NCBI RefSeq assembly: GCF_001898175.1
Contig: NZ_MKTH01000008.1
Coordinates: 186,001 to 250,000 of the forward strand
Length of the DNA stretch: 64,000 nt
Direction: 5' to 3'
From: Cellulomonas sp. 73-92
Lineage (GTDB): Bacteria; Actinomycetota; Actinomycetes; Actinomycetales; Cellulomonadaceae
Below the pieces are notes generated by a model. It saw nothing but the letters and a program-made list of their open reading frames with translations. It was not told the DNA's origin and ran no database searches. Position numbers and translations under genes: made by a program. Below are positions 1 through 64,000 of this stretch, in pieces; position 1 is the first letter of the stretch; each line of letters begins with the position of its first letter.

Positions 1-438
1 TGGCTCGACGACCGGTTCGGGCCGCGCCGCGTCATCGCCGTCTCGCTCGTCGTCCTCGTGCTGTCCGCGACCGCGATCTTCGTGCTCCACGCCAAGGGCC
101 GGACGGTCTTCTGGGTGGCCGGGCTCGTGCTCTCGGCGTGCGTCGGACCGGCGCAGTCCGCCAGCCGCGGCCTCCTCGCGCGGATGGCCGACGAGGGCCG
201 GGAGGCCGAGTCGTTCGGCCTGTACGCCACCACCGGGCGGGTCGCGACGTTCCTCGCGCCGGCGGCGTGGACCGTGGCGATCCGGTGGGGCGGCGACCAC
301 CAGTACTGGGGCATCCTCGGCATCGTCACGGTGCTCGTCGTCGGCCTCGTGCTGTTCCTCCTCGTGCGCTTCCCCGCCGGGCGGCGCGTCGACGGGCGGC
401 ACGACGTGACCGCGGCGGCGCAGCCCGAACTGGTGTAG
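1..438 (+). CDS. MFS transporter, UMF1 (Atg22-like) type, C-terminal part
   Basis: The reading frame is open from base 1, so the gene begins outside the window and the ATG at 58 is internal. About 145 codons remain and hold several hydrophobic membrane segments. The motifs GPAQSASRGLLARM and AESFGLYATTGR match the conserved GPxQAxSRS and EFFGLY signatures of the UMF1 branch of the major facilitator superfamily, which is related to vacuolar Atg22 effluxers. The substrate is unknown. A short polar tail ends the protein. The next gene starts 9 bases later on the same strand, so the two are probably co-transcribed. Confidence 0.8.
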   Translation, partial: WLDDRFGPRRVIAVSLVVLVLSATAIFVLHAKGRTVFWVAGLVLSACVGPAQSASRGLLARMADEGREAESFGLYATTGRVATFLAPAAWTVAIRWGGDHQYWGILGIVTVLVVGLVLFLLVRFPAGRRVDGRHDVTAAAQPELV

Positions 439-447
439 GCCTGTCCC

Positions 448-1452
448 GTGCGCACCGAGCCCGACGCCGGTCTGACCTGGGCCGACGACGACCACCTGCC
501 CGGGTTCGTCGTCGCACGCGCACCGGCCTCGCCCGTCGTCGCCGGGACGCGGGCGGCCTCGGTCGCGGCCGGCCGCTCGGACCCCGAGTACGCCCTCGTG
601 CGCCGCAAGGAGGTTCCCCGCCGCCCGCGCGGCGTCGTGGTGCACCTCCACGGCTACAACGACTACTTCTTCCAGGCCCACCTCGCCGCCGCGGTGGAGG
701 AGGCCGGCTGGGCCTTCCTCGCGCTGGACGCCCGGCGGGCCGGGCGCGCCTGGCGGCTCGGCGAGGTGCCGCACTACCAGGACGACCTGCGCGAGCAGGG
801 CACGGACCTCACCGCGGCCGTCACGGCCGCGCGGCTGCTGCACCCCGGCGTGCCCGTCGTCGTGCACGCGCACTCCACCGGGGGGCTCGTCGCCGCCCTG
901 TGGGCGCACGCCCATCGCGAGCGCGGCGGCATCGAGGGCCTCCTCCTCGACAGCCCGTTCCTCGGCGCCGGCTCGGTGTTCGCGCCCGTCGTGGGCGACG
1001 AGGTGCTGCGCGCCCTGGCGCGGCTGCGCCCGCTGACACCCCTGTCGAGCCGGCCGTCCGTGTACGCGACGCACCTGCTGGCGGCCAACGGCGGCCGGTG
1101 GGACTTCGACACGCGGCTCAAGCGGCCCGAGGGCGTCCCGGCGCGGGCCGGCTGGCTGTCGGCCGTGCGGCAGGGGCAGGCGCGTGTCGCCCGCGGCCTG
1201 GAGATCTCGTGCCCGGTGCTCGTCGCGCACTCCGACACCTCGGGGCCGGACCGCAACGAGAACCCCGACCTGGACCGGCAGGACATCGTGCTGGACGTGC
1301 GCACGCTCGCGCGCCTCGCGCCCGGCCTCGGCGCCGACGTCGACGTCCGCGTCATCGCCGGCGGCGTCCACGACCTGGCGCTGTCGGCCCCGGAGCCGCG
1401 CGCCGCCTACCTCGCGACCGTGACCGGGTTCCTCACCCGGATCGCGCCGTGA
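448..1452 (+). CDS. alpha/beta hydrolase (serine hydrolase, S33/lysophospholipase-like)
   Basis: A 334-residue protein from a GTG start. The oxyanion region HLHGYNDYFF (near residue 67), the nucleophile elbow HAHSTGG (Ser near residue 141, a relaxed form of GxSxG) and a late His in GGVHDLAL give the order expected of an alpha/beta hydrolase. The family includes lysophospholipases and monoacylglycerol lipases; the true substrate cannot be read from sequence. No signal peptide is seen, so it is probably cytoplasmic. Its stop overlaps the GTG of the following glycerophosphodiesterase (GTGA), which suggests translational coupling and a shared role in turning over lipid-derived esters. Confidence 0.8.
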   Translation: MRTEPDAGLTWADDDHLPGFVVARAPASPVVAGTRAASVAAGRSDPEYALVRRKEVPRRPRGVVVHLHGYNDYFFQAHLAAAVEEAGWAFLALDARRAGRAWRLGEVPHYQDDLREQGTDLTAAVTAARLLHPGVPVVVHAHSTGGLVAALWAHAHRERGGIEGLLLDSPFLGAGSVFAPVVGDEVLRALARLRPLTPLSSRPSVYATHLLAANGGRWDFDTRLKRPEGVPARAGWLSAVRQGQARVARGLEISCPVLVAHSDTSGPDRNENPDLDRQDIVLDVRTLARLAPGLGADVDVRVIAGGVHDLALSAPEPRAAYLATVTGFLTRIAP

Positions 1453-2204
1453 CCGGCTACCTCGACCCACCCTTCGCGGCGCTGGCGCACCGCGGGTTCT
1501 CGCGCGACGGGCTGGAGAACTCCCTGGCGGCGTTCGCCGCCGCGGTCGACCTGGGGTACCGGTACGTCGAGACGGACGCGCACGCCACGTCGGACGGCGT
1601 CGCCGTCGCGCTGCACGACGCCACGCTCGACCGCACCACCGACGGCCACGGCCGGGTGCGCGACCTCCCCTGGCGCGAGGTCCGCGCGGCACGCATCGGC
1701 GGTGTCGAGCCCGTGCCGCTGCTGGAGGACGTGCTCGGCTCGTTCCCCGACGTGCGCGTCAACATCGACGTCAAGGAGCCGGCGGGGATCTTCCCGGTGG
1801 CCGAGGTGATCGAGCGGACCCGCTCGCACGACCGCGTGCTCGTCGCCTCGTTCTCCGCCGCGCGCCGCCGGGCCACGCAGCGCCGGCTGAGCAGGCCGGT
1901 GGCGACATCGGCCGGCACGACCGAGATCGCCCGGTTCGCCCTCGACACGCGCCTCGGCCGCCCGGTGCGCTGGCTGGCCGAGCGGGTGGACTGCCTCCAG
2001 GTGCCGGCCACAGCCGGTCGACTGACCCTCGTCGACGAACGCACCGTCGACGCCGCGCACGCCGCCGGCCTCAAGGTCCACGTGTGGACCGTCAACGAGC
2101 CGGCCGAGATGGTCCGCCTCATCGACGTGGGCGTCGACGGGCTCATCTCCGACCGTGCGGACCTGCTGCGCACCGTCCTTCAGGAGCGGGGGATGTGGAC
2201 ATGA
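1449..2204 (+). CDS. glycerophosphodiester phosphodiesterase (first copy)
   Basis: A 251-residue protein. The ORF track starts this frame at 138, but the family domain begins at the GTG at 1449 (product VTGYLDPPFAALAHRGF), which overlaps the preceding stop. HRGFSRDGLENSLAAF, ETDAHATSDG and LHDATLDRTT are the catalytic and metal-binding motifs of GDPD enzymes (HRG, EN, the acidic pair, HD). The family hydrolyses deacylated phospholipid diesters to an alcohol and glycerol-3-phosphate. No signal peptide is present, so a cytoplasmic site is likely. Its stop overlaps the ATG of a second GDPD. Confidence 0.9.
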   Translation: MTGYLDPPFAALAHRGFSRDGLENSLAAFAAAVDLGYRYVETDAHATSDGVAVALHDATLDRTTDGHGRVRDLPWREVRAARIGGVEPVPLLEDVLGSFPDVRVNIDVKEPAGIFPVAEVIERTRSHDRVLVASFSAARRRATQRRLSRPVATSAGTTEIARFALDTRLGRPVRWLAERVDCLQVPATAGRLTLVDERTVDAAHAAGLKVHVWTVNEPAEMVRLIDVGVDGLISDRADLLRTVLQERGMWT

Positions 2205-2929
2205 GGGTCGTCGGGCACCGCGGCAACTCGGCGGTGGCGCCGCAGAACACGCTGGCGGCCTTCGAGGCCGCGTGGCGCGCGGGCGCCGACTGCGTCGAGA
2301 TGGACGTCCAGCTCACCGCCGACGGGCGCGTGGTGGTGATCCACGACGACACCGTCGACGCGACGACCGACGGCGCCGGGGCGGTGGCCGGTCTGACGCT
2401 CGAGGCCATCCGGGCGCTGGACGCCGGGTCGTGGTTCTCCCCCGCGTTCGCCGGCCAGCGCGTGCCCACGTTCGAAGAGGTCGTGGCGTTCCTGCGGCGG
2501 CGCGACATCGACCTCCTGCTCGAGCTGAAGGACGTCTGGTCGCCCGACGACGTCGCGCTGTGCACCGAGCCGCTGCTGGCCGCCGGGCTCGCCCCGCGCG
2601 TCGTCGTGCAGAGCTTCGAGGCCGTCACCGTCGGCGCGCTGCGCGACGCGGCCCCCGAGCTGCGCCGCGGCCTGCTGCTGGAGGCCGTCCCGCCCGACCT
2701 CGACGACCTGGCCGACGAGCTCGGCCTCGCCGCGGTCAACCCGGACGGTGCCCTGCTGGCCACCGACCCGACCTTCGTCGCGCGCCGGCACGCCGCCGGC
2801 CAGGAGGTCGCCGTCTGGACGCTCGACGAGCCCTGGGAGTGGCAGACCGCCGAGCGCCTCGGCGTCGACGCGGTGATCACGGACTGCCCCGACCGGCTGC
2901 GCGGCTGGCTCGTCGGGCGCGAGCCCTAG
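2201..2929 (+). CDS. glycerophosphodiester phosphodiesterase (second copy)
   Basis: A 242-residue protein starting at the ATG that overlaps the upstream stop (ATGA). It keeps the family motifs GHRGNSAVAPQNTLAAF, EMDVQLTADG and IHDDTVDATTDG, plus LLLELKD and the C-terminal VAVWTLDEP strand. It is the same length class as the first copy but clearly diverged, so it is not a recent duplication. The two may differ in preferred head group. The pair with the upstream hydrolase forms a compact three-gene lipid-catabolism cluster ending just before a convergent regulator gene. Confidence 0.9.
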   Translation: MRVVGHRGNSAVAPQNTLAAFEAAWRAGADCVEMDVQLTADGRVVVIHDDTVDATTDGAGAVAGLTLEAIRALDAGSWFSPAFAGQRVPTFEEVVAFLRRRDIDLLLELKDVWSPDDVALCTEPLLAAGLAPRVVVQSFEAVTVGALRDAAPELRRGLLLEAVPPDLDDLADELGLAAVNPDGALLATDPTFVARRHAAGQEVAVWTLDEPWEWQTAERLGVDAVITDCPDRLRGWLVGREP

Positions 2930-2935
2930 CCGGGT

Positions 2936-3892
2936 TCAGGCGGCGCGGGCCCGGAACGCCGACCGGTAGTCGCTCGGCGGCAGGCCGACCGCCCGGCCGA
3001 AGTGGTGCCGCAGCAGCGCCGCCGTGCCGAAGCCGCACTCCTGGGCGACGTCGTCGACCGGCAGGTCCGTCTCCTCCAGCAGCCGCCTCGCGTGCAGCAC
3101 CCGCTGCGCCGTCAGCCAGCGCATCGGCGTGGTGCCGGTCTCGTCGACGAACCGGCGGGCGAAGGTCCGGGGCGACAGCAGCGCCCGCGCCGCGAGCGAG
3201 TCGACGGTCAGCGGCTGCGCCAGGTGCTCGGTGGCCCACGCCAGCACGTGTCGCAGCGAGTCGTCCGTGCAGGCCGGCACGGGGTGCTCGATGAACTGCC
3301 GCTGCCCGCCGTCGCGCTGCGGCGGGACCACCATGCGCCGGGCCACGGCGTTGGCGACACCGCTGCCCAGCTCCCGGCGCACCAGGTGCAGGCAGGCGTC
3401 GATCCCGGCGGCCGTGCCGGCGCTCGTGATGACGTCGCCGTCGTCGACGAAGAGCACGTCCGCGTCCACGGTGACCCGCGGGAAGCGGCGGGCGAGCTCG
3501 GCCGCGTGGCGCCAGTGCGTGGTGACGGTGCGCCCGTCGAGGATGCCGGCGGCCGCCAGGACGAACGCGCCGGAGCAGACCGAGAGCAGCGTGGCCCCGC
3601 GCTCGTGGGCGGCGCGCAGCGCCGCGAGCACCTCGGGCGGGTACTCGTCGCGGATGGTCGTCGCGGGCACTGCCACCAGGTCGGCGCCCTCGAGCGCCTC
3701 CAGCCCGTCCTGGACCACGAGGTCGAGGCCGATCCCGGTGCGGATCCGCGCGCCGGGCCGCGCCGCCGCCACGCGGAAGTCGAACGCCGGGACGCCATCC
3801 TCGGTGCGGTCGATCCCGAAGACCTCGCACACGACGCCGAACTCGAACATCGCCAGCCCGTCGACGACGAGCGCGGTCACGCTGCGCAGCAT
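2936..3892 (-). CDS. GlxA-family AraC-type transcriptional regulator with DJ-1/PfpI domain
   Basis: About 318 residues. The N-terminal half is a DJ-1/PfpI-like domain (MLRSVTALVVDGLAMFEFG, then SVCSGAFVLAAAGILDG near its centre). The C-terminal third is a double helix-turn-helix AraC domain (LAARALLSPRTFARRF and VAQECGFGTAALLRHHF). Such proteins sense a ligand through the inactive amidotransferase-like fold and act on nearby promoters; the target is unknown. The track start (GTG at 3946) adds 18 residues that do not resemble the family. ATG 3892 aligns with family starts and sits 5 bases after a TACCGT -10 box, suggesting a leaderless start. Confidence 0.85.
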   Translation of the reverse strand: MLRSVTALVVDGLAMFEFGVVCEVFGIDRTEDGVPAFDFRVAAARPGARIRTGIGLDLVVQDGLEALEGADLVAVPATTIRDEYPPEVLAALRAAHERGATLLSVCSGAFVLAAAGILDGRTVTTHWRHAAELARRFPRVTVDADVLFVDDGDVITSAGTAAGIDACLHLVRRELGSGVANAVARRMVVPPQRDGGQRQFIEHPVPACTDDSLRHVLAWATEHLAQPLTVDSLAARALLSPRTFARRFVDETGTTPMRWLTAQRVLHARRLLEETDLPVDDVAQECGFGTAALLRHHFGRAVGLPPSDYRSAFRARAA

Positions 3893-3981
3893 GCAGCACG
3901 GTAACGCCGTTGGCAGGATCTTGTCGACCATCGACATTGCTGCCACTCGTCAGCGCGGTCCCCGGAGCGCAGCGTGAGGGC

Positions 3982-4284
3982 ATGGACACGCTCGCCCGCC
4001 TCGTCGTCGCCGCCCTTGTCGTGCTCCCGCTCGTCTGGCTCGTCATGCGCGACCCCGACCGGGCGCGGCCGACGGCCCGGCGCGCGGCCGGGGCGCGCGG
4101 CGCCGGCCCGGACGACGCGGACGAGCGCCGCCTGGCGGCCGACCTCGCCGCGCTCGCCGACCGCGGCCGGACGGCTCAGCCGCCCGGTGTCGCGGTCGGC
4201 GTCGGGGTGGGCGCGCCCAGCCGGTTCTCGGCCGACAGCGCGTCCTGCACCGCCTGGTCGAGCCGGTTCTGGGCGGCGCCGTAG
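3982..4284 (+). CDS. small hypothetical membrane protein, C-terminus antisense to UPF0182 gene
   Basis: A possible 100-residue protein starting at an ATG preceded by GTGAGGG. Residues 3-22 (TLARLVVAALVVLPLVWLVM) look like one membrane helix, followed by an Arg/Ala-rich basic stretch. I recognise no family. The last 36 or so codons run over the 3' end of the convergent UPF0182 gene and read like its antisense, which weakens the case for the C-terminus. The Shine-Dalgarno motif and plausible signal-anchor are the only positive evidence. Confidence 0.35.
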   Translation: MDTLARLVVAALVVLPLVWLVMRDPDRARPTARRAAGARGAGPDDADERRLAADLAALADRGRTAQPPGVAVGVGVGAPSRFSADSASCTAWSSRFWAAP

Positions 4285-7214
4285 GCGGCGAAGTCGCCGT
4301 TCTTGAGCGCCTGGTCGCTGTCCTTCATCGCCTGGCTGGCGCGCTGCAGCGCGTCCGCGAGCTCGGCCCGCGGGTCGCCCGACGTGGTGGTCGGCGTCGG
4401 GGTCGGGCCCGTCGTCGGACCGGCGCTGGGCGTCGAGCCGGTCCCCCCGGTGCCGCCGGTGGCGGGCTGCGTCTCGCCCTGCGTCCCGGCATCGCCGGCG
4501 GTGGCACCCGAGCTGCCGCCGAACACCTGGTTCAGCGCGTCGTCGAGCGTCCCGGCGAAGCCCACCTTGTCCCCGAACGAGACCAGCACGCGCTGCAGGA
4601 GCGGGTAGGTCGAGCCCGACGACGCCTGCAGGTACACCGGCTGCACGTAGAGCAGGCCGCCGCCGACCGGCAGGGTGAGCAGGTTGCCGCGGAGCACCGT
4701 GGAGCCGTGCTGGTCGAGGATCGCCAGCTCGTCCTGCGCCGTGGTGTCCGACTTGAAGTTGGCCACGGCCTGGTTCGGCCCTGGCACGGTCGAGTCCCGC
4801 GGCAGCGTCAGCAGCCGCAGCTTGCCGTAGTCGGCCGCCGGTTGGCCGGCCATGTCACCGGCCTCCGAGTCCACCGCCAGGTAGCCCGTCAGCACGTTGC
4901 GCGCGTTGGAGCCGATCGGGATGTACGTCGACATCAGCGAGAACTGCGCCTGGGGCTGGTCGGGCATCCGCAGCGTCAGGTAGTACGGCGGCTGCTTGAC
5001 CGTGTCGTTGTTCTGCACCGGGTCGCTCGGGGTGTCCCAGAAGTCGTTGCCGGTGAAGAACTGCGCCGCGTCGGTGACGTGGTACTTGCCGAGCAGCGTG
5101 CGCTGCACCTTGAAGAGGTCCTCGGGGTAGCGCATGTGGCTCATGAGGGCACCGCTGATGTCCGACATCGGCTTGATCGACGCCGGGAAGACACCCTCCC
5201 ACGCCTTGAGCACCGGGTCGCTCGGGTCCCAGGCGTAGAGGTCGACGTGGCCGTCGTAGGCGTCGACGGTCGCCTTGACCGAGTTGCGGATGTAGTTGAC
5301 CGTCTTGGACCCCAGCGGCTGGATCGTCGTCGACGTCGCGGTGAGGGAGTCGGTCGTCGCGTCCACGAGCGACTCGCTGGCCGAGTACGGGTACTGGTCG
5401 CTCGTCGTGTAGCCGTCGATGATCCACTTCACCCGGCCGTCGATGACCGCCGGGTACACCCGACCGTCGAGCTCGAGGTACGGCGCCACCTTCTGCACGC
5501 GGTCGCGCGGGTCGCGGTCGTAGAGGATCTGCGAGTCCGCGCTGACCGAGCTGGAGAAGAGGATCTGCTCGTCGCCGAACTTCAGCGTGTACATCAGCTT
5601 GTTCCACGCGCTGCCGATGCTCGGCCCCGCGGAGACCTGCTGGGTGGGGAACCGGGTCGTCTGCGCGCCGCTGCCGTTGGGTGCCGCGTCGTCGGGGTAG
5701 TCGAACTCCTCGCCCGCCGACCCGGCGGGGCCGCCGACGATCGAGTAGCTCGGCGACTCGTGGCCGAAGTAGATGCGCGGCTCGTAGGCGCCGAGCCCGC
5801 CGGTCGACGGGATGCCGCTCTCCCAGAACGCCGGCGCGCCGTTGGCGCCCCGCGTGTTGCCGTAGGCCGCCACGACCCCGTAGCCGTGGGTGTAGATGAG
5901 GTGCTGGTTCACCCAGTTCTTCTGCGAGTCGGCGAGGTTGTCCACGTTGATCTCGCGCGCCGCGATGACCGTGTCACGGCTCTGCCCGGCCACCGTGTAG
6001 CGGTCCACCGACAGCGTGTCGGGGAAGTCGTAGAAGCCGCGGATCTGCTGGAGCTGGCGGAAGGAGGGCGCGACGATCTGAGGGTCGAGCAGCCGGATGG
6101 AGGCGGTGGTGGTGGCGTCCTGGCGCAGCTGGCCCGCGGTCGCGGTGGTGACGGCGGGGTACGCCGTGACGTCGATGTTCGTCAGGCCGTAGGCCTGGCG
6201 GGTGGCGTCGATGTTTCGCTGGATGTACGACGCCTCCTTGGCCTGCTGGTTGGGCTGCACCTGGAAGCGCTGCACGATCGCCGGGTAGATGCCGCCGACC
6301 ACGACGGCCGACAGGATCATGAGCCCGACGCCGATGGCCGGCAGCCGCCAGTTGGCGACGAACGCGTTGACGACGAACGCCACGGCGACGACGAGCGCCG
6401 CGACCGCGAGGATCGCCTTCGACGGGATGACCGCGTGCACGTCCGTGAACGACGCGCCGGAGAACTCGACGCGGTCGTTGGCCGCGGTGCTCTTCATCAG
6501 CGTCGAGTACCGGTCCATCCAGTAGCTCGCCGCGATGAGGAGCATGAGCACCGCGCCCAGCACCGACAGGTGCCGGCGCGCCTGCACCGTGGTGCGGTTG
6601 CCCTTGGCGGACCCGCCGATGCGCAGCCCGCCGTACAGGTAGTGCGTCGCGACGGCGCCGACGATCGACAGCACCGTCGCGGTCATGAGGAACGAGACCA
6701 CGAAGCGCAGCAGCGGCAGCGTGAACATGTAGAAGCCCAGGTCCACGTGGAACTGGGGGTCGGTCTGGCCGACGTGCTGGCGGTGCAGGAACAGCTGCAC
6801 GGTCTGCCAGCGCTGGGCCGCGGCGCCCCCGCCGAACAGCCCGAGGACCAGGGGCCCGACGACCATGACGAGCCGCCGCAGCGGCTCGATCGCCTCGCGG
6901 TACTGGTCGAGGTTGGCCTGCTCGGTCGAGCTCGGCGCGTACACCGGCCGCGAGCGGTACGCGTACTGCAGGCTCGCCGCGACGGCGCCGGCCATGATGA
7001 GGAAGCCGAGGACGAAGAGCACGACGCGCGTGCCCCACTGCGTCCACAGCACGCGGCTGAAGCCGAGCTGGTCGAACCACAGCACCTGGGTCCACAGCTG
7101 GGACAGCACCAGCAGCCCGACGACGAGCACCACGATCGTGACGATCGTCGGGATGAGGGGACCGCGGCGGCGCCGCGCCAGGGGGCGCGGCCGGGAGCTT
7201 TCGGCGGAAGTCAC
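4176..7214 (-). CDS. UPF0182 family large membrane protein
   Basis: A 1012-residue protein matching the UPF0182 family (Rv3193c-like) in length and layout: a short basic N-terminus, about seven membrane helices in roughly the first 320 residues (for example TIVTIVVLVVGLLVLSQLW), a large extracytoplasmic domain, and a low-complexity Gly/Thr/Pro linker before an Ala-rich C-terminal helix. The track extends to 7670, but family similarity begins at the GTG at 7214, which has GAGGA just upstream. Function is unknown. It is divergent from the PPA1309-family gene with about 100 bp between them, an arrangement conserved in actinobacteria. Confidence 0.9.
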   Translation of the reverse strand: MTSAESSRPRPLARRRRGPLIPTIVTIVVLVVGLLVLSQLWTQVLWFDQLGFSRVLWTQWGTRVVLFVLGFLIMAGAVAASLQYAYRSRPVYAPSSTEQANLDQYREAIEPLRRLVMVVGPLVLGLFGGGAAAQRWQTVQLFLHRQHVGQTDPQFHVDLGFYMFTLPLLRFVVSFLMTATVLSIVGAVATHYLYGGLRIGGSAKGNRTTVQARRHLSVLGAVLMLLIAASYWMDRYSTLMKSTAANDRVEFSGASFTDVHAVIPSKAILAVAALVVAVAFVVNAFVANWRLPAIGVGLMILSAVVVGGIYPAIVQRFQVQPNQQAKEASYIQRNIDATRQAYGLTNIDVTAYPAVTTATAGQLRQDATTTASIRLLDPQIVAPSFRQLQQIRGFYDFPDTLSVDRYTVAGQSRDTVIAAREINVDNLADSQKNWVNQHLIYTHGYGVVAAYGNTRGANGAPAFWESGIPSTGGLGAYEPRIYFGHESPSYSIVGGPAGSAGEEFDYPDDAAPNGSGAQTTRFPTQQVSAGPSIGSAWNKLMYTLKFGDEQILFSSSVSADSQILYDRDPRDRVQKVAPYLELDGRVYPAVIDGRVKWIIDGYTTSDQYPYSASESLVDATTDSLTATSTTIQPLGSKTVNYIRNSVKATVDAYDGHVDLYAWDPSDPVLKAWEGVFPASIKPMSDISGALMSHMRYPEDLFKVQRTLLGKYHVTDAAQFFTGNDFWDTPSDPVQNNDTVKQPPYYLTLRMPDQPQAQFSLMSTYIPIGSNARNVLTGYLAVDSEAGDMAGQPAADYGKLRLLTLPRDSTVPGPNQAVANFKSDTTAQDELAILDQHGSTVLRGNLLTLPVGGGLLYVQPVYLQASSGSTYPLLQRVLVSFGDKVGFAGTLDDALNQVFGGSSGATAGDAGTQGETQPATGGTGGTGSTPSAGPTTGPTPTPTTTSGDPRAELADALQRASQAMKDSDQALKNGDFAAYGAAQNRLDQAVQDALSAENRLGAPTPTPTATPGG

Positions 7215-7317
7215 TGTTCCTCGTCGTCGTCGGTTGGGCAGAACGCCTGCTGGGCCGGTCGTCGGGACAACGCCGGGCCCGCGCCCCAGGTTCCCACAGG
7301 GATGGGAGCATGACGGC

Positions 7318-7872
7318 ATGCAACCCGGTCCCGACTCGCCCGAGGCGACCGCCGCCCTCGCCTTCGCCGTCCAGGAGGTCGAGCGGCACGTCGCCGCGGC
7401 CGGCTGGGACGGGCCCGTCCGCGTGTTCGCGCTCGTGCGGACGTCGGTCGCGCTGGCGGCCGAGCCGTCGCTCGCCGACCAGATGACGCCCGACGTCCTG
7501 GAGGCCGCCCGGACCACGCCGTGGCACCTGACGTCCGTGGAGCAGGAGGGGCTGCCCCAGGCGGAGGACCTCGAGGAGCTGCTCGCCGGCCTCGGCTGGC
7601 CGGACACCGTCGACGGCGTCGTGGTGACCGTCGAGCGGATCGTGCTGCCGACGGCCGCGGAGGACGCCATGCCCGCGGACCCCGACGAGGCGCTGAGCTA
7701 CCTCATGGGCCACCCGGACCGCTCGGACGTGCGGCTGGCGGTCGGGGTGCTGCGCGGCGGCGGCTCGTGGTGCGCCGCGCGCACGCGCGCGTTCGACGCC
7801 GACGACCAGGTCGCCCAGGGCCCGACGATGGTGCCCGGGCTCGTCGACGCGGTCCGCGCGACCCTCCAGTAG
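7318..7872 (+). CDS. PPA1309 family protein
   Basis: A 184-residue soluble protein with no known function. It is recognised by its overall pattern (FALVRTSVALAAEPSLAD, LGWPDTVDGVVVTVERIV and the late LRGGGSWCAARTRAF) and by its position between UPF0182 and YlbL genes. The ATG at 7318 is preceded by GGGAG at good spacing; the track's earlier ATG lies inside the divergent gene. The protein ends 4 bases before the convergent YlbL-like protease gene. Confidence 0.85.
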   Translation: MQPGPDSPEATAALAFAVQEVERHVAAAGWDGPVRVFALVRTSVALAAEPSLADQMTPDVLEAARTTPWHLTSVEQEGLPQAEDLEELLAGLGWPDTVDGVVVTVERIVLPTAAEDAMPADPDEALSYLMGHPDRSDVRLAVGVLRGGGSWCAARTRAFDADDQVAQGPTMVPGLVDAVRATLQ

Positions 7873-7876
7873 CGAC

Positions 7877-9049
7877 TCAGCCGCAGGTCGGCAGGCTGCT
7901 GCCGGTCCCCTTGCCGATCGCCGTCACCGCGGCGACGGCGTCGTGCAGCGTCGCGACCGCGACGACGCGCAGCCCGGCCGGCACGTGCCCGGTGACGTCG
8001 CCGCAGTTCGCCTTCGGGGCGAGGAACCACGTCGCCCCGTCGCGCAGGGCGCCGGCCATCTTCTGCCGGATGCCGCCGATCGGGCCGACCGCGCCCGTGA
8101 CGTCGATCGTCCCGGTGCCGGCGATGCGCTGGCCGTTGGTCTCGTCGGCCGGTGTCAGCCGGTCGACGATCCCGAGCGCGAACATCATCCCGGCGCTCGG
8201 GCCGCCGATGCCGTCGATCTGGATCTTCACGTCGATCGGGAAGGTGAACGTCGGGTCGATGAAGACGCCGATGAGGGCGCCGCTGCCGTCGGACCGCGTC
8301 CCGGTGACGACCGGCACGTCCATCCCGGTCCCACCGCGCGTGATCCCGAGGGTGATCGTCGCCCCGGGCTTGACCTTCCCGAGGGTGGTGACGAGCGCCT
8401 GGTAGTCGCCGAGCTTCGTGCCGTCGATCGCCGTCAGGACGTCGCCCGCCTTGAGCTTGCCCGCGGCGTCGGTGCCGCCCGTGGTCCCCGCGACGGTGAG
8501 CGTCGCCGGCACGGTGTAGCCGAGCTCGGTCAGGGCGGCGACCGTCGCGTTCTCCTGCGACGACGTCATCTCCTGGTTGTTGAGGTCGTTGAGCTGCTGC
8601 TGGGTCTGCCCCGGCGGGACGAGCTCCTCCGTGGGCACCACCAGGTCGCTGCGGGACAGCCAGGCGCGCACGACGTTCGCCACCGACGAGGGGAAGCCCG
8701 GCGTGCCGGTGGCCGAGACGGTGGTCAGCCGCAGCTGGCCGGTCGTCGGGTACGTCGTCGCGCCCTTGATCGTGATGAGCGGCGTGCCGTTCTGCTCGCC
8801 GAGGACGTCCGCGGTCGGGCCGGGCATCTGCACCGCGTACGGCGCGGGGAGCACGACGAGCCCCGCGAGCAGCAGCGACGTGGCGAGCATGCCGCCCGCG
8901 AGCAGCGCGGACCGTGGGCCGGGCCGGGGCGGGAGGATCGCCTCGGGCTGCTCGGGCGCCGCGGGCTGGGCCGCGGACGAGCCGGGTTGCTCGGGGGCCG
9001 GGCCGGGCTGCTCGGAAGGCGCTGCCGGGGAGGGTGGGCTGGCGTGCAC
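7877..9049 (-). CDS. YlbL-type PDZ and Lon-like (S16) serine protease
   Basis: A 390-residue membrane-anchored protease. After a Pro/Ala/Gln-rich cytoplasmic N-terminus, one helix (SALLAGGMLATSLLLAGLVV) spans the membrane. A PDZ domain follows (KLKAGDVLTAIDG), then a Lon-type catalytic domain with the Ser in IGGPSAGMMFALG and the Lys in GGIRQKMAGA, giving the Ser-Lys dyad. Homologues (Bacillus YlbL, Rv3194c) are thought to act in envelope stress and substrate clearance. The start is GTG at 9049. A GATGAT box 6 bases upstream would fit a leaderless start, though it is a weak -10. Confidence 0.9.
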   Translation of the reverse strand: MHASPPSPAAPSEQPGPAPEQPGSSAAQPAAPEQPEAILPPRPGPRSALLAGGMLATSLLLAGLVVLPAPYAVQMPGPTADVLGEQNGTPLITIKGATTYPTTGQLRLTTVSATGTPGFPSSVANVVRAWLSRSDLVVPTEELVPPGQTQQQLNDLNNQEMTSSQENATVAALTELGYTVPATLTVAGTTGGTDAAGKLKAGDVLTAIDGTKLGDYQALVTTLGKVKPGATITLGITRGGTGMDVPVVTGTRSDGSGALIGVFIDPTFTFPIDVKIQIDGIGGPSAGMMFALGIVDRLTPADETNGQRIAGTGTIDVTGAVGPIGGIRQKMAGALRDGATWFLAPKANCGDVTGHVPAGLRVVAVATLHDAVAAVTAIGKGTGSSLPTCG

Positions 9050-9209
9050 CCGCCGATCATCGCGCAGCTCGCTGGGAGCGCGTTGTGACGCCCGCGGCGA
9101 TGCCCGCCCGCTGCGCCGTGAGCGAACCCGCCCACCGGGCCGGCGCCGGCGGGCATCCGGGGGCCAGGTCGGTCGTTACCGTGGTCGGACCGACCTCGAG
9201 GAGTTCGCC

Positions 9210-10589
9210 ATGAGCGCCGAATCGCCCTTCGACCCCGCATCCGCCGGCTGGGAGCAGCTGCTGCGCTCGATGCTGGGCCCCGCGGCCGACGAGGTGATCC
9301 AGCAGCTGAAGGAGGGCGGGTTCGACCCGTCGCAGCTGCCGGCGATCCCGGGCATGCCGACCGACCCCGAGTCCCTGCGCCAGATGGCGGCGCAGGTGCA
9401 GCGCCTGGTCGCCGCCGGCGGCGAGGGCGGCGTCAACTGGGAGATGGCCCAGGAGCTGGCGCGCCAGCAGGCGAGCGCCGGCGGGGACCCCTCGGTGGGC
9501 GCGATCGACCGTCGCACGGTCGCCGACGCGTTCTCCGTCGCCGAGCTGTGGCTCGACGCCGTCACCGACGTCGCGCCCTCCGGCGCGGCCGGGCGGGCGT
9601 GGAGCCGCGCGGAGTGGGTCGAGGCGACGCTGCCGACCTGGCGCACGCTCACCGAGCCGATCGCGACGTCGCTCGCGGCGGCCCTCGCCGGCGCGCTCGG
9701 GACGACCGTCCGCGAGGAGATGGGCGGCGAGGGGTTCGGGCTCGACGTCACCGACATGGTCCACCGGCTGGGCCAGACGGTGTTCGGGCTCCAGGTCGGC
9801 CAGGCCGTCGGCACGCTCGCCCGCGAGGTGTTCGGCGCGACCGACGTCGGGCTGTCGCTGCTCGCCACCCCGGTGCCCGTGCTGCTGCCGGGCAACGTCG
9901 CCGCGTTCGGCGAGGGCCTCGAGGTGCCCGACGAGGAGCTCCGGCTCTTCCTCGCGCTGCGCGAGGCCGCGGCGACACGGCTGATGACCCACGTGCCGTG
10001 GCTGCGCGCGCACCTGCTCGGGGCCGTGGAGGCGTACGCCCGCGGCATCACCATCGACACCGAGCAGCTCGAGGAGGCCGTCCGCTCCGTCGACCCGACC
10101 GATCCCGCCGCCCTGCAGGCGGCGTTGTCCGGCGGCGTGTTCGGCCCGCAGACGACGCCCGGCCAGCAGGCCGCGCTCGACCGCCTGGAGACGTCGCTGG
10201 CCCTCGTCGAGGGCTGGGTCGACGAGGTCAGCGCGGCCGCCGCCCTCGCCCACCTGCCGCACGCCGTGGCGCTGCGGGAGATGCTGCGGCGGCGGCGGGC
10301 CGCCGGCGGCCCGGCGGAGCAGACCCTCGCGACGCTCGTCGGGCTGCAGCTGCGGCCCCGCCGGCTGCGCGACGCCGCGGCGCTGTGGGCTGCCATCGCC
10401 GCCGAGCGCGGCCAGTCCGGCCGGGACGCCGTGTGGCAGCACCCGGACCTCATGCCGACGGCGGCGGACCTCGACGACCCCGCCGGCTACGCCGCCCGGC
10501 AGCGTGAGGCCGACGCCGAGTCGGCGGCGCTGGACGCCGCGATCGCGGAGATCCTCGGCCACGACGAGCCCGGCGCGCCTTCCGCGTAG
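9210..10589 (+). CDS. zincin-like (DUF2342-related) protein with altered active-site region
   Basis: A 459-residue cytoplasmic protein corresponding to Rv3195, often named zinc-dependent metalloprotease. It starts at ATG 9210 with CGAGGAG 7 bases upstream. From memory, homologues have a conserved His in the helix that reads here REAAATRLMTHVPWL (typically REAAHxRLF), and this protein has Ala-Thr at that place. Peptidase activity should therefore not be assumed. The rest (LGQTVFGLQVGQAVG, PVLLPGNVAAFGEGL, LVEGWVDEVSAAA) is family-typical. It is divergent from ylbL, as in other actinobacteria. Confidence 0.8.
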   Translation: MSAESPFDPASAGWEQLLRSMLGPAADEVIQQLKEGGFDPSQLPAIPGMPTDPESLRQMAAQVQRLVAAGGEGGVNWEMAQELARQQASAGGDPSVGAIDRRTVADAFSVAELWLDAVTDVAPSGAAGRAWSRAEWVEATLPTWRTLTEPIATSLAAALAGALGTTVREEMGGEGFGLDVTDMVHRLGQTVFGLQVGQAVGTLAREVFGATDVGLSLLATPVPVLLPGNVAAFGEGLEVPDEELRLFLALREAAATRLMTHVPWLRAHLLGAVEAYARGITIDTEQLEEAVRSVDPTDPAALQAALSGGVFGPQTTPGQQAALDRLETSLALVEGWVDEVSAAAALAHLPHAVALREMLRRRRAAGGPAEQTLATLVGLQLRPRRLRDAAALWAAIAAERGQSGRDAVWQHPDLMPTAADLDDPAGYAARQREADAESAALDAAIAEILGHDEPGAPSA

Positions 10590-10603
10590 CCCCCGGCGTC
10601 CGG

Positions 10604-11242
10604 TCAGGCGCGGCGGCCGCCGAGGGACGGACGTCGAGCCGTCCCCATGTCGAACAGGACGCCGTCCGTGGCCTCGTCGGGCACCGGCATGGCGTCCTCG
10701 TCGACATCCCACGCGCCGTCGTCGTCCGGCCCGGCCTCGCCGTGCCCCCGGGCGTAGGCGTACCCGTCGAGGAAGCCGCGGGCGCGCGCGGTGTGCGGGT
10801 AGCGGTCCACGAGCGCCCAGAACGACCCGTCATGGCCGGGGCGCAGCAGGTGCGCCAGCTCGTGCATCAGCACGTAGTCGAGCACCCAGCGCGGCATGCC
10901 CTGCAGCCGGTCGGAGATGCGGATGGTGCGGTCCACCGTGGTGCACGAGCCCCAGCGCTTGCCCTGCCGGCTCGACCACGACACCGACGCCGGCACCGCG
11001 CGCCCCTCCAGGTACTCCCGCGAGAGCTCCGTCGCGCGCCGCAGCAGGGCCGCGTCGGAGGGCCGGCGCCGCTCGTCCTGCACTGCGAGGCGGCCGAGCA
11101 TCCGGTCGACCCACTCGCGCTCCTGCGCCCGCGTGAACCGGGCCGGGATCGACACGACCGTGACGCCGCCCTCGCGCCACGCGGTCACGGTGCGGGTGCG
11201 GCGGCGGGAGCGGCGGACCTCGACGGCGTCCGGTGTCGGCAC
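10604..11242 (-). CDS. YgjP-like (DUF45/M48-type) metallopeptidase
   Basis: About 212 residues. The zinc-binding motif HELAHLLRPGHDGSFW gives HExxH plus a downstream His, and KRWGSCTTVDRTIRIS is the conserved strand of the YgjP/WSS1-type fold. The acidic C-terminus (DDDGAWDVDEDAM) is variable in the family. The track begins far upstream; real similarity starts near TRTVTAWREGG. GTG 11242 is preferred because TACGGT lies 7 bases upstream and no Shine-Dalgarno is visible; GTG 11251 is the alternative. The gene converges with the DUF2342-like gene. Confidence 0.75.
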   Translation of the reverse strand: MPTPDAVEVRRSRRRTRTVTAWREGGVTVVSIPARFTRAQEREWVDRMLGRLAVQDERRRPSDAALLRRATELSREYLEGRAVPASVSWSSRQGKRWGSCTTVDRTIRISDRLQGMPRWVLDYVLMHELAHLLRPGHDGSFWALVDRYPHTARARGFLDGYAYARGHGEAGPDDDGAWDVDEDAMPVPDEATDGVLFDMGTARRPSLGGRRA

Positions 11243-11461
11243 AGACCGCACCGTAACCCCGCGCGGCGACACCGCCCGCCTCCCTCCACAGCCGGCACGC
11301 CCTCCGCCGAATGGTCGAACCCTCCGGCTCCCACCCTGGTCCGGGCCTGCGCGGGGTGCCCGGTCTGTACTGTGTGCCCCTGGGCCCGCCGCACACGGCG
11401 CCGGCCCGTTCCGCATCGGGCGCCTCGCGCGCGCCGACGCACCACTTCGAGGAGGGACCTG

Positions 11462-11620
11462 ATGGCCGAGACCTACGCGGGTGAGTTCTACTGCGTGAAG
11501 TGCAAGGAGAAGCGGGAGGCGACGGGCGAGGTTGTCGTCTCGGAGTCCGGGCGCAAGATGGCCAAGGCCGTCTGCCCGGTCTGCGGCACCAAGCTCAACC
11601 GGATCCTCGGCAAGGCCTGA
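11462..11620 (+). CDS. DUF5679 zinc-ribbon protein
   Basis: A 52-residue protein shorter than most ORF callers' cut-off and hidden inside a longer track ORF. It has two CxxC pairs (YCVKCKEKRE and CPVCGTKLNRIL), so it should fold as a small zinc ribbon. A strong GAGGAGG lies 6 bases before the ATG, and a TACTGT -10-like box lies about 90 bases upstream (11368-11373). Family members are found across actinobacteria and have no assigned role. A 16-bp stem hairpin follows the stop, so it is probably its own transcription unit. Confidence 0.9.
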   Translation: MAETYAGEFYCVKCKEKREATGEVVVSESGRKMAKAVCPVCGTKLNRILGKA

Positions 11621-11631
11621 ACCGGTCCGTC

Positions 11632-11668
11632 CGCGAGGGGCTCCGCCATGGTGGCGGGGCCCCTCGCG
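11632..11668 (+). terminator. hairpin terminator after the DUF5679 gene
   Basis: Two 16-base arms (CGCGAGGGGCTCCGCC and GGCGGGGCCCCTCGCG) pair with one G-U wobble around a 5-base loop, 11 bases after the stop. No long T-tract follows. It separates the DUF5679 gene from the ThiF-like gene on the same strand. Confidence 0.7.
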
Positions 11669-11735
11669 TGTCTGTGGACGACGAAGCGTGCGCGGCCGGC
11701 GGCGCTGGCACTCTGCACCGGTGCGAGGGACCGGC

Positions 11736-12677
11736 GTGAGGCTGCGGACGGGGCTGCCCGTGCTGCGCCGCGGCGCCGACGAGGTGCAGGTCGGCACGGA
11801 CCCGCGCTGGGCCGTGCGCCTGACGAACCTGGCTCCCGACGAGGTCGAGGCCCTGGTCACGCGGCGTGCCGGGCTCGACGGGCCGCGGCTGGGCGGCCTG
11901 GTCGACGAGCTCGCGCTCGCCGGCCTCGCGGTGCCGGACGACATCCCCGACGGCCCGCCGGATTCCCTCGTGCTCGGGCTGCTGCGGCCGGAGGACGACC
12001 CGGTGGCGCGCACGCGCCGGCGCGGCGCCTCGTGCGTCGGCGTCGTCGGCCTCGGGCCCACCGGCCTCGGCATCGCGGCAGGGCTCGCGGCCGCGGGCGT
12101 CGGCACCGTCCTCCTGGACGACGAACGACCCGTGCGCACGGCCGACGTGGGCGCGACCGGCTACCGGTGGAGCGACGTCGGGCAGCCCCGCGAGCGGGCC
12201 GCCACCCGGCTGCTGCGGGACGTGGCCCCCACCGTCGACGTCGACGGCCCCGCGACGCCCGACGTCCTCGTCGTCGTCGAGGGCGCCGCGGCCGACCCGG
12301 CCCGCCCCGAGCGGCTCCTGTCGCTCGACGTCACGCACCTGTCGGTCGTGGTGCGCGAGGGGGACACCGTCGTCGGGCCGCTCGTCGTGCCCGGTGCGGG
12401 CGCGTGCCTGCGCTGCCTGGACCTGCATCGCGCCGACCTCGACCCCGCATGGCCGCTGGTCCTGTCCCAGCTCGTCGGCACGGACGCCGTGGAACCCGGT
12501 CCGGTCGCATCGGTCGCGGCCGGGCTGGCCGTGGCGAGCCTGCTGGCCACGGTCGACGGCCGGCCGATCGCCCCGGGGCTGACGTGGGAGGTCGCGCTGC
12601 CGGACGCGGTCCCACGGGAACGGGTGTGGCAGCCCCACCCGCGCTGCGGCTGCACCCGGCTGCCCGACGAGCCGTGA
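11736..12677 (+). CDS. ThiF/E1-like protein of the cyclodehydratase-related family
   Basis: A 313-residue protein. Homologues begin MRLRxGxPVLRR, matching the GTG at 11736 (VRLRTGLPVLRR) with GCGAGGGA 6 bases upstream; GTG 11721 is the alternative. Residues about 100-125 form a Rossmann glycine-rich loop (GVVGLGPTGLGIAAGL), and the C-terminus carries CLRCLDLHR and HPRCGC, probably a zinc site. The fold is shared with E1-like adenylyltransferases and with TOMM/bacteriocin cyclodehydratase partner proteins. No precursor peptide or YcaO gene is nearby, so a peptide-modification role is not supported. It converges on whiB7. Confidence 0.75.
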   Translation: MRLRTGLPVLRRGADEVQVGTDPRWAVRLTNLAPDEVEALVTRRAGLDGPRLGGLVDELALAGLAVPDDIPDGPPDSLVLGLLRPEDDPVARTRRRGASCVGVVGLGPTGLGIAAGLAAAGVGTVLLDDERPVRTADVGATGYRWSDVGQPRERAATRLLRDVAPTVDVDGPATPDVLVVVEGAAADPARPERLLSLDVTHLSVVVREGDTVVGPLVVPGAGACLRCLDLHRADLDPAWPLVLSQLVGTDAVEPGPVASVAAGLAVASLLATVDGRPIAPGLTWEVALPDAVPRERVWQPHPRCGCTRLPDEP

Positions 12678-12683
12678 GACGCG

Positions 12684-12719
12684 CGAGGGCCCCGCACCGG
12701 TCGTGGTGCGGGGCCCTCG
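12684..12719. terminator. bidirectional hairpin terminator between ThiF-like gene and whiB7
   Basis: A perfect 15-bp stem (CGAGGGCCCCGCACC and its complement) with a 6-base loop lies in the 51-base gap between two convergent genes. It reads equally well on both strands and has no T-tract. Confidence 0.85.
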
Positions 12720-12728
12720 TCGTCCGGC

Positions 12729-13052
12729 TCAGGCGGCCGGGTACACCGTGTCCTTGCGTGGGCGGCCACGGCCACGCTTCGTCGCGACCACCTGACCGCC
12801 GACGAACACCTCGCCACCCCAGACGCCCCACGGCTCCTCGCGCTCGATCGCGCCGGCCAGGCAGCCCTCCAGCAGCGGGCAGGTGCGGCAGAGCGCCTTG
12901 GCCTGCTCGACCTGGGCGGTGTGCTCGGCGAACCACAGCTCGGGGTCGTGCGTCCGGCACGGGATGAGGTCGGCGACCAGTCGGTCGAAGTCGTCGGCGC
13001 CCGTGGTGGAGACGCCCTGGTACACGGTGTCGAGCAGCGTCGTGAGCTGCAC
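12729..13052 (-). CDS. whiB7: WhiB7 transcriptional regulator
   Basis: A 107-residue iron-sulfur regulator. Four Cys (IPCRTHD, then ALCRTCPLLEGC) bind the cluster; EPWGVWGGE is the WhiB signature turn; the C-terminal RGRGRPRK is the AT-hook that marks WhiB7 among WhiB proteins. WhiB7 works with the housekeeping sigma factor to activate intrinsic antibiotic-resistance genes when translation is impaired. The GTG start has a strong AGGAGGAATC before it. It sits downstream of uvrD2, as in mycobacteria, behind a leader of more than 400 bases with alternative hairpins (separate entries). Confidence 0.95.
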   Translation of the reverse strand: MQLTTLLDTVYQGVSTTGADDFDRLVADLIPCRTHDPELWFAEHTAQVEQAKALCRTCPLLEGCLAGAIEREEPWGVWGGEVFVGGQVVATKRGRGRPRKDTVYPAA

Positions 13053-13144
13053 GATTCCTCCTGGAGTCCTTGCTGGTGAGCTGGTCTGGGTCCGCGGCCC
13101 CAGCTCACCGGGTTCTCCCGGAGAAACAGGAAGGCCGCGGACCC
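13042..13144 (-). promoter_or_regulatory. whiB7 leader: nested alternative hairpins (candidate attenuator)
   Basis: On the minus-strand RNA, arm A (13133-13144, GGGTCCGCGGCC) is perfectly complementary to arm A' (13088-13099). A' lies inside the loop of a second perfect 10-bp hairpin formed by GGTGAGCTGG (13100-13109) and CCAGCTCACC (13075-13084). The same GTGAGCTG can also pair with CAGCTCAC at whiB7 codons 1-4 (13042-13049), which would mask the start. No U-tract follows, so control may be on translation or by Rho. In mycobacteria whiB7 is known to be controlled by uORF-dependent attenuation; this arrangement fits that idea. Confidence 0.65.
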
Positions 13145-13184
13145 GGTGCGGGATCCACGGCCTGAGACGATGTTCGTCGTCAGA

Positions 13185-13403
13185 TCACGAGGTCCCGCGA
13201 GGGATCGGGTCGAGGTCGTCGAGGGCGACGCCGGTGCCGGCCGACGTGAGGAAGCCCACGACGGGCGCAGTACGCCCCTGGAGCTGGGCACGGCGGCGGT
13301 TGGCGGACACAGCACGCCCCTGGAACGGGGTGCCGGTGCCCGCGAGGAGGCACGCAGAAGCGCCCGTGCGGGTCATGAGGATCGTCGTCACGTCGGTCTG
13401 CAC
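13185..13403 (-). CDS. candidate whiB7 leader ORF (uORF), 72 codons
   Basis: A GTG-started ORF within the whiB7 leader that ends about 40 bases before the first regulatory hairpin arm. Codon third positions are G or C in all but about eight of 72 codons, as in true genes of this genome. GAGAGGGG abuts the GTG; a second GTG four codons on (VTTILMTRTGAS) is an alternative start. I recognise no family. Its place matches the uORF known in mycobacterial whiB7 leaders, though those are shorter. The overlapping 90-residue ORF in another frame is taken as a shadow. Confidence 0.45.
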   Translation of the reverse strand: MQTDVTTILMTRTGASACLLAGTGTPFQGRAVSANRRRAQLQGRTAPVVGFLTSAGTGVALDDLDPIPRGTS

Positions 13404-13493
13404 CCCCTCTCGTTCGTGGACCCGTGCCTCTTCGGCACAGCCCGGTGCTCAAACCTCGTCCACCGTAGGGGGACTTCCCCGCCGCGGCAACGG

Positions 13494-13522
13494 ATTATCG
13501 GCACGAGTTCGTGGCAGTTTCG
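13494..13522 (-). promoter_or_regulatory. possible whiB7 promoter
   Basis: A GATAAT -10 box (13494-13499, minus strand) lies 17 bases from a weak -35 (CGAAAC, 13517-13522), just after the uvrD2 stop. It would give a leader of about 435 bases. The -10 is one of the most A/T-rich hexamers in this area. The -35 is poor, as might be expected of an activator-dependent promoter. Confidence 0.4.
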
Positions 13523-13532
13523 CCGGCGCCGG

Positions 13533-15500
13533 TCAGCGGCGTGCGACGAGCCCCAGCAGCGCCTGCCCGTAGGCGTCGAGCTTCACGGGGCCGATCCCGC
13601 GGACCCGGGCCAGCTCCGCGATCGTCGCCGGGCGCAGCGTCGCGACGTCCTCCAGGGCGCGGTCGGCGAGCACCGTGTAGGCGGGACGGTCGAGCCGGCG
13701 GGCCTCGTCGGTGCGCCACTCGCGCAGGCGGGCCAGCAGCGCCGGGTCGGCGGCGGCCGGCGGCTCGGCGCCGCCCGCGCGTGCCGTGCCGCCCGACGGC
13801 CACAGCCCGTCGAGGAACCGCGACGCCTTGCGGGTGCCGCGCGACCCCGGTGTGCGCGCCCGGGCGAACGACATCTCCAGCCGCTCGCGCGCCCGCGTCA
13901 CGCCGACGTACAGCAGCCGGCGCTCCTCCTCGAGCGCGGCGGGGGTCTCGGCCAGGGAGATCGGCAGCAGCCCCTCCGAGAGGCCGGCGAGGAACACGAC
14001 GTCCCACTCCAACCCCTTGGCGGCGTGCAGCGAGGCCAGCGTCACGCCCTCGACGACCGGGGCGTGCTGCGCCGACGCGCGCTCGTCGAGCTCCGCCACG
14101 AGCTCGGCCAGGCCGGTCGCGCCCGCCGCCGCCAGGTCGTCGGCCAGCGTGGCCAGCGCCTGCATCGCGTCCCACCGCTCGCGCGCGGCGCCGCGGGGCG
14201 CCGGGGGCTGCTCCGACCAGCCGACGGTGCGCAGCACGTCGCGGGCGTTCTCCGGCATGCTCACGGACGGGTCGGCGGAGCGGACCGCGCCGCGCAGCAG
14301 GACGATCGCGTCGCGGACGTCGCGCCGCGCGAAGAATCGCTCCCCGCCGCGCACCTGGTAGCCGACGCCCGCCGTGGCGAGCGCCTCCTCGAAGGCCTCC
14401 CCCTGGACGTTGGTGCGGTAGAGCACCGCGATCTGGCTCGGCCGCGTCCCGTCGGCGACCAGCCGCGCGATGCGCGCCGCGATCCCCGCGGCCTCGGCCT
14501 CGTCGTCGTCGTACGCGGTCCAGCGCACGGGCGGGCCGTCCGGGCGCTGCGCGACGAGCTGGAGCGGGCTCGGCTCACCCCGCTTGCGGCCCGAGACCAG
14601 CAGCCGGTTGGCGAGGGTGACCACCTGCGGTGTCGAGCGGTAGTCGCGCACCAGCCGGATCTGCGCGGCGCCGGGGTGCGTGCGGCCGAACCCCAGCAGG
14701 TGCTCGGGGCTCGCGCCGGTGAACGAGTAGATGGTCTGGCTCGGGTCGCCGACGACGCACAGCTCGTGCCGGCCGCCGAGCCACTGGTCGAGCAGGTACT
14801 GCTGGAGCGGGCTGACGTCCTGGTACTCGTCGACGACGAAGTGGCGGTACTGCCCGCGCACCACGTCGGCCACGTCGCGGCGCTGCGCGATCATCGCCGC
14901 GGTCAGCAGCAGCACGTCCTCGAAGTCGATGACGCCGCGCTCGTTCTTCACGTCCTCGTAGGACGTCATGAGCCGGGCGACCTCCTGCGCGGCGAACCCG
15001 CCGGGCGTCGGCCGGGCCGCCGCGCCGACCGCCGCCACGTAGTCGTCGGCGGGCACGAGGCTGACCTTCGCCCACTCCACCTCGCTGGCGAGGTCGCGGA
15101 CCGCGATGCGGTCGACGTCGAGCCCCACCCGCCGGGCGGCCTCGGCGACGAGCGGGGCCTTCTTCTCCAGCAGCCGCGGCGGGGCGCCGCCGACGACCTT
15201 GGGCCAGAAGAAGCCGAGCTGGCGCAGCGCCGCGGCGTGGAACGTGCGGGCCTGCACGCCCCCGACGCCCAGGCCGCGCAGCCGGACGCGCATCTCCCCC
15301 GCCGCCCGCGCCGTGAACGTCACCGCCAGCACGCTCGCCGGCTTGTAGACGCCCGTGCGCACGCCGTACGCGATGCGGTGGGTGATCGCCCTCGTCTTGC
15401 CCGTCCCGGCGCCGGCGAGCACGCAGACCGGCCCGGTCAGGGCAGTGGCGACGGCGCGCTGCTCGGGGTCGAGCGCGTCCAGGAGGGCATCGGCGGACAT
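13533..15500 (-). CDS. uvrD2: ATP-dependent DNA helicase UvrD2
   Basis: A 655-residue superfamily 1 helicase. Walker A is AGAGTGKTRAITHRI near residue 30, motif II is VVDEYQDVSPLQ near 230, motif III VGDPSQTIYSF, motif V HAAKGLEWDVVF near 495 and motif VI VTRARERL. The last 80 or so residues form an HRDC domain ending in ELARVRGIGPVKLDAYGQALL. Mycobacterial UvrD2 joins the two parts by a tetracysteine module; here the linker has no Cys. Position next to whiB7 and a mycoredoxin gene is as in Rv3198c. It acts in DNA repair or replication; precise substrates are not predictable from sequence. Confidence 0.95.
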   Translation of the reverse strand: MSADALLDALDPEQRAVATALTGPVCVLAGAGTGKTRAITHRIAYGVRTGVYKPASVLAVTFTARAAGEMRVRLRGLGVGGVQARTFHAAALRQLGFFWPKVVGGAPPRLLEKKAPLVAEAARRVGLDVDRIAVRDLASEVEWAKVSLVPADDYVAAVGAAARPTPGGFAAQEVARLMTSYEDVKNERGVIDFEDVLLLTAAMIAQRRDVADVVRGQYRHFVVDEYQDVSPLQQYLLDQWLGGRHELCVVGDPSQTIYSFTGASPEHLLGFGRTHPGAAQIRLVRDYRSTPQVVTLANRLLVSGRKRGEPSPLQLVAQRPDGPPVRWTAYDDDEAEAAGIAARIARLVADGTRPSQIAVLYRTNVQGEAFEEALATAGVGYQVRGGERFFARRDVRDAIVLLRGAVRSADPSVSMPENARDVLRTVGWSEQPPAPRGAARERWDAMQALATLADDLAAAGATGLAELVAELDERASAQHAPVVEGVTLASLHAAKGLEWDVVFLAGLSEGLLPISLAETPAALEEERRLLYVGVTRARERLEMSFARARTPGSRGTRKASRFLDGLWPSGGTARAGGAEPPAAADPALLARLREWRTDEARRLDRPAYTVLADRALEDVATLRPATIAELARVRGIGPVKLDAYGQALLGLVARR

Positions 15501-15628
15501 CGCCCGCCATCCTTCCAGCCGCCGCCGACAGCCGGGACCCGCCCGCCGGGCCGGTGGACGGCCAGGAATGCCGGCGCGGCGGCGTACGTTGTCGGCCGAC
15601 GACCGAGCCTTCGACCGACCGAGGAACG

Positions 15629-15874
15629 ATGAGCGACGCGACGCTGACCATGTACACCACCACGTGGTGCGGCTACTGCCGCCGCCTGAAGTCGCAGCTC
15701 GACGCCGCCGGCATCGCGTACGACGAGGTCGACGTCGAGCAGGTGCCGGACGCCGCGGCGTTCGTCGAGTCCGTCAACGACGGCAACCGGACCGTGCCCA
15801 CGCTGGTGTTCCCCGACGGCTCGTCGGCCACCAACCCGTCGCTGGCCGAGGTGCAGGCGCGCCTTGCCGGCTGA
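15629..15874 (+). CDS. mrx1: mycoredoxin (glutaredoxin-like)
   Basis: An 81-residue thioredoxin-fold protein starting at ATG 15629 with GAGGAACG before it; the track start at 15554 is too early. The active site WCGYC and the cis-Pro strand TVPTLVFPDG are those of mycoredoxin-1, which reduces mycothiol mixed disulfides in actinobacteria. The thiol partner (mycothiol) is inferred from the lineage. It is divergent from uvrD2. A TACGTT box (15585-15590) may be its -10. Confidence 0.92.
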   Translation: MSDATLTMYTTTWCGYCRRLKSQLDAAGIAYDEVDVEQVPDAAAFVESVNDGNRTVPTLVFPDGSSATNPSLAEVQARLAG

Positions 15875-15908
15875 TCTCGGTCGCGGCGCGTGGCCCGCGC
15901 TCGGCCGG

Positions 15909-16532
15909 CTAACGCGCGCCCGGCACGCGGCCGGCGAGGAACGCGAGGAACGCGTGGACCGCGGCGCCCACGGCGTCCGGGTCCTTCGTGAGCGAGTGCG
16001 TGTCGCCCGGGATGACGACGACCTCGCGTCGCGGGCCAGGCGGCGGCATCCCGAAGGCGTCGCGATCGCCCTGCACCACCAGCACCGGGACGGTTGGCGT
16101 GTCCAGCTCGGCGAGCCGGCTGCGGTCCGGCCTGCCCGGCGGGTGCAGCGGGAACGCGAGCGCGACCACGGCCACCGCCCCCGTCGAGGCGGCCGTGCGG
16201 CACGCCACCCGCGCGCCGCTGGAGCGGCCGCCGTGGACGGCCGGCAACGGGCCCACCTGGTCCAGCACCGCGGACGTCACGGTGAGCCACGCCTCGTCAA
16301 GCCGCGGGGCGGCGGGTGGCACACGTCGCCCGGCCACGCGGTACGGCTGGGTGACGCGCACGGCGACGTAGCCGGCCGCGAGCGCGCCGTCGCAGGCGGC
16401 ACGGATGTCGACGTGGTCGACCCCGCCGCCGGCACCGTGACCCACGAAGAACACCCCGACCGCGTCGCCGCCGGGCCGGTCGACGTCGGCCCAGGCCGGC
16501 CCCTCAGGCGTCTCGATCTCGACGCGCGTCAC
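15909..16532 (-). CDS. KANL3/Tex30-like alpha/beta hydrolase
   Basis: A 207-residue protein. GHGAGGG near residue 31 forms the oxyanion region, GGRSSGARVA near residue 101 is the nucleophile elbow (GxSSG), VVQGDRDAFG supplies the acid and GDTHSLTK the His. This pattern belongs to the small dienelactone-hydrolase-like family annotated as alpha/beta family hydrolase; the substrate is unknown. The GTG at 16532 follows TAGGCT by 7 bases with no Shine-Dalgarno, consistent with a leaderless mRNA. It lies downstream of nudC on the same strand but has its own likely promoter. Confidence 0.8.
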   Translation of the reverse strand: MTRVEIETPEGPAWADVDRPGGDAVGVFFVGHGAGGGVDHVDIRAACDGALAAGYVAVRVTQPYRVAGRRVPPAAPRLDEAWLTVTSAVLDQVGPLPAVHGGRSSGARVACRTAASTGAVAVVALAFPLHPPGRPDRSRLAELDTPTVPVLVVQGDRDAFGMPPPGPRREVVVIPGDTHSLTKDPDAVGAAVHAFLAFLAGRVPGAR

Positions 16533-16614
16533 GCGCTCGAGCCTAGGGGCCGCCGGCCCGCTTTCGTCGGCCGCCGGAACGGCACCGGCCCCGCCACGCG
16601 CCCCGGACCGTCCG

Positions 16615-17841
16615 TCACCAGCGCGTCGGCAGCGGCGCCCCGAACCAGTCCGTGATCAGGGCGTAGGCCACCGACGTGCGCATCGGCAGCAGCACCTCGC
16701 CGGTGGCCGTCGCCGCCGCGAGCTCGTCGCGCGTGAACCAGCGGGCCAGCGTCACCTCGGCGCCGTCCGCGTGCACCTCGGTGGTGGCGGCGTGCCCGCG
16801 GAACGCCAGCATGAGCGAGGCCGGGAAGGGCCACGGCTGGCTGCCGCGGTAGACGACGCGGTCGACGACGACCGCCGTCTCCTCCGCCACCTCGCGCGCC
16901 ACCGCGTGCTCGGCCGACTCCCCCGCCTCCACGAAGCCCGCCAGGGTGGAGAACCGGCCGGGCGGCCACGCCGCGTTGTGGCCGAGCAGGATCCGGTCGT
17001 CGTCGTCCACCACCGCGACGATGATCGCCGGGTCCGTCCGCGGGTAGTGCTCCGAGCCGTCGACCGTGCACACCCGGATCCAGCCGGCCTGCGCCGGCAC
17101 CGTCGGCGCACCGCAACGCGGGCAGCGGGGGTGGCGGGTGTGCCACTCGTCGAGAGCGACCGCCATGGTGGCCAGGCCCGCATCGCGGGCCGGGAGGTCG
17201 GCACCCGCCTCCCGCAGGGCGGCCCACCGCAGCCCCGGCGCGGGCACGGGCACCGCGCGCTGGTGGCCGGCCCGCTCGCCCGCATCCCGGTCGCTCCCGC
17301 GCCCCGTGAGGTCCCCATCACCCTCACGAGCTCCGACGGGCCGGCGGTTCGCACCGTCGCCGTCGGGTTCGGCGAGGCCCCGGGCACCCACGCCCGCCCC
17401 GACGAGGTCCGCCGTCACCGGCTCGGGCACGGGTCCGTGCACGAGCACGTCGGACGACTGACCGATCCGCGGCGCGCCGCGGCCACGAGTCACGCGCCGG
17501 GCCAGGATCAGCGGCGCCGACGCGTCGTCCCCGTCGCGCCCGAGCAGCAGCCAGGACTCGTCGCCGGGCGTCGGGGGCCCGGGCTCGTCGTTCCCGTCGC
17601 CCTGGGGGCCGTCCCCGCTCGGGACGGGCCGCCCGTCGTCCCCGGCGACCCGGGCCGCGGTCGCGGGGTCGAGGAGCGCGGCGGCGCCGGACTCCCCCAC
17701 GACGACCTGGCCGCCGCCGACGACGAGCACGAGCGTGGCAGGGTCCAGGCGCGCGCGGGCGAGCACGTCGGGGTCGGCGCGCAAGTCGGCGGCGCGGTCG
17801 AGGAGGGCTCGGGCGAGGGGCATGGCCGCGGGGAAGTCCAC
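16615..17841 (-). CDS. nudC: NAD(+) diphosphatase NudC with unusual internal insertion
   Basis: A 408-residue Nudix hydrolase that splits NADH to NMNH and AMP and, in other bacteria, decaps NAD-RNA. The Nudix box is GFVEAGESAEHAVAREVAEETAV; the final Gly of the consensus is Ala. The NADH-specificity motif SQPWPFP follows, and CPRCGAPT plus RVC form part of a zinc site. About 70 residues of Gly/Asp/Arg-rich low-complexity sequence lie between the N-terminal domain and the zinc finger, so it is longer than the usual 310 or so. The GTG start follows TAGCGT by 6 bases (leaderless pattern). Confidence 0.92.
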   Translation of the reverse strand: MDFPAAMPLARALLDRAADLRADPDVLARARLDPATLVLVVGGGQVVVGESGAAALLDPATAARVAGDDGRPVPSGDGPQGDGNDEPGPPTPGDESWLLLGRDGDDASAPLILARRVTRGRGAPRIGQSSDVLVHGPVPEPVTADLVGAGVGARGLAEPDGDGANRRPVGAREGDGDLTGRGSDRDAGERAGHQRAVPVPAPGLRWAALREAGADLPARDAGLATMAVALDEWHTRHPRCPRCGAPTVPAQAGWIRVCTVDGSEHYPRTDPAIIVAVVDDDDRILLGHNAAWPPGRFSTLAGFVEAGESAEHAVAREVAEETAVVVDRVVYRGSQPWPFPASLMLAFRGHAATTEVHADGAEVTLARWFTRDELAAATATGEVLLPMRTSVAYALITDWFGAPLPTRW

Positions 17842-17847
17842 GGCGCC

Positions 17848-17853
17848 ACGCTA
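17848..17853 (-). promoter_or_regulatory. -10 box of nudC, leaderless type
   Basis: TAGCGT on the minus strand ends 6 bases before the nudC GTG, so the transcript would begin at or next to the start codon. No clear -35 is seen. Confidence 0.5.
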
Positions 17854-17935
17854 CGCGGCGGCCGTACCGCGGCTCGGGCGGGCGCGGATGCCGGACACGC
17901 CGGGCGGGGGCCCCCGCCCTCGTCGGCCGCCGACC

Positions 17936-17941
17936 TACCCT
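17936..17941 (+). promoter_or_regulatory. -10 box of phosphotransferase gene, leaderless type
   Basis: TACCCT ends 6 bases before the GTG at 17948. With the facing nudC box this makes a compact divergent promoter region of about 106 bases. Confidence 0.5.
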
Positions 17942-17947
17942 GGCGAC

Positions 17948-18877
17948 GTGCCTCGCTCCCCGCTCGCGCTCGCCGCCCTCGCGACCGTCGCCGTCCCCGG
18001 CCTCGACGCGTACGACGTCCGGCGGCCGCTGGAGGGCGGGTCGGAGTACGACGTCGCGCTCGTGACCGACGCCGAGCAGCGGCACTGGGTGGTCCGAGCG
18101 CCCGCCGACGCCGCCGCGGGAGCGGCCCTGGAGGCGGAGGTCGTGCTGCTCGGCGCGCTCGCCGCACAGGTCGACGCCGGCACGCTCCCGTTCGAGGTGC
18201 CGCGACCCGCCGGCTTCGCCCACCTCGACGAGGGCGGCCGCGCCGTGGTGCACCGGTTGGTGCCGGGGCGGCCGCTGCGGCTCGAGGAGCTCACCGCCGG
18301 GCCGGGTCTGTCCGCCGGGCTGGGGCGGGCGCTGGGCGCGCTTCACCAGCTGCCGACGTCGATCGTCGAGAACGCCGGCCGGCCGGTCTACGACGCCCCG
18401 ACGTACCGGCAGCGGCGCCAGGCCGAGGTCGACGAGGCAGCCAAGACCGGCAAGGTGCCGAACGGGCTGCTGCGCCGCTGGGAGAAGAAGCTCGAGGACG
18501 TACGGCTGTGGCGGTTCCAGCCGACGGTCGTGCACGGCGACCTGACGGCATCGCACGTGCTCGTCCACGACGGCGACGTCAGCGGCATCCTCGACTGGGG
18601 CGACGCCATGGTCGCCGACCCGGCCGACGACCTCGCCTGGCTGCTCGTCGCCGCGCCGCCGGACGCCGTCGAGTCGATCCTCGAGGCCTATCTGCTGCGA
18701 CGCACCGAGCTCACGGACCCGTTCCTCACCGACCGCGCGCTGCTGGCCGGCGAGCTGGCGCTCGCCCGCTGGCTCCTCTACGGCGTCCGCTCGGGGCAGC
18801 AGGACGTGGTCGACGACGCGTTCGCCATGCTCCTCGACCTCGACGAGCAGACGACCGAGCTCGAGTCCGTCAGCTGA
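17948..18877 (+). CDS. APH-fold phosphotransferase
   Basis: A 309-residue protein of the aminoglycoside phosphotransferase/choline kinase fold. The catalytic loop VVHGDLTASHVLV and the metal-binding ILDWGDAMVADPADDLAW are both intact, so kinase activity is plausible. The nucleotide-binding Lys strand is weakly conserved (HWVVRAPAD). Relatives next to nudC in other actinobacteria are often labelled macrolide 2'-phosphotransferase-like, but the substrate is not established. The GTG start is supported by the -10 box 6 bases upstream. It converges with adnB. Confidence 0.85.
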   Translation: MPRSPLALAALATVAVPGLDAYDVRRPLEGGSEYDVALVTDAEQRHWVVRAPADAAAGAALEAEVVLLGALAAQVDAGTLPFEVPRPAGFAHLDEGGRAVVHRLVPGRPLRLEELTAGPGLSAGLGRALGALHQLPTSIVENAGRPVYDAPTYRQRRQAEVDEAAKTGKVPNGLLRRWEKKLEDVRLWRFQPTVVHGDLTASHVLVHDGDVSGILDWGDAMVADPADDLAWLLVAAPPDAVESILEAYLLRRTELTDPFLTDRALLAGELALARWLLYGVRSGQQDVVDDAFAMLLDLDEQTTELESVS

Positions 18878-18878
18878 C

Positions 18879-18893
18879 GACCGCGCCGCGGTC
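18879..18893. terminator. short hairpin between convergent phosphotransferase and adnB
   Basis: GACCGC-GCC-GCGGTC forms a 6-bp GC stem directly after the phosphotransferase stop. It is small and has no T-tract, so its role in termination is uncertain. Confidence 0.35.
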
Positions 18894-18919
18894 CGCAGCC
18901 TCGGCGTCCATCTCCGGCC

Positions 18920-21900
18920 TCACCGGTCGCCGGTCACGCTGCGCAGCAGCGCGGTGATCCCCTCCTCGTCGAGCAGGTGCTGCGGGTAGACCGTGGTCCC
19001 GGTCGCGACGTAGCAGAACGCCGCGCGCACCCGCTCCAGCGGGATCCCCTTCCAGCGGGACCACGCCAGCCGGTACACGGCGAGCTGAAGCTCGCGCGCG
19101 GCTCGCTCGGCAGGGTCCTCCGGCGGGCGCCCCGTCTTCCAGTCGACGACGACGATGCCGTCCGGCACGTCGGCACGCTCGACGTCGTCGAACACCGCGT
19201 CGATGCGCGACGTCACGACGTACCCGTCCACCGACGTGCGGACCTCCTGCTCCACGGCGACGGGGCGCCGGTCCGCCCAGGGCGTCGCGCGGAACGACTC
19301 GCGGAGGCGCTCGAGGTCCGCCGTGACGGGCAGCGAGTCGTCGTCGGCGCCCGGCAGGGCGTCCACATCGACGAGGGACGCCGCGCCGAAGTAGCCCTCG
19401 ACCCAGGCGTGGAACGCGGTGCCGAGCCGGGCCTGCGGCGAGGGCGGCTGCGGCACGGGCCGGCGCAACGCGGCGGCGAACGCCTCGGGGTCGCGGTCCA
19501 GCCGCACCACCGCCGACGCGGACAGGGCGGTCGGCAGCTCGACCGGTCCCGGGCGAGCGGTCGCGGCGGAGCGCTCCGCCAGCAGCCGATCGGCCTGGGC
19601 GGCCCAGGCGTCGGGCGCGGCGGCCCGGCTCCCCGCCTGAGCACCCGCGGCACGCACCGCCTCGGCGGCGAGCTCCAGCGCCCGGCGCCGCTCGGGCGGC
19701 AGCGGGTCGCCCGGCCAGGGCGCCGACGGCTGCACCTCGCCGTACGGGTTCGTCGTCCCCGGTTCGGGCGCGGGCGCCCAGCCGGCGGTGCCCAGGAGGC
19801 CGCCGTCGACCAGCTCGAGCAGGAACGGTGACGGCACACGCACCCGGGACCCGGTGCCCCACCAGTGCGCCGTGAGCAGCGCGTGGTGCCGGGCGCGGGT
19901 GATCGCGACGTAGGCGAGGCGCCGCTCCTCGGCGAGGCCGTGCTCCCCCGCCGCCGCGCGGAAGGCCGTCCGCCGCCGGTCGAGCTCCTTGATGTCGGCC
20001 GCACCCCGGTACTCGAGCACGGGCAGGTCCCGTCGGTCGCCGCGCAGCGGGTACGGCAGCGCGCACAGGTCGTTGAGCCACGCGTTGCTCGTGTAGCCCT
20101 CCTTGTTCGCCGGGTCGGCCGGCAGGATCCCGTCGACCAGCCCCGCCACCGCGACGGCATCCCACTCGAGCCCCTTGGCGGCGTGGATCGTCATGAGCTG
20201 GACGGCGTGGGGGTCGGGCTCGACGACCGGCATCTCCAGGCCGTCCTCCTCCTCGTCGGCCGCCTCCAGCCAGGCGAGGAACGCCCCGAGCGTCGGCGCG
20301 TCCGCCGCACGGGCGAAGTCGTCGGCCACCTGCGTGAACGCATCCACGTGGATGCGGGCGCGGGCGGGATCGGCGCCGGGTCGCGCCAACAGCTCCAGGT
20401 CCAGCCCGAGCAGCCGCTCGGCGTGGCCGACGAGCTCGACGAGCGGCAGGTAGGTGTGCCGCCGCACGGCACGCAACACCTCGGCGAGGTCGGCCAGGCG
20501 CGCCCGCCCCACGGCGGTCAGCCGCCGCCCGTCCTTGTCGCGCCACCCGGCCGGCGGCAGGTCGTCGACCGCGTCGACGATCGACCGCTCGTCGACGGCG
20601 TCCGGCGCCACCGGCGCGTCCGTGCGGCGGCCGGCCAGCTGCCGCGCCCACGCGACGAGCGCGTGCAGGTCGGCGGCGCCGATGCGGTAGCGCGCCCCGG
20701 TGAGCAGCCGCATGAGCGCGTCGCCCCGCGACGGGTCGTGCGCGGCCCGCAGCAGCGCGACCAGGTCGACCACCTCGGGCGTGTCGAGCAGGCCACCCAG
20801 CCCGACGACCTCCACCGGCAGCCCGCGCGCGGTCAGCGCCGCGTGGATCGCCTCGAACTGGCGCCGCTTGCGGCAGAGCACCGCGGCGCTGACGGGTGCG
20901 CCGTCCGCGGCGGCGTGCGGGCCGACGCCCGCCCCGCCCGGCCCGCGCCAGTGCGCGACGACGAAGTCGGCGATCGCCTCGGCCTCGTCGCCCATCGTGG
21001 CGAGCATGCGCGCGGTGACCGTGCCCTCCTCCGCCAGCGGCCCCGCCGCCAGCTCCGGCACGTCGACGAGCCCGCCCCGCGCCGCCGAGCGCGCCCGCAG
21101 CGGACCGGCGACGAGGTTCGCGGCCGCCAGCACGCGGTGGTCGTTGCGGAACGACGTGGCCAGCGTGAGCACGCGTGCCGGAGCCAGCCCGCCGCCCGGG
21201 GCGGGTGCCGCGAAGTCCTCGGGGAACCGCTCGAGGCCGCCGGCGCTCGCGCCCCGCCAGCCGTAGATCGACTGGTGCGGGTCGCCCACCGCCGTCACCG
21301 CGTGCCCGTCGCCGAAGAGCGCCCGCAGCAGTGTCAGCTGCGCGTAGGACGTGTCCTGGTACTCGTCGAGGAGCACCACCCGGAACCGGTCCCGCTCGGC
21401 GGCCCCCACCTCGGGCACCTCCAGCGCGAGCCTCGCCGCGAAGGCCACCTGGTCCCCGAAGTCGATGGCGTCGGCGCGGCGCTTGCGCGCCCGATAGGCC
21501 TCGACCACGTCGAGCAGCCGCCCGCGGGCTCGCAGCGACTCCGCGATCTTCGTGAGGTCGGCGCGCGGACGCGGGGCGGGCGTCGTCTCCAGCGCCTCGA
21601 CGATCCCCGCGATGCCCGCCTGCGCCTCGGCGGTGGTCAGCAGGTGCTCGTCGAGCTGCCCCGACAGCGCGAGCACTGCCTCGACGACGGTCGTCACCGC
21701 GTTGTCCAGGCCGAGGTCCTCCGACCAGGACTCGACGATCTCGTCGGCCAGCTGCCAGCGCGCCGCCTCGGCGAGCAGGCGCGTCCCGGGCTCCAGGCCG
21801 AGGCGCAGCGCGTGGTCGGCGACGAGCGAGGCCGCGTAGGCGTTGTACGTCGAGATCGTCGGCCGCTCCAGCCGGGCCAGCGGGTCGTCCGCGCCGCCGA

Positions 21901-22216
21901 GCCCGAGGGCCGCCCCTCCCGGCAGCTCGATGCCCCGCTCCGTCGCCGCCCGCACCAGCGCCCGCAGCCGGCGCCGCACCCGCAGCTCGAGCTCGCCCGC
22001 GGCCTTCCGGGTGAACGTCAGCCCGAGCACCTGGCCGGGCTCGACGAGCCCGTTGGCCAGCAGCCAGACGACGCGCCCGGCCATCGTCTCGGTCTTGCCG
22101 GAGCCGGCACCCGCCACCACCAGCGCCGGTGCCAGGTCGGCCTCGATGACGGCCACCTGCTCCGGTGTCGGCCGGTCACGGCGCAGCAGGTCGGCCACGA
22201 GGAGCGCGGAGATCAT
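18920..22216 (-). CDS. adnB: AdnB-type helicase-nuclease subunit
   Basis: A 1098-residue protein. The track shows a 1967-residue ORF, but only the part after the ATG at 22216 (MISALLVADLLRRDRPTPEQ) is real; the rest is a shadow of adnA. It has a complete UvrD-type motor: Walker A AGAGSGKTETM near residue 40, LLDEYQDTSYAQL, VGDPHQSIYGWRG, IHAAKGLEWDAVAVAG and ITRARHHALL. A C-terminal RecB-type nuclease follows, with GTAFHAWVEGYF, VTSRIDAVFDD and VVDWKTG. With AdnA it forms the actinobacterial end-resection machine, the counterpart of RecBCD/AddAB. It overlaps adnA by 4 bases (ATGA). Confidence 0.92.
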   Translation of the reverse strand: MISALLVADLLRRDRPTPEQVAVIEADLAPALVVAGAGSGKTETMAGRVVWLLANGLVEPGQVLGLTFTRKAAGELELRVRRRLRALVRAATERGIELPGGAALGLGGADDPLARLERPTISTYNAYAASLVADHALRLGLEPGTRLLAEAARWQLADEIVESWSEDLGLDNAVTTVVEAVLALSGQLDEHLLTTAEAQAGIAGIVEALETTPAPRPRADLTKIAESLRARGRLLDVVEAYRARKRRADAIDFGDQVAFAARLALEVPEVGAAERDRFRVVLLDEYQDTSYAQLTLLRALFGDGHAVTAVGDPHQSIYGWRGASAGGLERFPEDFAAPAPGGGLAPARVLTLATSFRNDHRVLAAANLVAGPLRARSAARGGLVDVPELAAGPLAEEGTVTARMLATMGDEAEAIADFVVAHWRGPGGAGVGPHAAADGAPVSAAVLCRKRRQFEAIHAALTARGLPVEVVGLGGLLDTPEVVDLVALLRAAHDPSRGDALMRLLTGARYRIGAADLHALVAWARQLAGRRTDAPVAPDAVDERSIVDAVDDLPPAGWRDKDGRRLTAVGRARLADLAEVLRAVRRHTYLPLVELVGHAERLLGLDLELLARPGADPARARIHVDAFTQVADDFARAADAPTLGAFLAWLEAADEEEDGLEMPVVEPDPHAVQLMTIHAAKGLEWDAVAVAGLVDGILPADPANKEGYTSNAWLNDLCALPYPLRGDRRDLPVLEYRGAADIKELDRRRTAFRAAAGEHGLAEERRLAYVAITRARHHALLTAHWWGTGSRVRVPSPFLLELVDGGLLGTAGWAPAPEPGTTNPYGEVQPSAPWPGDPLPPERRRALELAAEAVRAAGAQAGSRAAAPDAWAAQADRLLAERSAATARPGPVELPTALSASAVVRLDRDPEAFAAALRRPVPQPPSPQARLGTAFHAWVEGYFGAASLVDVDALPGADDDSLPVTADLERLRESFRATPWADRRPVAVEQEVRTSVDGYVVTSRIDAVFDDVERADVPDGIVVVDWKTGRPPEDPAERAARELQLAVYRLAWSRWKGIPLERVRAAFCYVATGTTVYPQHLLDEEGITALLRSVTGDR

Positions 22217-25200
22217 CGCGTCACCGCCCGGCCCTCGGGCTGCACCGGGCACGACGAGCGCACCGGGCACCGCCGGCAGTCGTCGTTGCGCGTCGCCCGG
22301 AACGTCGAGGCCGCCATCGAGTCCGCGACGCCGTCGATCAGCTCGTGCGCCCAGGCGGTGCGGCCGTCGTCGAGCGCCGACTGCTCCTTCCTGCTGCCGT
22401 CCCGGGCGGCGCCGTTGCCGACGTACAGCAGGGTCGCCCCGGCGCTCGTCGTGCCGGGGGCCAGCCCCTCGAACGCCCCGGCGTCGACGGCCAGCTGGTA
22501 GGCGGCGAGCTGCGGGTTCGCCTCCGCCTTCGGCCCCGTCACCTGGGAGCCGGTCTTGAGGTCGACGACGCGCGCCCGCTCGTGGCCGTCCTCGTCCGGC
22601 GGCGCGACCTCGACCCGGTCGACCTTGCCCGTCACGGCCGCCCGGGCGGTCGTCACCGTGAAGCCCGCCTCCACCAGCAGCGGGGCGCCCGCGCCTCGCA
22701 GGTAGGCCGCGAGGCGGCACACCATCGCCTCGGCCTTCCGGCGCGTCGCCGCCTCGGGCCAGCCGCCGTGCAGCCCGAGGGACGCCCATCGCTCGTCGAG
22801 CGCGGTCAGCAGCTCGTCGTACGTCCCGGTCGGGTGCTCCTGCGCGACGGCGTGCACCAGCGTGCCCAGGCTCTGCTCGCGCGTCGAGGTCGGCGTCCCG
22901 CCGGCCGCCTCCAGCGCCCAGCGCAGCGCGCACGTCGCCGCGAGCTCGATCCGCGACGGCGACACCGGCACGCGCACGTCCGCCGGCCACAGCGGCTCCT
23001 CGGTCGAGGGCGCCGCCAGCCCGTGCCACTGCGCCGGGTCGGCGCCGTCGACCCCGGCGGCGGCGAGCCGGGCGAGCGTGCGGGCCGCCGCCGCGTCGGG
23101 CGCACCGGCCCGCGCCGTCCCCTCCAGCCGGCTCCGCAGCCGTGCGACGAGCCCGCGCAGGTCGAGCGGCGCGGGCAGCTGCGTCACCAGCCGGGCGTCG
23201 ACCGCCTCGTCGTCGCCCGTGCCGCCTCCCGCAGGCGCCACCACGAGGTCGACGAACGGCGACGGCTCGGACTCCAGGTCGGCCACCGCCGTCACCACCA
23301 GCCGCGAGCGCGCCCGCGAGCACGCGACCGCGAAGCTCCGCAGCTCGTCGGCCAGCACCGCCTGCCGCGCCGCGGCGACGTCCGGCGCTCCGCCGTCGGG
23401 CGCGCGGCCGTCCAGCAGGTCCACGAGCGCCTGCGCCCCGAGCAGCGAGTCGCGCAGCCGCAGGTCCGGCCACGACCCCTCCTGCACGCCCGCGACGACG
23501 ACGAGGTCCCACTCCCGGCCGGCCGCGCCGGCCGCGGTGAGCACCGGCACGGACTCGCGCCGCGCCCGGGCGGCCAGGGTGTCCGCCGGCACGTCCTGCG
23601 CCAGCAGCCAGTCGACGAACGACCCCGGCGGCGCCGCCGGGGTGCGCTCGACGAACGTCTCCGCCGCCCGGAACAGCGCCAGCACGGCGTCGAGGTCGCG
23701 GTCCGCCCGTTGCCCGGCGGTCCCCCCGGCCAGCGCCGCACGGCGCCACGGCTCCGACAGCCCGGCGGCGTCCCACACCGCCCACAGCACCGCGTGCGCG
23801 TCGGCACCGGGCTCCCCGGCGGCCGCGCGCCCGGCGGCGATCACCCGCGCGAGCCGCCGCACCGGTGCGCCGACCTCCGGCCGCAGCCCGACGAGCACCC
23901 CCGGCTCCTGCAGGGCCTCGACCAGCAGCTCGTCGCTGGCGCGCCCGCCGCCGGCGCCGATCTCCTCGGCCCGCAGCGCCCGCCGCACCCGCCGCAGGCC
24001 CACGGCGTCGAGCCCGCCCACCGGCGACAGCGCGAGCCCGGCCGCGACCGCCGCGTCCAGCGCCACGCGGCCCGTCACCACGGCCAGCACGTCGAGCAGG
24101 GGCCGCACCGCCGGCTCCTCGCGCAGCGGCACCTGCGAGCCGAGCACGCTCACCGGCACCCCGGCCACCGCCAGCGCCCGTCGCAGCGAGGTCACCCGCT
24201 CGCCCGAGCGCGCCACCACCGCCATGTCGCCCCAGGCGACCCCCCGCTCCAGGTGGGCCTCGCGCAGCACGTGGGCGACGAACGCCGCCTCCTGCGCGGT
24301 GCCCGTCAGCAGCGCGACCTGCGGTTCGGCGCCGTCCGCCGGGGCCACCCCCACCCGGCGGTGCTCGGCACCCGCCACCGTGCCGACGCGATCGGTCACG
24401 CGCTGCACCACGCCCCGCAGCGCCGGCCCGTGCCGCCACACGGTCGGCAACGTCATGGCGCGCGCGCCGAACGCGCCGGTGCCGTGCTGCGCGCCGGCCC
24501 GGCCCACGAGCGCCGGGTCGGCGCCGCGGAACGTCTGCACCGCCGCGTCCGGGTCGGCCAGCAGCAGCAGCCGCGCACCGTCGTCGGCCAGCACGCGCAG
24601 CAGCCGCGCCGTCGCCGCCGTCGACTCCTGGTGGTCGTCCACGACCACCAGCCGCCAGCGCGGGCGCGGCGTGCGCTCCACCTCGTCGTCCCACGCCAGC
24701 AGGGCACGGGCCGCCTCGTCGACCACCACAGCCGGGTCCAGCCGCGCACCCACGTCGGGCGTGCCCGTCCGCAGCCACATGACGTCGAGGTACTCCTCGT
24801 AGAGCCGGGCCGCCGCCACCCACTCGGCGCGCCCGCGCTCGCGGCCCAGCCGCGCCAGCTCGTCGGGCGCCAGGCCACGCTCGGCGGCGCGCATCAGCAG
24901 GTCGCGCAGCTCGTCGCGGAACGCCCGCAGCGTCAGCGCGTCCGGGCGGATCGCCTCCGGCCAGGCGATCGGCACGCCCTCACCGGCGGCATGCCCCGCC
25001 AGCAGCTCGGCGAGCACCTGGTCCTGCTCGGGCCCCGACACCAGCACCGGCGGGGGTTCCCCCCGCGCGGCGGCCCGGGCCCGCAGCACGGCGAAGGCGG
25101 CCGCCGCCGGCGTCTGGACCAGCGGCCGTGCCGCCGTGTGCGGCCAGCGGGCGGCCAGCCGCTCGCGCAGGTCGGCCGCCAGCCGGCGGGACGCGGCCAG

Positions 25201-25410
25201 CACCAGCACATCCTGCGGCTCGAGCCCCGCCGCGACCACGGCCTCCAGCGCCACCGTCGTCTTGCCCGTGCCCGGCGCACCCAGCACCAGCAGCGCCCCG
25301 TCCGCACCCGCGGCCACCGCCTCGACGGCCGCCCGCTGTCCCGGGTCGAGCTCGACGGCCGCCCCGGGCCCGCGCAGGTGCGCAGGAGTGGGCCGCGCGA
25401 GGAATGGCAT
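22213..25410 (-). CDS. adnA: AdnA-type helicase-nuclease subunit with Fe-S nuclease domain
   Basis: A 1065-residue protein. The N-terminal motor has Walker A LGAPGTGKTTVALEA near residue 45 and a divergent motif II (VVVDDHQESTAATARLL, DDHQ in place of DExQ), so its ATPase may be weakened. The C-terminal nuclease carries GKVDRVEV and VVDLKTGSQV, and four Cys placed as in Fe-S nucleases: one in ATCALRW and three in DDCRRCPVRSSCP. In the mycobacterial enzyme AdnB is the main motor. The gene starts at ATG 25410 and is divergent from a TetR gene. No LexA box was seen upstream. Confidence 0.92.
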   Translation of the reverse strand: MPFLARPTPAHLRGPGAAVELDPGQRAAVEAVAAGADGALLVLGAPGTGKTTVALEAVVAAGLEPQDVLVLAASRRLAADLRERLAARWPHTAARPLVQTPAAAAFAVLRARAAARGEPPPVLVSGPEQDQVLAELLAGHAAGEGVPIAWPEAIRPDALTLRAFRDELRDLLMRAAERGLAPDELARLGRERGRAEWVAAARLYEEYLDVMWLRTGTPDVGARLDPAVVVDEAARALLAWDDEVERTPRPRWRLVVVDDHQESTAATARLLRVLADDGARLLLLADPDAAVQTFRGADPALVGRAGAQHGTGAFGARAMTLPTVWRHGPALRGVVQRVTDRVGTVAGAEHRRVGVAPADGAEPQVALLTGTAQEAAFVAHVLREAHLERGVAWGDMAVVARSGERVTSLRRALAVAGVPVSVLGSQVPLREEPAVRPLLDVLAVVTGRVALDAAVAAGLALSPVGGLDAVGLRRVRRALRAEEIGAGGGRASDELLVEALQEPGVLVGLRPEVGAPVRRLARVIAAGRAAAGEPGADAHAVLWAVWDAAGLSEPWRRAALAGGTAGQRADRDLDAVLALFRAAETFVERTPAAPPGSFVDWLLAQDVPADTLAARARRESVPVLTAAGAAGREWDLVVVAGVQEGSWPDLRLRDSLLGAQALVDLLDGRAPDGGAPDVAAARQAVLADELRSFAVACSRARSRLVVTAVADLESEPSPFVDLVVAPAGGGTGDDEAVDARLVTQLPAPLDLRGLVARLRSRLEGTARAGAPDAAAARTLARLAAAGVDGADPAQWHGLAAPSTEEPLWPADVRVPVSPSRIELAATCALRWALEAAGGTPTSTREQSLGTLVHAVAQEHPTGTYDELLTALDERWASLGLHGGWPEAATRRKAEAMVCRLAAYLRGAGAPLLVEAGFTVTTARAAVTGKVDRVEVAPPDEDGHERARVVDLKTGSQVTGPKAEANPQLAAYQLAVDAGAFEGLAPGTTSAGATLLYVGNGAARDGSRKEQSALDDGRTAWAHELIDGVADSMAASTFRATRNDDCRRCPVRSSCPVQPEGRAVTR

Positions 25411-25466
25411 GCCCAGATCTCACCACCGTCCGCCCACAGCGCGGGCCGACGTCCGGGTGCGATGGC

Positions 25467-25472
25467 TACCAT
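25467..25472 (+). promoter_or_regulatory. -10 box of tetR gene, leaderless type
   Basis: TACCAT ends 6 bases before the GTG at 25479, in the 68-base divergent gap with adnA. Confidence 0.5.
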
Positions 25473-25478
25473 GCGCGC

Positions 25479-26135
25479 GTGGATGCCGAGGGCGCCGGAC
25501 GCCTCACGCGCGAGCAGCGCCGGGGCCAGCTGCTCGCGGTCGCCCAGGAGCTGTTCTCCGCCGGGGGCTACCACCACGTCTCGATGGACGACATCGCCGA
25601 GCACGCGCACGTCACCAAGCCCGTGCTCTACCGGCACTTCCCGTCGAAGCTCGACCTCTACCTCGCCATCGTCGACGCGCTCGGGCAGGACCTCCTGACG
25701 GCGATCGACGACGCCGTGCGGCCGGTCGTCGCCGGCACGCCGGGCGACGGGCGCGACGTCGTCGCGGCGATCGTCCGGGCCTACGTCACGTTCGTCGACG
25801 CCGCCGGCGAGGTCGCCACCCTGCTCTTCGAGTCCGACGTGACGCACGACCCCGCGGTCCGCGGGCGCGTCGAGAGCGCCTCGCGGGACGCCGCGCAGCG
25901 CATCGCCGACGTGCTGGCGCACGTCACGGACCTGGCGCCGCAGGCCGCGCGGACGGTCGCCGTCGGGCTGGTCGCCATGGCGCAGGGCGCCGCGATCCAT
26001 CGGCTGCGCCGGGACGACGCGCCCAGCGCCGAGGAGACCGCGGACCTCGTCGCGCGCGTCGCCTGGGCGGGCGTGGCCGGCCTCGTGCGGCCCGCACGAC
26101 GAGCGGACGAGGGGCCCGGCGCCGCGACGACCTAG
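25479..26135 (+). CDS. TetR-family transcriptional regulator
   Basis: A 218-residue protein with a typical N-terminal helix-turn-helix (HVSMDDIAEHAHVTKPVLYRHFPSK, in part) at about residues 30-60 and an all-helical C-terminal ligand domain. It corresponds in position to Rv3208, between adnA and the DUF3107 gene. The GTG start (VDAEGAGRLTREQ) is supported by the -10 box 6 bases upstream; the long track ORF upstream is a shadow of adnA. The ligand is unknown. It may control itself and the divergent adnAB genes, which is inference from layout only. Confidence 0.9.
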   Translation: MDAEGAGRLTREQRRGQLLAVAQELFSAGGYHHVSMDDIAEHAHVTKPVLYRHFPSKLDLYLAIVDALGQDLLTAIDDAVRPVVAGTPGDGRDVVAAIVRAYVTFVDAAGEVATLLFESDVTHDPAVRGRVESASRDAAQRIADVLAHVTDLAPQAARTVAVGLVAMAQGAAIHRLRRDDAPSAEETADLVARVAWAGVAGLVRPARRADEGPGAATT

Positions 26136-26171
26136 GATCGAGGCTCCGCCACATCCAAGGAGGCCAGCGGC

Positions 26172-26396
26172 GTGGAGATCACGATCGGCGTGCGGGACCT
26201 GCCCCGCGAGATCACGCTCGAGTCCGACGAGTCCCCGGACGTGGTGGCCGCGGCCGTCGCTGCGGCGCTGGCGGGCAAGCCCGCGCTCGAGCTGGTGGAC
26301 ACCCACGGCCGGCGCATCATCGTGCCGACCGCGGGCATCGGGTACGTGGAGATCGGCGCCGAGACCCGCGCGCGGGTCGGCTTCGGCTCCCTCTAG
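26172..26396 (+). CDS. DUF3107 family protein
   Basis: A 74-residue protein (MEITIGVRDLPREITLESDES at its start, shown in part) that matches the actinobacterial DUF3107/TB9.4 family in full. AAGGAGG lies 8 bases before the GTG. The function is unknown. It follows the TetR gene by 36 bases and ends 4 bases before the convergent ferritin-like gene. The same three-gene order is found in mycobacteria. Confidence 0.92.
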   Translation: MEITIGVRDLPREITLESDESPDVVAAAVAAALAGKPALELVDTHGRRIIVPTAGIGYVEIGAETRARVGFGSL

Positions 26397-26400
26397 CCCG

Positions 26401-27045
26401 TCAGGCGGTCAGCCGCAGCCGGCCCATCCGGCGGGCGTGCTCGGCCGTCAGCTTGCCGTACAGCGCCCCGCGCTGGACGCCGAGCAGGTGCTCCATGCCG
26501 GGCTTCGACTCGAGCACGCTCTGCACCACCGTGAGCGCCTCGCCGACGAGCCGGCGCCCCCACAGCGCCAGCCGCGCGCCCAGCACGTGGTCGTGGGCCG
26601 TGACGTCGTCGAGCTCGGCCAGCGCGAGGTCGGCCGGCATCGGGTCGGTGAGCACCTCCTGCAGCAGCGCGCGGCTCTCGTCGTCGAGCCCGTCGGCGGC
26701 CATCCGGCAGAAGTCGTCCGCCACGCCGTAGCCCAGGTACGGCACCAGCAGCCGCTCCGCCCACGAGGTGGAGGCCGTGCGGGAGTCGAACCCGTCGAGC
26801 ACGTGGGAGAAGGCCGCCATCGCCGCGTCGGCGTCGCCGCCGAGCTCGGTGATGCGCGTCAGGAGCCGTTCGCACGCGTCGAGCCGCTGCACGGCGCACC
26901 GCGCCAACGCCATGCGCTGCGCCGTGCCCGGCGCCACTCGCGAGTAGGCGGCCAGACGGGTGAACTGGGTGTGCTCCACCTGGGCGGCGAGGCCCAGGAG
27001 CTCGATCGTGGTGGAGGGGTCCGCAATCGGGGGGGCGATGGCCAT
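26401..27045 (-). CDS. ferritin-like fold protein (MiaE-like)
   Basis: A 214-residue, mostly helical protein. AAQVEHTQFTRLAAYSRVAPG opens the four-helix bundle (quoted here to its first 20 residues), and later TAHDHVLGARLALWGRRL and LTAEHARRMGRLRL are family-typical. It belongs to the ferritin-like domain group annotated near MiaE hydroxylases in actinobacteria (Rv3210c-like); whether it binds a di-iron centre is not certain from the visible Glu/His pattern. ATG 27045 is preceded by TACCAT at 6 bases (leaderless). The track's 440-residue form is an upstream extension without support. Confidence 0.8.
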   Translation of the reverse strand: MAIAPPIADPSTTIELLGLAAQVEHTQFTRLAAYSRVAPGTAQRMALARCAVQRLDACERLLTRITELGGDADAAMAAFSHVLDGFDSRTASTSWAERLLVPYLGYGVADDFCRMAADGLDDESRALLQEVLTDPMPADLALAELDDVTAHDHVLGARLALWGRRLVGEALTVVQSVLESKPGMEHLLGVQRGALYGKLTAEHARRMGRLRLTA

Positions 27046-27361
27046 CCACGGATGGTAACCCCGCCCCACCCCGGGCGGACCACCGGCCGTCACCGTCCGT
27101 TCACCCGCCCGACGGCACCCTCCCTCGGTCGTCGGACGACCTCGGGTAGACTGTCGCCGTTCATACGGTTGCCCGGTCGTCCTGCTTCTCAGGCTCACCG
27201 GCCACCTCGCACCGCCCCCAGGGGCGTCCGGGTGCGAGACGACGTTCACGATCGGCTGCCGGCCAACCAGCGTGGCGACGCCGCCGCGACCAGGGCGGGG
27301 CCAGCATCGTGGGCCCGGGCCCGGCCGCCGCGCAGCGCCACCCTCCCGTGAAGGGTCCTGC
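27046..27361 (+). promoter_or_regulatory. 316-base divergent region and leader of the DEAD-box gene
   Basis: On the minus strand it holds the ferritin-like gene's TACCAT box. On the plus strand a TAGACT -10-like box (27147-27152) would give a leader of about 200 bases. Within it, CTCGCACC (27206-27213) pairs perfectly with GGTGCGAG (27231-27238), with an inner GCCCC/GGGGC pair. Long structured leaders are common for autoregulated DEAD-box helicase genes. No other gene is seen. Confidence 0.4.
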
Positions 27362-29113
27362 GTGACCACCTCCGAGCAGCCGACCGCGGTCGGCGCCGAC
27401 ATCGACACCCACCAGACCGCCGCCGACGCCGTCCCCACGCCCGTCGGCGCCGCCTCCCGTGCGGCCGCCTCCGTGCAGGCCGTCGACGCCTCGTTCGCCG
27501 ACTTCGACATCCGTCGCGAGACGGTCGAGGCGCTGGCCGAGCGCGGCATCGTCAACCCGTTCCCCATCCAGGCGATGACGCTGCCGGTCGCCCTGGCCAA
27601 GCACGACATCATCGGCCAGGCCAAGACCGGCACCGGCAAGACGCTCGGCTTCGGCATCCCGCTGCTCGAGCACGTCGTCGCCCCCGGTGAGCCCGGGTAC
27701 GACGAGCTGTCCGCCCCCGGCAAGCCGCAGGCCCTCGTCGTCGTGCCGACGCGCGAGCTGGCCGTCCAGGTGGCGGGCGACCTCGCGATGGCCGCCGCCG
27801 GCCGCCGCGTGCGGATCGTCCAGGTCTACGGCGGGCGCGCCTACGAGCCGCAGGTCGAGGCGCTCTCACGCGGCGCCGAGGTCGTCGTCGGCACGCCGGG
27901 CCGCATGATCGACCTGCTCAACCAGCGCGCGCTGATCCTGGCCCATGCGCGCACGGTGGTGCTCGACGAGGCCGACGAGATGCTCGACCTCGGCTTCCTG
28001 CCCGACGTCGAGAAGCTGCTGGGCGCCACGCCGGCCAGCCGCCACACCATGCTCTTCTCGGCCACCATGCCGGGCGCCATCGTGGCGATGGCCCGCCGCT
28101 ACATGACGCAGCCGACGCACATCCGGGCGCACGACCCGGGCGACGACCACCAGACGGTGCAGAACATCACCCAGGTCGCCTACCGCGCGCACGCGCTCGA
28201 CAAGCTCGAGCTGCTGGCCCGCATCCTGCAGGCGCGGGGCCGGGGCCTGACCATCGTGTTCGCGCGGACCAAGCGCACGGCCGCCAAGGTGGCCGAGGAG
28301 CTGACCGCGCGCGGGTTCGCCGCGGGCGCCATCCACGGCGACCTCGGGCAGGGCGCCCGTGAGCAGGCGCTCCGCGCGTTCCGGCACGGGAAGGTCGACG
28401 TGCTCGTCGCCACCGACGTCGCGGCCCGCGGCATCGACGTCGAGGACGTCACGCACGTCATCAACTACCAGTGCCCCGAGGACGAGAAGATCTACCTCCA
28501 CCGCACCGGGCGGACCGGCCGCGCGGGCAACAAGGGGACCGCGGTGACGTTCGTCGACTGGGACGACATGCCGCGCTGGGGCCTCATCAACAAGGCGCTC
28601 GAGCTCGACATCCCCGAGCCGGTGGAGACCTACTCCTCGTCGGCGCACGTGTACACCGACCTGGACGTCCCCCAGGGCACCACCGGGCGCCTGCCGAAGG
28701 ACCGGCAGGTCCGCGCCGGCCTGGCGGCGGAGGAGATCGAGGACCTCGGCGAGACGGGCAAGCACGGCGGCGCCGCCGGCGGCCGGGGCTCGTCCGGCGA
28801 CCGCCACGGGCACCCGCACGACGACGGTGGCCGCAGCGGCGGTGGCCGCGGTCGCGGTGGCCACGGTCGCTCCGGACGGTCCGGCGATGCCCGCTCCGGC
28901 GAAGGCCGCTCCGGGGAGGCGTCGGCGCGCTCCGGCGAGGGTCGGGGCGAGTCGCGCCCCAAGCCCGCGCACGACGAGGCCGGCGGCCCCGCACGGGCGG
29001 TCGACGCCGCCACCACCGGTGCCGACGGGTCGTCGGACGCCGCCAAGCGCCGCCGCCGTCGGCACCGCCGCGGCTCGGGCTCGTCGTCCGCCGCCCCGGC
29101 CACGACGGACTGA
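27362..29113 (+). CDS. DEAD-box ATP-dependent RNA helicase (RhlE-like)
   Basis: A 583-residue helicase: FADFDIRRETVEAL Q-motif region, Walker A AKTGTGKT, PTRELAVQ, DEADEML, the SAT motif (FSATMPG), VATDVAARGIDVEDV and HRTGRTGRAG. The core ends near residue 400. The tail is rich in Arg, Gly, Ser and Glu, with repeats such as RSGEGRSGE, then a basic end RRRRHRRG; such tails bind RNA and can drive condensates. The GTG at 27362 has GAAGGG upstream. It corresponds to Rv3211 and probably acts in ribosome assembly or RNA turnover. Confidence 0.93.
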   Translation: MTTSEQPTAVGADIDTHQTAADAVPTPVGAASRAAASVQAVDASFADFDIRRETVEALAERGIVNPFPIQAMTLPVALAKHDIIGQAKTGTGKTLGFGIPLLEHVVAPGEPGYDELSAPGKPQALVVVPTRELAVQVAGDLAMAAAGRRVRIVQVYGGRAYEPQVEALSRGAEVVVGTPGRMIDLLNQRALILAHARTVVLDEADEMLDLGFLPDVEKLLGATPASRHTMLFSATMPGAIVAMARRYMTQPTHIRAHDPGDDHQTVQNITQVAYRAHALDKLELLARILQARGRGLTIVFARTKRTAAKVAEELTARGFAAGAIHGDLGQGAREQALRAFRHGKVDVLVATDVAARGIDVEDVTHVINYQCPEDEKIYLHRTGRTGRAGNKGTAVTFVDWDDMPRWGLINKALELDIPEPVETYSSSAHVYTDLDVPQGTTGRLPKDRQVRAGLAAEEIEDLGETGKHGGAAGGRGSSGDRHGHPHDDGGRSGGGRGRGGHGRSGRSGDARSGEGRSGEASARSGEGRGESRPKPAHDEAGGPARAVDAATTGADGSSDAAKRRRRRHRRGSGSSSAAPATTD

Positions 29114-29134
29114 CCGCGCGGTCCGGCGAGGCGG

Positions 29135-29749
29135 CTACACCTGGCGGGCGAAGGAGAGGATCGCGTCGGCCAGCATCTGCGCGGCGATGGCCGCCAGGAG
29201 CAGGCCGGCGATGCGGCTGACGAGGAGCGTGCCGGAGTCGCCGAGCACCCGGTGCACGGCCGTCGCGAAGCGCATCGCCAGGTAGAGGCACGCGTGCACC
29301 AGGACGATGCCCAGCCCGAGGGCGACCCACTGGGTGACGTCCGACGCCTGGTGCACGAACACCATCGTCGCGACGATGGCGCCCGGCCCGGCGAGCAAGG
29401 GCGTGCCGAGCGGCACCATCGCCACGTTGCCCCCGACCTCGACGTCGTCGGGCACGCCGCCCTGGTCCTTGCCGGTGAGCAGCTGCATCGCGACGAGCAG
29501 CAGCAGCAGGCCGCCCGCGGCCTGCAGCGCCGGCAGCGACACGTGCAGGTACGTCAGCAGCTGCTGGCCGAACAGCGCGAACCCGACGATCACGCCGAAC
29601 GCCACCGCGAGCGCCTGCCAGGCGGCGCGCCCGCGCTGGGCGTGCGTCATCGACCGCGTCAGCGCCAGGAAGATCGGCACCGTCCCGGGCGGGTCCATGA
29701 TGACGAAGAGGGTGACGAACACAGAGATGAACAGCTGGACGTCGATCAC
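29135..29749 (-). CDS. MarC family integral membrane protein
   Basis: A 204-residue protein with six predicted membrane helices. The signature FVIMDPPGTVPIFLALT near residue 15 and VPLGTPLLAGPGAI near 110 are those of the MarC/YhgN family. The family was once linked to multiple antibiotic resistance but has no proven transport substrate. The GTG start overlaps the stop of the upstream PHP gene (GTGA), so translation is coupled. It converges with the DEAD-box gene. Confidence 0.92.
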   Translation of the reverse strand: MIDVQLFISVFVTLFVIMDPPGTVPIFLALTRSMTHAQRGRAAWQALAVAFGVIVGFALFGQQLLTYLHVSLPALQAAGGLLLLLVAMQLLTGKDQGGVPDDVEVGGNVAMVPLGTPLLAGPGAIVATMVFVHQASDVTQWVALGLGIVLVHACLYLAMRFATAVHRVLGDSGTLLVSRIAGLLLAAIAAQMLADAILSFARQV

Positions 29750-30588
29750 GGCCTGACCACCTCGACGGTTCCCTCCTCCTCGATCGCCGCCAGGACCTCC
29801 GGCGCCGTCAGATTCTCCCCGAGCCGGTTGAGCTTGCCGGCACCGTGGTAGTCGCTCGCCCCGGTGACCAGCAGCCCGAGCCGCTCCGCGATCGCCTCCA
29901 GCCGGGCCCGCTGGGCCTCGTCGTTGTCGCGGTGGAACACCTCGAGGCCGGCCAGGCCGGCCTCGGCCAGCTCGTCGAACACGGCGTCCTCGACGATCCG
30001 CCCGCGGCCGTCCGCGCCGGGGTGCGCGAACACCGGCACCCCGCCGGCCGCCCTGATCAGCTCCACGGCGGCGGCCGCGTCCGGGGCGTGGTACGGCACG
30101 TAGTACGGGCCGCGCGCGTGCAGCAGCGTCGCGAACGCCTGGTCCCGGTCGCGCACCACGCCGTTGACGACGAGGACGTCGGCGATGTGCGGGCGCCCGA
30201 CGACCGTCCCGTCGCCCGCCTGGTCCAGCACCTGCTGCCACGTGATGGGCACGTCCCGCGACAGTGCCTCGACGATCCGCTCCGCCCGGTGCACGCGCGA
30301 GTCCGCGATGCGCGCGAGCTCGTCGGCCAACGGCCGGTACCCGGGGTCCTGGAGGTAGCTGAGCAGGTGGACCGACACGCGCTGCGACCGCGCCGAGACC
30401 TCCGTGCCGCGCACCAGCGCGACGCCCGCCACCCGCGCGGCGGCCGCGGCCTCGTCCCACCCGGACGTGGTGTCGTGGTCGGTGAGCGCGAGCACGTCGA
30501 GGCCGGCGTCGGCGGCGGCCCGCACCACCTCGGCCGGTGCCTGCGTGCCGTCGGACGCCGACGAGTGGGTGTGCAGGTCGATGCGCAC
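29746..30588 (-). CDS. PHP domain phosphoesterase (YciV/RNase AM-like)
   Basis: A 280-residue metal-dependent phosphoesterase. RIDLHTHSSASDGTQAP at the N-terminus, TDHDTTSGW, a mid-protein FAHPGADG and a late TGASDYHG supply the His/Asp metal ligands of the PHP fold. Relatives include the 3',5'-nucleoside bisphosphate phosphatase/RNase AM group. The track starts 31 codons earlier. GTG 30588 (product MRIDLHTHS) is chosen because a TACCGT box ends 6 bases upstream; GTG 30594 is possible. It is co-transcribed with marC. Confidence 0.88.
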   Translation of the reverse strand: MRIDLHTHSSASDGTQAPAEVVRAAADAGLDVLALTDHDTTSGWDEAAAAARVAGVALVRGTEVSARSQRVSVHLLSYLQDPGYRPLADELARIADSRVHRAERIVEALSRDVPITWQQVLDQAGDGTVVGRPHIADVLVVNGVVRDRDQAFATLLHARGPYYVPYHAPDAAAAVELIRAAGGVPVFAHPGADGRGRIVEDAVFDELAEAGLAGLEVFHRDNDEAQRARLEAIAERLGLLVTGASDYHGAGKLNRLGENLTAPEVLAAIEEEGTVEVVRP

Positions 30589-30594
30589 CGGCAC

Positions 30595-30600
30595 ACGGTA
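30595..30600 (-). promoter_or_regulatory. -10 box of PHP gene, leaderless type
   Basis: TACCGT on the minus strand ends 6 bases before the GTG at 30588. Confidence 0.45.
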
Positions 30601-30663
30601 GCGCCCGCCTCGCCGGCCCCCGGGCGCCCGCGTCCCGTGGTCGCCGCCCGTCCCGCCGGCATC

Positions 30664-30702
30664 GGGTGGACCTGCAGGCACCTGGCGTATGGAGGTCCAC
30701 CC
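30664..30702. repeat. 10-bp perfect inverted repeat in the PHP-pepP divergent region
   Basis: GGGTGGACCT and AGGTCCACCC flank a 19-base spacer in the otherwise featureless 200-base divergent region. It could be an operator or an RNA hairpin. It lies about 65 bases upstream of the PHP -10 box and about 100 bases upstream of the aminopeptidase start. Confidence 0.5.
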
Positions 30703-30800
30703 GGACCGTCGCCCCTGAGCGCCATCGCGCCGCGTCGCTCGGCTGACCGACCTGCCGAGCGGTCGCCGGTGGCCTCGTCGCGCGGTGGGAGGATGACCGG

Positions 30801-32318
30801 GTGACCGACTCCCCCGAGACCTCTGACCAGCCGCTCGGCACCCGTGGCGGCAACCGCTCGCTGCGCCCGACGTCGAAGCGGTTCCTCGACTTCGTCACGT
30901 CGGGCTGGGGGCCGCGCACGGACCTCGGGGTGACGCGCTCGCCCGCCGCGGACTTCGCCGCCGCTCGTCGGGCGCGCCTGTCCGCGCGGTTCCCGGGTGC
31001 GCGCCTCGTGGTGCCCGCCGGCACGCCCGCCGTGCGGTCCAACGACACCGACTTCCGGTTCCGGCCGCACGCCGCGTTCGCGCACCTCACGGGCCTGGGC
31101 ATGGAGCAGGAGCCACAGGCCGTGCTCGTGCTGCACCCCGTCGAGGACGGCGCCGGCGACGGCGGCTCGGGACACCACGCGGTGCTCTACCTCAACCCGC
31201 CGGCCGGCCGGGACACCGAGGAGTTCTTCGCCGACAGCGCCCACGGGGAGTTCTGGGTCGGCGCGCGGCCTGCCCTGGCGGACATCGAGGTCCTCACCGG
31301 CATCACCGCCGAGCACCTCGACGGGCTGCGCGACGCGCTGGCCAAGGACGCCGGCGCCGACGGCGTGGCGATCCTGCTGCTGGCGGGCGTCGACGAGGCG
31401 GTCGACGAGGTCGTCGCGCAGATCCGGGCGGACGAGGCCGCGGGCCGGTCCGACGAGCGGCTGGCCGAGGCCCTCAGCGAGCTGCGGCTCGTCAAGGACG
31501 AGCACGAGCTCGCGCAGCTCCAGCTGGCCGTCGACACGACGATCGAGGGCTTCGCCAAGGTGGTGCGGGCGCTGCCCGCCGCCACCGCCCACCGGCGGGG
31601 CGAGCGCGTCGTCGAGGGCACGTTCCTGGGGCACGCCCGCCAGGAGGGCAACGACGTCGGCTACCACACCATCGCCGCCGCCGGCGAGCACGCGACCACG
31701 CTGCACTGGACCGACAACGACGGCGCCGTGCGCGACGGCGAGCTGCTGCTCCTCGACGCCGGCGTGGAGGCCGACTCGCTCTACACGGCCGACGTCACGC
31801 GCACCCTGCCCGTGAACGGGACGTACACGGACGCGCAGCGGAAGGTCTACCAGGTGGTGCTCGACGCCGCGGACGCCGCGATCGCGGCGATCCGCCCCGG
31901 CATCAGGTTCCGCGACGTGCACGCCGCGGCGATGGCGGTCATCGCGGACCGCGTCGCCGCCTGGGGGCTGCTGCCGGTGAGCGCCGCCGAGTCGCTCGAC
32001 CCGGACGCGCAGCTCCACCGCCGCTGGATGGTGCACGGCACCAGCCACCACCTCGGCCTCGACGTGCACGACTGCGCCCAGGCGCGCGCGGAGATGTACC
32101 TCGACGGCGTCCTCGAGCCGGGCATGGTGTTCACGGTCGAGCCCGGGCTGTACTTCAAGTCCGACGACCTGCTCGTGCCGGAGGAGCTGCGCGGGATCGG
32201 GGTGCGCATCGAGGACGACGTGGTCGTGACCGAGGACGGCTGCCGGCTCCTGACCGGGGCGCTCGCGCGCACGCCGGACGACGTCGAGGCCTGGATGGCG
32301 GCCCTGCGGGAGCGCTGA
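30801..32318 (+). CDS. pepP: aminopeptidase P family Xaa-Pro aminopeptidase
   Basis: A 505-residue M24B metallopeptidase. The N-terminal creatinase-like domain (FRFRPHAAFAHLTGLG) covers about 200 residues. The C-terminal pita-bread domain has all five metal ligands in order: LLLLDAGVE, YTADVTRT, HGTSHHLGLDVHD, FTVEPGLY and RIEDDVVV. It removes N-terminal residues ahead of Pro. GGGAGGA precedes the GTG start. The metal-transport genes begin 300 bases downstream. Cytoplasmic location is expected, since no signal peptide is present. Confidence 0.92.
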   Translation: MTDSPETSDQPLGTRGGNRSLRPTSKRFLDFVTSGWGPRTDLGVTRSPAADFAAARRARLSARFPGARLVVPAGTPAVRSNDTDFRFRPHAAFAHLTGLGMEQEPQAVLVLHPVEDGAGDGGSGHHAVLYLNPPAGRDTEEFFADSAHGEFWVGARPALADIEVLTGITAEHLDGLRDALAKDAGADGVAILLLAGVDEAVDEVVAQIRADEAAGRSDERLAEALSELRLVKDEHELAQLQLAVDTTIEGFAKVVRALPAATAHRRGERVVEGTFLGHARQEGNDVGYHTIAAAGEHATTLHWTDNDGAVRDGELLLLDAGVEADSLYTADVTRTLPVNGTYTDAQRKVYQVVLDAADAAIAAIRPGIRFRDVHAAAMAVIADRVAAWGLLPVSAAESLDPDAQLHRRWMVHGTSHHLGLDVHDCAQARAEMYLDGVLEPGMVFTVEPGLYFKSDDLLVPEELRGIGVRIEDDVVVTEDGCRLLTGALARTPDDVEAWMAALRER

Positions 32319-32614
32319 GGCGGGTACCCTGTGCGCCCGGGCGGGTACGCCCGCAGCGGACCGGACCTTGGGGGTGAGCCGCATGGCACCAGGCAGTACG
32401 TGCAGGGCCCGCCTCTCGCCGGCCGCCTCGCACCGCCGCTGACCCACGTCGCGGCCGTGCCCCTCGGCCGCCGGGCGTAGCCCTGGCCACGACGCCGCCG
32501 CCCCGCCCGGGGCGGGCGTGCGCCCGTCCCCCAGTCCCAGCGCGTGACCGCGGTGCCAGCTCCTCGTCGACGGCGCCCGTGCGGCGCGCGCCATGCGTAC
32601 GTCGGGAGGTCCCC
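32319..32614 (+). promoter_or_regulatory. long leader of the CBS/NRAMP-like operon
   Basis: A TACCCT -10-like box at 32324-32329 would start a leader of about 280 bases. It contains a GGGCG-GGTA-CGCCC hairpin, a 19-codon uORF with a good Shine-Dalgarno (next entry) and a CCGCCCC-GCCC-GGGGCGG hairpin (32498-32515) between the uORF and the gene. It does not match the M-box or yybP-ykoY consensus as I know them. Metal-dependent control is plausible but unproven. Confidence 0.45.
32383..32442 (+). CDS. candidate 19-residue leader peptide (uORF)
   Basis: ATG preceded by GGGGGTGAG at 5 bases opens a short frame, MAPGSTCRARLSPAASHRR, ending in TGA. It lies wholly in the leader of the MgtE-N/CBS gene, 172 bases upstream. 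Pro- and Arg-rich leader peptides are known to sense Mg2+ or amino-acid supply in enterobacterial mgtA/mgtCBR leaders; a similar role here is inference. It is too short for the ORF track. Confidence 0.4.
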   Translation: MAPGSTCRARLSPAASHRR

Positions 32615-33970
32615 ATGGCGGGTTCCGTCCTTCCCACCGCCCCACCCGGGCGTGCCGGGCTGCGCTCACGCGCCGGCCGCGGACCCAAGGTCCTCGCGCT
32701 GCGACGGGAGGTCGCGGGCGCCCTCGTCTCCGTCGCGGGCCTCGCCGGCCGCCCCGTGCGCGACGGCGACGGCAACGTCGTCGGCACGGTCGTCGACGTC
32801 GTCGTCCACTGGGACGCGGGCTACTCGCCGGTCACCGGGCTCATCGTGCGTGTGGGCCAGCGCCGCACCTGGCTCCACGCCGCCGACGTCGAGGCGATCG
32901 AGCAGTCCGCGGTGCGCCTTCGCTCCACGCGGTTCGACCTGCGTGACGTGGTGCGTCGCGCGGGCGAGCTGCAGCTGCTGGGGGACGTCATCGACCACCA
33001 GCTCGTGGACGTCCAGGGCGTCCAGGTGGTCCGCGCCTCCGACCTGTACATCACGCGGGTGCAGGCGGTGTGGCGGCTCGTCGGCGTCGACGTCTCGCTG
33101 ACGTCCCTGCTGCGGCGCTCGCTGCCCGGTGGGCTCGGGCGCCGGCCGAGCCCCGGCCTGGTGCTCGACTGGTCGAGCGTGCAGCCCTTCGGCGTCCCGG
33201 GCGGGTCGGTGCGGCTGGCCCGCGCCCACTCCGAGCTGCGCCGGATGCGGTCCGCCGACCTCGCGGACCTGCTGGCGACCCTCGGCCGCGCGGAGCGGCG
33301 CGAGCTGCTCGGCGGCCTCGAGCCCGGTACCGCGGCCGACGCCCTCGAGGAGATGAACGCCCGCGACCTCAACGACCTGCTGCGCGACGCCCCCGTCGAG
33401 CAGGCCGCCGAGCTGGTCGCGGCGATGGAGGCCGACGAGGCCGTCGAGGCCCTGCGCGAGATGCCGCCCGAGGAGCGCGACGAGCTGCTCGACGCGATGA
33501 CGGCGGACCGCGGTGCCGAGCTCGGCGCCCTGCTGCAGTTCGACGAGGAGTCCGCCGGCGGCGTCATGACGTCGCGGCTGGTGCGCCTGCCCGCCGACGA
33601 CACCGTCCGCGACGCCGTGGCGGCCGTGCGCCGGCAGGTGCAGGAGGGCGAGACGCCGGCCGGCGTCGTCGTGGTCGACGAGGCCGGCGCGCTGCTGGAC
33701 GACGTGTCCTTCGTCGAGCTGCTCGGCGCGGAGCCCGACACCCCCTTGCGCGGACTCGTCGGGCCGCCGTGGCCCGTGACGGTCGGTCCGGACGCCGGCC
33801 TGGACGACATCGTCGAGCGGATGACCGACAACCGCGGCTCGTCGCTGCTGGTGGTCGACGAGGCGAACCGCCCGATCGGCCGCATCCTCGCCGACGACGT
33901 CGTCGACCTGCTCGCCCACCAGGGCGAGCGCCGCTGGCCGTGGCAGCGCTCCTCGGGCGGTGCCCAGTGA
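32615..33970 (+). CDS. MgtE N-terminal and CBS domain protein (first copy)
   Basis: A 451-residue cytoplasmic protein. An N-terminal PRC-barrel-like part (residues about 40-110), then an MgtE superhelical N domain of repeated Glu/Leu-rich helices (LADLLATLGRAERRELLGGL and following), then two CBS motifs (GGVMTSRLVRLPADD and NRGSSLLVVDEANRPIGRIL). It has no membrane helices, unlike full MgtE. In MgtE these parts sense Mg2+. ATG 32615 has GGGAGGT at 5 bases. Its stop overlaps the GTG of the NRAMP-like gene, so it probably gates or regulates that carrier. Confidence 0.88.
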   Translation: MAGSVLPTAPPGRAGLRSRAGRGPKVLALRREVAGALVSVAGLAGRPVRDGDGNVVGTVVDVVVHWDAGYSPVTGLIVRVGQRRTWLHAADVEAIEQSAVRLRSTRFDLRDVVRRAGELQLLGDVIDHQLVDVQGVQVVRASDLYITRVQAVWRLVGVDVSLTSLLRRSLPGGLGRRPSPGLVLDWSSVQPFGVPGGSVRLARAHSELRRMRSADLADLLATLGRAERRELLGGLEPGTAADALEEMNARDLNDLLRDAPVEQAAELVAAMEADEAVEALREMPPEERDELLDAMTADRGAELGALLQFDEESAGGVMTSRLVRLPADDTVRDAVAAVRRQVQEGETPAGVVVVDEAGALLDDVSFVELLGAEPDTPLRGLVGPPWPVTVGPDAGLDDIVERMTDNRGSSLLVVDEANRPIGRILADDVVDLLAHQGERRWPWQRSSGGAQ

Positions 33971-35232
33971 GCACCACGACCGCCACCCCGCCCACGCGCC
34001 GCCGCACCCGGGTCCGGATCACCCTCGGCGCGCTGGCCGCCGTCGTCGGGCCCGGCCTCATCGCCGGGCTGTCCGACGACGACCCCGCCGGCATCACCAC
34101 GTACTCCGTGCTCGGCAGCGGCTACGGCTACCGCCTGCTGTGGGTGCTCACCGTCTCCACCATCGCGCTGATCCTGTTCCAGGACCTGGGCGCGCGGATC
34201 GGTGTCGTCACCGGCCAGGGGCTCGCCGGGCTCATCCGGCAGCGCTACGGCGCCCGCGCCGGCGTGCTGTCGATCGCCGCCCTGGGCCTGGCCAACGTCG
34301 GCACCACGACCGCCGAGTTCGCGGGCATCGCGGCGGGCTTCCAGATCTTCGGGGTCAGCCGGTACATCTCAGTCCCGGTCGCGGCCCTGCTCGTGTCGGT
34401 CCTGGTGCTGCGGGGCGGGTTCCGCGGCGTCGAGCGCGTGCTGCTGGCGCTCTCGGCGGTGTTCATCGCCTACATCGCGGCCGGCTTCCTGGCGCGCCCG
34501 GACTGGGGCGCGGCGTTCGCCGGCACGGTGGTCCCCAGCCTGCCGTCGGGACGCGACGCGGTGCTCATCGCCACCGCCACCCTCGGCACCACGCTGGCGC
34601 CGTGGGGGCTGGCGTTCATCCAGTCGTACGCGGTCGACAAGCGGCTCACGCCGCGCGAGCTCGGGCTGCTGCGCTGGGACGTCGTCACCGGCGCGATCCT
34701 CACCGGGGTCATCGGCTTCTTCGTCGTCGTCGCGTGCGCCGCGACGCTGCACGCCCACGGCCTGACGATCACCGACGCGTCGGACGCGGCCGCCGCGCTG
34801 GAGCCGCTCGCCGGCCGGCTGGCGTCCCAGCTCTTCGCCGGTGGGCTGATCGGCGCGGCGCTGCTGGCCGCCTCGATCCTGCCGCTGTCGACCGCCTACT
34901 CGGTGTGCGACTTCGCCGGGCGCCCGGCGGCCCTCGACGACTCGCCCGCCGAGGCGCCGCTGTTCTATGGGACGTTCGCGCTGGTCACGGTGACGGGCCT
35001 GGTGCTGGTGCTCCTGCCGGGCGTGTCGCTGGTCCCGCTGCTCATCGGCACCCAGGTGGTCAACGCGGTGCTCCTGCTGCCGCTGCTCGGCTACATGTCG
35101 GGCATCGCGCGCGACCGCCGGCTGATGGGCGAGTTCACGGCGCCGAGGGCGGTCGCCGCCGTCTACTGGGTGGCGGTCGCCCTCATCACGGCGTGCATCG
35201 TGGCGCTCGGCGTGCTGTCGATCCGCCACTGA
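33967..35232 (+). CDS. NRAMP-like divalent metal transporter, probable Mg2+ type
   Basis: A 421-residue protein with about 11 membrane helices. Helix 1 has SDDDPAGITTY where classical NRAMP proteins have DPGN, and helix 6 has GTTLAPWGLAF where they have the MPH motif. Loss of the helix-6 Met and the helix-1 Asn is what distinguishes NRAMP-related Mg2+ transporters from Mn2+/Fe2+ carriers. Coupling to an MgtE-N/CBS protein supports Mg2+. The GTG start overlaps the upstream stop (GTGA); the long track ORF upstream is a shadow. Confidence 0.85.
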   Translation: MSTTTATPPTRRRTRVRITLGALAAVVGPGLIAGLSDDDPAGITTYSVLGSGYGYRLLWVLTVSTIALILFQDLGARIGVVTGQGLAGLIRQRYGARAGVLSIAALGLANVGTTTAEFAGIAAGFQIFGVSRYISVPVAALLVSVLVLRGGFRGVERVLLALSAVFIAYIAAGFLARPDWGAAFAGTVVPSLPSGRDAVLIATATLGTTLAPWGLAFIQSYAVDKRLTPRELGLLRWDVVTGAILTGVIGFFVVVACAATLHAHGLTITDASDAAAALEPLAGRLASQLFAGGLIGAALLAASILPLSTAYSVCDFAGRPAALDDSPAEAPLFYGTFALVTVTGLVLVLLPGVSLVPLLIGTQVVNAVLLLPLLGYMSGIARDRRLMGEFTAPRAVAAVYWVAVALITACIVALGVLSIRH

Positions 35233-35237
35233 CGCCG

Positions 35238-35852
35238 TCAGGCCGGCGGCTGCGTCGGGGGGGTCGGCGGCGTGGGCGGGACGGGGTAGGTCGGCGTCGA
35301 CGGGGGCTGCCCGAGCGGCGGTGCCGGCGCGACCGGCGGCGGGGTCGGCACGGAGCCCGGCCAGCCGGAGACGACCCCGCCCACGGCGGCGAGCATCTGG
35401 CGGGCCTGACCGGCATGCTCCGACGCGCAGAGCACGGCGTACGAGGTCGCGACGATCTGGCTGGACGACGTGAAGTCGCGCCGCCCGCGTGTCAGCGAGT
35501 ACGTGATGACGGAGAAGAGCAACCCGAACGCGCCGCCGAAGAGCACGGCCGGGATCATGAGGTCCAGCGCGGACGACGAGAACAGCGTGAGGATCAGGCC
35601 GACGAACAGGCCGAACCACGCCCCGGACGCGAAGCCGCCGATGGCGGCCGACGGGTAGGACAGCCGCCGCAGCACCCGCTCGACCGTCTTCAGGTCGCTG
35701 CCGACGATCGTCACCTGCTGCACCGGGAACTGGTGCTCGGCGAGGTGGTCGACGGCCTTCTGCGCCTCGAGGTAGGTGCTGTAGGAGGCGACGGTCTCCC
35801 CCTGCGGCAGGGTCGGCACCCGCGGCACACGGTTCGCGCTGCTCATGCTCAT
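35238..35852 (-). CDS. general stress protein-like membrane protein
   Basis: A 204-residue protein. The first 70 residues (VASYSTYLEAQKAVDHLAEHQFPVQQVTIVG, in part) resemble the general stress protein 17M/YflT domain. Two membrane helices follow (FGLFVGLILTLFS and AVLFGGAFGLLFSVITYSL), then a Pro/Thr-rich tail. The function is unknown. The ATG at 35852 has GGGAGGA 8 bases upstream; the track's 680-residue form is a shadow of the divergent gene. It converges with the NRAMP-like gene, 5 bases apart. Confidence 0.8.
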   Translation of the reverse strand: MSMSSANRVPRVPTLPQGETVASYSTYLEAQKAVDHLAEHQFPVQQVTIVGSDLKTVERVLRRLSYPSAAIGGFASGAWFGLFVGLILTLFSSSALDLMIPAVLFGGAFGLLFSVITYSLTRGRRDFTSSSQIVATSYAVLCASEHAGQARQMLAAVGGVVSGWPGSVPTPPPVAPAPPLGQPPSTPTYPVPPTPPTPPTQPPA

Positions 35853-35903
35853 GAACCGATCCTCCCGCACGGCGCGCACCCGTGCCAGGCACACCTGCCC
35901 GGT

Positions 35904-35909
35904 TACGCT
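35904..35909 (+). promoter_or_regulatory. -10 box of second CBS gene, leaderless type
   Basis: TACGCT ends 6 bases before the GTG at 35916 in the 63-base divergent gap. Confidence 0.5.
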
Positions 35910-35915
35910 TTCGCG

Positions 35916-37184
35916 GTGAGCTCGGTCGGGACCAGGGTCTTCGTGGCGCGCCTCGCCGGCACGGCCGTCTTCGACCCCATCGGGGACCAGGTCGGCCGGG
36001 TCCGCGACGTCGTGCTGCTCGAGCGGCTGAAGGCCGCCCCCGCCGCCGTCGGCCTCGTCGTCGAGGTGCCGGGCAAGCGGCGCATCTTCCTGCCGCTGAC
36101 CCGGGTGACGAGCATCGACGCCGGGCAGGTCATCAGCACCGGGCTGCTCAACATGCGCCGGTTCGAGCAGCGCGCCACCGAGACGCTCGTCGTCGGCCAG
36201 CTCCTCGAGCGCACCGTGACGCTGGCCGACGGCGTGTCCCAGGCGACCGTCGAGGACGTGGCGATCGAGGTCCAGCGGGGAGGGGACTGGGTCGCGACCA
36301 AGCTGTCGGTCCGGCACAAGGGCGGCGGTGGCCTGCTGCGTCGCCGCGGCACCACGCAGACCGTGGGGCTCGACGAGGTGGCCGGGCTGTTCCAGCACGC
36401 CCCGACGCAGGGTGCCGAGCTCCTGGCGGAGCGGTACGAGGAGATGAAGCCGGCCGACGTCGCCGACGAGCTGCACGAGATGGAGAGCCGGCGCCGCATC
36501 CAGGTCGCGGCCGCGCTGTCCGACGAGCAGCTGGCGGACGTGCTCGAGGAGCTGCCGGAGGACGACCAGGTGGCGATCCTCGCCGGCCTGGCGATCGACC
36601 GCGCCGCGGACGTCCTCGAGGAGATGCAGCCCGACGACGCGACCGACCTGCTGCGCGAGCTGCCCGACGAGCGCAAGAACGAGCTGCTGGCGGCGATGGA
36701 GCCCGACGAGGCCGCCGACGTGCTGCGCCTGCTGGCCTACGAGGACCGGTCGGCCGGTGGCCTCATGACCACCGAGCCCGTGATCCTCGGCCCCGAGACG
36801 TCCATCGCCGCCGCCCTCGCCCACGTCCGCCGCGAGGACCTCAACCCGGCGCTGGCCTCGACGGTCTTCGTCGTGCGGCCCCCGCTCGAGACGCCGACAG
36901 GCCGTTTCATCGGCGTGGTGCACCTGCAGCGGATGCTGCGCCACCCCCCGCACGAGTCCATCGGGCAGATCGTCGACACCGACATCGAGGCGCTGCGGCC
37001 GGACAGCCCGCTGACGACCGTCGCCCGGGAGCTGGCGACCTACAACCTGCTGGTGCTGCCGGTGCTGGACGGCGAGCGCCGCCTGCTCGGCGCGGTATCG
37101 GTCGACGACGTCCTCGACCACCTGCTGCCGGAGGACTGGCGCGAGGCGGACGACGAGGCGTCGGACGGGACGCGCCATGGCTGA
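35916..37184 (+). CDS. MgtE N-terminal and CBS domain protein (second copy)
   Basis: A 422-residue cytoplasmic protein with the same plan as the first copy: PRC-barrel-like N-terminus (ARLAGTAVFDPIGDQVGRVRD), MgtE N domain (MKPADVADELHEMESRR, LADVLEELPEDDQVAIL) and paired CBS motifs ending NLLVLPVLDGERRLLGAVS. It lacks the MgtE channel. The GTG start follows a TACGCT box by 6 bases. It overlaps the DUF1003 membrane gene by 8 bases, so it may be that protein's cytoplasmic partner. Confidence 0.88.
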   Translation: MSSVGTRVFVARLAGTAVFDPIGDQVGRVRDVVLLERLKAAPAAVGLVVEVPGKRRIFLPLTRVTSIDAGQVISTGLLNMRRFEQRATETLVVGQLLERTVTLADGVSQATVEDVAIEVQRGGDWVATKLSVRHKGGGGLLRRRGTTQTVGLDEVAGLFQHAPTQGAELLAERYEEMKPADVADELHEMESRRRIQVAAALSDEQLADVLEELPEDDQVAILAGLAIDRAADVLEEMQPDDATDLLRELPDERKNELLAAMEPDEAADVLRLLAYEDRSAGGLMTTEPVILGPETSIAAALAHVRREDLNPALASTVFVVRPPLETPTGRFIGVVHLQRMLRHPPHESIGQIVDTDIEALRPDSPLTTVARELATYNLLVLPVLDGERRLLGAVSVDDVLDHLLPEDWREADDEASDGTRHG

Positions 37185-37674
37185 GCGTCTCGACCAGCCG
37201 CGTGGCTCCCGTCTCGGGTGGCGGCCCAAGCGGGACCCCGACCGCGTCGGGCGCGGCGCCGAGGCCTTTGCCCGGTTCATGGGGACCGGTCGGTTCCTGC
37301 TCTACATGACGGCGTTCATCATCGTCTGGATCATCCTCAACGCCGTCGGGCTGATCCATCACTGGGACCCGTACCCGTTCATCCTGCTCAACCTGTGCTT
37401 CTCGGTGCAGGCCTCGTACGCGGCACCGCTGATCCTGCTCGCGCAGAACCGGCAGGACGACCGTGACCGCGTCTCCCTGGAGCAGGACCGGCAGCAGGCC
37501 GAGCGGAACCTCGCCGACACCGAGTTCCTCGCCCGCGAGATCGCCGCGCTGCGCATCGGCCTCGCCGAGGTCGCGACCCGCGACTTCGTCCGCTCCGAGC
37601 TTCGCGAGCTGCTCGAGGACCTCAAGGAGGAGCAGGCCACGGAGGCCATGACCGAGCTCGAGGCGTCCGACTGA
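37177..37674 (+). CDS. DUF1003 membrane protein
   Basis: A 165-residue protein with two membrane helices (FLLYMTAFIIVWIILNAVG and PFILLNLCFSVQASYAAPLI) and a charged, probably coiled-coil C-terminus (EQDRQQAERNLADTEFLARE). The helix pair and the loop HHWDPYPF are the DUF1003 hallmark. The family is often found next to CBS-domain genes; its function is unknown. It overlaps the upstream gene by 8 bases. Confidence 0.9.
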   Translation: MAERLDQPRGSRLGWRPKRDPDRVGRGAEAFARFMGTGRFLLYMTAFIIVWIILNAVGLIHHWDPYPFILLNLCFSVQASYAAPLILLAQNRQDDRDRVSLEQDRQQAERNLADTEFLAREIAALRIGLAEVATRDFVRSELRELLEDLKEEQATEAMTELEASD

Positions 37675-37712
37675 GCGCCGACCGAGCGGTCGACGACGTC
37701 GTCGGCGAGGCG

Positions 37713-39185
37713 GTGGAACCCGTCGCCGGCGGCACGACGACGAGCGCCCGCGAACAGGTGGCGGTGCCCGACGAGGCGACGGTTGCGCCCGCCGCGCGGG
37801 CCGCCGGGCTCGTCGTCGGACCGCTCGTCGTCGCGGTCCTCGCGCTGGCGACCTACGTGACGTTCTCGTGGTCGCAGTGGCGCCGCCTGGAGACGCCCTC
37901 GTGGGACCTGGGCATCTTCACGCAGCTGGCGCAGCGGTACGCGCACCTGCAAGCGCCGGTGGTGGACATCAAGGGCGCCGGCTTCAACCTGCTCGGCGAC
38001 CACTTCCACCCGCTGCTCGTCCTGCTCGGCCTGCCGTACCGGATCGCGCCGAGCGCCGTCACCGTCATGGTGGTGCAGGACCTGCTGCTCGCGTGGTCCG
38101 TGTACGTCGTCGCGCGCGAGGCGGTGCGGCGGCTCGGCGCGCTCCCGGGGTCGCTCGTGGGCGCTGCCTACGCCGTGAGCTTCGGCGTCGTGGGCGCGGT
38201 CGCGGTCCAGTTCCACGAGATCGCGTTCGCCGTGCCGCTGCTGGCGTTGTCCCTGGTCGCGCTGGTCCGCCGGCGCTGGTGGCCGGCCGCGCTGTGGGCC
38301 GCGCCGCTGGTCTTCGTCAAGGAGGACCTCGGCGCGACCGTGCTCGTCATCGGGCTCCTGGTGGTGTGGCTGTCGGACGACGACCGCCGCGCGCTGTGGC
38401 TGGGCCGGGCCCTGGCCGCCTGGGGCGTGGTGTGGCTCGTCCTGACGCAGGCGGTGATCCTGCCCGCGCTCAACCCCTCCGGCGTCTTCGCCTACGCCGA
38501 CCGGCTCGACTGGCGCGACCTCGCGACGCACCCGTGGCTGCTGGTCACGCACCTCGTCGACGACTGGCGCAAGGTCATCACCCTGCTGCTCCTCGTCGCG
38601 ATCACGGGGCTCGTCGGGCTGCGCTCGCCGGTGATGCTCGTCGCGGTGCCCACGATCCTGTGGCGGTTCTGGTCCGGCAACTACGGCTTCTGGGGCCACA
38701 CCTGGCACTACAGCGCGGTGCTCATGCCGATCGCGTTCGTCGCGATGCTCGACGGGGTCGAGCTCGCCGGACGCTCGCCCCGCGCGTGGCTGCGGTCCTC
38801 CTCGCGCTCGGCCGTCGCCGTCGCCGTGACGGTCGGCGCCCTGGTCGCGCCGCAGGTGGCGCTCGGACAGCTCGGCACCCCCGGGTTCTGGCACCCCAAC
38901 CCGCGGGAGGCGGCGGCCCGCGGCGCGCTGGCGGCGGTCCCCGCCGGCGCCTCGGTCGAGGCGGACGTCGGGCTGATGAACTACCTCGTCGACCACCACG
39001 ACGTGTACTGGATGGGCAACAAGGGCAACCCGGCGGCGGACTACCTCGTCTTCGACTCCGCGTGGAGCAGCGGCCAGAAGACGCCCGCGGCGCTGGTCGC
39101 GTGGGCCACCGCCCACCACCCCGGCGCGACCTACACCGTGACGTACGACGCGGGCGGCTACCTGGTCGCGGAGCGGACGTCCTAG
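37713..39185 (+). CDS. DUF2079 polytopic membrane protein
   Basis: A 490-residue protein with about ten membrane helices. WDLGIFTQLAQRYAHL, GDHFHPLLVLLGLPYRI and KEDLGATVLVIGL are the conserved loops of DUF2079, a family with the look of polyprenyl-linked glycosyltransferases (GT-C-like fold). The catalytic role is not established. The start is GTG 37713; no strong Shine-Dalgarno is seen, so it may be translated by coupling with the gene 38 bases upstream. Confidence 0.85.
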   Translation: MEPVAGGTTTSAREQVAVPDEATVAPAARAAGLVVGPLVVAVLALATYVTFSWSQWRRLETPSWDLGIFTQLAQRYAHLQAPVVDIKGAGFNLLGDHFHPLLVLLGLPYRIAPSAVTVMVVQDLLLAWSVYVVAREAVRRLGALPGSLVGAAYAVSFGVVGAVAVQFHEIAFAVPLLALSLVALVRRRWWPAALWAAPLVFVKEDLGATVLVIGLLVVWLSDDDRRALWLGRALAAWGVVWLVLTQAVILPALNPSGVFAYADRLDWRDLATHPWLLVTHLVDDWRKVITLLLLVAITGLVGLRSPVMLVAVPTILWRFWSGNYGFWGHTWHYSAVLMPIAFVAMLDGVELAGRSPRAWLRSSSRSAVAVAVTVGALVAPQVALGQLGTPGFWHPNPREAAARGALAAVPAGASVEADVGLMNYLVDHHDVYWMGNKGNPAADYLVFDSAWSSGQKTPAALVAWATAHHPGATYTVTYDAGGYLVAERTS

Positions 39186-39225
39186 GTCACGTCCTTGGCC
39201 CCACGGGGGCGTCCGCGCCACCGCT

Positions 39226-39231
39226 TACGAT
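39226..39231 (+). promoter_or_regulatory. -10 box of mrp, leaderless type
   Basis: TACGAT ends 6 bases before the mrp ATG; no Shine-Dalgarno is present. Confidence 0.55.
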
Positions 39232-39237
39232 GGCGGC

Positions 39238-40386
39238 ATGCCCTCCAGCCCCTCCCAGCCCGAGGGTCTTGCCGCTGCGGTCCGCCAGGCGCTGACCGGT
39301 GTGCTCGACCCGGAGATCCGCCGTCCGATCACCGACCTCGGCATGGTCCGGTCGGTGCTCGTCGACGGCGGCCACGTGACCGTCCGCGTCGACCTGACCG
39401 TCCCCGGCTGTCCGCTCAAGGACACGCTCGTCAAGGACGTCACGGCGGCGGTGGAGGCGCTCGAGGGCGTGCAGGCCGTCTCGGTCGAGCTCGGCCAGAT
39501 GACCGCCGAGCAACGCGCCGGTCTGACCGAGAAGCTCCGCGGCGGGCGGCCCGAGCCGGTCATCCCGTTCGCGCAGCCGGACTCGCTGACCCGGGTCATC
39601 GCCGTCACCAGCGGCAAGGGCGGGGTCGGCAAGTCGTCGGTCACCGCCAACCTCGCGGTCGCGATGGCCCAGATGGGCCTGGCGGTCGGCGTCGTCGACG
39701 CGGACATCTACGGGTTCTCGCTGCCGCGGATGCTGGGGACCGACCAGCCGCCGACGGCGGTCGACGAGATGCTGCTCCCGCCGGTGGCGCACGGCGTCAA
39801 GGTCGTCTCGATCGGCATGTTCGTCGAGCCCGGCCAGCCCGTGGTGTGGCGCGGCCCGATGCTGCACCGCGCGCTCCAGCAGTTCCTCACGGACATGTAC
39901 TGGGGCGACCTCGACGTGCTGCTGCTCGACCTGCCGCCCGGGACGGGCGACATCGCGATCTCCGTGGCTCAGCTGCTGCCGGGCTCGTCGCTCGTCGTCG
40001 TCACCACGCCGCAACTGGCCGCCGCGGAGGTGGCCGAGCGCGCCGGGGCCGTCGCCGTGCAGACGCACCAGCGCCTGGTCGGGGTCATCGAGAACATGTC
40101 CTGGCTCACCCAGCCGGACGGCTCGCGGCTCGAGCTGTTCGGGTCGGGCGGCGGCGAGCGCGTGGCGGCGAGCCTGTCCACGCTCGTCGGCACGGACGTG
40201 CCGCTGCTGGGCCGGGTGCCGATCGACATCGCCGTGCGCGAGGCGGGCGACGCCGGCACGCCGGTGGTGGCCGCCGACCCCGGCTCCCCCGCCGCGGTGG
40301 CGCTGCGCGAGATCGCCGCCGGGCTCGTCTCGACCCCGCGCGGGCTGGCCGGCAAGCCGCTCGGCGTCGTCCCCGTCACCCGCTGA
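39238..40386 (+). CDS. mrp: Mrp/ApbC family P-loop ATPase
   Basis: A 382-residue protein: an N-terminal MIP18/DUF59 domain (residues about 8-85, LDPEIRRPITDLGMV) and a deviant Walker A GKGGVGKSSVTANLA near residue 125, followed by DADIYGFSLPRML and LDLPPGTGD. The family carries iron-sulfur clusters to apoproteins. Many members have a CxxC near the dimer interface after ENMS; this one reads ENMSWLTQPDGSRLE and has none, as I recall for other actinobacterial Mrp proteins. The galK gene follows by 9 bases. Confidence 0.92.
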   Translation: MPSSPSQPEGLAAAVRQALTGVLDPEIRRPITDLGMVRSVLVDGGHVTVRVDLTVPGCPLKDTLVKDVTAAVEALEGVQAVSVELGQMTAEQRAGLTEKLRGGRPEPVIPFAQPDSLTRVIAVTSGKGGVGKSSVTANLAVAMAQMGLAVGVVDADIYGFSLPRMLGTDQPPTAVDEMLLPPVAHGVKVVSIGMFVEPGQPVVWRGPMLHRALQQFLTDMYWGDLDVLLLDLPPGTGDIAISVAQLLPGSSLVVVTTPQLAAAEVAERAGAVAVQTHQRLVGVIENMSWLTQPDGSRLELFGSGGGERVAASLSTLVGTDVPLLGRVPIDIAVREAGDAGTPVVAADPGSPAAVALREIAAGLVSTPRGLAGKPLGVVPVTR

Positions 40387-40395
40387 AAGGCCCCG

Positions 40396-41625
40396 ATGAC
40401 CACCACCACCTCGGCCGCGACGCTGCGGCCGGCCTGGTCGCGCGACGAGGGCGCGGCGCGCGTGCGCGCGCTGTTCGCCACCGCCTTCACCGACGAGCCT
40501 GACGGCGTCTGGTCGGCGCCCGGGCGGGTCAACCTCATCGGCGAGCACACGGACTACAACGGCGGGCTGTGCCTGCCGATCGCGCTGCCGCACCGCACGT
40601 TCGTCGCGCTGCGGGCGCGGGACGACGAGACGATCCGGCTGGTGTCGGCGCAGGAGGCGTCCTCGGTCGTCGCGGTGTCGCTGTCGTCGGTGGCGCCCGG
40701 GGCCCTGTCGGGGTGGGCCGCGTACGTGGCCGGCGTCGCGTGGGCGCTGCGGCAGGCCGGGTTCGTCGTGCGCGGCTTCGACGCCACGGTGGACTCCTGC
40801 GTGCCCTACGGCGCGGGTCTCTCGTCGTCGGCCGCGCTGGAGTCCGCGTTCGCCGTGGCGCTCGACGAGGTCTTCGGGCTCGGGCTGGCCTCCGACGACG
40901 CCGGGCGGGCCCGTCTCGCGGCGGCGTGCGTGCGCGCCGAGAACGAGATCGCGGGCGCGCCGACGGGTGGGCTCGACCAGGCCTCGTCCCTGAGGTGCCA
41001 CGCCGGCCAAGCGCTCCTCCTCGACTGCCTCGACGGCTCGGTGGAGCAGGTGCCGTTCGACCTGTCGGCCGCGGGGCTCGCGCTGCTCGTCGTCGACACC
41101 AAGGCCGAGCACTCGCACGCCACGGGCGGCTACGGCGCCCGGCGGGCGACCTGCGAGGAGGCGGCGACCCTGCTCGGCGTGCCGCTGCTGCGCTCGGTGG
41201 CCGACGAGCCCGACGGCGGCGCCACCGCGCTGGCCCGGCTCGACGACGGAACGCCCGAGGGCTCCGTCCGGGTGCGCCGCGTGCGGCACGTGCTCTCGGA
41301 GATCGGGCGGGTGCGCGAGTTCGTCGGGCTGCTGCGCTCGGGCGCCGTCGACGAGGTGGGTCCGGCGATGGATGCGTCGCACGCCTCGCTGCGCGACGAC
41401 TACGAGGTCTCCTGCGTGGAGCTGGACCTGGTGGTGACGGCGGCGCGCGCCGCCGGTGCGCTCGGCGCGCGGATGACGGGCGGCGGGTTCGGCGGGTCGG
41501 CGATCGCGCTGGTGCGTGCGGGGACCGAGTCGGCCGTGGCGGCGGCGGTCGCGGCGGCCTTCGCCGAGTCGGGGCTGGGCGCGCCGGAGTTCCTGCTGGC
41601 GCTCCCGTCGGACCCGGCCGCGTAG
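40396..41625 (+). CDS. galK: galactokinase
   Basis: A 409-residue GHMP kinase. GRVNLIGEHTDYNGG is the galactokinase signature near residue 45, PYGAGLSSSAALE the ATP-binding loop near 135, and MTGGGFGGS the third motif near 360. It phosphorylates galactose at C1 for the Leloir pathway. No galT or galE lies nearby, so the pathway genes are elsewhere. AAAGG lies 8 bases before the ATG. It probably shares a transcript with mrp although the two functions are unrelated. Confidence 0.95.
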   Translation: MTTTTSAATLRPAWSRDEGAARVRALFATAFTDEPDGVWSAPGRVNLIGEHTDYNGGLCLPIALPHRTFVALRARDDETIRLVSAQEASSVVAVSLSSVAPGALSGWAAYVAGVAWALRQAGFVVRGFDATVDSCVPYGAGLSSSAALESAFAVALDEVFGLGLASDDAGRARLAAACVRAENEIAGAPTGGLDQASSLRCHAGQALLLDCLDGSVEQVPFDLSAAGLALLVVDTKAEHSHATGGYGARRATCEEAATLLGVPLLRSVADEPDGGATALARLDDGTPEGSVRVRRVRHVLSEIGRVREFVGLLRSGAVDEVGPAMDASHASLRDDYEVSCVELDLVVTAARAAGALGARMTGGGFGGSAIALVRAGTESAVAAAVAAAFAESGLGAPEFLLALPSDPAA

Positions 41626-41860
41626 CGCTGCCGCCGGCCGCCCACCGGTCCCGGGCGAGCACACCCCGGGGGCCTGCCTAGCCGCGTCGAGGGCGGTACC
41701 GCGCGAAGGCGCGATGGTGCCTGTCCGGCTGCGGGAGCGCCCGCCCCATTGCTCGTGGCGGTGGCACAGCCTCGGTCACGCCCAACCCTGGTGCGGCGTC
41801 GAAGCTCCACTGGACACCCGACATCTTCCGGGTGAAAGTGCTGATCAGGCACCCTTCCTC

Positions 41861-41889
41861 TTGTCTCCGACGGCACGTCCGGCTATCGT
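41861..41889 (+). promoter_or_regulatory. promoter of the DUF222-HNH gene
   Basis: TTGTCT (41861-41866), 17 bases, then TATCGT (41884-41889). Spacing is ideal, and the LexA box begins at the next base. The preceding 230 bases after galK hold nothing else I recognise. Confidence 0.6.
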
Positions 41890-41905
41890 TAGAACATACG
41901 TTCGA
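41890..41905 (+). promoter_or_regulatory. LexA (SOS) box
   Basis: TAGAACATACGTTCGA matches the actinobacterial LexA consensus TCGAAC-N4-GTTCGA at all but one position of the two six-base arms. It directly follows the -10 box, covering the likely transcription start. Confidence 0.8.
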
Positions 41906-41928
41906 CGATGCGCAGGGGGTGCGCGACG

Positions 41929-43464
41929 ATGACGAGTCCGGTGCCGCGCGCCGCGCTGCCGGCGGAGTGCGCCGCTGCTGATGCGGCGTTCCGTGCCGTC
42001 CTCGGCGTCGCCGGTGGGGCCGACGCGTGGAGCGCGCCGACGCGGCAAGCTGTGCTGGCCTGGCTGTCCGAGCACCGCGACCTCGTGGCAGCCGTCGAGG
42101 GCAAGGTGCTGACCGCGGAGCGCGACGCAGGCACATGGGCGTTGCGCGGTGACCGGGACCTCGCGGGGTTCGTCGGGCGCGAGACGCGAGCCGGCCGCGG
42201 TGCCGGGATGGCCGCCGTGGCGCAGGCCGGGACGCTGGCCGCGATGCCGACCGTCGCGGACGCGCTGGTCGACGGGCCGGTCACCACGACGCACATCGCT
42301 CAGATCACGCGCGCCACCGCGGCCTCTCCCGCGTTGGCTGCCGACCTCGCGACGGCCGAGGGCCAGGAGCGCGTGGTGGAGCTGGCGGGCCGGCTGGACG
42401 GCTCCGCGTTCGGCAAGGCGCTGCAGCAGCTGGGCGCCAGCCTCGACCCGGCGATGCGGCAGCGCACCCACGACGAGCAGCGCGCCAACCGCTTCCTCAA
42501 CCTGACGCACACGCCGTCGGGCACCCTGCTCAAGGGCCGGCTGGACACGGTCGTCGGGCACGAGCTGGGCAAGGCGCTGCAGGCGCTGAGCCCCCGGCCG
42601 ACGATCGACGACGAGCGGACCGGCGAGCAGCGCCGGGCCGACGCCCTGGCGACGATGGTCCGCCGCGTGCTGGGCGACAAGGACACGATGCCCGGCGCGG
42701 TCGCACCCGTGCAGGCCGTCCTCACGCTCAGCCAGGAGACGTGGGCGGCGCTCCGGACAGCCCGGGACGGGGCCCCTCCCGCGCACCCCACTCCTCGCGC
42801 GGACGCCGCCGCGGCGGCTCGTCGTCACCCGCCGAGCGCGGGCGATCACCACAGCGCCGCCCCGCAGTCACCGTCAGCCCCGGCGGCCGGCGATGACCAC
42901 GCGGAGCCGGACCCGAGCGACACGGACCTGTCACGCCATGGCCCGGCGACGCCGGGGTCGGCGGCCGACCTGGTCAGCCGTCTGCGCGGCGTCGAACCGG
43001 TCACCGACGAGTCCGGGCAGGCCTGGCCGGCGTCCGAGATCGCCCGTGCCCTGTGCGACTGCGCCCTGACCCGGGCCGTCGTCGGCGCCAAGGACGCCGA
43101 CCTTAACCTCGGCCGAGAGGCGCGGGGCTTCAAGCGTCAGCACTGGATGGCCCTCTACGCGGCCGGCATCAGCGGCTGCTCGATCCTCGGCTGCGGCATG
43201 CCGCTGGCCGACACCGAGCTGCACCATGTCGCCTGGTGGTACGAGCACGGCGGGCGAACCGATCTCGCGAACTGCCTGCCGTACTGCTCCTTCCACCACC
43301 ACGAGATCCATCGCAAGGGCATCGTGGTCAACCGGTTGCCGGACGGTCGCGTCGAGCATCGGTACCCCGACGGCCGTGTCTACGGCGAGGCGCCACCCGA
43401 TGCACGGCCGCGCCCCGCGGCCGACGATCCGCCCGTCGACCTCCTCGGGCTCCTCTCCGCCTGA
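41929..43464 (+). CDS. DUF222 and HNH endonuclease domain protein (13E12 type)
   Basis: A 511-residue protein. The N-terminal 300 residues are the helical DUF222 domain of the mycobacterial REP13E12 family (AVLAWLSEHRDLVAAVEGK, LAGFVGRETRAGRG). A Pro/Ala/His-rich linker follows. The C-terminus is an HNH nuclease with CSILGCGMP, ELHHVAWWYEHGGRTDLAN and CSFHHHEIH. ATG 41929 is chosen over 41908 because AGGGGGT lies 8 bases upstream. The promoter and LexA box predict induction by DNA damage, as for some 13E12 copies in M. tuberculosis. Only one copy is in the window. Confidence 0.88.
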   Translation: MTSPVPRAALPAECAAADAAFRAVLGVAGGADAWSAPTRQAVLAWLSEHRDLVAAVEGKVLTAERDAGTWALRGDRDLAGFVGRETRAGRGAGMAAVAQAGTLAAMPTVADALVDGPVTTTHIAQITRATAASPALAADLATAEGQERVVELAGRLDGSAFGKALQQLGASLDPAMRQRTHDEQRANRFLNLTHTPSGTLLKGRLDTVVGHELGKALQALSPRPTIDDERTGEQRRADALATMVRRVLGDKDTMPGAVAPVQAVLTLSQETWAALRTARDGAPPAHPTPRADAAAAARRHPPSAGDHHSAAPQSPSAPAAGDDHAEPDPSDTDLSRHGPATPGSAADLVSRLRGVEPVTDESGQAWPASEIARALCDCALTRAVVGAKDADLNLGREARGFKRQHWMALYAAGISGCSILGCGMPLADTELHHVAWWYEHGGRTDLANCLPYCSFHHHEIHRKGIVVNRLPDGRVEHRYPDGRVYGEAPPDARPRPAADDPPVDLLGLLSA

Positions 43465-43514
43465 CCCCGCTGGATCGGCGCGCGCGGCGCCGTGGTCGGC
43501 GGCCGGCTCGCCGT

Positions 43515-44315
43515 TCAGCCGAGGTCGTAGTCGACGACGAGCGGAGCGTGGTCGCTGAAGCGCTCCGTGTAGCTGGGCGCGCGGTCGATCGTCGCCTTGA
43601 CCGCACGCTCGCCGAGCCGGGGCGTGGCCATCTGGTAGTCGATGCGCCACCCGGCGTCGGTGTCGAACGCCTTGCCGCGCCAGGACCACCACGTGTACGG
43701 GCCGGGGCCGTCCCCGCCGAGCCGCCGGCCGACGTCGTGCCACCCGAGCTCGTCGAACCATCGGTCGAGGTAGGCGCGCTCCCCCGGCAGGAAGCCCGCG
43801 TGCGTGAGGTTGCCCTTCCAGTTCTTCAGGTCGACCTCGCGGTGCGCGATGTTGAGGTCGCCCGCGACGACGGCGAGACCGCCGTCGTCGGAGATCGCCG
43901 CCATGCGTGAGGTCACCGCTTCGAGGAACGCGTACTTCTCGTCCATCGACGCCGTGCCCGCGGTCCCGGAGTGCACGTAGACCGACGCCACCGTGAGCGC
44001 CTCTCCGCCGGGGAGCTCGAGGTCGGCCTCCACCCAGCGCCCGGAGTCGCCGGGCGCTCCGGTGCCGATGCCGATCCGGATCGCCCGCATCGGCAGCCGC
44101 GACGCGATCGCGACACCGGCGCGCCCCTTGGCCTCCGCCGCCTCGTGGGCGAGGTGCCACTCGTCGCGCGCGAGGTGGTCGGCGAGGATCTCGTCGTCCG
44201 CGCGGACCTCCTGCAGCAGCAGCACGTCCGGGCCCGACGAGGCCAGCCACGCGCCCATCCCCCGGCGGAAGGCCGCCCGGATGCCGTTGACGTTGACCGA
44301 CGCGACCCGCAGCAC
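43515..44315 (-). CDS. xthA: exodeoxyribonuclease III
   Basis: A 266-residue exonuclease/AP endonuclease of the endonuclease-exonuclease-phosphatase fold. VASVNVNGIRAAFRRG, LLLQEVRA, GDLNIAHREVDLKN and FSDHAPLVVDYDL place all catalytic residues (Asn, Glu, Asp-x-Asn, Asp-His). It repairs abasic sites. The GTG start has AGGA 8 bases upstream. It is convergent with the SOS-controlled HNH gene; no LexA box of its own was noticed. Confidence 0.95.
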   Translation of the reverse strand: MLRVASVNVNGIRAAFRRGMGAWLASSGPDVLLLQEVRADDEILADHLARDEWHLAHEAAEAKGRAGVAIASRLPMRAIRIGIGTGAPGDSGRWVEADLELPGGEALTVASVYVHSGTAGTASMDEKYAFLEAVTSRMAAISDDGGLAVVAGDLNIAHREVDLKNWKGNLTHAGFLPGERAYLDRWFDELGWHDVGRRLGGDGPGPYTWWSWRGKAFDTDAGWRIDYQMATPRLGERAVKATIDRAPSYTERFSDHAPLVVDYDLG

Positions 44316-44438
44316 CCGGACATCCTGCAGGACGTCACCGACACCCCGCCGATCCGTCCGCTGACGGTGGCGCCGCCCCGGCTGTCTGGAAGCCGGGAGG
44401 TGGGGCGCGGCGCGAGTGCCACCCCTCCTGGCCCGACC

Positions 44439-44918
44439 TCAGGAGCCGGCGTAGGCCGCCTGGAGCGCTGCGACGTCGAGCTTGCCCATCGACAGCATGG
44501 CGGCGGTGGCCCGCTGGACGCCCGCCGGGTCGGGCCCCCACATCACCTCCATGAGCTGGCGAGGCACCACCTGCCAGGACACGCCGAAGCGGTCACGCAA
44601 CCACCCGCAGGGCCCCGGTCGCCCGCCGTCGGCGGTCAGGATCTCCCAGTAGTGGTCCACCTCGTCCTGCCCGTCGACCGAGAGGAGCACCGAGAAGGCG
44701 TCGTCGAGCGCCAGGCCCGGCCCCGCGGACAGGAAGGTGAACGGCACCCCGGCGAGGTCGAGCTCGACGACGTACGGGCTCCCGGGCGGCGCGCCCGGCA
44801 CTCCCTCGGGCGCCGTCGCCACGCTCGTGATGCGGGTGTCCGGGATCACCCGCTCGTAGAACCGGGCGGCCTCGTAGCCGTTGTCGTCGAACCAGAGGTG
44901 GGCGCGGACCGCAACCAT
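44439..44918 (-). CDS. VOC family (PhnB-like) protein
   Basis: A 159-residue protein of the glyoxalase/bleomycin-resistance superfamily, in the subgroup once labelled 3-demethylubiquinone methyltransferase-like. LWFDDNGYEAARFYERVIPD opens the first beta-alpha-beta repeat, and GWLRDRFGVSWQVVPRQL closes the second. The substrate is unknown. A clear GAGGAGG precedes the start. Confidence 0.85.
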   Translation of the reverse strand: MVAVRAHLWFDDNGYEAARFYERVIPDTRITSVATAPEGVPGAPPGSPYVVELDLAGVPFTFLSAGPGLALDDAFSVLLSVDGQDEVDHYWEILTADGGRPGPCGWLRDRFGVSWQVVPRQLMEVMWGPDPAGVQRATAAMLSMGKLDVAALQAAYAGS

Positions 44919-44993
44919 GGGTGCCTCCTCGTCGTGGGCCCGTCCATGGTCGCCCGCGCCCGCCGATCCGACGACCGGAGGGCCGGCCGCACG

Positions 44994-45875
44994 TCACCCC
45001 AGGGAGCGCTCGGCGGCCTCCACGACGTTGGCCAGGAGCATCGCCCGCGTCATCGGCCCGACCCCGCCCGGGTTGGGCGACACCCACGCCGCCACCTCCC
45101 GCACCGAGGGGTCGACATCGCCCGCCACGCGGGACTTCCCCGTGACCGGGTCCGTCACACGGGAGACGCCGACGTCGACGACGACCGCGCCCGGCTTCAC
45201 CATGTCGGCCGTGACGATCGACGGCACGCCCGCCGCGGCCACGATGACGTCGGCCGAGCGGGTGTGCGCGGCGAGGTCGGCCGTCCCGGTGTGGGTGAGC
45301 GTCACCGTCGCGTTGACGGCGCGCCGCGTCAGCAGCAGGCCGATCGACCGGCCGACGGTCACGCCCCGCCCGACGACGACGACGTCGGCCCCGTGCAGCG
45401 AGACGCCATGGCGGGTGAGCAGCTCGAGGATCCCGCGCGGCGTGCACGGCAGCGGTGACGTCAGCGGCTCGTTGACCCGCAGCACCAGCCGGCCGAGGTT
45501 CGTCGGATGGAGCCCGTCGGCGTCCTTGGCCGGGTCGATGAGCTCGATCGCGCGCTGCGCGTCGAGCCCGCGCGGCAGCGGCAGCTGGACGATGAACCCC
45601 GTGCACGCCGGGTCGTCGTTCAGCCGCCGGATCGCCGCCTCGACCTCGTCCTGCGACGCGGTGGCCGGCAGGTCCTCCCGGATCGAGGCGATGCCGACCT
45701 CCGCACAGTCGCGGTGCTTGCCGGCGACGTAGATCTGCGACCCCGGGTCGTCGCCGACGAGCAGCGTGCCCAGGCCGGGCCGCACGCCACGCTCGGCGAG
45801 GGCCGCGACGCGGACGCGCAGCTCGTCCTTGATGGCGGCGGCGGTCGCCTTCCCGTCGAGGAGGGCGGCCGTCAT
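44994..45875 (-). CDS. folD: methylenetetrahydrofolate dehydrogenase/cyclohydrolase
   Basis: A 293-residue bifunctional enzyme interconverting 5,10-methylene- and 10-formyl-tetrahydrofolate. [14 protein letters not shown] carries the catalytic Lys, [11 protein letters not shown] and the [11 protein letters not shown] loop are conserved, and [12 protein letters not shown] binds NADP. The ATG overlaps the glyA stop by one base, so the two are coupled and share the ZTP riboswitch. With purU nearby, the locus controls one-carbon folate units for purine synthesis. Confidence 0.95.
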
Positions 45876-47152
45876 CAGTACTGCTTCAGGTCGGCGTAGA
45901 GCGGGAACGCCTCGGCGAGCTTCGCCACCCGGGCTCGCAGCGCCGTGACGTCCGTCGCGGCACCGCCGACGAGCGCGGTGGCGATGATGTCGGCCACCTC
46001 GGTGAACTCGACATCGCCGAAGCCCCGCGTCGCGAGCGCGGGCGTGCCGATCCGCAGGCCCGAGGTGACTCGCGGCGGGCGCGGGTCGAACGGCACCGCG
46101 TTGCGGTTGACCGTGATGCCGGCGTCGTGGAGCAGGTCCTCGGCCTGCTGGCCGTCGAGCGGCGAGTTGCGCAGGTCGACGAGGACCAGGTGGACGTCCG
46201 TGCCGCCGGTCAGGACGTCGACGCCGGCCGCGGTGACGTCGGGTGCAGTGAGCCGGTCGGCGATGATCTTCGCGCCGGACAGCGTGCGCTCCTGCCGGTC
46301 CCGGAACTCGTCGGTCGCCGCGATCTTGAACGCGACGGCCTTGGCCGCGACCACGTGCATGAGCGGACCGCCCTGCTGGCCCGGGAACACGGCGGAGTCG
46401 ATCTTCTTCGCCCACTCGGCCTTGGACAGGATGAAGCCGGAGCGTGGCCCGCCGATCGTCTTGTGCACGGTCGAGGACACGACGTCCGAGTAGGGCACGG
46501 GCGACGGGTGCAGGCCGGCGGCGACGAGGCCGGCGAAGTGCGCCATGTCGACCCAGAGCTTCGCGCCGACCTCGTCGGCGATGGCACGGAACGCCGCGAA
46601 GTCCAGGTGCCGCGGGTAGGCCGACCAGCCGCCGATGATCACCTCGGGGCGGTGCCGCAGCGCGGCCTCCCGCACGGCCTCGGGCTCGATCCGGTACGTC
46701 TGCGGGTCGACGCCGTACGCGGCGACGTCGTAGAGCCGGCCGGAGAAGTTGATCTTCATGCCGTGCGTCAGGTGGCCGCCGTGGGACAGCTCGAGGCCGA
46801 GGATCCGGTCGCCCGCGGTGGCGAGGGCGTGCAGCACGGCCGCGTTCGCCGTGGCGCCCGAGTGGGGCTGGACGTTGGCGTGCTCGGCGCCGAACAGCGC
46901 CTTGGCGCGGTCGATCGCGATGTTCTCGGCGATGTCGACCTGCTCGCAGCCGCCGTAGTACCGGTGGCCGGGGTAGCCCTCGGCGTACTTGTTCGTCAGC
47001 ACCGAGCCGGTGGCCTGCAGCACCGCACGCGGCACGAAGTTCTCCGAGGCGATCATCTCGAGCGTGCCCTGCTGACGCGCGAGCTCACCGTCGAGGACGG
47101 CGGCGATGTCGGGGTCGACCTCGGACAGGCCCTGGTCGAGGAGGTTGGTCAT
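45875..47152 (-). CDS. glyA: serine hydroxymethyltransferase
   Basis: A 425-residue PLP enzyme making glycine and methylene-THF from serine. [32 protein letters not shown] and the PLP-Lys motif [16 protein letters not shown] are all present. ATG 47152 has GGGAG 10 bases upstream; the track extension to 47353 runs through the riboswitch. First gene of the glyA-folD operon. Confidence 0.97.
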
Positions 47153-47175
47153 GGCGGCGCTCCCGTGGCAGTCGG

Positions 47176-47203
47176 GGTGTGCGGGCGGGTCGACCCGCAC
47201 ACC
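47176..47203 (-). terminator. 10-bp hairpin downstream of the ZTP aptamer (expression platform candidate)
   Basis: GGTGTGCGGG and CCCGCACACC pair perfectly around an 8-base loop, 21 bases after the aptamer and 24 bases before the glyA start. The upstream CACAC just before it can compete for GTGTG. No U-tract follows. Confidence 0.5.
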
Positions 47204-47220
47204 GTGGTGTGTGGCGACCG

Positions 47221-47300
47221 CCGGGCCCAGGCGTCCGACCCGCAGTCCTGCTGCTTCGTCGCTCCCCGGTGGGAACCCACCTTGCGCCAGTCGCGACGGC
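47221..47300 (-). ncRNA. ZTP (pfl) riboswitch controlling glyA-folD
   Basis: The minus-strand RNA reads CGTCGCGACTGGCG, then GGTGGG-TT-CCCACC, then GGGGAGCGACG, and after a variable linker GCCTGGGC. These are the conserved blocks of the pfl motif, in the right order and with the outer CGUCGC/GCGACG stem intact. ZTP riboswitches turn on one-carbon and purine genes when 10-formyl-THF is short. glyA and folD are classic targets. Confidence 0.92.
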
Positions 47301-47303
47301 GTC

Positions 47304-47309
47304 AGCCTA
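47304..47309 (-). promoter_or_regulatory. -10 box of glyA-folD
   Basis: TAGGCT lies just before the riboswitch, placing the transcription start at about 47297, the first base of the aptamer. The -35 is unclear. Confidence 0.5.
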
Positions 47310-47374
47310 CCAACCCACGGCCCGCGGCCGGCGCCTCGATTGCCGCCAGCCACGCGCGCAGGAGCTCCACGGCG

Positions 47375-48124
47375 CTACGTGGCGGCCCAGAGCCGCCGGT
47401 AGTAGTCCGTGCGCTCGTCGTCGGGCGCGACGCCGTACGCCTCGAGCAGCACGCCGTCCCAGCCGGGCCCGTAGTTCCACTCCAGGCTCCACGTCGCCAC
47501 GGCGAGGTCCGCCCAGCGGTCGGCGACGCCGAGGGCGCCGAGGTCGACGTGACCGGTCCAGTGGCCGGCGTCGTCCAGCAGCGTGTTGGGCGCGCACGGG
47601 TCGCCGTGGCAGACGACGAGCCGGTCGACCGGTGGCGGCGCACCCAGGCCCGCACGGGCCGACGACGAGCCGGAGCGCCGTTCGTCGGCACGTGCGAGCC
47701 GCGCCGCGACGCCCCAGTCGAACGGGCACGGCCCCACCGGCAGCGCCGCGTGGAGGGCCTGCAGCCCCTCCCCGATCGCCCGGGCGGCGACGGCCGGCGC
47801 GGCCAGCCACCGCGGGGACACCGCCGACGAGCCCGGCATCGCGGCGGTGACCAGCCACGTCCCCTCGTCGTCGGTGCCCGACCCGAGCACGGCGGGCACC
47901 GGGGTGTACGCGGCCGCCCACGCGAGGCGCGCCGCCTCGTCCGCCGGCTCGATCCCCGTACCTGCGGGCTGCCACTTGACGTACCGACCCGGGATCGCGA
48001 AGGTCACTCCCCCGAGCTCGTTGCGCCACACCGCCTCGACCGACGACGAGCCCGCGAGCGCGGCCACCGCCGCCGGGACCGACACCGCCCCCTCGGGCGG
48101 GCCGGCGACCAACCGCGCGGTCAC
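47375..48124 (-). CDS. aminoglycoside 3'-phosphotransferase-like protein
   Basis: A 249-residue APH(3') family protein, close to the usual 260-270 residues. VVCHGDPCAPNTLLD holds the catalytic Asp and metal Asn, and GHVDLGALGVADRWADLAVA the second metal Asp in the APH(3') pattern; RYVKWQP includes the ATP-binding Lys. The C-terminal EAYGVAPDDERTDYYRRLW is also family-like. It could modify aminoglycosides or an endogenous sugar. The GTG start overlaps the GNAT gene stop (GTGA). Confidence 0.85.
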   Translation of the reverse strand: MTARLVAGPPEGAVSVPAAVAALAGSSSVEAVWRNELGGVTFAIPGRYVKWQPAGTGIEPADEAARLAWAAAYTPVPAVLGSGTDDEGTWLVTAAMPGSSAVSPRWLAAPAVAARAIGEGLQALHAALPVGPCPFDWGVAARLARADERRSGSSSARAGLGAPPPVDRLVVCHGDPCAPNTLLDDAGHWTGHVDLGALGVADRWADLAVATWSLEWNYGPGWDGVLLEAYGVAPDDERTDYYRRLWAAT

Positions 48125-48630
48125 GACGTCGGGGCGTCGTCCTCGGCGGCGTCGTCGCCCAGCAGCTTGCGCAGGTACGCGTAGGTGAGGTCGCCGGCCG
48201 TCTGGTCGTTCTGATACTCGTAGCCGCGCTTCTGGTACATCGCGATGTTGTGCAGAGAGTCGCGCGAGGTGAAGATCCACACCTCCTGCGTGCCCTCGGG
48301 CAGGTGCGTGACGATCTCGTTGAGCAGCCGGGTGCCGATGCCGCGTCCCTGGACGTCCGGGGCCACCGCGAAGCGACCCAGCGTCGCCTTCGTGCCCTCG
48401 ACGAGCACGCGGATGGAGGCCACCAGGCGGTGCCCGGCCCACGCGCCGAGCGTGACCACGTCGTCGCGCGCCAGGTCGGCCCGCAGCTCGTCGAGCGTCT
48501 GGGTCAGCGGCGGGATGTTGACGTCACCGATGAGCCGCGCCTCGGTGACGAAGGCGGCGCGCCGCAGCGTCAGCAGCTCTCCCGCGTCGTCGTCGGTCAC
48601 GGGGCGGATGTCGAGCTCGTCGTCCGTCAT
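48121..48630 (-). CDS. GNAT family N-acetyltransferase
   Basis: About 169 residues. RFAVAPDVQGRGIGTRLLNE is the acetyl-CoA binding motif A, and NIAMYQKRGYEYQ is motif B. The substrate is unknown. ATG 48630 (MTDDELDIRP) is preferred as the common family start; ATG 48639 adds three residues. It is translationally coupled to the downstream APH(3')-like gene and divergent from purU. Confidence 0.85.
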   Translation of the reverse strand: MTDDELDIRPVTDDDAGELLTLRRAAFVTEARLIGDVNIPPLTQTLDELRADLARDDVVTLGAWAGHRLVASIRVLVEGTKATLGRFAVAPDVQGRGIGTRLLNEIVTHLPEGTQEVWIFTSRDSLHNIAMYQKRGYEYQNDQTAGDLTYAYLRKLLGDDAAEDDAPTS

Positions 48631-48664
48631 GCGCCCCATCGTTTCAGGTGAGCAGCCGGGGCAC

Positions 48665-48670
48665 TACTCT
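48665..48670 (+). promoter_or_regulatory. -10 box of purU, leaderless type
   Basis: TACTCT ends 8 bases before the purU GTG; no Shine-Dalgarno is seen. Confidence 0.45.
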
Positions 48671-48678
48671 CGGGCCTC

Positions 48679-49530
48679 GTGTCCGAGCCGACCGACTGGG
48701 TTCTCACCCTGTCCTGCCCCGACCGCCCCGGCATCGTCGCGGCGGTGGCCGGGCTGATCGCCGAGCACGGCGGGAACATCACCGAGTCCCAGCAGTTCGG
48801 GGACCCCGAGACCGGGCAGTTCTTCATGCGGGTCCAGGTCACCGCGACCGCCTCGTACGACGACCTCGCCGGCGCCTTCGGCGCGCTGGCACCCCGGTTC
48901 GCCATGGACTGGTCGCTGGACGTCGCCGGCCGGCCGGTGCGCACGCTCGTCATGGTGTCCACGGCCGCGCACTGCCTCAACGACCTGGCGTTCCGGCAGC
49001 GCTCCGAGGGCCTGCCGATCGACCTGGTGGCCGTCGTCTCCAACCACGAGACGCTGCGGCCGCTGGCCGACTTCTACGGCATCGGCTTCCACCACGTGCC
49101 CGTGACGCCGGACACGAAGGCCGCCGCCGAGACGCGGCTGCAGGCGCTGGTCGACGAGCTCGACGTCGAGCTCGTCGTGCTCGCCCGGTACATGCAGGTG
49201 CTGTCCGACGACTTCTGCGCGCGCCTGCCCGGCCGGATCATCAACATCCACCACTCGTTCCTGCCGTCGTTCAAGGGCGCCCGCCCCTACCAGCAGGCGC
49301 ACACGCGCGGCGTCAAGCTCATCGGCGCCACCGCGCACTACGTGACCGCCGCCCTCGACGAGGGGCCGATCATCGAGCAGGACGTCGAGCGCGTCGACCA
49401 CAACCGCACGGTGGCCGACCTCGTCCGCCTGGGGCAGGACGTCGAGCGCCGCGCCCTGGCGCGCGCCGTGCGCTGGCACGCGGAGCACCGCGTGCTGCTC
49501 GACGGCCCGAAGACGATCGTCTTCCGCTGA
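48679..49530 (+). CDS. purU: formyltetrahydrofolate deformylase
   Basis: A 283-residue enzyme releasing formate from 10-formyl-THF. An N-terminal ACT domain (VLTLSCPDRPGIVAAVAGLI) precedes the formyltransferase fold with SNHETLRPLADFYGI, INIHHSFLPSFKGARPY (catalytic Asn-His) and GATAHYVTAALDEGPII. The GTG start fits the -10 box. With glyA and folD within 4 kb this adds to a one-carbon folate neighbourhood. Confidence 0.95.
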   Translation: MSEPTDWVLTLSCPDRPGIVAAVAGLIAEHGGNITESQQFGDPETGQFFMRVQVTATASYDDLAGAFGALAPRFAMDWSLDVAGRPVRTLVMVSTAAHCLNDLAFRQRSEGLPIDLVAVVSNHETLRPLADFYGIGFHHVPVTPDTKAAAETRLQALVDELDVELVVLARYMQVLSDDFCARLPGRIINIHHSFLPSFKGARPYQQAHTRGVKLIGATAHYVTAALDEGPIIEQDVERVDHNRTVADLVRLGQDVERRALARAVRWHAEHRVLLDGPKTIVFR

Positions 49531-49667
49531 CGACCGCCGAGGGCGCCCACCGGACCCCTCGCGATCACCCCTCACCGGCGCCGGCCGCCGCAGCCTCGTG
49601 CCCGGCGCCTGCCGTCACGGCCCTGCACGCCACGTCGACCGTGGCCACGACGACCGGCGGAACACGC

Positions 49668-49710
49668 GTCGGCGGCCCGCCCCCCACGAGGTGGGGAACG
49701 GGCCGCCGAC
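49668..49710. terminator. bidirectional hairpin terminator between purU and the sugar ABC array
   Basis: GTCGGCGGCCCG (49668-49679) pairs perfectly with CGGGCCGCCGAC (49699-49710), with an inner CCCCAC/GTGGGG stem. It serves the convergent purU and SBP1 genes. The remainder of the 232-base gap shows nothing else. Confidence 0.8.
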
Positions 49711-49762
49711 GGAACCGATCAGGTCACGGCGCTCGGGACATCAGTCCCGCGGGCCGCTCAGA

Positions 49763-50959
49763 TCACTTGTGCGTCTTGCAGTAGTCCGTGGCGAGGGCCG
49801 CGGCCGACGCGCTCGGGCTCGTGGTCGGGTCGTACGCGGTGCAGACGTTCGCCTGCGTCACGAGGACCGGGGCCAGCAGGAAGGACGGCACGATCTTGTT
49901 GCCGTTGTTGTACGACTTCGTGTCGTTGACCGTGACCGGCTTGCCGGCCGAGATGTCCTTGAGCACGGAGACGACCTGGGTCACGAACTTGCCGGTGTCC
50001 TTGTTGATCGTCGAGTACTGCGTGCCGTCGGCGATGAGCGGGATCGAGGCGACCTCGGAGTCCTGGCCGGTGATGACCGGGTTCGGCAGACCGGCGTTCT
50101 TCACGGAGGTCAGCGCCGCACGAGCCAGCGTGTCGTTCGGGGACAGGATGCCGTTGAGCTTGGTGCCGCCGGTGTAGTTCGCAGCCAGGATCGCGTCCAT
50201 GCGCGTCTGGGCGTTCTGCGCCTGCCAACCCTGGGTCGCGGCCTGCGACTGGGTCTTCTGGCCCGACAGGATCTTCAGCGTGCCGTCATCGATCTTCGGC
50301 TGCAGGACGCTCATGGCGCCCTCGAAGAACGGCTTCGAGTTCGAGTCGTCGTTCGAGCCGGCGATCAGCTCAATGTTCCAGGGCGACGCGCCCTCCTTGG
50401 CCTTCAGGCCGTCGAGGAGCGCCTGCCCCTGCAGCTGACCGACCTTGTAGTTGTCGTACGCCATGTACATGTCGATGTTGGGCGTGTTCGTCAGCAGGCG
50501 GTCGTACGCGATGACCGAGATGCCCGCGTCCTTGGCGGCCTGCAGCTGGCTGCCCAGCTGCGAACCGTCGATCGCGCCGATGACGAGAACCTTCGCGCCG
50601 GCCGTGATCATGGCCTGGATCTGGTTCTGCTGGTCGGTCACGCCGCCGTTGGCGTAGTTGACCATCGGCTTGAAGCCCGCCGCGGTCAGCTGGTCGGTGA
50701 AGAGCTGACCGGCGAGGACCCAGTTCTCGGACGTCTTCTGGGGCAGCGAGACACCGACCGTGGAGCCGGCCGGGAAGGCGGGCAGCGAGATCGTGTCGCC
50801 GGAGGCGCCGCCGCCGCTGGTGGTGGTGGCAGAGGCCGCCGGCGTGGAACCCCCCGTCGTCGCGGTCGTGTTGCCGGTGTTGTTGTTGGACGAACAACCC
50901 GCCAAGGCCAGCGCTGCGACAGCGCCGAGGGCCGCGACGGAGATCGCGAACTTCCTCAT
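49763..50959 (-). CDS. chvE: multiple-monosaccharide ABC transporter substrate-binding lipoprotein 1 (ChvE-like)
   Basis: A 398-residue lipoprotein. The signal LALAGCSSN gives a lipidated Cys; a Thr/Ser/Gly linker leads into a type I periplasmic-binding fold with VGVSLPQKTSENW, VLVIGAIDGSQLG, VIAYDRLLTNTPNIDMYMAYDN and VITGQDSEVASIPLI. This matches the ChvE/XylF group for glucose, galactose, xylose or arabinose. ATG 50959 has AGAGGAGAG upstream; the track start adds 13 residues. Last gene of the ROK1-mmsA1-mmsB1-SBP1 set. Confidence 0.92.
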   Translation of the reverse strand: MRKFAISVAALGAVAALALAGCSSNNNTGNTTATTGGSTPAASATTTSGGGASGDTISLPAFPAGSTVGVSLPQKTSENWVLAGQLFTDQLTAAGFKPMVNYANGGVTDQQNQIQAMITAGAKVLVIGAIDGSQLGSQLQAAKDAGISVIAYDRLLTNTPNIDMYMAYDNYKVGQLQGQALLDGLKAKEGASPWNIELIAGSNDDSNSKPFFEGAMSVLQPKIDDGTLKILSGQKTQSQAATQGWQAQNAQTRMDAILAANYTGGTKLNGILSPNDTLARAALTSVKNAGLPNPVITGQDSEVASIPLIADGTQYSTINKDTGKFVTQVVSVLKDISAGKPVTVNDTKSYNNGNKIVPSFLLAPVLVTQANVCTAYDPTTSPSASAAALATDYCKTHK

Positions 50960-51023
50960 TCTTCTCTCCTCTTTAACTGGTGAATCACCGTTGATCACAC
51001 GTTCCGCAGCTGCCCGACGCCGA

Positions 51024-52286
51024 CTAGATCTTGGCGACCTCGGGACGCACCTGCTCTTCTCCCTGCGTTTCCTTTCTCCTGGAACGCAAGCCCCTCATGA
51101 TGGCGCCGGTGATGGAAGGCCGGCCCTGAGCCTTGCTGTAGAGGTCGAAGGCGACCGCGACCAGCAGGACGAGCCCGCGGATCATGGCCGACCAGTCCGA
51201 GCCGACGCCCAGGACGAACATGCCGTTGCTGAGGATCGACATGAACAGGCCACCGATGACGGACCCGACCACCGTGCCGACACCGCCGGAGACCGCCGCG
51301 CCGCCGACGAACACGGCCGCGATGACGTCCAGCTCCCAGCCGTTGCCGTCCGACAGGCCGGTCGAGCCGGACTTGCCGACGAACATGATCGCGGCCACCG
51401 CGGCGAGGAACGACATGTTCGTCATCGCGATGAAGTAGACCTTCTTGATGTTGATGCCGGTCAGCGCCGCGGCCGCCTTGTTGCCGCCGACCGCGTAGAC
51501 CCCCCGGCCGATCGTCGTCCGCGTCTCGACGAAGTGGTAGAAGATGACGAGGAGCACGATGATGACGCCGGCGACGGGGAACGACGTCCCCGGGCGGCCG
51601 TTCGCGAACGCGATGGTCAGGATGGCCAGGGCCGCGACGACGGTCGCCAGGCGCGCGACCATCACCCACGTCGGGGGCACGACGCCCCCGCCGCGGACGA
51701 TCTTCCCGCGGCGGCGGATCTCCCGGTAGATCACGGCCAGCATCGCGATGACGCCCAGCACCAGGGTCGGGTTGTTGAAGCCCGTGTGGGGACCCCAGTC
51801 GGGCAGGAAGCCGCTGCCGATCTTCACGATCTGCGGGGGGACCGGGACGCTCTGGCCGTTGCTGATGTGCTGGTCCAGCCCGCGGAACAGCATCTGGCCC
51901 GCCAGCGTGGTGATGAAGCCCGGCACCCCGATGTACGCGAGCCAGGCGCCTTGCCACATCCCGATGGCGGTGCCGACCGCGATGCCGAAGAGGATGCCCG
52001 CCCACCAGGGGAAGCCCCAGTCCTTGATCGACAGCGCGAGACAGATGCCCACGACGGCCGCCACCGACCCCGGCGCCAGGTCGATCTGGCCCATGACGAT
52101 GACGAACAGCATGCCGAGCGCCATGACGAGGACGTACGACCAGCCGATGATGATGTTCTGCAGGTTCTCGGAGTGCAGAGTACGGCCGCCCGTCTGCCAG
52201 GCGAAGAACGCCATGACGACGATCAGGAAGCCAAACAGCGCGTATTGCCTCATGTTCGCGCCGAAGAACTGTCGAAGTGCCTTCAT
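51024..52286 (-). CDS. mmsB: multiple-monosaccharide ABC transporter permease 1
   Basis: A 420-residue permease with about ten membrane helices of the XylH/GguB type. MGQIDLAPGSVAAVVGI, GVPGFITTLAGQMLFRGL, YAVGGNKAAAALTGINIKKV and VFVGGAAVSGGVGTVVGSVIGG are the conserved cytoplasmic and helix motifs, including the ATPase-contact loop after YAVGGN. AGGAA precedes the ATG. It is 43 bases downstream of mmsA1. Confidence 0.93.
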   Translation of the reverse strand: MKALRQFFGANMRQYALFGFLIVVMAFFAWQTGGRTLHSENLQNIIIGWSYVLVMALGMLFVIVMGQIDLAPGSVAAVVGICLALSIKDWGFPWWAGILFGIAVGTAIGMWQGAWLAYIGVPGFITTLAGQMLFRGLDQHISNGQSVPVPPQIVKIGSGFLPDWGPHTGFNNPTLVLGVIAMLAVIYREIRRRGKIVRGGGVVPPTWVMVARLATVVAALAILTIAFANGRPGTSFPVAGVIIVLLVIFYHFVETRTTIGRGVYAVGGNKAAAALTGINIKKVYFIAMTNMSFLAAVAAIMFVGKSGSTGLSDGNGWELDVIAAVFVGGAAVSGGVGTVVGSVIGGLFMSILSNGMFVLGVGSDWSAMIRGLVLLVAVAFDLYSKAQGRPSITGAIMRGLRSRRKETQGEEQVRPEVAKI

Positions 52287-52329
52287 TGTCTTCTGTTCCT
52301 GCTCAGCTCGTGACGGTCTTGGATGGAGT

Positions 52330-53865
52330 TCAGGCGGCCGTGTCGGTCATCTGACGCATGAGCGACTCCTGCGTCGCAGTCCGCGCATCGGCCTCACCCG
52401 TGATTCGGCCCTCGAACACGGTGTAGATGCGATCGCACACACCCAACAGCTCGGGCAGCTCGGAGGAGATCATGACGACTCCCTTGCCCTGGTCGGCCAG
52501 CTCGTTGATGAGGCCGTAGATCTCGTACTTCGCCCCGACGTCGATGCCGCGGGTCGGCTCGTCGAGGATCGCCAGCCGCGGCTCGGTGAACATCCACTTG
52601 GACAGCACCACCTTCTGCTGGTTGCCACCCGAGAGCGTCGAGACGCCGACGTCGACCGACGCGGCCTTGATGCGCATGGCCGTCCGGTACCGCTCGGCCG
52701 CCGCGGCGGACGCCTCCAGGTCGATGACGCCGCGCTTCGAGATGCGGTCGATGCCCGCCGACGAGATGGTGCCCTTGATGGTGTCGAGCAGGTTGAGGCC
52801 CAGCATCTTGCGGTCCTCCGGCACGTAGGCGATGCCGTGCGCGATCGCCTCCTTGACGGAGGTGACCTCCACCTCGCGCCCGTCGATGTAGATCTGGCCG
52901 CCGTGCCAGATCCCGTACGAACGGCCGAAGATCGAACGAGCCATCTCGGTGCGCCCCGCGCCCATCAGCCCGGCGAAGCCGACGATCTCGCCCGCGCGGA
53001 CGTAGAAGTTGGCGTGCTTCGTCACCAGGCGCCCCGGGACCTGGGGGTGCTCCACGACCCAGTCGCGGACCTCGAAGATGCGCTCCCCGATGTGCGGCGT
53101 GTGGCTGGGGAACCGCGACTCCATCGAGCGGCCGACCATGCCCCGGATGATCCGGTCCTCGTTGACGCTGCCGTCCTCGACGGTCAGGGTCTCGACCGTC
53201 TTGCCGTCCCGCAGGATCGTGATCGAGTCGGCGATCGCCGCGATCTCGTTCAGCTTGTGGGAGATCATGATGCTGGTCAGCCCGCGCGAGCGCAGGGACC
53301 GCAGGATGTCGAGGAGGTTCGCGGTCTCCTCCTCGTTGAGGGCCGACGTCGGTTCGTCGAGGATGAGCAGCCGGACGTCCTTGGCCAGGGCCTTCGCGAT
53401 CTCGACGAGCTGCTGGTGGCCGACACCGATGTTCTTGATCGCGATGTCCGGGTCGATGTCCAGGCCGACGCGCGCGAGCAGCTCGACGACGCGGCGCCGC
53501 GCCGCGATCCAGTCGATGACGCCGCGGGTGGCGACCTCGTTGCCGAGGAACATGTTCTCGGTGACGGACAGCTCCGGGATGAGCGCCAGTTCCTGGTGGA
53601 TGATCGCGATGCCGGCGTGCTCGGAGGCGCGGATGTTGGCGAAGCGCACCTCCTGCCCCTCGAAGATGATGTCGCCCTCGTACGACCCGTGGGGGTAGAC
53701 CCCCGAGAGCACCTTCATGAGGGTGGACTTGCCCGCACCGTTCTCGCCGCAGATCGCGTGGATCTCGCCGGCGCGCACCGACATGCTGACGTTGTCGAGC
53801 GCGCGGACGCCCGGGAACACCTTCGTGATCGACTTCATCTCGAGGATGACGGGTCCGTCACTCAT
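52330..53865 (-). CDS. mmsA: multiple-monosaccharide ABC transporter two-domain ATPase 1
   Basis: A 511-residue protein with two fused ABC domains, as in XylG/GguA. Domain 1 has Walker [14 protein letters not shown]-loop [11 protein letters not shown] and [11 protein letters not shown]. Domain 2 has the usual degenerate Walker [12 protein letters not shown], a full [14 protein letters not shown] signature and [19 protein letters not shown] lies before the ATG. A strong promoter (53928-53956) lies upstream, separating it from ROK1. Confidence 0.94.
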
Positions 53866-53927
53866 CTACCTGACTCCCTGTGCCGCTGTGCCACTGTGCA
53901 CGCCGATCGCGCCGCTGCCCGTGTTGG

Positions 53928-53956
53928 ACCCTAGGCAGCGGAGCCTTTCTCGTCAA
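53928..53956 (-). promoter_or_regulatory. promoter of mmsA1-mmsB1-SBP1
   Basis: On the minus strand TTGACG (53951-53956), a 17-base spacer and TAGGGT (53928-53933). This is one of the best consensus promoters in the window and lies in the 123-base gap between ROK1 and mmsA1. Confidence 0.75.
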
Positions 53957-53967
53957 CTTCTGAACAC

Positions 53968-53986
53968 ATGGTCGTGTCCAGACCAT
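53968..53986. promoter_or_regulatory. inverted repeat upstream of the mmsA1 promoter
   Basis: ATGGTC and GACCAT flank 7 bases, 12 bases upstream of the -35. A candidate operator for ROK1 or another sugar regulator. Confidence 0.45.
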
Positions 53987-53988
53987 CA

Positions 53989-55206
53989 TTAGTTCGATAC
54001 CAAAACGTCACCTGAACGCAACGATGCCTGGAGGGCGAGCAGGCAGGCACCCTGGACCTCGGCCGTCTCGCCGAGGTCGGTGAGGGCGAAGTCCGTCCGC
54101 CCCGTCGTGGCGGGCAGCGCCCGCTGCCGCACCGTGGCGACCATGCCCTCCAGGAGCGCCTGGCCACCGGCCGCCAGGGGGCCGCCGAGCACGACGTCGT
54201 CCGGGCTCAGCAGGTTGCAGACGGGCGCGAGCGCCAGGCCGAGCGCGACACCGGCGTCGTAGAGCAGCCGGTTGACCATGACGTCACCGTCCTGCGCCGC
54301 ACGCACCACCTCGGGGACGTCCCACGTCCTCTCGGGCCGGGTGCGCCGGAGGTCGCCGACGAGACGGCGCGTCGACACCAGCGTCTCGAGGCACCCCCGG
54401 TTGCCGCAGTAGCACAGCTCGCCGTTGTCGACGACGGGGACATGCCCGATCTCGCCCGTGATGCCGGTCGTCGAGCGGTACAGGCTGCCGTCGAACGACA
54501 GCCCGACGCCGACGCCGGTGGCGACCTTGACGTAGACCAGGCTGTGCGCGCCAGCGTGCTGACCTGCACCGTAGTGCGCCAGCGCGCCCAGGTTGGCGTC
54601 GTTCTCGAGGACGACCGGCACGCCGAGGGCGTCGCGCAGAGCTTCGCCGAGATCCACACCCGCCCAGTTCGGGAGCACGCTCGCCTGGACCACACGACCG
54701 GTGACGGGTTCCAGCGATGCCGGCAGGGCCACCCCGCAGCACAGCACGCGCGAACGGTCGACGTGGTGCTCGTGCAGCAGCCCGTCGAGCATCTCGGCGG
54801 CGAGCGGCAGCGTCTCGAAGGGTTCGTGCCCGGGCGCCAGCTGGACCAGCTGCTCGCCCCACGCGCGCCGCCCGGCGTCCCAGCCGAGCATGCGCATGTG
54901 GGTGCGACCGATGTCCACGCCGACGACGACGCGCGGGTCGGGTGCGAGCCGCACCTCGACCGAGCGGCGGCCGGAGCTGATCGTCGAGGCGGTGGCGACC
55001 AGTCCGGTCGTCTCCAGCTCGCGCACGATGGACGAGACGGTGCCCGTCGACAGGCCGGTCGCCCGGGCGAGGGCCGCCTGCGTCCTCGGGCCCTGTGCGC
55101 GGAGGGTGGCGACAACCATGCGGATGTTCCGCTCGCGCAGGGCCTTCTGCGACCCCGTGTCGCGTTGCGGGGCGACGACCCGCGTCCTCACGGCCATGGT
55201 CGTCAT
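53989..55206 (-). CDS. ROK family transcriptional regulator 1
   Basis: A 405-residue repressor. An N-terminal winged helix (TQAALARATGLSTGTVSSIV) is followed by a sugar-kinase-like ROK fold with GVDIGRTHMRM, LENDANLGALAHYG and the zinc motif GHVPVVDNGELCYCGNRGC. It should bind a sugar or sugar phosphate and release DNA. Start ATG 55206 has CAGGG upstream; ATG 55197 is equally possible as a leaderless start after TACACA. It differs clearly from ROK2 and ROK3. Confidence 0.9.
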   Translation of the reverse strand: MTTMAVRTRVVAPQRDTGSQKALRERNIRMVVATLRAQGPRTQAALARATGLSTGTVSSIVRELETTGLVATASTISSGRRSVEVRLAPDPRVVVGVDIGRTHMRMLGWDAGRRAWGEQLVQLAPGHEPFETLPLAAEMLDGLLHEHHVDRSRVLCCGVALPASLEPVTGRVVQASVLPNWAGVDLGEALRDALGVPVVLENDANLGALAHYGAGQHAGAHSLVYVKVATGVGVGLSFDGSLYRSTTGITGEIGHVPVVDNGELCYCGNRGCLETLVSTRRLVGDLRRTRPERTWDVPEVVRAAQDGDVMVNRLLYDAGVALGLALAPVCNLLSPDDVVLGGPLAAGGQALLEGMVATVRQRALPATTGRTDFALTDLGETAEVQGACLLALQASLRSGDVLVSN

Positions 55207-55258
55207 GTGTACCCTGGCAGCGGTGCTGCCGTCAACCCTTGAACGCAAAGGGTGCGTT
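55206..55258 (-). promoter_or_regulatory. ROK1 promoter region with operator-like palindrome
   Basis: TTGACG (55230-55235) with TACACA 18 bases downstream could drive ROK1. Just upstream, AACGCA-N5-TGCGTT (55242-55258) is a perfect inverted repeat. A related TTGCGT/ACGCAA palindrome lies upstream of SBP2, so both may be sites for the same or related regulator. Confidence 0.5.
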
Positions 55259-55263
55259 TGCGG

Positions 55264-56055
55264 TCAACCTACGGCGGAGAGTGGGGCTCCGCTCGGTTGC
55301 CACGGCGGCTCGGCGCGGGTGGCGCCGGTGATGGCGGCGATGATCTCCTCGTAGCTCGCGCGCTGGGTGCTGAACGACCCGTTGTTGCGGCCGAGGCGGA
55401 GCACCTCGATCCGGTCGGCCACGGCCCGCACGTCCGTCATGTTGTGGCTGATGAGGATGATGCCGAGGCCCATCTCCCGCAGCCGCTCGATGTGCGTGAG
55501 GACCTCAGCGGTCTGCGCCACCGACAGCGAGGCGGTGGGCTCGTCCAGGACGACGATCCGGGGGCTGCCGATGAGTGTCCGGGCGATCGCCACGGACTGA
55601 CGCTGGCCCGCCGACAGAGCCGCGAGCGGCGTCCGCGCCGACGGGATGCGGCTGGCCAGCCGGTGGAGCACCTCGCGCGTGATCCGCTCCATCTCCTCGT
55701 CGGAACGGCGCAGGGCACCGTGCATCTCCCGCCCGAGGAAGAGGTTCGCCGTGACGTCGAGGTTCTCGCAGAGCGCGAAGTCCTGGAACACCGTGGCGAC
55801 GCCGAGGTTGTACGCCGCCGCCGGTGTCGGGATCGTCACGGCCTCGCCGTCGATCTCGATGAGGCCCGAGTCGGGCGGGAGGGCGCCGGCCACCATCTTC
55901 GCGAGGGTCGACTTGCCGGCTCCGTTGTCGCCGACGAGCGCGACGACCTCATGGGCGTGCACCTCGAGGTCGACGTCGGTCAACGCCTCGACCGCGCCGA
56001 ACCGCTTGCTGATCCCGTGCATCGCGAGCAGCGGGCCTTGCGCGACACCGATCAC
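55264..56055 (-). CDS. single-domain sugar ABC transporter ATPase (FrcA-like) 2
   Basis: A 263-residue protein with one ABC domain: Walker [15 protein letters not shown]-loop FQDFALCENLDV, signature LSAGQRQSVAIART (Ala where LSGGQ is usual), Walker B IVVLDEPTASLS and switch HNMTDV. It resembles FrcA, the fructose-type ATPase that works as a homodimer. It lies directly after ROK2, with no binding protein of its own in that gap. A close paralogue (61640-62410) sits in the same relation to ROK3. Confidence 0.88.
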   Translation of the reverse strand: MIGVAQGPLLAMHGISKRFGAVEALTDVDLEVHAHEVVALVGDNGAGKSTLAKMVAGALPPDSGLIEIDGEAVTIPTPAAAYNLGVATVFQDFALCENLDVTANLFLGREMHGALRRSDEEMERITREVLHRLASRIPSARTPLAALSAGQRQSVAIARTLIGSPRIVVLDEPTASLSVAQTAEVLTHIERLREMGLGIILISHNMTDVRAVADRIEVLRLGRNNGSFSTQRASYEEIIAAITGATRAEPPWQPSGAPLSAVG

Positions 56056-56116
56056 TCTCGCACCAGCTCCCCGTCGAACCGTCGCCCATCATTGGAAACC
56101 GCACGTGAGACGGCCG

Positions 56117-57313
56117 TCAACTGGCCGACTCCTCATTGTCCACGTCACCCATCGCCGGCACCTCCGCCGCCTGCAGCGCGAGCAGCAGCGCGCCCATCAC
56201 CTCGGCCCGCGTCCCGAGGGCCGCCGGCACCACCTCGAGGGGCGCGATCCGGTTGACCACCATCCGGCGCGTGATGGCCGTGCGCATCGGACCGAGGAAG
56301 ACGTCGCCGCTCTCGGCGAGCTCGCCCCCGACGACGACCACCTCGGGGTTCATCACCATGCACAGGTTGGCCACGACCGCCCCGATCTGCGCGCCGGCGT
56401 CGGCGACCAGGCGCGAGCATCCCTGGTCCCCCTCCTTGGCGAGCAGGACCACGTCCCGCAGCGACAGCGCGCCGCGGATCGGGCGGACCGCCTCGAGCAG
56501 GGCATCCGCACCGACGATGGTGTCGAGGCAGCCCCTGTTGCCGCAGGAGCAGATCAGGCCCTGCGGGTCGACCTGGACGTGCCCGATCTCGCCGGCGAGC
56601 CCCGCGTAGCCCCGGTGCGGCTTGCCGTCGATCACCAGTCCCGCGCCGATCGCGTGGGAGGCCAGGACGAAGGCGCTGTCGCGATGGTTGCGCGACGCCC
56701 CGAGCGTGCTCTCCGCGAGCGCACCGAGGTTCGCCTCGTTGTCGACCGCGACGGGGCAGCCCACGCGCTTGGCGAGGGTCTGCCCGAGGTGCGTGTCGTC
56801 CCAGCCCCGCATCACCCCGCCGACCGAGATCATCCCGGTGGCGGCGTCGACCGGTGCCGGGACCCCGATGCCGACGCCGACCACGTCGGTGACCGAGGCA
56901 CCGACGCGCTCGAGCATGTCGGCCACGAGCAGCGCGACCCGGTCGAGGCTGGCGTCCATCCGATGGTCCCGTGGCAGCGGCAGCGACTGCTCGGCGATGA
57001 CGGAGTGCCCGAAGTCACCGAGCACGATCCGGAGGTGGCGCGACCCGAGGTGGACGCCCACCGCCAGGCCGAGCCGGCGGGCCAGCGTCACGAGCTGGGC
57101 CCGCCGGCCGCTGCGCGTCGTCACCGCCGTGTCGACCAGCCCGGCGGCGTACATCTCGCGCACGATGTTCGACACGGTCGCCGTGGACAGGCCGGTAGCG
57201 GCCGCGAGCTCGACCTGCGTGAGGCCGCCCCAGCGCTGCACGGTGTGCAGCACCAGGGTCCGGTTCGCCTCACGCAGGGACGACTGCGATCCCGCCGTCG
57301 CCTTGTTGCTCAC
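56117..57313 (-). CDS. ROK family transcriptional regulator 2
   Basis: A 398-residue repressor with winged helix GLTQVELAAATGLSTATVSN and ROK fold motifs VAVDNEANLGALAEST and GHVQVDPQGLICSCGNRGC. DNEAN has Glu where ROK kinases carry the catalytic Asp, so kinase activity is unlikely. The GTG at 57313 (VSNKATAGSQSSLRE) fits the family; the track start runs into mmsB2. It is closely similar to ROK3 throughout. It is the fourth gene of the SBP2 operon, 26 bases after mmsB2. Confidence 0.9.
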   Translation of the reverse strand: MSNKATAGSQSSLREANRTLVLHTVQRWGGLTQVELAAATGLSTATVSNIVREMYAAGLVDTAVTTRSGRRAQLVTLARRLGLAVGVHLGSRHLRIVLGDFGHSVIAEQSLPLPRDHRMDASLDRVALLVADMLERVGASVTDVVGVGIGVPAPVDAATGMISVGGVMRGWDDTHLGQTLAKRVGCPVAVDNEANLGALAESTLGASRNHRDSAFVLASHAIGAGLVIDGKPHRGYAGLAGEIGHVQVDPQGLICSCGNRGCLDTIVGADALLEAVRPIRGALSLRDVVLLAKEGDQGCSRLVADAGAQIGAVVANLCMVMNPEVVVVGGELAESGDVFLGPMRTAITRRMVVNRIAPLEVVPAALGTRAEVMGALLLALQAAEVPAMGDVDNEESAS

Positions 57314-57339
57314 GGCCGCTACCTCGGCGCCCTGCCGAT

Positions 57340-58569
57340 CTACTGCGTCCCGGCCCGCCGCTTGCTGACCAGGTCGTACGCGACGGCGAGGAGCAGGACG
57401 AGCCCCTTGATCACCTTGGTCCACGCCGGGTCGACGTTCATGATCGACAGGCCCTGGTTGAGCACGCCCATGATGAGCGCGCCGACGATGGCGCCGGAGA
57501 TCCGGCCGATGCCGCCGGTGACCGCCGCACCGCCGATGAAGCAGGCCGCGATCGCGTCGAGCTCGAAGCCGTCACCGGCGGCCGCGAGCGCCGTGCCCAG
57601 GCGCGACGTCACGATGACGCCGGTGAGGCCGGCCAGCACGCCGATGTTGACGAAGATCCAGAAGTCGACGCTGCGGGTGTTGACACCGGACAGGCGGGCG
57701 GCCTGGCGGTTGCCGCCGATCGCGTAGATGTGCCGCCCGAACACCGTGCGCCCCATGACGAAGGAGTACGCCACGACGAGCACCGCGCAGATGACGAGCG
57801 CGATCGGGGAGCCGCCGGTGGAACGCGACAGCAGCCAGGCGACGACGCCGATGCCGGCGGAGGCCAGGACGACCTTCATGACGAAGACGCCGACCGCCTC
57901 GACGGCCAGGTTGTGCTTGCGCAGCGCGGTCCGGGCACGCAGCTGCGCCCAGATCGTCGCGAGGATGAGCAGCACCCCGATGACGAGGGTCAGGACGTCA
58001 GCGTTCCCCACACGCCCCAGGAAGTTGGGCAGGGAGTTGGCCATGATGCCGTTGAACGTGGTGTCCAGCACCGGGATGCTCTGGCTCACGATCGCCAGCG
58101 CGAGGCCACGGAAGACGAGCATGCCGGCGAGCGTGACGATGAACGCCGGGATGCCGACGTAGGCGATCCAGAATCCCTGCCACGCCCCGACGGCGGCACC
58201 GAGGACGAGCGCCAGCGCCACCGCCGCGTACCAGGACAGGCCCCAGTCGTGGATGGAGATGGCGACCACGCCGCCGATGGTCGCGACGACCGAGCCCACC
58301 GACAGGTCGATGTGCCCGGCGATGATGACCATCACCATGCCGATGGCCAGCACCATGACGTAGGCGTTCTGGTTGACCAGGGCCGCGACGTTGTCGGGGT
58401 AGAGCAGCCGGCCGCCGGTCATGGCCTGGAAGAGCAGGATGATGACGACGAGGGCGGCGAAGATCCCGTACTGGCGGGCGTTGCCGCCCAGGCCGCCGAA
58501 GCGCTCGCGCCACGACGTGCCCGTCGTCAGCTTGCCGCCGGTCGGCACGAGGTTGAGGTCGGTGCTCAT
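57340..58569 (-). CDS. mmsB: multiple-monosaccharide ABC transporter permease 2
   Basis: A 409-residue permease with about ten helices: [57 protein letters not shown] and [21 protein letters not shown]. It is the same type as mmsB1 but differs at many positions. The ATG overlaps the mmsA2 stop (ATGA). Confidence 0.93.
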
Positions 58570-60128
58570 CGCACAGTCACGTCCTTGTCCATCGTCATGT
58601 ACGTCATGAGGAGCTCCTGCGTCGCGTCGGCCTTGGCCACCTCACCGGTGACGCGGCCCTGGCTGAAGGTGTAGATGCGGTCGCACGTCCCGATGAGCTC
58701 GGGCAGCTCGGACGAGATGAAGACCACGCCCTTGCCCATGTCGGCGAGCCTCTGGATGATCACGTAGATCTCGTACTTGGCGCCGACGTCGATGCCACGG
58801 GTCGGCTCGTCGAGGATGAGCACGTCCGGCTCGGCGTAGATCCACTTCGACAGCACGACCTTCTGCTGGTTGCCCCCGGACAGCTTGCCGGCGAGGGCCG
58901 CGACGGTCGGCGTCTTGATCGCCAGCTCGCGGCGGTACCGCTCGGCGATGTTCGTCTCGGCGTTGGCGTCGACCACGCCGCGCCGGGACAGCTTCCGCAG
59001 CGCGGCGGCCGAGATGTTCCGCTGCACCGTGTCGATGAGGTTGAGCCCGTACCGCTTGCGGTCCTCGGTGGCGTAGGCGATGCCGTGCTCGATCGCCGCC
59101 CCCACGCTCGGCAGGTGGATCTCCTGGCCGTCCTTGTAGACGTGCCCGGAGACGTTGACGCCGTAGCTGCGGCCGAAGAGGCTCATCGCGAACTCGGTGC
59201 GGCCCGCGCCCATGAGGCCGGCCAGCCCGACGATCTCACCGCGGCGCACCGTGATCGACGCGTTGTCGACCACCTTGCGCGTCTGGTCGATCGGGTGGTG
59301 CACCGTCCACTCCTCGACGCGCAGCACCTCCTCGCCGATGTTCGGCGTGTGCTCGGGGAACCGGTGGTCCATGGGCCGGCCGACCATGCCGCGGATCAGG
59401 CGTTCGTCGGTCACGGGCTCGGTGCCGTGGTTGTCGAGGGTCTCGATGGTGTGGCCGTCGCGCACCACCGTGATGGTGTCGGCCACGGAGAGCAGCTCGT
59501 TGAGCTTGTGGCTGATGATGATCGAGGTGATGCCCTGCTCGCGGAGCTCCTTGAGGAGAGAGAGCAGGTGCGCGCTGTCCTCGTCGTTCAGGGCGGCCGT
59601 GGGCTCGTCGAGGATGAGCAGCCGGACCTCGCGCGAGAGCGCCTTGGCGATCTCGACGAGCTGCTGCTTGCCGACGCCGATGTCGGCGATGCGGGTCTCG
59701 GGCCGCTCGTTCAGGCCGATGCGTCGCAGCAGCTCGGCGGCCTTGACGTTCGTGGCGTTCCAGTCGATGACGACGCCGGTGCGCTGCTCGTTGCCGAGGA
59801 AGATGTTCTCGGCGATCGACAGGTACGGCGAGAGCGCCAGCTCCTGGTGGATGATGACGATCCCGACCCGCTCCGAGTCGCGGATCCCGCGGAACTCGAC
59901 GGGCTTGCCGTCGTAGACGATCTCGCCCTCGTAGGTGCCGTGCGGGTAGACCCCCGACAGCACGTTCATCAACGTCGACTTCCCGGCGCCGTTCTCCCCG
60001 CAGATCGCGTGGATCTCGCCCCGCTCGACGGCGAGGTTCACGTCGTCGAGGGCGATGACGCCCGGGAACCGCTTGGTGATCCCGCGCATCTCGAGGATCC
60101 GATCGCGCGGGATGGTCTCGTTCTCCAT
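58566..60128 (-). CDS. mmsA: multiple-monosaccharide ABC transporter two-domain ATPase 2
   Basis: A 520-residue two-domain ABC ATPase. Domain 1: [38 protein letters not shown]. Domain 2: degenerate [47 protein letters not shown] lies before the ATG. It is preceded by SBP2 with a 118-base gap and coupled to mmsB2. Confidence 0.94.
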
Positions 60129-60246
60129 GTCCCCTCGTCCGTTGCCGTGCCGTCGTTGCCACCGTCGGGCCGGCCGGCCGCCGGGGCGTCACACGCCGCC
60201 GGCGGCCGGTCCTGCACCGATCTTCGTCCTTCGACCGATCCGGAGG

Positions 60247-61374
60247 TCAGCTGAGGCCGAGGTCCTTCTTCGTCCAGAAGCCCGAGTCGACGAGGATCGA
60301 CTGGACGGTGTCCTTGGTCACGACCTGCGGGTCGAGCAGGTAGGACGGGACAGCCTTGTTGCCGTTGTTGTAGTCGGTCTTGTTGTTCACGTCGACCGTG
60401 GTGCCGTCGAGGATCTGCTTGACCATCTTGGACGTCTGCTGGGCGAGCGCCCGGGTGTCCTTCCACACGGTCATCGACTGCAGGCCCTTGAGGATGTTGA
60501 CGGTGTTCGCCTGGTCGGCGTCCTGGCCGGTGAGGACCGGGAAGTCGGAGCCCGCGGTGTAGCCGGCGTTCTGCAGGGCCTTGGAGATGCCGAGGGCCAG
60601 CGAGTCGTTCGGCGACAGGACGACCTGGACCTTCTTGCCACCGGTGTAGAACGAGTTCAGCCGGTTCTCCATCTCGGCCTGGGCCTTGTCCGAGCCCCAG
60701 CCGAGGATGCCGATGGACTTCCAGTCGTCGAGCGTCTTGGGCCACTTGTTGGAGACCGAGACGAGCTTGCCGGAGTCGACGTACGGCTTGAGGACGTCGT
60801 ACGCGCCCTTGAAGAAGAAGCGCGCGTTGTTGTCGTCCGGCGAGCCGGCGAACGCCTCGAAGTTGAACGGACCCTTGCCGTCCTTCAGGCCGAGCTGGGT
60901 CTCGATGAACTGACCCTGCAGCGTGCCGACCTTCTCGTTGTCGAACGTGGCGTAGTAGTCGACGTTCGGCGTGTTGAGGATCAGGCGGTCGTACGCGATG
61001 ACCTTGATGCCCTTCTTGGCGGCCTTCTCCAGCGTCGGGCCGAGGGTGGTGCCGTCGATCGACGCGATGACGAGAACCTTGGCGTTGTCGTTGATCGCGG
61101 TCTCGATCTGGGAGATCTGCGTGTCGTTCTTGTTGTCGGCGAACTGGACGCTGACCTTGTAGCCGTTCGCCGTCAGGTCCTTCTTCAGCTCGTCGCCGTC
61201 GCGGTTCCACCGGGGAAGCTGGGTCGTCGGCATGAAGACGCCGACAAGCTGGCCGCTGCCGCCACCCGTCGAGCCCCCAGCCGGCGTGTTGCCGCTGCTG
61301 CACGCCGCGAGGGGCGTGAGCACCAGCCCGAGGCCGACGGCGTAGGCCGCCGCCTTCTTCCACGTAACTGACAT
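60247..61374 (-). CDS. chvE: multiple-monosaccharide ABC transporter substrate-binding lipoprotein 2 (ChvE/XylF-like)
   Basis: A 375-residue lipoprotein with lipobox LTPLAACSSG and type I binding-protein motifs VGVFMPTTQLPRWNRDGDEL, VLVIASIDGTTLG, VIAYDRLILNTPNVDYYATFDN and VLTGQDADQANTVN. TTQLPRW resembles XylF, so xylose or a related pentose is a reasonable guess. The ATG at 61374 has CAGGAGC upstream; the track start at 61530 runs into the promoter. First gene of its operon. Confidence 0.92.
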   Translation of the reverse strand: MSVTWKKAAAYAVGLGLVLTPLAACSSGNTPAGGSTGGGSGQLVGVFMPTTQLPRWNRDGDELKKDLTANGYKVSVQFADNKNDTQISQIETAINDNAKVLVIASIDGTTLGPTLEKAAKKGIKVIAYDRLILNTPNVDYYATFDNEKVGTLQGQFIETQLGLKDGKGPFNFEAFAGSPDDNNARFFFKGAYDVLKPYVDSGKLVSVSNKWPKTLDDWKSIGILGWGSDKAQAEMENRLNSFYTGGKKVQVVLSPNDSLALGISKALQNAGYTAGSDFPVLTGQDADQANTVNILKGLQSMTVWKDTRALAQQTSKMVKQILDGTTVDVNNKTDYNNGNKAVPSYLLDPQVVTKDTVQSILVDSGFWTKKDLGLS

Positions 61375-61501
61375 CGTCGTCCGCTCCTGTCTCATCGTCC
61401 GGCCCGTGAGGCGCTGCCGGAGCTCCTGTGCCCCGGCCCGGACCAGCTCGTCGATGAGCGCGGCCCCTGCACGTCCGGTGATGGTTGGATTCAAGTCCTG
61501 A

Positions 61502-61530
61502 AGACTAGGCGCCGCAAGGATCGTGACCAA
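61502..61530 (-). promoter_or_regulatory. promoter of the SBP2 operon
   Basis: On the minus strand TTGGTC (61525-61530), 17 bases, then TAGTCT (61502-61507). Directly downstream TTCA-N5-TGAA (61490-61502) overlaps the likely start and may be an operator. Confidence 0.65.
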
Positions 61531-61590
61531 ATCGTGTCGATCGGCGAGTCGGGCACCCGTGGCCCCCGGGGCCGCGGTGCGGCACGACTC

Positions 61591-61604
61591 TTGCGTTCAC
61601 GCAA
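61591..61604. promoter_or_regulatory. perfect palindrome upstream of the SBP2 promoter
   Basis: TTGCGT-TC-ACGCAA, about 60 bases upstream of the -35. It shares the ACGCAA half-site with the palindrome before ROK1. It is the only other feature noted in the 265-base gap between SBP2 and the ATPase gene. Confidence 0.5.
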
Positions 61605-61639
61605 TCAACCGTGGAGAACGGTCTACGCACCGGTTGAGG

Positions 61640-62410
61640 TCAACCGACCGAGCGCAGGCCGGGCTCGACGTGGGTCGCACCCGTGATCGCCGCGAGGATC
61701 TCCTCGAAGCTCGTGCGGGACGCGTCGAACGAACCGTTGTTCCGACCGTGGCGCAGCACCTCGATCCGGTCGGACACCGCCCGGACGTCGGTCATGTTGT
61801 GGCTGATGAGGATGACCCCGAGGCCGAGGTCCCGCAGGCGCTCGATGTGCGTGAGCACCTCGGCGGTCTGCACCGCCGAGAGCGCGGCCGTGGGCTCGTC
61901 GAGCACGACGAGCCGCGGGTCCCCGATGAGGGTGCGGGCGATCGCGACCGACTGCCGCTGCCCCGCGGAGAGCGCCGAGAGCGGTGTGCGGACCGACGGG
62001 ATGCGGCTCGCGAGCTTGGCGAGCACGTCGCGGGTGATCTGCTCCATGCGGCCGTCCTGGAGCATCCCGTTCTCGCGCAGCTCGTGACCGAGGAAGAGGT
62101 TGGCCGTCACGTCGAGGTTGTCGGCGAGGGCGAGGTCCTGGAAGACCGTGGCGATGCGCATCTCGTGCGCCACCGAGGGGGACGAGATCGACACCTGCTG
62201 GCCCTCGATCTCGATGATGCCGGCATCGGGCTGCAGGACGCCGGACACCATCCTCGCCAGCGTCGACTTCCCCGCGCCGTTGTCGCCGACGAGCGCCACG
62301 ACCTCGTGGGCGCGCACCTCGAAGTCGACGCCGGACAGGGCCTCCACGGCGCCGAACCGCTTGCTGATCTGTCGCATCGACAGCAGCGGCGCCCCGCCCC
62401 GCTCGTTCAT
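61640..62410 (-). CDS. single-domain sugar ABC transporter ATPase (FrcA-like) 3
   Basis: A 256-residue protein closely similar to the ATPase at 55264-56055: [71 protein letters not shown] and even the C-terminal SVG are shared. It follows ROK3 and permease3 on the same strand. It probably powers permease3, with any binding protein lying beyond the window. Confidence 0.88.
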   Translation of the reverse strand: MNERGGAPLLSMRQISKRFGAVEALSGVDFEVRAHEVVALVGDNGAGKSTLARMVSGVLQPDAGIIEIEGQQVSISSPSVAHEMRIATVFQDLALADNLDVTANLFLGHELRENGMLQDGRMEQITRDVLAKLASRIPSVRTPLSALSAGQRQSVAIARTLIGDPRLVVLDEPTAALSAVQTAEVLTHIERLRDLGLGVILISHNMTDVRAVSDRIEVLRHGRNNGSFDASRTSFEEILAAITGATHVEPGLRSVG

Positions 62411-62476
62411 CTCGACACCTGCTCTCCGTTGGGCACGTGCGGAACCCTGACAGTCAAGGCCGCGGTGGTGGTCACG

Positions 62477-63733
62477 TCAACGCCGCTCGGCCACACCGTG
62501 GTCATCCCCGTCCTCCTGCGTCCCGCCGTCGGCGCCCTCGCCGGCCGCGGGCGGCGTCTCGGCCGCGTCGAGCGGGATCTCGGCCGCCTCCAGCGCCAGC
62601 GCGATCGCCCCCAGCACCTCGGCCCGCTGGCCGAGCTCGGCCGGGAGCACCTCGAGCGGGGCTATCTGGTTGAGCAGCACCCGGCGGCGGATCGCATCCC
62701 GCATCGGCCCGATGAGCACCTCGCCGGTCTCCGCCAGCTCACCGCCGACCGCGACGCACTGCGGGTTGACCGCCACGGCGAGGCTCGCGACCACCGACCC
62801 GATCGCGGCCCCGGCATCCGCGATCACCTGGCGGCAGCCGGGGTCGCCGTCGTTGGCCATCTGCACCACGTCCCGCAGCGCGAGCGAGCCGTGGCTGGCC
62901 CGCAGCGGCTCGAGCAGGGCACCGGCGCCGACGACCGTGTCGAGGCAGCCGCGGGAGCCGCAGCGGCAGATCGCCCCCTGCGGGTCGACCTGCACGTGCC
63001 CGATCTCCCCGGCGGTGCCGGCGAACCCGCGGTGAACCTGCCCCGAGATGACGATGCCCGCACCGATCCCGTAGGACGCCCGGACGTACAGGGAGTCGCG
63101 GTAGCCCCGCGCGGCACCGAACCGGCTCTCGGCGAGCGCCCCGAGGTTGGCGTCGTTCTCGACGACGACCGGCTTGGCAAGACGCTTGGACATCACGTGG
63201 ACGATGTGGATGCCGTCCCAGCCGCGCATGATCCCCGGGACGGTGATCATGCCGGTGCCCGGCTCGACGGGCGCGGGCAGCCCGACGCCGATGGCCAGCA
63301 CCTCGTCGAGCGAGGCGCCGGCGCGCTCCGCCAGCTCGACCACGAGCAGGGCCGCCCGGTCGAGGCTGGTGTCCACGCGGTGCTCGTCGGGCAGCGGCAG
63401 CACCTGCTCGGCGACGATGTCGTGGGCGATGTCGCCGAGCGCCACCCGCAGCTGGCGGTGCCCGATGAGGACCCCCGCGACGAGACCGGTGCGGCTGGCG
63501 AGGCGGACCAGCTGCGCGCGCCGGCCGCTGCGGATCGTCGTGCGTGTGTCCACCAGGCCGGCGGTCTGCAGCTCCTTGACGATCGACGAGACCGTCGCGG
63601 CGGACAGCCCGGTCGCGCCGACGAGCTCGACCTGCGTCAGGCCTCCGAAGCGTTGGATCGCCTCGACGACGAGCGACCGGTTCCCCTCCCGCAGGGAGGA
63701 CTGCGACCCGGACGCCGCTCCCCCCAGTCTCAT
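62477..63733 (-). CDS. ROK family transcriptional regulator 3
   Basis: A 418-residue repressor, close paralogue of ROK2: GSQSSLREGNRSLVVEAIQR, GLTQVELVGATGLSAATVSS, VVVENDANLGALAESR and GHVQVDPQGAICRCGSRGC. Unlike ROK2 it keeps ENDAN with the kinase-type Asp. The C-terminus has an extra acidic Gly-rich tail. ATG 63733 matches the family start. It is separated from permease3 by a long hairpin, so it may have its own promoter. Confidence 0.9.
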   Translation of the reverse strand: MRLGGAASGSQSSLREGNRSLVVEAIQRFGGLTQVELVGATGLSAATVSSIVKELQTAGLVDTRTTIRSGRRAQLVRLASRTGLVAGVLIGHRQLRVALGDIAHDIVAEQVLPLPDEHRVDTSLDRAALLVVELAERAGASLDEVLAIGVGLPAPVEPGTGMITVPGIMRGWDGIHIVHVMSKRLAKPVVVENDANLGALAESRFGAARGYRDSLYVRASYGIGAGIVISGQVHRGFAGTAGEIGHVQVDPQGAICRCGSRGCLDTVVGAGALLEPLRASHGSLALRDVVQMANDGDPGCRQVIADAGAAIGSVVASLAVAVNPQCVAVGGELAETGEVLIGPMRDAIRRRVLLNQIAPLEVLPAELGQRAEVLGAIALALEAAEIPLDAAETPPAAGEGADGGTQEDGDDHGVAERR

Positions 63734-63772
63734 GTCGCGAATCCTCGCAGGTCGGGCGCGGTGGGCTGGGCG

Positions 63773-63823
63773 CCACGGCGGGGCCGAGCACCGGATCGAC
63801 CCGGTGCGGCGGCCCCGCCGTGG
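63773..63823. terminator. long two-part hairpin between permease3 and ROK3
   Basis: CCACGGCGGGGCCG and CGGCCCCGCCGTGG form a 14-bp perfect outer stem, and GCACCGG/CCGGTGC a 7-bp inner stem. It lies 10 bases after the permease3 stop. No T-tract is seen. Confidence 0.7.
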
Positions 63824-63833
63824 TGCGTGTGGA

Positions 63834-64000
63834 TCAGCGCGTCGCCTCCGCGCGGCGGCGGTTCCAGATGTCGAACGCGACCGCGAGCAGCAGCACGATG
63901 CCCTTGACGACCTGCTGCACCGCCTGGCCGACGCCCATGAGCTGCATGCCGTTGGCCAGCACGGCCATGATCAGGCCACCGACCATGGCGCCGGTGACCC
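63834..64000 (-). CDS. sugar ABC transporter permease 3, C-terminal part
   Basis: The minus strand is open from the window edge to a TGA at 63834. About 54 codons are visible, ending in AVQQVVKGIVLLLAVAFDIW and a basic NRRRAEATR tail. This is the last helix and C-terminus of an XylH/FrcC-type permease, equivalent to the ends of mmsB1 and mmsB2. It is absent from the ORF track because it is truncated. The gene order permease-ROK-small ATPase repeats that of set 2. Confidence 0.85.
   Translation of the reverse strand, partial: VTGAMVGGLIMAVLANGMQLMGVGQAVQQVVKGIVLLLAVAFDIWNRRRAEATR

Follow-up and report, generated by a model that had tools for sequence, protein, structure and literature searches.

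In actinobacteria, intrinsic resistance to ribosome-targeting drugs is governed by the master regulator WhiB7. Its gene, whiB7 or wblC, is reportedly controlled by a uORF-mediated transcription attenuator in both mycobacteria and Streptomyces (work attributed to Lee et al. 2022, Mol Microbiol 117:179). In four published reports (PMC11550727, PMC10727445, PMC13236596 and PMC4128351), the whiB7/wblC leader has a uORF, a Rho-independent terminator and an antiterminator made from overlapping uORF and terminator sequence, with induction by ribosome stalling. Translation is also regulated in two B. subtilis leaders. In vmlR (Takada et al. 2022, PMC9226507), the Shine-Dalgarno sequence is sequestered by a hairpin, which pairing within readthrough transcripts disrupts. 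The leader of tlrB (yxjB) combines transcription and translation attenuation (PMC6851288).

The window (the whole 64-kb stretch of DNA that was analysed) contains a gene of the WhiB family:

12729..13052, minus strand: whiB7 coding sequence with a GTG start, assigned from the Pfam Whib domain and the uvrD2-like and nudC-like neighbours

The predicted protein has a WhiB domain (Pfam E-value: 5.9e-16) followed by an RGRGRPRK tail. The gene adjoins an NAD(+) diphosphatase (NudC-type) gene and the gene of a UvrD-type helicase that carries an HRDC domain, and whiB7 is the sole close match in its own genome. The gene downstream of the leader is whiB7/wblC. Two genera of the family (g7 and g15) have two whiB7-like genes per genome (e.g. 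G087, G111, G127 and G189). Also adjoining whiB7 is a convergent gene (11532-12677, plus strand) encoding a ThiF-like protein, which has a weak, below-cut-off match to a TOMM leader-peptide-binding domain family. These two genes are separated by an inverted repeat (12684-12719; perfect over 15 bp, loop of 6 nt), probably a two-way terminator common to both.

Leaders were surveyed in 78 genomes of the genus with a match and in named relatives, mostly Cellulomonas. The comparisons within the genus used sets of 83, 76 (distinct) and 36 (non-redundant) leaders. RNAalifold recovered only the terminator from the 36-leader alignment. Because the post-terminator region aligns poorly, swap (permutation) tests were used instead, in which pairing with a leader's own partner is compared with pairing after partners are exchanged among the 36 leaders, phylogeny being ignored. 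The null for the permutation z-scores was provided by 48 unrelated pairs of segments, all taken from these leaders and their genes (mean 0.15, SD 1.16, minimum -3.1). Folding was computed at equilibrium at 37 C for RNA free of RNA polymerase and ribosomes.

The upstream part of the leader contains the following elements:

13462..13490, minus strand: putative promoter read from the sequence (-35 TTGCCG at 13485-13490, 17-nt spacer, -10 TACGGT at 13462-13467)
13403..13409, minus strand: uORF Shine-Dalgarno sequence GAGGGGG, a GGAGG-type site found in the same place in genus leaders
13185..13391, minus strand: regulatory uORF of 68 codons with a GTG start and TGA stop, its translation carrying the genus motif P/T-FQG-x-A/G-V/L
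13191..13198, minus strand: 5' strand of the antiterminator (GCGGGACC, at the end of the uORF), pairing with 13148-13155 (folding and swap test)
13132..13163, minus strand: intrinsic terminator hairpin with 5' arm 13151-13163, loop 13145-13150 and 3' arm 13132-13144 (sequence, folding and conservation)
13120..13132, minus strand: terminator U-tract, of which the segment 13120-13127 (GUUUCUCC) is predicted by folding to double as an anti-Shine-Dalgarno sequence

The order on the minus strand is putative promoter, uORF, GGCCGTGGATCC-cgcacc-GGGTCCGCGGCC-TTCCTGTTT, a small hairpin, the hairpin P3, Shine-Dalgarno sequence and whiB7. The putative promoter has an A+T-rich stretch just upstream. The uORF and its ribosome-binding site are present in all genus leaders examined, and the uORF is predicted to be translated from this site. 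Most of these leaders have the FQG motif, which is of the APT-x-FQG type in most species of the genus and reads TPFQGRAV in the window. In the terminator, 13133-13144 pairs perfectly with 13151-13162 (two G-U pairs included) around a 6-nt loop, and a U-rich tract follows. A GGCCGCGG...CCGCGGCC hairpin with a U-rich tail precedes whiB7 in all 83 genus leaders, and its stem shows compensatory changes at three pairs among the 36. A hairpin with a U-tail also occurs in most of the Promicromonospora, Isoptericola, Pseudonocardia and Streptomyces relatives examined, and the same GGCCGCGG terminator was seen in Streptomyces, Pseudonocardia and Promicromonospora. Family-wide, whiB7 leaders conserve the terminator.

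Folding of the nascent RNA of the 36 leaders gives an antiterminator that averages approximately 12 bp with the ribosome upstream and 2.9 bp once the ribosome stands at the stop codon of the uORF. In the window, the terminator has a predicted probability of 0.00 before the ribosome edge passes the uORF end and of 1.00 afterwards; in these models, antiterminator and terminator are mutually exclusive, as in the known attenuator class. The antiterminator co-evolves (own partner -19.7, permuted -18.8 +/- 0.29 kcal/mol; p = 0.0015, 36 leaders). The uORF end of the window is predicted to bind its own altered terminator arm better than 99% of foreign arms; the two partners have changed in concert there. 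A swap-rank test over the 76 leaders gave a flat result because the antiterminator arm hardly varies. In species other than that of the window, folding at equilibrium still favours the terminator. Antitermination in these species must accordingly depend on kinetics, the usual case for attenuators.

It is very likely that the uORF, terminator and antiterminator are present as read here. Like the described whiB7/wblC attenuators, this locus has an orthologue located by uvrD2, a uORF, a terminator between the uORF and the gene, and an antiterminator to which the end of the uORF and the terminator contribute. By sequence and predicted structure, the leader is a member of this class. The earlier note was right to take the mycobacterial type of uORF attenuator as its frame of reference and to propose an RNA switch upstream of whiB7. 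It recognized a 12-bp arm in the leader but overlooked the uORF and the terminator, although this arm is half of the terminator. Unlike the described attenuators, the window adds a predicted burial of the whiB7 Shine-Dalgarno sequence by the U-tract and a covarying P3, and its species carries the terminator 5' arm in duplicate, with the additional copy downstream of the terminator.

The elements downstream of the terminator are as follows:

13108..13121, minus strand: small hairpin P2, CCGGG-AGAA-CCCGG, predicted by folding in the induced conformer
13075..13109, minus strand: 10-bp hairpin P3, between the terminator and the Shine-Dalgarno sequence (sequence; covariation in 36 leaders)
13088..13099, minus strand: duplicate of the terminator 5' arm within the loop of P3, forming 12 bp with the terminator 3' arm (sequence)
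13057..13062, minus strand: whiB7 Shine-Dalgarno sequence AGGAGG, conserved in the genus
13042..13049, minus strand: segment CAGCTCAC of whiB7 codons 1-4, forming an 8-bp pairing with GTGAGCTG at 13101-13108 that shows no co-evolution

The 12-bp, 10-bp and 8-bp pairings described in the earlier note are all real on the minus strand. P3 is formed by 13075-13084 with 13100-13109, and its 15-nt loop contains 13088-13099, which can form 12 Watson-Crick pairs with 13133-13144 across a 33-nt spacer. Among 1500 dinucleotide shuffles of 13042-13144 (103 nt), a perfect 12-bp inverted repeat arose once and a 10-bp repeat eight times. The whole 64 kb has only 8 perfect repeats of at least 12 bp with a loop of at most 60 nt.

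Compensatory change in homologous leaders, whose absence the earlier note would have taken as a refutation, is clear for P3: own-partner energies are -18.4 against -15.4 +/- 0.43 kcal/mol after swapping (z = -6.8; 36 leaders, 48 null pairs). P3 has thus very probably been under selection as a structure, which is the most secure new result bearing on the earlier note's finding. For the 12-bp pairing, the same check speaks only weakly, and the own-partner signal is modest. The terminator 3' arm pairs with the post-terminator stretch at -18.2 kcal/mol against -17.2 +/- 0.29 after swapping (p = 0.001 in 36 leaders; still p = 0.0015 when the window leader is omitted), but the z-score is -3.2, and the null set of 48 pairs includes one at -3.1. 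Across the genus, the signal for pairing between the terminator 3' arm and the P3 loop is suggestive.

The earlier note had further proposed that GTGAGCTG alternates between P3 and whiB7 codons 1-4, such that the start codon is covered and translation start controlled. The 8-bp GTGAGCTG/CAGCTCAC pairing does exist in the window. However, own and permuted energies are nearly the same (-14.97 vs -14.90 +/- 0.23; p = 0.40, in a test of low power with codons 2-4 near-invariant), and the pairing is weaker than P3 in 28 of the 36 leaders. In relatives, the P3 arms become, for example, GGTCGAGG/CCTCGACC, and codons 2-4 remain CGG CTC ACG. The pairing was rejected as a conserved switch arm, as it shows no co-evolution and the P3 arm loses its complementarity to codons 2-4; such a role for it is highly improbable. 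A role of the 12-bp repeat as a terminator or antiterminator that acts on termination itself was also discarded: RNA polymerase is already beyond the termination site when it transcribes the second arm, and no U-run stands behind P3. Because the copy is transcribed past this site, it cannot bring about antitermination and could affect only the fate of readthrough RNA.

The reading preferred here, with a probability of about 0.6, is that the whiB7 leader is a uORF transcription attenuator with a second, translational lock. Folding and comparison both point to this lock. When the terminator is formed in the window RNA, the U-tract segment GUUUCUCC is predicted to pair with the Shine-Dalgarno region GGAGGAAU, and a U-tract/Shine-Dalgarno pairing is predicted in 73 of the 76 distinct genus leaders. 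The structure of the readthrough RNA is thus predicted to sequester the whiB7 Shine-Dalgarno sequence. The mean cost of opening this sequence is 7.8 kcal/mol, versus 4.2 kcal/mol in shuffles (mean z 2.1), and 34 of the 36 leaders exceed the shuffle median. The cost in the window is 9.6 kcal/mol. In a control set of 51 genes that have a GGAGG site (mean 4.9), drawn from 304 kb of stretches of the same genome, 94% have a lower cost. Release of the terminator 3' arm reduces the opening cost by 2.6 kcal/mol, compared with 0.3 in shuffles (mean z 1.7; 36 leaders). The effect is sharpest in the window, where the cost, with folding started at the terminator 3' arm, falls from 9.6 to 3.0, a drop that none of 150 shuffles equals. 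Translation-start control, as put forward in the earlier note, is possible, but if real it would act through the U-tract and the Shine-Dalgarno sequence and not through codons 1-4.

The size of this effect depends on the RNA considered. When the whole uORF end is included, the opening cost in the window goes from 7.7-8.3 to 4.8-5.3 kcal/mol between conformers; the Shine-Dalgarno sequence is only partly freed, since it has alternative pairing partners in the uORF, near 13199-13207. The corresponding genus mean shifts little (7.6 to 6.6). The outer helix between tract and Shine-Dalgarno sequence is in the RNAalifold consensus of all 76 leaders and absent from that of the 36 representatives. Shuffling the U-tract alone reduces the opening cost from 7.8 to 5.3 kcal/mol, so base order matters and composition contributes too; a CU-rich U-tract would pair to some degree with any Shine-Dalgarno sequence. 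Three leaders (L158, L161 and L162) lack the U-tract/Shine-Dalgarno pairing and keep the uORF, the terminator and the P3 3' arm; when the C-terminal part of the helicase is compared, two of these three rank among those closest to the window. In Promicromonospora, the Shine-Dalgarno sequence is mostly unburied, with opening costs mostly about 2 kcal/mol.

Alternatively, the known whiB7/wblC transcription attenuator could decide expression alone, and the post-terminator structures could be incidental or provide spacing to the Shine-Dalgarno sequence. The uORF, terminator and antiterminator would suffice for this and are conserved, published whiB7 work describes transcription attenuation alone in the accessible literature, and the 12-bp copy is lineage-specific. 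C-containing U-tracts also occur at the few other terminator-like sites detected in this genome (only 7 sites were found, one of which is the whiB7 terminator). The very clear covariation of P3 speaks against this explanation, as does the burial of the Shine-Dalgarno sequence, which is deeper than that seen for typical genes of the genome and for shuffles; the explanation is possible but doubtful. P3 could also be an mRNA-stability or ribosome-access element that protects the readthrough mRNA or presents the ribosome-binding site, with no switching. It is the best-supported helix after the terminator, with a near-constant distance from its end to the Shine-Dalgarno sequence, and other genera have a different pairing here (GTCCTGT with ACAGGAC before the Shine-Dalgarno sequence in the Cellulosimicrobium and Promicromonospora leaders, L050-L072). 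Yet P3 is nested in the predicted U-tract/Shine-Dalgarno helix and joins its strands, which a pure stabilizer need not do; this role is improbable.

The reading with two locks builds on the sequence elements and their conservation, on the co-evolution of the antiterminator and of P3, and on the predicted energies; from these we infer drug sensing at this locus, the order of events and the translational step. The proposed model is as follows. Without drug, a ribosome at the uORF end would cover GCGGGACC, the terminator would form and transcription would end within the leader. In the occasional readthrough transcript, the terminator would retain its 3' arm, P3 would form and the U-tract segment would pair with the whiB7 Shine-Dalgarno sequence, resulting in poor translation. 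Under drug or amino-acid shortage, a ribosome stalled early in the uORF would leave GCGGGACC to capture the terminator 5' arm, and transcription would continue. The freed terminator 3' arm could then form its 12 bp with the copy in the P3 loop. This pairing would open P3, enclose the U-tract away from the Shine-Dalgarno sequence and block refolding into the terminator form.

For the window mRNA, the antiterminated fold is predicted at -92.3 kcal/mol versus -86.2 kcal/mol for the terminator fold. As the antiterminated fold contains the 12-bp pairing and is better by 6.1 kcal/mol, this pairing is read as a latch on the antiterminated message, although such a latch is only a tentative possibility. 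The broader proposal is that one strand, the terminator 3' arm, moves from its 5' arm to the duplicated arm in P3, both latching the message and uncovering the Shine-Dalgarno sequence otherwise hidden by the U-tract, with weaker forms across Cellulomonas; this, too, is conceivable but uncertain. The arm-loop pairing is perfect only in the window, where its energy has a z-score of -4.2 relative to shuffles (genus mean about -1). Two near-exact copies of the 5' arm around the terminator were found in 1 of 222 family genomes, that of the window. Cellulomonas aerilata (L048) has a similar but shorter copy, GGCCGCGGATCC. From these sequences, the 12-bp arm copy appears to be nearly private to the lineage of the window.

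The probable second lock resembles that of vmlR. In both leaders, a uORF, antiterminator and terminator are followed by a structure that sequesters the Shine-Dalgarno sequence in readthrough RNA, as predicted here by folding. In vmlR, pairing in the induced conformer disrupts this structure, and a similar disruption may occur in the window. Unlike whiB7, vmlR is an ABCF ATPase gene from another phylum, and its Shine-Dalgarno sequence is sequestered by a separate hairpin (SL-4), whereas in the window the terminator U-tract itself is predicted to do so. The tlrB leader likewise has a leader peptide, an intrinsic terminator and a Shine-Dalgarno-sequestering structure (the last predicted here), but an antiterminator was not found there; its stalled ribosome blocks both structures, aided by NusG-dependent pausing. 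No description of a translational layer for whiB7 was found in the openly accessible literature searched, as judged from titles, abstracts and selected passages. If real, such a layer would explain tight silence without drug, mRNA measurements would miss part of the whiB7 response, and the Bacillus tlrB/vmlR design would have an actinobacterial parallel. A terminator U-tract serving as anti-Shine-Dalgarno sequence would be economical and is worth seeking elsewhere.

Among curated Rfam families, none matches the leader at the gathering threshold, and the weak matches are far below the cut-off (E-values of 0.04 or worse). Elsewhere in the window, a ZMP/ZTP riboswitch (Rfam RF01750, 51.7 bits) is found at 47218-47304 on the minus strand. 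It lies directly upstream of a glyA-like frame (45875 to approximately 47153, minus strand), which is followed by a folD-like frame, as read from the translations. This riboswitch-glyA-folD layout is an ordinary, already known arrangement.
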